In this document: piece after piece, positions 1-16,335 of the stretch
Numbering within the stretch: position 1 is the first letter of the stretch
Layout: every line of letters starts with the position of its first letter
NCBI GenBank assembly: GCA_021779875.1
Contig: JAJXZV010000069.1
Location: 1 to 16,335 of the forward strand
DNA length: 16,335 nt
From: Pseudomonadota bacterium
GTDB lineage: Bacteria > Pseudomonadota > Gammaproteobacteria > Steroidobacterales > Steroidobacteraceae
Direction of reading: 5' to 3'
Translations under genes and position numbers: made by a program
The notes under the pieces: generated by a model
Database searches by the model: none
Seen by the model: the letters and a program-made list of their open reading frames with translations, nothing else
Told to the model about the DNA's origin: nothing

Positions 1-2
1 CC

Positions 3-626
3 GGTTATGCGGCGCGCCGGTCCGCGGTCGTGCACGTGGCGGGCGCGACGGCCGACGCCCAGGTGTCGCGCGCGCTGGCGGACGGCCAGTGCGCGACGGT
101 GGTGGATGCCTCGCTGCGCGAATTCGGCGCCCTGCGGCGCGGCCAGGATGTGTGGTTCGTAGTGGCGGCACCGCTCCCTCTGCCGACGGCGGCCGACGCA
201 CCGGCCGTCGACCGGCTCATCGTCGCCGTGGTCAACGAGGCGCGCCAAGCGGGCCGCCGGTGCGGTGCGCGGTATTTCCCGCCGGTCGCGCCGCTCACCC
301 TCGATGACTCGCTGACCGCCGCCGCGCTCGCCCACTCGCGCGACATGGCGAGGCACCGGGAATTCGACCATCGCGGCCACGACGGCAGCACGCCCGCGGT
401 GCGCGTGCGGCGCGCGGGCTACGGCCCCTACCGGCTGGTCGGGGAGAACATCGCGGCGGGCGCCATGACGGCGCTGGAGGCGGCGCGCGGCTGGCTCGCG
501 AGCCCGGCGCACTGCGAGAACATCATGGACGGGCGATTCACCCAGATCGGCGTCGCCTACGCGGTGAATCTCGACGACGATTCGCGCGTGTATTGGACAC
601 AGGACTTCGCGGCTCCGCGCCGCTAG
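3..626 (+). CDS. CAP-domain (SCP/PR-1-like) protein, 5'-truncated
   Basis: The frame is open to the window edge, so the true start lies upstream; the GTG at 30 is only an internal candidate. 207 residues are visible. The C-terminal two thirds form a CAP domain, a secreted fold found in extracytoplasmic bacterial proteins of mostly unknown function. Visible marks are ALAHSRDMA, the FDH motif, GENIAAG and SPAHCENIMDGRFTQIGVAYA. A Cys in RRCGARYFPP and the Cys of AHCENI are typical of proteobacterial members and could form a disulfide. The about 60 residues before the domain show no family I recognise. Signal peptide or anchor would be in the missing part. The stop TAG (624-626) shares the CTAG tetranucleotide with the stop of the convergent exporter gene. 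Family assignment is firm; role unknown. Confidence 0.85.
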   Translation, partial: GYAARRSAVVHVAGATADAQVSRALADGQCATVVDASLREFGALRRGQDVWFVVAAPLPLPTAADAPAVDRLIVAVVNEARQAGRRCGARYFPPVAPLTLDDSLTAAALAHSRDMARHREFDHRGHDGSTPAVRVRRAGYGPYRLVGENIAAGAMTALEAARGWLASPAHCENIMDGRFTQIGVAYAVNLDDDSRVYWTQDFAAPRR

Positions 627-2152
627 TCGAGCACCGCGTGCGCGTCCTGCGCGGGCCCCGCCTGGCGCGGCGTGCGGATCAGCAGCAGCAGGGGCATGAC
701 CAGCAGCGTCAAATAGAGCATGAGGCGGAAGTCGTTCACGTAGGCGATCATCGCCGCCTGCTGGCGGATCATGGCGTCGAGGGCCGCCGTGCCCGCAGGG
801 CGCGAGAGGTCGTAGGCGGCGGCGACCGCGGGGTCGTTCCATGCGGGGTTGGCGAGGGTGACGTGTTCGACCAGCTTCGCGTGGGTCGACGTGGAATTGC
901 GCGCGAGCACGGTCTGCACCAGGGAGATGCCGATGCTGCTGCCGATGTTGCGCACCAGGCTGTAGATCGCCGTGCCCTGCGCGCGCATCTGCGGCGCGAG
1001 GGTGGCGAACGAGGCCGCGCTCAGCGGCACGAACACGAGGCCCGTGCCCACGCCCTGGATCACCCCGGGCCAGACGATGTCGCCGACCGACAAATCGAGC
1101 GAGTAGCCGCACATCCACCACAGCGCGAGCGCCGTGACGGCGAAACCGGCGAGCAGCGTGAGGCGCAGGTCCACCCGGCCGATGATCCGGCCGGCGATCA
1201 GCATGGCGAACATGGTGCCGAAGCCGGCGGGCGCGGTGACCAGGCCCGTGGTCGCCACGGGATAGCCGACCAGCGACTCGAGCATCGTCGGGGTCAGCGC
1301 GCGGGTGGCGTACAGGACGAGCCCGACGATGAAGATGAACAGCAGCCCGGTCACGTAGTTGCCGTTGCCGAGCAGCCGGTGGTCGAAGAACGAGCGATCG
1401 ACCGGCGTCAACGCCGTGTGCGCCACGAAGTAGATGAACGACACGCCGAGCACGATGACCTCGGTCCAGGTCTCCGCCGACGAGAACCAATCGTTCTGCT
1501 CGCCGCGGTCGAGCAGCATTTGCAGCGCGCCGATCGCGAGACTCAGCGTGGCGAAGCCGAACAGGTCGAAGCGCATGCGCCGCGACCCGGCCGCGGGCCG
1601 GATGTAACGCCAGATGCCGTACAAGGCGAGCACCCCGACGGGGATGTTGATGAAGAACACCCAGCGCCAGTCGTAACGGTCCGTCAGCCAGCCGCCGAGC
1701 GCCGGTCCGAGGATCGGACCGACCATGACGCCCATGCCCCAGATGGCCATGGCCGAGCCCTGCTTCTCGCGCGGGTTGATCTCCATCAGCACCACCTGCG
1801 CGAGCGGCACGAGCGCGGCGCCGAACACGCCCTGCAGCAGCCGCGCCGCGACGATCTGGGCGAGGGTCGAGGACAGCCCGCACAGCGCCGAGGCCACCGT
1901 GAAGCCGCCGACCGAGGCGAGGAAGATGTTCTTCTGCCCGTGGCGGTCGACCAGCCAACCGGTCAACGGGGTGGCGATGGCGGCCGCCACGATGTACGCC
2001 GTGAGCACCCAGGCGATCTGGTCCTGCGAGGCCGAGAGGCTGCCCTGCATGTGGGGCAGGGCCACGTTCGCGATGGTGCTGTCGAGCGTCTGCATGATGG
2101 TCGCGAGCATGATCGACAGCGTGATCATGCGCCGTTCGAGCGCGCCGATCAT
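623..2152 (-). CDS. DHA2-family MFS drug exporter (EmrB/QacA type)
   Basis: 509-residue inner-membrane proton-driven exporter of the 14-helix DHA2 subfamily, usual length for EmrB. Motif D1 is LDSTIANVALP (residues 23-33), motif A is GWLVDRHGQK (65-74), motif C is GPILGPALGGWL (145-156), followed by the EmrB-typical DWRWVFFINIPVG. The start ATG overlaps the stop of the upstream marR-type gene in an ATGA, so the two are translationally coupled and the exporter is very probably controlled by that regulator. EmrB proteins usually work with a membrane-fusion partner EmrA and a TolC-like channel; neither is encoded here, so the protein either works alone, as some DHA2 pumps do, or borrows partners. 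Substrate cannot be read from the sequence. Methionine 9 is an alternative start that would leave the transmembrane core intact. Confidence 0.93.
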   Translation of the reverse strand: MIGALERRMITLSIMLATIMQTLDSTIANVALPHMQGSLSASQDQIAWVLTAYIVAAAIATPLTGWLVDRHGQKNIFLASVGGFTVASALCGLSSTLAQIVAARLLQGVFGAALVPLAQVVLMEINPREKQGSAMAIWGMGVMVGPILGPALGGWLTDRYDWRWVFFINIPVGVLALYGIWRYIRPAAGSRRMRFDLFGFATLSLAIGALQMLLDRGEQNDWFSSAETWTEVIVLGVSFIYFVAHTALTPVDRSFFDHRLLGNGNYVTGLLFIFIVGLVLYATRALTPTMLESLVGYPVATTGLVTAPAGFGTMFAMLIAGRIIGRVDLRLTLLAGFAVTALALWWMCGYSLDLSVGDIVWPGVIQGVGTGLVFVPLSAASFATLAPQMRAQGTAIYSLVRNIGSSIGISLVQTVLARNSTSTHAKLVEHVTLANPAWNDPAVAAAYDLSRPAGTAALDAMIRQQAAMIAYVNDFRLMLYLTLLVMPLLLLIRTPRQAGPAQDAHAVLD

Positions 2153-2583
2153 GGACTCGCGTCGATCAGGCTCTGCAGCGTTTCGAGCACCCGCGTCGCG
2201 GTCTCGAGGTCCTTCGGATCCACGTCGGCGAGCAGTTCCCGGCGCACGGCGGCGGCGGCGGCCTGCACCGTCTCGTAGAGTCGACGACCGGCCTCCGTGA
2301 GCACGATGTGCTTGACGCGCCGGTCGGTGCTCGAGGGCGCACGGTTCACGAGACCGGCCTTCACCAGCCGATCGATCATCGCGACCATGGTCGCGCCTTC
2401 GACGCCCAGCCGGTCGGCGAGCTCGGATTGGGACAGGGGCGAACGCGCCTTGGCCGCCACCGCAATGGTCATCCAGCCGGCCTGGCTGAGCCCGAGGTGT
2501 CTGAGGCGCCGGTCCACGGCCTGGCGCCAGGCGCGCGCCGTGTTGTGCAGAGCGCCGGCGAAACGCTCGCCCGATTCGGTCAT
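2149..2583 (-). CDS. MarR-family transcriptional regulator
   Basis: 144-residue regulator, normal MarR length. The winged-helix core spans about residues 30-100: SQSELADRLGVEGATMVAMIDRLVKAGLV is the helix-turn-helix region, and STDRRVKHIVLTEAGR is the wing with the family-typical DRR. MarR proteins are dimers that usually repress their own operon and release DNA when a small molecule or oxidant binds. I chose the ATG at 2583 (MTESGERF); a longer reading of the frame would run through the operator and the promoter region and has no family similarity. The stop overlaps the exporter start by 4 nt, so this is a two-gene operon. A palindromic operator lies 11 bases before the start codon. There is one Met but no Cys near the N-terminus, so an OhrR-type cysteine switch is unlikely. 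Confidence 0.93.
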   Translation of the reverse strand: MTESGERFAGALHNTARAWRQAVDRRLRHLGLSQAGWMTIAVAAKARSPLSQSELADRLGVEGATMVAMIDRLVKAGLVNRAPSSTDRRVKHIVLTEAGRRLYETVQAAAAAVRRELLADVDPKDLETATRVLETLQSLIDASP

Positions 2584-2593
2584 CGAAAGCCCG

Positions 2594-2619
2594 CTAATTG
2601 TTAGATATCTAACTAATAG
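2594..2619. promoter_or_regulatory. Palindromic operator of the MarR regulator
   Basis: GTTAGATATCTAAC at 2600-2613 is a perfect 14-bp palindrome. It extends to a 26-bp imperfect palindrome (2594-2619) with only two mismatched base pairs (2599/2614 and 2597/2616). It is an AT-rich island in GC-rich DNA and sits between the marR-type gene (starts 2583, minus) and the CBS gene (starts 2696, plus). Size and shape fit MarR-family operators. Its position next to the marR start implies it overlaps that promoter, so autorepression is the natural reading; control of the divergent CBS gene is possible. Confidence 0.7.
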
Positions 2620-2695
2620 CCTACGGCCTGCCGCGCTTCGATGCAACTTCTCCGCCGCGCCGGAACCTCGGCGCAATCGGCGAGTCTTTGCAGGG

Positions 2696-3241
2696 GTGAC
2701 TACCACGACATTCGCCAGCATCCCCATTCCGGGAGAGGGCCTGCTGCCCCGGCGCCAAGTGGCCGACGGGCAGTTGCTCGGGCCCGACGATCCGGCCATC
2801 CACGTGATCACGGATTTCACGCGCGAGCACCCGGCCACGGTGGACGAGGACCGGCAGATCGACGATGCGCTCGCGGACATGGTCCGCGCCGGCGTGCGCG
2901 CGCTGCTGGTGATGCGCGATCACCGCATCGTCGGCCTGGTCACCTCCTACGACATCCAGGGCGAGCGGCCCATGCAGTTCCTGCAGGCCTCCAACTACAG
3001 CCGGCACGAGGACATTCGCGTCATCGACGTGATGACCCCCTGGGAACAGCTGGTCGCGGTCGGCTGGCACGAATTGCAGTCGGCGACGGCGCGCGAACTG
3101 CTGCACGTGTTCGAGGCGACCGGCCGGACGCATCTGCTGGTGATCGATCCGTCCGGCGATCGCTCCGGCTGCGTGGTGCGCGCCCTGGTGTCCCGTACCC
3201 GCCTCGAGCGGCAGCTGACCGGGCTACGACGCGTGGGCTGA
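2696..3241 (+). CDS. CBS-domain pair protein
   Basis: 181-residue cytoplasmic protein with two tandem CBS motifs, roughly residues 35-90 and 108-172. CBS pairs (Bateman modules) bind adenine nucleotides or similar ligands and regulate a partner. The first repeat reads ADMVRAGVRALLVM then IVGLVTSYDI; the second begins IRVIDVMTPWEQ and contains RTHLLVID and an ALVSRTRLERQL end. No enzyme or transporter domain is attached, so it is a stand-alone CBS protein whose partner is unknown. I chose GTG 2696 because the N-terminus VTTTTFASIPIP matches the style of small proteobacterial CBS proteins; no good Shine-Dalgarno sequence is seen and GTG at 2757 or so (QVADGQ) is possible. It is divergent from the marR-exporter unit, and its last 18 bases overlap the convergent permease gene. 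Confidence 0.8.
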   Translation: MTTTTFASIPIPGEGLLPRRQVADGQLLGPDDPAIHVITDFTREHPATVDEDRQIDDALADMVRAGVRALLVMRDHRIVGLVTSYDIQGERPMQFLQASNYSRHEDIRVIDVMTPWEQLVAVGWHELQSATARELLHVFEATGRTHLLVIDPSGDRSGCVVRALVSRTRLERQLTGLRRVG

Positions 3242-4543
3242 CCGCCACCGCCGCCGGCGCATCGCCAGGTACATCGGCGCCCCGAGCGCCAGCAGCACGA
3301 AGCCCCAGATCACGGCGTCCGACCCCGCGCCCGCAATGGCCCAGAGCGAATACAGGGCGCCGAGCGTGCCGACGAGCGCGAGGCTGCCGGCGCGGTAGGT
3401 GCCCGCGAACCGCCCGAGATACTGCAGACGCAGCAGCGCGAGGGAGCACAGCAGATAGGTCACCAGGCAGGCGGTGGTGGACAGCAGGATCATGAAGGTG
3501 AACACGCTGACCATCGACTTCTGATGGTTCATCAGCACCAGCACGGTGACCAGCGCGCTGCTGAACCACAGCGCGAAGGAGGGCGTGCCGCGCGGCGAAT
3601 CCTGGGCGAACACGGACGGGAATACGCCGTTCTTGGCCATCACGTTGGGCATCTCCCCCTGCAGCAGGATCCAGCCGTTGAGCGCGCCGAATCCGCTGAT
3701 CGCCGCCAGCACCGCGACCGCCTTGCCCGCCGCGCCGCCCCAGTACCGCGCCACCAGGTCGACGAACGGGGCATCCGAGGTCGCCAGCGTCCGCTGCGGC
3801 AGGAGCAGGATCACCGTGGTGCAGGCGAGCACGCAGATGAGCGCCGTGGCCAGGGTGCCGACCAGCGTGGCGCGCGGAATCGTGCGGGCGGGATCGCGAA
3901 CCTTGCTCGCCGGAACGGTGGCGGACTCGAGGCCGAGCAGCGCCCACAACGTGAGCGTGGCCGACGCGGTGGTGCCGTCCAAGGAGATCGGGATGCTCGA
4001 GGCGACCACGGCGGCGGGACGCAGGAACGCGAGGCCGAGCACGATCACGGCCAGCAGCGGCAGGATCTTGAGCACGGTGGTCACGCTCTGCACCCAGCCG
4101 GCCGCCTTCACCCCGTACCAATTGATCAGGGTGAGCGACCACAGCAGCAGCAGCGAGACGGCGGCGGATGCGCCCGGCACGCGGGCGATCCACGGCAGCA
4201 GGGAGCTCAGGTAGCTGACCGTTCCGGTCGCGATGGACACGTTGCCCACCCAGACCGAGATCCAGTAGCCCCAGGCGACGATGAACGCCGGAAAAGGCCC
4301 GAACGCGAGGCGCACGTAGGCATAGGGTCCGCCAGCCTCGGGAATGGCGCGGCTCAGGCGGGCGAACACCACGGCGAGCACCAGGGCGCCGCAGGTGGTG
4401 AAGGCCCAGCCGATCAGGCTGTTGAGCCCGTAGGGTGCGATCGAGGCGGGCAGCATGAAGATGCCCGATCCGATGGTGTTCCCGACCACCAAGGCCACGC
4501 ACATCCAGAAACCGAGCAGCTGCGGGCGCGCGCCGGGCGGCAT
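3224..4543 (-). CDS. APC-family amino acid/polyamine antiporter (AdiC/PotE-like)
   Basis: Inner-membrane transporter of the basic amino acid/polyamine antiporter group, 439 residues from this start (AdiC is about 445). The first helix carries GNTIGSGIFMLPAS, the substrate carboxylate/amine-binding loop equivalent to GNIMGSGVFLLPA of AdiC, and the stretch WGYWISVWVGNVSIATGTVSYLS parallels AdiC helix 3, whose Asn helps bind arginine. Members exchange an amino acid for its decarboxylated amine or take up amines with protons. A longer start at 4603 (459 residues) is open, but a good promoter (-35 at 4606-4611, -10 at 4583-4588) would start transcripts downstream of that codon, so ATG 4543 is preferred. 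Neither start has a clear Shine-Dalgarno sequence. Its neighbour in the opposite direction is a putrescine-type binding protein, consistent with an amine substrate. Confidence 0.85.
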   Translation of the reverse strand: MPPGARPQLLGFWMCVALVVGNTIGSGIFMLPASIAPYGLNSLIGWAFTTCGALVLAVVFARLSRAIPEAGGPYAYVRLAFGPFPAFIVAWGYWISVWVGNVSIATGTVSYLSSLLPWIARVPGASAAVSLLLLWSLTLINWYGVKAAGWVQSVTTVLKILPLLAVIVLGLAFLRPAAVVASSIPISLDGTTASATLTLWALLGLESATVPASKVRDPARTIPRATLVGTLATALICVLACTTVILLLPQRTLATSDAPFVDLVARYWGGAAGKAVAVLAAISGFGALNGWILLQGEMPNVMAKNGVFPSVFAQDSPRGTPSFALWFSSALVTVLVLMNHQKSMVSVFTFMILLSTTACLVTYLLCSLALLRLQYLGRFAGTYRAGSLALVGTLGALYSLWAIAGAGSDAVIWGFVLLALGAPMYLAMRRRRWRSAHAS

Positions 4544-4582
4544 CAGATCGACGCGCCGGCGTGAACGGATTGCATCGCCCGC

Positions 4583-4611
4583 ATCGTAATGACTTTTCGG
4601 CATCGAATCAA
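4583..4611 (-). promoter_or_regulatory. Probable sigma70 promoter of the APC permease
   Basis: On the minus strand TTGATT (4611-4606) and TACGAT (4588-4583) are separated by exactly 17 bases; each matches four of six consensus positions. A transcript would begin near 4576, giving a leader of about 32 nt to ATG 4543. This placement is the main argument against the longer start at 4603. Confidence 0.45.
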
Positions 4612-4639
4612 AAGGGCGATCGAGGTGCTAGACTTTTCG
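4591..4639 (+). repeat. Short direct repeat GACTTTTCG, two copies
   Basis: GACTTTTCG occurs at 4591-4599 and 4631-4639, start to start exactly 40 bases, close to four helical turns. Both copies lie between the permease and the divergent potF-like gene, one inside the predicted permease promoter and one just before the potF start. A pair of regulator half-sites is possible; chance is not excluded for a 9-mer. Confidence 0.4.
4626..4634 (+). promoter_or_regulatory. Possible extended -10 of the potF-like gene
   Basis: TGCTAGACT has the TGn of an extended -10 followed by TAGACT, 8 bases before ATG 4643. No convincing -35 lies 16-18 bases upstream (AATCAA). If used, the message would have almost no leader. 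The same TGCTAG core recurs before the aminotransferase gene at 14711-14719. Confidence 0.3.
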
Positions 4640-4642
4640 CCC

Positions 4643-5767
4643 ATGACGAACCGCCGACGGCGGACGATGTTCTCGTGGGCTGGCGGCCTGGCGCTCGGTG
4701 CGATCGCCCTGGCCTCGATTGCGTTCCAGCCGGCCGCCGGCGGCGAGCGGCTGCTGTATGTCTACAACTGGTCCGATTTCATCGGACCGCGCACGATCGA
4801 GGAATTCGAGCGTCTGACCGGCATCAAGGTCGTCTATGACGTCTACGACGCCGAGGAGACGATGGAGGCGCGGTTGCTCGCCGGCGGATCCGGCTACGAC
4901 GTCGTGGGCGCTTCCAGCGAGTTCTTCGGGCGCGAGATCAGAGCGGGCGCCTACGAGGCGCTCGACAAGACCCGGCTGCCCAACTGGGGCAATCTCGATC
5001 CGCGGGTTCTGGCGATCCAGGCGTCTTCGGATCCCGGCAACGCTCATGCGGTGCCGTACCTGCACGCCATGAACGGCTTCGCCTACAACGTCGACCTGGT
5101 GAGGGCGCGCATGCCCGCCGCGCCCGTGGACAGTCTCGACATGCTGTTCAAGCCGGAGGTGGTGGCCCGATTCGCCGACTGCGGCGTGACCTTTCTCGAC
5201 TCGCCGGAGGACGTGCTGCAGCTGGCGTTGCGCTACCTCGGATTGGACCCGAACACGACCAGTGCCGCGGACTACCGGGCCGCCGAGCGCCTGCTGCTCA
5301 AGGTGCGCCCCTACGTGCGCGCCTTCGACTCGGTGGAATACATGAACACGCTCGCCAACGGGGAGGTCTGTCTGGCGATGTCTTGGTCCAGCGATTACGC
5401 CGTGGCGATGGCCCGCGCCCGCGCCGCGGGTCTCGACGTCAAGCTGGCCTACAGCGTGCCCAAGGAAGGGGCCAATCTGAACTTCTTCTCGCTGTTGATT
5501 CCCGCGGGAGCACCGCATCCCGATGCGGCACACCAGTTCCTGAACTTCATGTTGACCCCGCGCGTGATCGCCGACGTCACCAACAGCATCTTCTACGGCA
5601 ACGACAACCTGGCGTCCCGGCCGCTGGTCGACCCGCGGATCCTCGCCGATTCCACCCTGTACCCGACGGCGGCCATGGAAGCGCGGCTGTTCGTGGCCAC
5701 CGAGCCGAGCGCCGCGACCGAGCGGCTGCGCACGCGCATCTGGACCCGGATCAAGACGGCCAAGTGA
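4643..5767 (+). CDS. potF: Periplasmic polyamine-binding protein (PotF-like)
   Basis: 374 residues with a Sec signal peptide: RRRR near residue 5, a hydrophobic stretch to about 28 and cleavage around PAAGG (30-34). It is the extracellular binding protein of a polyamine ABC importer. YNWSDFI (41-47), LDSPEDV (185-191), LANGEVCLAMSW (237-248) and the C-terminal RTRIWTRIKT closely follow E. coli PotF. From my memory of PotF, pocket residues W37, D39, E185, W244, D247, F276 and Y314 are kept here (W43, D45, E189, W248, D251, F281, Y318), but Y40 is F46, the WATT stretch is HAMN (141-144), and D278 is S283. The ligand may therefore differ from putrescine. ATG 4643 is preferred to upstream ATG 4589, which would add a charged tail before the signal peptide. 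Permease genes for it lie convergently; no ATPase gene is adjacent. Confidence 0.9.
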   Translation: MTNRRRRTMFSWAGGLALGAIALASIAFQPAAGGERLLYVYNWSDFIGPRTIEEFERLTGIKVVYDVYDAEETMEARLLAGGSGYDVVGASSEFFGREIRAGAYEALDKTRLPNWGNLDPRVLAIQASSDPGNAHAVPYLHAMNGFAYNVDLVRARMPAAPVDSLDMLFKPEVVARFADCGVTFLDSPEDVLQLALRYLGLDPNTTSAADYRAAERLLLKVRPYVRAFDSVEYMNTLANGEVCLAMSWSSDYAVAMARARAAGLDVKLAYSVPKEGANLNFFSLLIPAGAPHPDAAHQFLNFMLTPRVIADVTNSIFYGNDNLASRPLVDPRILADSTLYPTAAMEARLFVATEPSAATERLRTRIWTRIKTAK

Positions 5768-5783
5768 GATCCGGCGGGCGCGC

Positions 5784-5804
5784 CCCGGCGGTCACGCCGC
5801 CGGG
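5784..5804. terminator. GC hairpin between convergent genes
   Basis: CCCGGCGG (5784-5791) and CCGCCGGG (5797-5804) form a perfect 8-bp stem with a TCACG loop that includes the potI stop codon. It sits between the stops of two convergent genes and could end transcription from both sides. There is no clear T-run on either strand, so it is at best an atypical terminator. Confidence 0.4.
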
Positions 5805-6634
5805 TGGCGCTCGGCCAGCTGCATCTGCACCGCGCGGGTGCGCTCGGTCCGGCGCATGACGTAGCCGGCGAGCAGGATGCAGGCGCCCACGGCGCAGATG
5901 ATCACGCTCGCCAGCGCGTTGACGTCGGGGCTGAGGCCGAGCTTCACCCTCGAGAAGATCACCATGGGCAGCGTGCTCGCGCCGGGCCCCGACACGAAGC
6001 TCGAGATCACGAGATCGTCGAGCGACAGCGTCATGCACAGCAGCCAGCTCGAGGCGAGGGCGGGCAGCATGGCCGGGAGCGTCGTGTCGAGGAAGGCGCG
6101 CACCGGACCGGATCCGAGGTCCATGGCCGCCTCCTCCAGCGAGGGATCGAACCCCTGCAGCCGCGACTGCACGGTGACCGTGACGTAGGCGGTGCAGAAG
6201 GCGAGATGGGAGATCACGATGGTCGTGACGCCCCGGTGGGGCCAGCCGAACACGTGCAGCATCGAGACGAACAGCAGCAGCTGCGTGATTCCGGTGATGA
6301 TCTCCGGCATCACGAGCGGGGCGTTGACCATGCCGGTGAGCAGCAGCCGCCCGCGAAAGTTCGCGAACCGGACGAGTGCGACGGCCGCGAGGGTGCCCAG
6401 CAGCACCGAGCCCGTGGCCACCATCAGTCCGATCTCGAGCGAGAGCCGGGCCGCGTCCAGGATCTGGTCGTCGTGCAGCAGCTTGACGTACCACCCGGTC
6501 GAGAATCCACCCCAGACGTTCACGAGGGCCGAGCCGTTGAACGAGTACGCGACCAGCACCAGGATGGGGACGTACAGCACGGCGATTCCGAGCCACAGCG
6601 AACCGAGCAGCAGCGGCGGCGGACGCCCGGTCAC
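5792..6634 (-). CDS. potI: Polyamine ABC transporter permease PotI
   Basis: 280-residue inner-membrane permease with about six helices. The cytoplasmic EAA loop that docks the ATPase is at about residues 165-187 (PSLEEAAMDLGSGPVRAF). The C-terminal part SLDDLVISSFVSGPGASTLP and FSRVKLGLSPDVNALA follows E. coli PotI almost residue by residue. The start is GTG (6632-6634), overlapping the potH stop as GTGA, so the two permeases are translationally coupled and would form the heterodimeric channel. The last codons fall in a GC hairpin that separates it from the convergent binding-protein gene. The intact EAA loop means a partner ATPase is expected, but no such gene lies beside it. Confidence 0.93.
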   Translation of the reverse strand: MTGRPPPLLLGSLWLGIAVLYVPILVLVAYSFNGSALVNVWGGFSTGWYVKLLHDDQILDAARLSLEIGLMVATGSVLLGTLAAVALVRFANFRGRLLLTGMVNAPLVMPEIITGITQLLLFVSMLHVFGWPHRGVTTIVISHLAFCTAYVTVTVQSRLQGFDPSLEEAAMDLGSGPVRAFLDTTLPAMLPALASSWLLCMTLSLDDLVISSFVSGPGASTLPMVIFSRVKLGLSPDVNALASVIICAVGACILLAGYVMRRTERTRAVQMQLAERHPAA

Positions 6635-7587
6635 CGGGCCCGTTCCGGCACGCGGGTGCTGTAGTGCTGGTAAAGCGCGATCGGGCCCACGAGCAGCACC
6701 AGGAACACCACGGCGACGGCGGACGCCACGGGCCAGTCGCGGTTGCCGAAGAACTCGTCCCAGAGTACGCGGCCGATCATGAGGCTGTCGGCACCGCCGA
6801 GCAGCGCGGGGATCACGAATTCACCCACCGCCGGAATGAACACCAGCATCGATCCGGCGATCACGCCGGGCATGGACAGCGGCAGCGTGACCTCCAGGAA
6901 TACCCGCCAAGGCGGGCTGCCGAGATCCGCCGCCGCTTCGACCAGCGATCGGTCGAGCTTCTCGAGCGTCGTGTACAGGGGCAGCACCATGAACGGAAGA
7001 TACGAGTAGATGATGCCGATGTAGACGGCCGCGGCCGTGTGCATGATCTGCAGCGGATGGTCGATCAGGTGCAGGCGCAGCAGCACGGAATTCAGGACGC
7101 CGTTCTCCCGGATGATGCCCTCGAGCGCGTACACTCGCAGCAGGAACGAGGTCCAGAACGGCAGGATGACGATGAGCAGCAGCACGCTCTGCGTGCTCGG
7201 GCGCATCCGTGCGATGGCATAGGCCATGGGATAGCCCAAGAGCAGGCATACGATGGTGGAGACGAGCGCCGTCTTGAGCGAATACAGATACGCGTACCCG
7301 TACAGCTCGTCGGTGAACAGATAGCGGAAATTGCCGAGATTCAGGCGCAGATGGATGTGCCAGTCGGGCGTGATGGATAGAATGTCGGCGTACGGGGGAA
7401 TGTGAATCGCCTGCTCCGACAGGCTGATCATCAGCGAGAAGGCGAACGGCACGAGGAAGAAGGTGAACAGAAACACCATGGGCGGCAGGATGACGAGCCA
7501 TTTTCCCTGGCGCGCGAGCCACGTGCGACGGGCCCCCGGGTCCGCCGCACTCCGCGGCGCGCCGCCGTCGCGTCCGGTGCTGGTCAT
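6631..7587 (-). CDS. potH: Polyamine ABC transporter permease PotH
   Basis: 318-residue inner-membrane permease. The N-terminal about 30 residues are polar and basic and lie in the cytoplasm, then a hydrophobic first helix at 31-55. The EAA loop is SLVEAAADLGSPPWRVF (214-230). The stretch SMLVFIPAVGEFVIPALLGG, then MIGRVLWDEFF and NRDWPVASAVAV, is nearly identical to E. coli PotH, so the assignment is firm. It is the first gene of the potH-potI pair. Its ATG (7587) is only 17 bp from the start of the divergent regulator gene, so promoters must lie within the opposing coding regions. AGGA lies about 10 bases before the ATG as a weak ribosome site. No PotG-type ATPase gene is linked. Confidence 0.94.
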   Translation of the reverse strand: MTSTGRDGGAPRSAADPGARRTWLARQGKWLVILPPMVFLFTFFLVPFAFSLMISLSEQAIHIPPYADILSITPDWHIHLRLNLGNFRYLFTDELYGYAYLYSLKTALVSTIVCLLLGYPMAYAIARMRPSTQSVLLLIVILPFWTSFLLRVYALEGIIRENGVLNSVLLRLHLIDHPLQIMHTAAAVYIGIIYSYLPFMVLPLYTTLEKLDRSLVEAAADLGSPPWRVFLEVTLPLSMPGVIAGSMLVFIPAVGEFVIPALLGGADSLMIGRVLWDEFFGNRDWPVASAVAVVFLVLLVGPIALYQHYSTRVPERAR

Positions 7588-7604
7588 GAGAAGGCCATCC
7601 TAGC

Positions 7605-9245
7605 GTGGCCGCACGCAAAGGGAAGCCCCCGCGGCGATCCAAGCCGGCCGTGCGCGCCGGCCGGGGCCAGCAGCGCCAGCGCCTGATCGAGGCCTGCATC
7701 TCGGCCCTGCACCAGTACGGGCCGTCGCGCACGACGGTGGAGAAGGTGGTCGCCATCGCCCGGATGTCCCCGGGCATCGTGCGCTTTTACTTCGACTCCA
7801 AGGCCGCCATGCTGGTCGCCTCGCTGCAATTTCTCGCCGGCGAGTTCGAGGAGCGCGTGCTCGTACCCGTCGCCAGGCTCAAGTCCGACCCCGTGGCCGC
7901 GCTCGATCTGCTGATCGATCTGTATCTCGACCCCGACATCGCCAGTCCGCGCAAGGTGTCCGTGTGGTATGCGTTCTGGGGAGAGGCGAGCTCGCGCCAG
8001 GAGTATTACGAGATCTGCGGCCAGAAGGACCAGAGTTTCGCCGCGCTCGTGCGCGATCTGATCGGGCGGCTGGTCGCCCAGTCGCCGCCGCCCGCACCCG
8101 ATCCGGATGCGGTGGCGCTGGGGCTGATCGGCTCGCTCGAGATGCTGTGGCAGGAATTCGCCTTTCAGGACGAGAGCGCCATCGATCGGCCGGCCGCCAA
8201 GCGCCGCTGCCGGGCCTACCTTCGTTCGATCTTTCCCGGTCGATTCGCCGCCGCCGCCGCGCCGGCCGGCCGGGGGCCGGCGGGCGCGCCGACGTTTCGC
8301 GAAGGGCTCGACCTGTTCCGCGGCGAGTGGCAGCTGCTCGGACTGGCGTCGGCGCTGGCACGGACCGGCGACTTCCTCACGGCCCGGATCGGCGGCGAGC
8401 ACGTCATCGCGGTGCGCCTTGCGGACGGGTCGGTTCAGGCGCTGCGCAATTGCTGCCCGCGGCTGCCGCATGCGCTGGTGGAGGCCCCCGCGGGACGCGC
8501 GGACGGCTGGAGCTGCGAGGCTCACGGGCTGCGGTTCGCGCTGGATGGGGCCGGGCTCGGTGCCGCGGATTGCCCGGACCTGCCGCGCCTGGATTGCCTC
8601 ACGACGAATGGATTGATCCTGTGCAGATCTCGCGGGCCGGCCGACGCCGGCGCGCCGGCGTGGCGGGACGTGGCGGCCGGCGGTCCGCTGCGCCCGCTCG
8701 GTCCGCCGGGCGAAGTGCGCATCGCGGCGGACTGGAGGATGCTCGTGTCCCATTGGCTGTCGCGCGAGCCCGCGGGGGCGCCTTTCTCGATCCTCGCCGC
8801 GGCGGACGGCACGCAGGTTGGAATCGAGTGGACCACCGGTCGCGCGCCCGACGGCGGCGGTTGGACCGGCCGGGCCCTGGGACGCCTGTCCGCCGCGCGG
8901 CAGCGGCCGGCGACCCGCCGGCGTTTCATCGCGCCCAATCATGGAATCGAGTGGCGCGAGGACGGGATGACGATCCTGCAGGTGGAGCCCGAGGCGCCGG
9001 GCCGAAGCGTGCTCAAGCAGTGGCAGCTGACCGCCTGCGCGGATGAGCGCGCGGCACGCGCGGCCAATTATCTCGTTCGCCGCGCCGATGGCCTCGAGCG
9101 GCGCGCCAGTCGGGCGCTGGCCGCGTCGGCGCAGCAGGGGGTCGAGCGGTTCGGTTACCCGATCGCGGAACGTCCGGCGGCGGCGGTCGGCTGGTTTCAG
9201 GATTGGCTGCGGGAGCGATGGCCGCCGGCGGCGGCCGGCCGTTGA
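7605..9245 (+). CDS. BetI/TetR-type regulator fused to a degenerate Rieske-oxygenase module
   Basis: 546-residue two-part protein in one uninterrupted frame. Residues 22-75 are a TetR helix-turn-helix (TTVEKVVAIARMSPGIVRFYF), and 76-210 a BetI-like ligand/dimer domain containing VSVWYAFWGEA. A low-complexity Ala/Gly/Pro linker (214-229) leads to about 317 residues resembling a Rieske oxygenase alpha subunit. The Rieske site reads C284-P-R286, 17 residues, C304-E-A-H307: spacing is intact but the first His is Arg. The helix equivalent to DWKLAMDNYLESYH is DWRMLVSHWLSREP (376-389), so the bridging acid and both iron His are gone. PNHGIEW to FQDWLRER follows the C-terminus of the neighbouring active oxygenase. 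It cannot be an oxygenase; a ligand-sensing role is inferred. GTG 7605 is the only start: an in-frame TGA lies 18 bases upstream, and GAGAAGG (7588-7594) is a fair ribosome site. Confidence 0.88.
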   Translation: MAARKGKPPRRSKPAVRAGRGQQRQRLIEACISALHQYGPSRTTVEKVVAIARMSPGIVRFYFDSKAAMLVASLQFLAGEFEERVLVPVARLKSDPVAALDLLIDLYLDPDIASPRKVSVWYAFWGEASSRQEYYEICGQKDQSFAALVRDLIGRLVAQSPPPAPDPDAVALGLIGSLEMLWQEFAFQDESAIDRPAAKRRCRAYLRSIFPGRFAAAAAPAGRGPAGAPTFREGLDLFRGEWQLLGLASALARTGDFLTARIGGEHVIAVRLADGSVQALRNCCPRLPHALVEAPAGRADGWSCEAHGLRFALDGAGLGAADCPDLPRLDCLTTNGLILCRSRGPADAGAPAWRDVAAGGPLRPLGPPGEVRIAADWRMLVSHWLSREPAGAPFSILAAADGTQVGIEWTTGRAPDGGGWTGRALGRLSAARQRPATRRRFIAPNHGIEWREDGMTILQVEPEAPGRSVLKQWQLTACADERAARAANYLVRRADGLERRASRALAASAQQGVERFGYPIAERPAAAVGWFQDWLRERWPPAAAGR

Positions 9246-9264
9246 GGCGGCGCGGCAGGCGTTT

Positions 9265-9297
9265 TGGTTACACTGCGGCACGGACCGCTACCGGGAG
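9265..9297 (+). promoter_or_regulatory. Possible -10 and ribosome site of the aldehyde dehydrogenase gene
   Basis: TACACT at 9269-9274, preceded closely by TG (9265-9266), resembles an extended -10 in the 61-bp gap after the regulator gene. No -35 at normal spacing is seen (TTGAGG at 9242-9247 is 21 bases away). GGGAG at 9293-9297 is a good Shine-Dalgarno sequence, 9 bases before ATG 9307, and fixes that start. Confidence 0.35.
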
Positions 9298-9306
9298 AAC
9301 ACGGAC

Positions 9307-10806
9307 ATGAAGCTTGCATCCCTTGGGACCGCCGACTGGCACGCGCGGGCGGCCGCGCTGCGTTTCGAGACGCGCCATTTCATCGACGGCAGGTACGTCG
9401 ACTCGATCGGCGGCGGGCGGTTCACCGTGGTGAATCCGGCCACCGGCCAACCCTTGTGCGAGGTCAGCGCCGGCGGTGCGGCCGACATCGACTCCGCCGT
9501 GGCCTCGGCCCGGCGAACCGTCGCCAGCCGCGTGTGGAGCCGCATGGCGCCGCGCGACCGCATGGCGATCCTGGCGGAGTTCGGCCGGCGGATCGAGGCC
9601 AATGCCGAACGCTTCGCGCTGCTCGACACGCTGTGCATGGGCAAGCCCATCACGGACATGCTGACGATCGACGTGCCTTCGGCGGCGCGGAATTTCGCCT
9701 ACTTCGCCGAGGCGATCGACAAGATCGAGGGGGTCGTGACGGCCACCGCGTCGGACGCCTTCCACTACATCCTGCGGGAGCCGCTCGGGGTGGTGGGCTG
9801 CGTCGTGCCGTGGAACTATCCGCTGCTGATGGCGGCTTGGAAGGTGGCGCCGGCGCTGGCCGCCGGCAATTCGGTGGTGCTCAAGCCCGCGGAGCAGTCG
9901 CCCTTGTCGGGGCTTCTGATGGCGGAACTGTTCGTCGAAGCCGGCGGCCCGCCGGGGGTGTTCAACGTGGTCAACGGCCTCGGAGAGTCGGCCGGCGCAT
10001 CGCTGGCGCTGCACCTCGACGTGGCGAAGATCGCCTTCACGGGATCCACCGAAATCGGCAAACAGATGCTGATCTACGCGGGTCAGTCGAACATGAAGCG
10101 GGTCAGTCTCGAGTGCGGCGGCAAGACCCCGCAGATCTTCCTGGCGGATCTGCCCGACCTCGACACCGCGGTGACCTACGCGATCAACGGCATCTACGGC
10201 AACATGGGCGAGGTGTGCAACGCCGGCTCGCGCCTGCTGATCGACCGTCCGATCGCCCGGGAGTTCCTGGCACGCTTCATCGAGAAGGGCCGCAGCGCCT
10301 ATCGGCCGGGAGATCCGCTCGATCCGAAGACCAATCTCGGCCCGCTGGTCACCGCGGGCCACCGCGCGCGGGTCATGGGCTACATCCAGCGGGGCAAGGC
10401 CGAGGGCGCGCGGCTGGAATTCGGCGGCACCGAGCCGGATCGGCCCGGAGCCTACGTGGAGCCGGCGCTGTTCTCGGGGGTGGACAACCGGATGACCATC
10501 GCACAGGAGGAGATCTTCGGGCCGGTGGCGGCCGCCGTCGAGGTGGACGGCATCGGCGAGGCCCTCAAGGTCGCGAACGACTCCAAGTTTGGGCTGGCGG
10601 CCTCGGTTTGGACCCGCGACCTCAACGTCGCGCTGAAGACCGTGCGGGACCTGGAAGCGGGGGTGATCTGGGTCAACTGCTTCGACCACGGGGACATGAC
10701 GCAGCCGTTCGGCGGCTACAAGCAGTCGGGCCAGGGCCGCGACAAGTGCCTGGAGAGCCTGCTGTCCTACACGCAGACCAAGTCGGCCTGGATTCATCTC
10801 GGCTAG
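9307..10806 (+). CDS. NAD(P)-dependent aldehyde dehydrogenase (PuuC-like)
   Basis: 499-residue cytoplasmic enzyme of the ALDH superfamily, full length. All catalytic marks are present: PWNYPL with N170, VLKPAEQSP with K193, FTGSTEIG (244-251) for cofactor, E269 in LECGGK, and nucleophile C304 in GEVCNAGSR. The N-terminal ADWHARAAAL and the C-terminal GDMTQPFGGYKQSGQGRDKCLES plus a W-I-x-L ending are those of PuuC, the gamma-glutamyl-aminobutyraldehyde dehydrogenase of putrescine catabolism; related enzymes act on 3-aminopropanal and other aminoaldehydes. It would convert an aldehyde made by the pathway to its acid. Betaine aldehyde dehydrogenase is a less likely alternative. A long upstream extension of the frame (from 9043) runs through the regulator gene and is not coding. 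Next to a BetI-like regulator, as betB is to betI, so control by it is plausible. Confidence 0.92.
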   Translation: MKLASLGTADWHARAAALRFETRHFIDGRYVDSIGGGRFTVVNPATGQPLCEVSAGGAADIDSAVASARRTVASRVWSRMAPRDRMAILAEFGRRIEANAERFALLDTLCMGKPITDMLTIDVPSAARNFAYFAEAIDKIEGVVTATASDAFHYILREPLGVVGCVVPWNYPLLMAAWKVAPALAAGNSVVLKPAEQSPLSGLLMAELFVEAGGPPGVFNVVNGLGESAGASLALHLDVAKIAFTGSTEIGKQMLIYAGQSNMKRVSLECGGKTPQIFLADLPDLDTAVTYAINGIYGNMGEVCNAGSRLLIDRPIAREFLARFIEKGRSAYRPGDPLDPKTNLGPLVTAGHRARVMGYIQRGKAEGARLEFGGTEPDRPGAYVEPALFSGVDNRMTIAQEEIFGPVAAAVEVDGIGEALKVANDSKFGLAASVWTRDLNVALKTVRDLEAGVIWVNCFDHGDMTQPFGGYKQSGQGRDKCLESLLSYTQTKSAWIHLG

Positions 10807-10820
10807 GCGGGCGCCTCGGC

Positions 10821-13340
10821 TCACTCGCGCATGGTCACCGTCATGCCGATGGTGCGCGGCCGGAACGTGAAGTTGTTCTGCTGCGGCGGGATCAGCCCGG
10901 ACGGATTGTTGTAGTCGTTCTGGATCAACGCGTAGTTCAGGATTGTGTGGGAATCGAACAGGTTGTCGACGAATCCCGCGACCTGCCATGGCCCCAGCTT
11001 GATGCCGGCGCGCAGCGACGTGAAGCTCGTGGCGGGCAACGTGAACGAGTACGGGTTGTACTGGTTGACGTTGTTCGGATCCTGAACCGCCGCCATCCAC
11101 GGATTGCGGCTGGTGTACTCCCAGTCGAGGCGCATGAAAGCCTCGTGCCCGGCCAGCTGAAAACTGTATTGGGGGCCCAAGGCGATGTTCCAGGGCGGGT
11201 TGGTGCCCGGGCTGTAGTTGATGGCCGCCTCCCCGGAGATCGCGTCGCCGGCGCTCGCCGCCGGCGAGCCGCGGGTGTAGCGCGCGTCCGTGTAGCCGAC
11301 CGAGGCCTCGAAGGTGAGACCCGCGAACAGCACGGCATCGGCCTGCAGGTCGAATCCCTTGGCCACGGCAGTGCCCAGGTTGTCGGTGTATTGGTAGCCG
11401 CAGCCGCCCGTCGGGCCGGGATCGTAGACGCTCTGCTGGATGTTGTTCCACTTGATGTAGTACACGCTCGTCGCGAGCTTCAGGCGGTCGGCGAAATTGT
11501 TCTTGGCGCCGAGCTCGAAGCTCTGCGTCGAGTCCGAGTCGTAGTTGGACGGCGTGGCGCCGCACGGCCCGGCCGGCAGCGGCGCATTCACGCCGCCTGG
11601 ACGAAAGCCCTTCGCATAGGTGAAGTAATACAGGTCGTTCGGATCGGCCTGGAAGGAGGCGCCGAGCTTGGGCGTGAACGCGTTCTGGTGATAGCTGCCG
11701 CTGAAGTTGCTCGCGCCGCTGTTCTCGAGGCCGTTCGCGTAGTTGGCCAGATCGAAACGCATGTCGGCGAACCGGCCGCCGGCCGTGAGCTTCCACCGAT
11801 CCGTCAGGTCGTAGGTGAGCTCGCCGAATCCCGCGAGCTGTCGGTCGTGGCTGACGTTGTTGTTGTAGTAGATGTCGCAGTTGGGCACGCCGGTTCCCGG
11901 CGTGCCGACGCCGTTGCAGTAGTAGTTCGCATTGCCGTTGGCGTTCTGGAAGGTCGGGAAATCGAACGGACTGCTGCCGAACAGGGCGGTCCAGAACGGC
12001 ACGATCCGCGAATCGTACAGCTGCTCGACGCTGACCTCGCGGGCGAGCGACCAGAAGGCGCCCACGGTCCATTTGAGCGATTGGTCGCCGGTCGATTGCA
12101 GGCGCACCTCCTGGGTCCAGGTGCGCTGCTGGTTGGTCATCGTATTGGGCGTCTGGTAGTTCTGGAAGCCGGCGGGCAGGTGAATGCCGTTCGCGTCGAC
12201 CAGCGGGTACCAGGAGCAGGGAGGGACCGACGTGGTCGATGCGGGGCCGCAGGCCGGTGTCGCGCTCGCGTTCACCCCGAGCCAGCTCTGACTCTGGAAA
12301 TAGGCCAGATCGTAGGCCGTGCCTTGGTAGGAGTCCTGCTCGTTGCGGGAATAATACGAGGTGTTCGAGATCAGCTCGGCGTGCGCGAACTGCACCTGGA
12401 TCTTCAAGGCCGGCAGATAGTACTCGTCCGGAATGGGAATGCGCTCCGGGGTCGCGTTGTCGAACCGGCCGGCGGCGGGGTTCGAGTACGCGGGCCAGTA
12501 GGTGCCGAGATCGTTCTGCCGCTTGTTCTGGTACATCACGCTCGGCGTGATCTTGACCGCGTCGTTCGGCTGGTACAGGAACGCGAGGCGCACCGCCGCC
12601 GTGTCCGCGTAGTTCGCGTTCGGCTCGGTGACGGCGCCGGTGGTCGGGTCGACGCGATTGATCCAGCCGCCGTCGTGGCGATACCAGACGCTCGCCCGGA
12701 AGCCCAGCACGTCGTCGACGATGGGTCCGCCGTGGGCGATGCCGGCCTCGTAGCTGGGCGTGCCGTATTGCGTGTAGGAGCTCTCCGCGCGCACGTAGGT
12801 CGAATCGGTGGTCACGCTGGGCTGGGCCATGATGTAGCGCACGGTGCCGCCCTCGGACCCGGCCCCGAACAGGGTGCCCTGCGGTCCCCGCAGCACCTCG
12901 ACGCGCTCCATGTCGAAGGTCTTGGGCAGCGTGTCGTCCGGATTGAAGCCCAGCGCGCGCATCTGGATCGGCGTGTCGTCGATGTAGATGCCGGTGGTGC
13001 CGGCGCCGCCGGACGAGGAGATGCCGCGGATCGAGATCGCGTTCGTGCCCGACGAGTCGATCGAAACGCCCGGCGTGAAGCGCACGACGTCGCTGAAGTC
13101 CCGGATGCCCCGTTGATCGAGCGCGTCCTGCGTCATGGCGGTGATGCTGATCGGCACCTTGCTGATGTCTTCCTCCCGGCGCGTGGCGGTGACCACGATC
13201 TCCTGGAGCGCGGAGCTCGGGGGGCCGCTCGCGGGGGTGTCCGCGCCGGCCGGATCGGGCGCGCCTGCGAGCAGGGTCACGGCGCCGAAGGCGAGCGCCG
13301 GGCCGGCGTGGCGGCGCGATGCGCGTTGTTTCGTGGGCAT
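10821..13340 (-). CDS. TonB-dependent outer-membrane receptor
   Basis: 839 residues, normal for the family. A Sec signal with hydrophobic core at about 14-26 ends near AGADTPA; the TonB-box region is LQEIVVTATRR (45-55). The plug carries GIYIDDTPIQ (117-126) and VEVLRGPQGTLFGAGSEGGT (147-166), the style common in sphingomonad and gammaproteobacterial catabolic receptors, followed by a 22-strand barrel. Such receptors import siderophores, glycans, vitamins or other large or scarce compounds with TonB energy. The ATG is 1 nt from the stop of the Rieske oxygenase gene, so both are on one message and the receptor probably takes up the oxygenase substrate or its precursor. Oddities: Cys pairs in predicted surface loops, and a C-terminus ending T-M-R-E rather than the usual aromatic residue. 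Convergent with the dehydrogenase gene, 14 bp apart. Confidence 0.94.
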   Translation of the reverse strand: MPTKQRASRRHAGPALAFGAVTLLAGAPDPAGADTPASGPPSSALQEIVVTATRREEDISKVPISITAMTQDALDQRGIRDFSDVVRFTPGVSIDSSGTNAISIRGISSSGGAGTTGIYIDDTPIQMRALGFNPDDTLPKTFDMERVEVLRGPQGTLFGAGSEGGTVRYIMAQPSVTTDSTYVRAESSYTQYGTPSYEAGIAHGGPIVDDVLGFRASVWYRHDGGWINRVDPTTGAVTEPNANYADTAAVRLAFLYQPNDAVKITPSVMYQNKRQNDLGTYWPAYSNPAAGRFDNATPERIPIPDEYYLPALKIQVQFAHAELISNTSYYSRNEQDSYQGTAYDLAYFQSQSWLGVNASATPACGPASTTSVPPCSWYPLVDANGIHLPAGFQNYQTPNTMTNQQRTWTQEVRLQSTGDQSLKWTVGAFWSLAREVSVEQLYDSRIVPFWTALFGSSPFDFPTFQNANGNANYYCNGVGTPGTGVPNCDIYYNNNVSHDRQLAGFGELTYDLTDRWKLTAGGRFADMRFDLANYANGLENSGASNFSGSYHQNAFTPKLGASFQADPNDLYYFTYAKGFRPGGVNAPLPAGPCGATPSNYDSDSTQSFELGAKNNFADRLKLATSVYYIKWNNIQQSVYDPGPTGGCGYQYTDNLGTAVAKGFDLQADAVLFAGLTFEASVGYTDARYTRGSPAASAGDAISGEAAINYSPGTNPPWNIALGPQYSFQLAGHEAFMRLDWEYTSRNPWMAAVQDPNNVNQYNPYSFTLPATSFTSLRAGIKLGPWQVAGFVDNLFDSHTILNYALIQNDYNNPSGLIPPQQNNFTFRPRTIGMTVTMRE

Positions 13341-13341
13341 C

Positions 13342-14517
13342 TCAGGTTACCGTCCGTGCGAACTGGCGGGGTGCGTCGGCGAGGTGGAACTCGGGAATCC
13401 GTGCGCGCAGCAACTCGTGGAATTCGAACATGTGGCGCTCCGTGGCCGACAGCGGCCCGGGTTGGTAGCTGGCCGACGAGAGGCCGCGTTGCACGCGCGT
13501 GCACAGCCGGCGATCCTCGGCATTGACCTGCGAATTGATGCGCGACCCCAGATAGCGCAGGGTGCGCATCTCGGGCCGGGCGTCCGGCAGCCCGAAGAGG
13601 CCCGAGCGGATCCGGCACCTTCCGGGCCCGGCCGGCAGCACCTGGAAGAAGTCCATCTGTTCGGGAAAGACGTCTATCCCCAGATTGGGCAGGACGCTGT
13701 AGAAGCGCCAGCAGCGGCGCAGCTCCTCGGGCAGTTCGGTGGCGATGCGGCCGACGTGCCGCTGATAGAGGCGCTCGGACCATTTGGGGGACTCGGCCTC
13801 CTTGAGCCAGCTCAACCCTCGGGCGATGCCGGGAACCCACGCCTGGTCGTCGTAGTCCGGCGTGAACATGCGATAGAGGCCCGGATGCCCGATCGGCACG
13901 TGGTAGGACTCGAGGTAATTGTCCATCGCGAGCTTCCAGTCGACCGGCCACTCCTCGTACGTGATCGGCCCGAGCGGCACCATCTCCTCGAACCGGTACG
14001 GGATCAGCTCGGCGGCCAGGGGGCCCCAGGTGGCGGCCACGGGCGGCGGATCGTCGGCGAGACAGACGAAGATGAATCCGAACGACACGTCGAGGCGGAC
14101 CGGGCGCAGCCCGTGCGCCGCCAGGTCGAGATCGGCGAAGGTGGCGCGCATCGGCACCCCGACCAGCCCGCCGTCGTGCCGGTAGGTCCAGCCGTGATAC
14201 GGACAGGTGATCTGACCCGGGCAGCGCCCGCTGCCGTCGAGCAGGCGCGCGCCCCGGTGCCGGCAAACGTTGTGAAAGGCGTGCAGCTCGCCATCGCGGT
14301 CGCGGAGCACGAGCACGCTCTCGCCGCCCAGATCGAACACCGTGTAATCGCCGGCGCGGGGCAGGGAGTTGACGTGGCAGACGATCTGCCACGAGGGGGC
14401 CAGGATGCGCTCGATCTCCAGCCGCTCGAGCGAGGGGTGGGAGTACACCCAGGCGGGCAGCGCGCGCGCGGCCATCGCCTCCCGCGTGTCGGGGCAGGTT
14501 TCGGGCGAGTGGTTCAT
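13342..14517 (-). CDS. Rieske non-heme iron oxygenase, alpha subunit
   Basis: 391-residue cytoplasmic oxygenase. The [2Fe-2S] site is C85-R-H87, 17 residues, C105-P-Y-H108. The catalytic domain has NYLESYHVPIGH with iron ligands H206 and H211 and a probable third ligand D335 in NAEDRRLCTRVQRGL. The bridging acid three residues before H206 is Glu (E203), where naphthalene-dioxygenase-type enzymes have Asp; carnitine monooxygenase CntA is known for Glu. The family hydroxylates aromatics or oxidatively demethylates/cleaves amines; the amine-rich neighbourhood favours the latter, by inference. ATG 14517 is chosen because GGGAGAGG lies just upstream; the open frame reaches 14577 but would cross the operator. 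First gene of an operon with the TonB receptor. No reductase gene is seen nearby. Confidence 0.92.
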   Translation of the reverse strand: MNHSPETCPDTREAMAARALPAWVYSHPSLERLEIERILAPSWQIVCHVNSLPRAGDYTVFDLGGESVLVLRDRDGELHAFHNVCRHRGARLLDGSGRCPGQITCPYHGWTYRHDGGLVGVPMRATFADLDLAAHGLRPVRLDVSFGFIFVCLADDPPPVAATWGPLAAELIPYRFEEMVPLGPITYEEWPVDWKLAMDNYLESYHVPIGHPGLYRMFTPDYDDQAWVPGIARGLSWLKEAESPKWSERLYQRHVGRIATELPEELRRCWRFYSVLPNLGIDVFPEQMDFFQVLPAGPGRCRIRSGLFGLPDARPEMRTLRYLGSRINSQVNAEDRRLCTRVQRGLSSASYQPGPLSATERHMFEFHELLRARIPEFHLADAPRQFARTVT

Positions 14518-14533
14518 CGGCCTCTCCCTGAAT

Positions 14534-14551
14534 GTTATATGAACATATAAC
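14534..14551. promoter_or_regulatory. Inverted-repeat operator upstream of the Rieske oxygenase
   Basis: GTTATATG-AA-CATATAAC is a perfect inverted repeat with 8-bp arms and a 2-bp centre. It lies 16 bp before the oxygenase start and overlaps the predicted -10 and transcription start, the geometry of a repressor site. The regulator is unknown; the BetI-like fusion protein at 7605 is the best local candidate. A related copy lies at 14669-14686. Confidence 0.65.
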
Positions 14552-14577
14552 CTACTCCTCGATAGCTTGCCTTGCAA
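14549..14577 (-). promoter_or_regulatory. Probable promoter of the oxygenase-receptor operon
   Basis: On the minus strand TTGCAA (14577-14572) and TAGGTT (14554-14549) are spaced by exactly 17 bases. The -35 matches four of six and the -10 three of six consensus positions. The -10 overlaps the inverted repeat at 14534-14551. The strong ribosome site GGGAGAGG follows before ATG 14517. Confidence 0.4.
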
Positions 14578-14668
14578 GACGGGTCATCCGGTGTGCACGG
14601 AGGCGATAGTGGCGTGAAAGCCAGCATGCGCGGCCGCTCATGGGACGATTGTGTGCCGTGCAGAACAG

Positions 14669-14686
14669 CTATATGGGTATATAAAA
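14669..14686. promoter_or_regulatory. Second, diverged copy of the inverted-repeat site
   Basis: GCTATATGGGTATATAAA matches 13 of 18 positions of the perfect site at 14534-14551, keeping TATATG on one side and ATATAA on the other. It lies 135 bp from the first copy and just upstream of the predicted -35 of the aminotransferase promoter. Two such sites in one divergent region suggest one regulator acting on both operons. Confidence 0.45.
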
Positions 14687-14690
14687 ACGC

Positions 14691-14719
14691 TGGACGAGCA
14701 CTTTCCGCGGTGCTAGCGT
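14691..14719 (+). promoter_or_regulatory. Probable promoter of the aminotransferase operon
   Basis: TGGACG (14691-14696) and TAGCGT (14714-14719) are spaced by 17 bases, with TGC directly before the -10 as an extended -10. A transcript would begin about 20 bases before ATG 14745 and include the ribosome site GAGGAGAAG. Confidence 0.4.
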
Positions 14720-14744
14720 CGCGGCCAGTTCGAGGAGAAGCGCC

Positions 14745-16073
14745 ATGTCCCGGAATCTCACCAAGAGCAATGCACACTTCCAGCGCGCCCTGCGGCGCCT
14801 GCCGCTCGGCGTCGCCTCGAACTTCCGCTACTGGGGCGAGGGGCGCACGATCTACGTGAAGCGGGGGCGCGGCGCGCGGATCGTCGATCTGGACGACAAC
14901 GTGTACGTCGACTATCGCCTGGGCTACGGCCCGGCGATCCTGGGATTCGCCGATCCGCGCGTGGATGAGGCGGCGCGCCGCGGCATGGAGGTCGGGGGCG
15001 TGTTCGCGCTCTCCACGGAGCGGGAGCTGGAGGTGGCCGAGCGCATCGCGAAGATGGTTCCGGCGGCCGAACTGGTGCGCTTCTCCAACTCGGGAACCGA
15101 GGCCGTCATGGCGGGTTTGCGCCTGGCGCGCGCCTACACGGGCAGGGACGACTACGTCATTCTCGAGGGCGGCTACCACGGACTGTTCGACGCCGCCATG
15201 TGGTTCACCCCCATGGACAAGTGGTCGCAGGTGGGCGACCCGGAAGTGCGGCCCTACAGCGAAGGAGTGCCGATCAGCACGCGCAGCTTCGCGCACTTCG
15301 TGCAGGCCAACGACGCAGATCAGCTCGAGGACGTGTTCAAGCGGCACGGGGATCGAATCGCCTGCCTGTTGATCGAGCCGATCATGGGCAACTGTCTCGG
15401 GATCGCCGCCGAGCCGGAGTATCTGCGCGCGGCGCGGGCGTTGTGCGATCGGTACGGCGTGGTCCTGCTGATCGACGAGGTCAAGACCGGCTTTCGCGTG
15501 GCGCGCGGCGGCGTGCAGGAGCTGTACGGCGTGCAGGCCGACCTGTGCACCTTCGCGAAGGCGGTGGCCAACGGATACCCGATCTCGGTGCTCGCGGGCC
15601 GCGAGCACATCATGCGCAAGATCGGCCGCGGCGTCGCGCACGGCGGCACGTACACGGCGCACGCCGTGTCGCTGGCGGCGGCGGCCAAGACGCTGGAGAT
15701 CCTGGACGAGACCGACGCGCTCGAGCGGATCTGGGCGTACGGCGCCCGCATGCGCGAGGGGATGCGCGCCATCCTGCAGTCGCGCGGGATCGCCCACAGC
15801 TTCGTCGGGCATCCGTCCATGAGCGGCCTGTACTTCTCGAGCGAGCCGCCCCGCAACTACCGGCACTGGAAGGGCAGCGACTATTCCTTCTACGACGCCA
15901 TGGCGCGCGTGCTGCACGATGAGGGCGTGCTGTGCGAGCCGGATTCGCGCGAGCCCTGGTTCGTGTGCGCGGCCCACGACGACGGCTGCCTCGCGGACAC
16001 GCTGCGCGCCTTCGAGATCGCCGTGGACGCGACGCTGGCGAACGGCGGGTCGGCGCGCGAAGCGCGCGCTTGA
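14745..16073 (+). CDS. Class III PLP-dependent aminotransferase (HemL-like fold)
   Basis: 442-residue cytoplasmic fold-type I enzyme resembling glutamate-1-semialdehyde aminomutase and related omega-aminotransferases. Visible PLP residues are SNSGTEA (115-120) for phosphate, D244 in LLIDEVKTGFR for the pyridine nitrogen, and K272 in TFAKAVANGYP as the Schiff-base lysine; GGTYTAHAVS (300-309) is also typical. Two features argue against real HemL: K247 replaces the Met of DEVMTGFR, and the gene sits in a catabolic locus beside an oxygenase. A role as an amine:ketoacid transaminase or a mutase on an amino-aldehyde is inferred; the substrate is unknown. GAGGAGAAG (14732-14740) just before the ATG sets the start. 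Divergent from the oxygenase-receptor operon, and overlapped at its end by the FAD oxidoreductase gene. Confidence 0.9.
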   Translation: MSRNLTKSNAHFQRALRRLPLGVASNFRYWGEGRTIYVKRGRGARIVDLDDNVYVDYRLGYGPAILGFADPRVDEAARRGMEVGGVFALSTERELEVAERIAKMVPAAELVRFSNSGTEAVMAGLRLARAYTGRDDYVILEGGYHGLFDAAMWFTPMDKWSQVGDPEVRPYSEGVPISTRSFAHFVQANDADQLEDVFKRHGDRIACLLIEPIMGNCLGIAAEPEYLRAARALCDRYGVVLLIDEVKTGFRVARGGVQELYGVQADLCTFAKAVANGYPISVLAGREHIMRKIGRGVAHGGTYTAHAVSLAAAAKTLEILDETDALERIWAYGARMREGMRAILQSRGIAHSFVGHPSMSGLYFSSEPPRNYRHWKGSDYSFYDAMARVLHDEGVLCEPDSREPWFVCAAHDDGCLADTLRAFEIAVDATLANGGSAREARA

Positions 16074-16335
16074 GCGGCGCGGCCGAAGGCGCGGCGCGAT
16101 TCGACGCCATCGTCGTCGGCGCCGGTCACAACGGCCTGGTGGCGGGGTGCTATCTCGCGCGCTCGGGTCTGCGGGTGCTGGTGCTCGAGAAGAACCCCCA
16201 CCTCGGCGGCGCCGCGGTGAGCAGACGCCTGTACGGAGAGTTCACCTACTCGAACTGCTCCTACGTGTGCAGCCTGCTGCGGCCGGAGATCATCCGCACC
16301 CTGGAGCTGCCGCGCTTCGGGCTGCAGGTGATCCC
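16070..16335 (+). CDS. FAD-dependent oxidoreductase (CrtI/PYROXD2-like), 3'-truncated
   Basis: The first 88 residues are visible; the gene continues past the window. It opens with a Rossmann FAD-binding motif, DAIVVGAGHNGLVAGCYLARSG (residues 12-33), ends the second strand with LVLEKN (37-42), then has the LGGAAVS loop seen in phytoene-desaturase-like and PYROXD2-like oxidoreductases. Monoamine or polyamine oxidase relatives share this start, so an amine oxidase role cannot be excluded. The start is inferred as TTG at 16070-16072, overlapping the aminotransferase stop as TTGA; no ATG or GTG in this frame occurs between the motif and the preceding 16 codons. The overlap implies translational coupling, so the two enzymes probably act in the same pathway. 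Confidence 0.82.
   Translation, partial: MSGAAEGAARFDAIVVGAGHNGLVAGCYLARSGLRVLVLEKNPHLGGAAVSRRLYGEFTYSNCSYVCSLLRPEIIRTLELPRFGLQVI

Follow-up and report, generated by a model that had tools for sequence, protein, structure and literature searches.

The locus

The window, by which the whole analysed stretch of 16,335 nucleotides is meant, carries a gene for a TetR-type regulator fused to a pseudo-Rieske oxygenase, which is flanked by transport, dehydrogenase, oxygenase and aminotransferase genes:

4589–5767, forward strand: PotF-like solute-binding protein
5792–6634, reverse strand: PotI-like permease
6631–7587, reverse strand: PotH-like permease, divergent from the fusion
7605–9245, forward strand: TetR–pseudo-Rieske-oxygenase fusion, 546 amino acids (open reading frame, profile and homology evidence)
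7671–7820, forward strand: TetR helix-turn-helix (HTH), residues 23–72 (profile and alignment)
7890–8234, forward strand: BetI-type TetR_C_6 ligand/dimer domain, residues 96–210, nearly invariant (profile and alignment)
8325–8564, forward strand: Rieske domain, residues 241–320, with C284, R286 (His in intact relatives), H289, C304 and H307
8565–9242, forward strand: catalytic-fold domain of Rieske oxygenases (RHO) without the iron site (profile, ligand and fold comparison)
8730–8771, forward strand: remnant of the iron helix, residues 376–389
9310–10806, forward strand: aldehyde dehydrogenase (PuuC/BADH-like), 3′ of the fusion
13342–14517, reverse strand: separate, ligand-complete Rieske oxygenase with its ATG at 14517 (the mechanical open frame extends to a TTG at 14577)
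14745–16073, forward strand: class III aminotransferase (HemL/GntE-like), a conserved neighbour

The N-terminal half of the fusion belongs to the TetR family, scoring 25 bits with PF00440 (gathering threshold 24) and 52.9 bits with PF13977 (TetR_C_6; threshold 27), and lies outside BetI proper, for which it reaches 67.6 bits against the equivalog cut-off of 201.3 (TIGR03384). Within the HTH, the segment MSPGIVRFYF (residues 54–63) shows no variation in the 120 aligned sequences (best 120 of 1734). The C-terminal half combines the Rieske domain and the catalytic-domain fold of an RHO alpha subunit, as the initial annotation had expected of profile and structure searches, and both lines of evidence agree with its proposal that a TetR/BetI regulator and a full RHO module are joined in one protein. 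The Rieske pattern C-x-H…C-x-x-H is replaced in the window by C284-P-R286 and C304-x-x-H307, and the 2-His-1-carboxylate site has lost its iron histidines. The column of the invariant iron Asp corresponds to residue 502, a Ser in the window protein, and the position of the bridging acid is occupied by S386, so that the loss of both His and the acid noted initially is correct for this copy. The invariant S508 was considered as a stand-in for the iron Asp and rejected, the Asp column being residue 502 and S508 being common to intact fusions. In the window protein, a putative repressor of the BetI-type TetR kind precedes an entire RHO alpha fold that lacks the catalytic iron site; judged by sequence and fold only, this is the make-up of an enzyme-derived regulator, with a DNA-binding domain and a catalytically dead enzyme domain.

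The frame's long retention without stops had been taken as a sign that the protein is kept for a purpose. Since the reverse strand over the same DNA is also open, over 565 amino acids, the open frame alone is no argument for a real gene; the fusion gene is real on the evidence of homology and of the purifying selection described below.

Distribution of the fusion

A protein search with the window fusion retrieved 1734 proteins at E ≤ 1e-3, far above chance. Among the best 120 of these, which include the window's own protein, TetR_C_6 is present in all and the Rieske domain is annotated in 119 (not in P0004). Scanning a single genome for each species yielded 144 loci, 80 of which were kept: 52 encode full-length dead fusions, i.e. 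fusions without the iron site, six ligand-complete fusions, five fusions cut by a contig end, three fusions with a partial oxygenase domain (C-domain) and 14 the TetR part only, where L081 is tallied as TetR-only although its C-domain sits in another frame, and L066 stops near a contig end. In L026 and L081 the fusion is broken by a frameshift or stop, with the C-domain still recognisable. The full-length fusion thus recurs in 52/80 loci from many metagenome-assembled genomes, which rules out a gene split or assembly artefact. Among relatives of the window's organism the protein occurs in 18 of 40 genomes (the window's included), with one match per genome, some of these matches spanning the TetR half or little more; the other carriers comprise 16 of 22 further genomes of the genus and one of two further genomes of the family, while no match came from the 15 genomes of the order's other families.

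Metal ligands of the dead fusions

The Y-H-x4-H iron-site motif was found in none of the 52 full-length genomic dead fusions. By contrast, C284, H289, C304 and H307 are each present in 120/120 aligned sequences (best 120 of 1734, window included) and occur all together in 50/52 full-length genomic fusions, the exceptions being L025, which has lost H307, and L068, which has lost C284, H289 and C304. The initial annotation had overlooked H289 in its account of the Rieske loop. Position 286 varies freely: among the best 120 of 1734 it is Glu in 99, Ala in eight, Gln in six, Arg in four, His in one and Val in one, with one untallied, while in the 52 genomic fusions it is Arg in 15, Gln and His in eight each, Glu in seven, Val in six and Ala in three, besides others. 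The C-P-R reported for the window therefore stands, but as one of many substitutes, and its carriers among the best 120 are the window protein and its three nearest relatives (P0002–P0005). All four canonical Rieske ligands are still present in 7/52 full-length dead fusions. Likewise, loss of the bridging acid is not a family trait, as this residue is Glu in 98/120 aligned sequences (best 120 of 1734) and Glu or Asp in 40/52 loci. By the ligand counts of the 52 fusions, the change they all share is loss of the catalytic iron site, whereas the first Rieske His is missing in many of them but not in all. The description of the oxygenase as “dead” is apt for the mononuclear iron site; since C284, H289, C304 and H307 persist together in 50/52 fusions, it is too strong for the Rieske cluster, where three of the four ligands and the conserved His remain in the window.

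These counts raise the possibility that the four residues hold a [2Fe-2S] cluster or another metal whose state tunes repression, with oxygen, iron or the electron supply for the neighbouring oxygenase as conceivable signals. The joint persistence of the four ligands around a freely variable position 286 would fit such gating, as would the fusions that keep all four canonical Rieske ligands where the iron-site motif is gone throughout. Against this, H289 is already conserved in intact fusions (119/120, best 120 of 535; see below) and so is not necessarily a substitute ligand, L025 and L068 do without parts of the set, and it may just be that the iron site was lost first; metal or redox gating is therefore regarded as somewhat unlikely. 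L025 is an Acetobacteraceae relative with two oxygenase genes of the neighbour type, and its fusion has kept the first Rieske His while losing the second.

Gene neighbourhood

The cluster has a recurrent order, consisting of PotF, PotI/PotH (divergent), the fusion, in many loci an aldehyde dehydrogenase, and the oxygenase (convergent), followed by the HemL/GntE-like aminotransferase, a CrtO-like FAD oxidoreductase, a GcvT-like protein and PotG. The GcvT-like gene is found in 44/80 and the PotG-like gene in 41/80 loci, many loci being short. Where at least 6 kb beyond the fusion gene are available, the separate oxygenase is present in 44/50 loci and absent from six. Among the solved proteins closest to this oxygenase in sequence are stachydrine demethylase and carnitine monooxygenase, and the best solved relative of the GcvT-like protein is a TMAO demethylase. 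Because of these relatives and of the transport genes, we infer that the cluster imports and N-demethylates a quaternary or N-methylated amine. Of the ligand-complete loci, L079, L083, L085, L086 and L087, some of them short, lack a second oxygenase in the tally, while L084 has one with 34% identity.

Several smaller features accompany this arrangement. The start codons of the PotH-like gene and the fusion (7587–7605) are divergent and 17 bp apart, with similarly short gaps (about 17–25 bp) in several relatives, which leaves no room for ordinary promoters. At 4589–4603, the mechanical open frames of an amino-acid permease (reverse strand) and PotF (forward strand) overlap head to head, so that at least one true start probably lies further in. 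The HemL/GntE-like aminotransferase is about 78–88% identical in most loci and scores 446 bits against a GntE cut-off of 525. The CrtO/phytoene-desaturase-like FAD oxidoreductase (L056:14421–16055) belongs to a family unexpected for an amine-type pathway.

A candidate operator

The intergenic region between the ligand-complete oxygenase and the aminotransferase contains two copies of a candidate operator, TTATATGNNCATATAA, whose core is the palindrome TATAT-N4-ATATA:

14535–14550, no strand assigned: candidate operator 1, TTATATGAACATATAA, 17 bp from the oxygenase ATG
14669–14684, no strand assigned: candidate operator 2, CTATATGGGTATATAA, 60 bp from the aminotransferase ATG

Against 0.01 exact core copies expected in the window there are two, and no further exact copy was found in the rest of the 2.37-Mb assembly (72% complete). 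Across 81 sequences (1.34 Mb), 50 exact core copies lie in 41 sequences, where five Markov simulations gave none; the nearest start is that of the oxygenase for 33 copies and that of the aminotransferase for 17. With the 16-bp consensus at up to four mismatches, a site is present in all 52 comparable intergenic regions (window included) and at least two sites in 40, amounting to 94 sites versus 4.4 in shuffles, the consensus being derived from these same loci, which have common ancestry. L055 and L057 have four-mismatch sites only. TetR-only loci (L067, L070, L071 and L074–L077) have the site as well. Genome-wide, the bare 14-mer is unspecific: exact matches number 35 across the 25 genomes from the window's family, where the reversed control has 18, and 58 versus 45 in all 40 genomes. 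On the regulator's own contig, an exact copy lies within 6 kb of it in eight of 18 regulator-bearing genomes and not in the other ten. At the fusion start and before potH, no palindrome with up to one mismatch is present in the window; a search for an operator in the potH/fusion gap likewise gave none, the gap being about 17–25 bp where inspected, without an evident common dyad. A sigma-70 promoter scan of 14400–14850 returned no hits. Its position, together with the invariant recognition segment of the HTH, makes the palindrome a candidate partner of the regulator, but it could be owned by another factor.

As RHO subunits form trimers, the C-domain might drive higher-order assembly, or contact with the oxygenase or its reductase, and so help the repressor bridge operators. 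Such a role would be in keeping with the retained RHO fold and with the multiple sites, which are 31 bp (about three helical turns) apart in 13 of the 40 intergenic regions that have at least two. Yet in 23 of these 40 the spacing ranges from 76 to 182 bp without a single helical phase, and paired sites are found at TetR-only loci too, so that assembly appears improbable. A general helical-phasing rule for operator pairs was dismissed, as only one group, at 31 bp, is phased.

Ligand-complete fusions and descent of the dead domain

A search with fusion L087 found 535 proteins at E ≤ 1e-3. The best 120 of these all contain TetR_C_6, Rieske and Ring_hydroxyl_A; the first Rieske Cys/His pair and the iron-site Glu, His, His and Asp are present in 120/120 and the second Cys/His pair in 119/120, so that 119 of the 120 have every metal ligand. 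A model of one member, P0122, has a mean pLDDT of 89.5. Fusions of the same design with all metal ligands, which had been named initially as a finding that would speak against a dead regulator, therefore do exist, but they form a separate family and fill in the history of the dead family without overturning it. Some carry the NCBI name “SRPBCC family protein,” and they suggest a class of oxygenase-regulators not yet studied. A phylum-wide sample of 299 genomes contained no ligand-complete fusion, since all 19 genomes matched at E ≤ 1e-70 match from query residue 217 onward, i.e. in the oxygenase part only.

The two families align profile to profile over 548 columns, including the linker (E 1.6e-97). 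In an oxygenase-domain tree built with a quick method (102 rows, short C-domains and five of the neighbour rows being omitted), the dead domains group as a single clade (SH-aLRT 99), which is joined with all intact fusions but L085 (support 87), and the neighbour oxygenases form a clade of their own (support 100). An AU test accepted both the grouping of dead with intact domains (p 0.68) and that of dead domains with neighbour oxygenases (p 0.65), on a reduced set of 49 rows. To obtain this set, 13 dead rows that were odd or evolve fast were removed, then every second one of the other dead rows, seven intact fusions and roughly half of the neighbour oxygenases. Marker residues favour an origin from the fusion: H289 occurs in 118–119/120 intact and 120/120 dead fusions (best 120 of each) and in 0/55 aligned neighbour oxygenases, R266 and S508 follow the same pattern, and no marker at the 80% level is common to the dead domain and the neighbour oxygenases alone. 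Thus, the sequences make it most likely that the dead domain comes from a bifunctional enzyme-regulator ancestor. Its origin as a duplicate of the neighbour oxygenase was also considered, and is disfavoured by the end-to-end alignment and the marker residues, the AU values being nearly equal. In a tree of the TetR part, dead fusions and TetR-only proteins fall into a single clade (100), within which the TetR-only rows are scattered at supports mostly below 95; the oxygenase domain was probably lost outright in several lineages.

Selection on the two halves

In the dead family the mean pairwise identity is 89% for the TetR half and 54% for the C-domain, compared with 47% and 55% in the intact family; the contrast between 89% and 47% is partly a matter of sampling, as each sample was chosen by similarity to its own query. 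Among pairs with pS under 0.68, dN/dS in the closest pair (L034/L038) is 0.09 for the TetR half, 0.31 for the C-domain and 0.13 for the neighbour oxygenase, and the corresponding values are 0.13, 0.22 and 0.12 for L042/L048 and 0.06, 0.25 and 0.13 for L028/L054. The C-domain exceeds the neighbour oxygenase in seven of the eight pairs with both values, by little in L045/L046 (0.63 vs 0.57) and L028/L036 (0.47 vs 0.43), and is level with it in L041/L040 (0.34 vs 0.35). The medians over 1156 pairs are 0.20 for the TetR half and 0.58 for the C-domain, to be read loosely because many pairs are near saturation. The C-domain is constrained, clearly less than the TetR half and usually less than the neighbouring enzyme.

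This weaker selection would also fit a decaying leftover with no present role, as would the 14/80 TetR-only and 3/80 partial loci and the state of the window copy, which deviates at 16 of the 77 C-domain columns that are at least 90% conserved over 120 sequences (best of 1734), against a median of two. However, the very existence of 77 such columns, dN/dS well below 1 in the closest pairs and the retention of the whole domain in 52/80 loci argue against mere decay, so that a vestige is possible, if doubtful.

The initial annotation had proposed that the oxygenase pocket senses the pathway compound and thereby controls DNA binding, as in BzdR. BzdR is indeed a working precedent, and the C-domain retains the RHO fold under purifying selection, usually near an oxygenase that could have the same substrate. 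But the TetR half has a far more conserved ligand domain of its own, and TetR-only lineages, which lack the oxygenase domain, have the same operator and cluster. Moreover, the intact family has 68 C-domain columns with at least 95% conservation; of these, the dead family has retained 23 and switched three, and the remaining 42, the iron ligands among them, are no longer conserved. This weakens the proposal of a pocket sensor, which we now consider unlikely.

Proposed mechanism

The probable explanation, taken as a whole, is that a BetI-type repressor acts on the oxygenase and aminotransferase promoters, with the pseudo-oxygenase half as an accessory derived from a ligand-complete fused ancestor. 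In other BetI-type proteins, the TetR portion represses and senses the inducer, and by this family analogy the TetR half most likely does both here. It would control the divergent promoters of the Rieske N-demethylase-like oxygenase and the aminotransferase, within a cluster for uptake and breakdown of compounds of the quaternary-ammonium/N-methyl-amine type. The TetR dimer probably binds the operator copies beside both start sites, and binding of a pathway compound in the TetR_C_6 pocket would release it. The ancestor would have been a TetR protein fused to a ligand-complete Rieske oxygenase, of a form that survives in other bacteria. In the window's lineage the separate oxygenase would do the chemistry, and the fused one would have lost its catalytic iron site. 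What is left of it would be a folded accessory domain on which purifying selection is weaker, and the C-x4-H…C-x2-H set would be its possible metal ligands.

A broader proposal, which seems rather improbable, is that TetR-RHO proteins are a class of metal-gated repressors, in which intact members are bifunctional trigger enzymes, with DNA binding governed by turnover or by the redox state of the cluster, and dead members are redox or metal sensors. If true, the C-x4-H…C-x2-H site of the dead branch, as a [2Fe-2S] or metal site, would veto or permit oxygenase expression.

Relation to known systems

The fusion resembles BetI-type repressors (TIGR03384, PF13977) in its HTH and TetR_C_6 domains and in its neighbours, a dehydrogenase of the BADH/PuuC-like type and an oxygenase whose nearest relatives are quaternary-amine demethylases, and differs from them in its score, its 320-residue oxygenase domain and its candidate targets. 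With RHO alpha subunits such as stachydrine demethylase (3vca, 4qur) and carnitine monooxygenase CntA (6y9d) it has the whole fold and most of the Rieske loop in common, but it lacks the mononuclear iron site, has its first Rieske His replaced and carries an N-terminal TetR part. Ligand-complete fusions, e.g. that of Inquilinus limosus (L083), have the same domain order and align end to end, and the L083 locus has similar Pot-type transport and aminotransferase neighbours; they differ in having the Rieske and iron ligands and a diverse TetR half.

PutA is a flavoenzyme joined to a DNA-binding domain that is still catalytic, as ligand-complete TetR-RHO fusions might be. BzdR consists of an HTH-XRE domain joined to a shikimate-kinase domain that is catalytically dead and serves to bind the inducer (PMC3602430). 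It thus shares with the TetR-RHO fusion the coupling of DNA binding to an enzyme domain without catalysis, the latter being an oxygenase in our case, where the TetR half comes with a separate ligand domain. GabR/MocR regulators also join an enzyme fold to a DNA-binding domain, the enzyme being an aminotransferase rather than a Rieske protein (PMC5734734). Searches of the open-licence PMC literature brought up no paper on a TetR-Rieske fusion, in agreement with the initial statement that no such regulator is known, although BzdR is a precedent for the type. Enzyme-derived regulators are already known; the combination of a Rieske oxygenase with TetR, in natural intact and dead branches, was not among the systems that these searches brought up.

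For the evolution of BzdR, the missing link had to be made as a chimera (PMC3602430). For the TetR-RHO proteins three states coexist in nature, TetR with a ligand-complete oxygenase, TetR with a dead oxygenase and TetR alone, the latter two with the same kind of gene cluster and the same candidate operator. This coexistence opens the order of events, the part played by the leftover domain and a defined operator to direct testing, and it makes these proteins a natural example of a gene switch taking up an enzyme. In Inquilinus, the cluster that holds the ligand-complete fusion has a separate BetI-type TetR gene in addition (L083:10391–11191).
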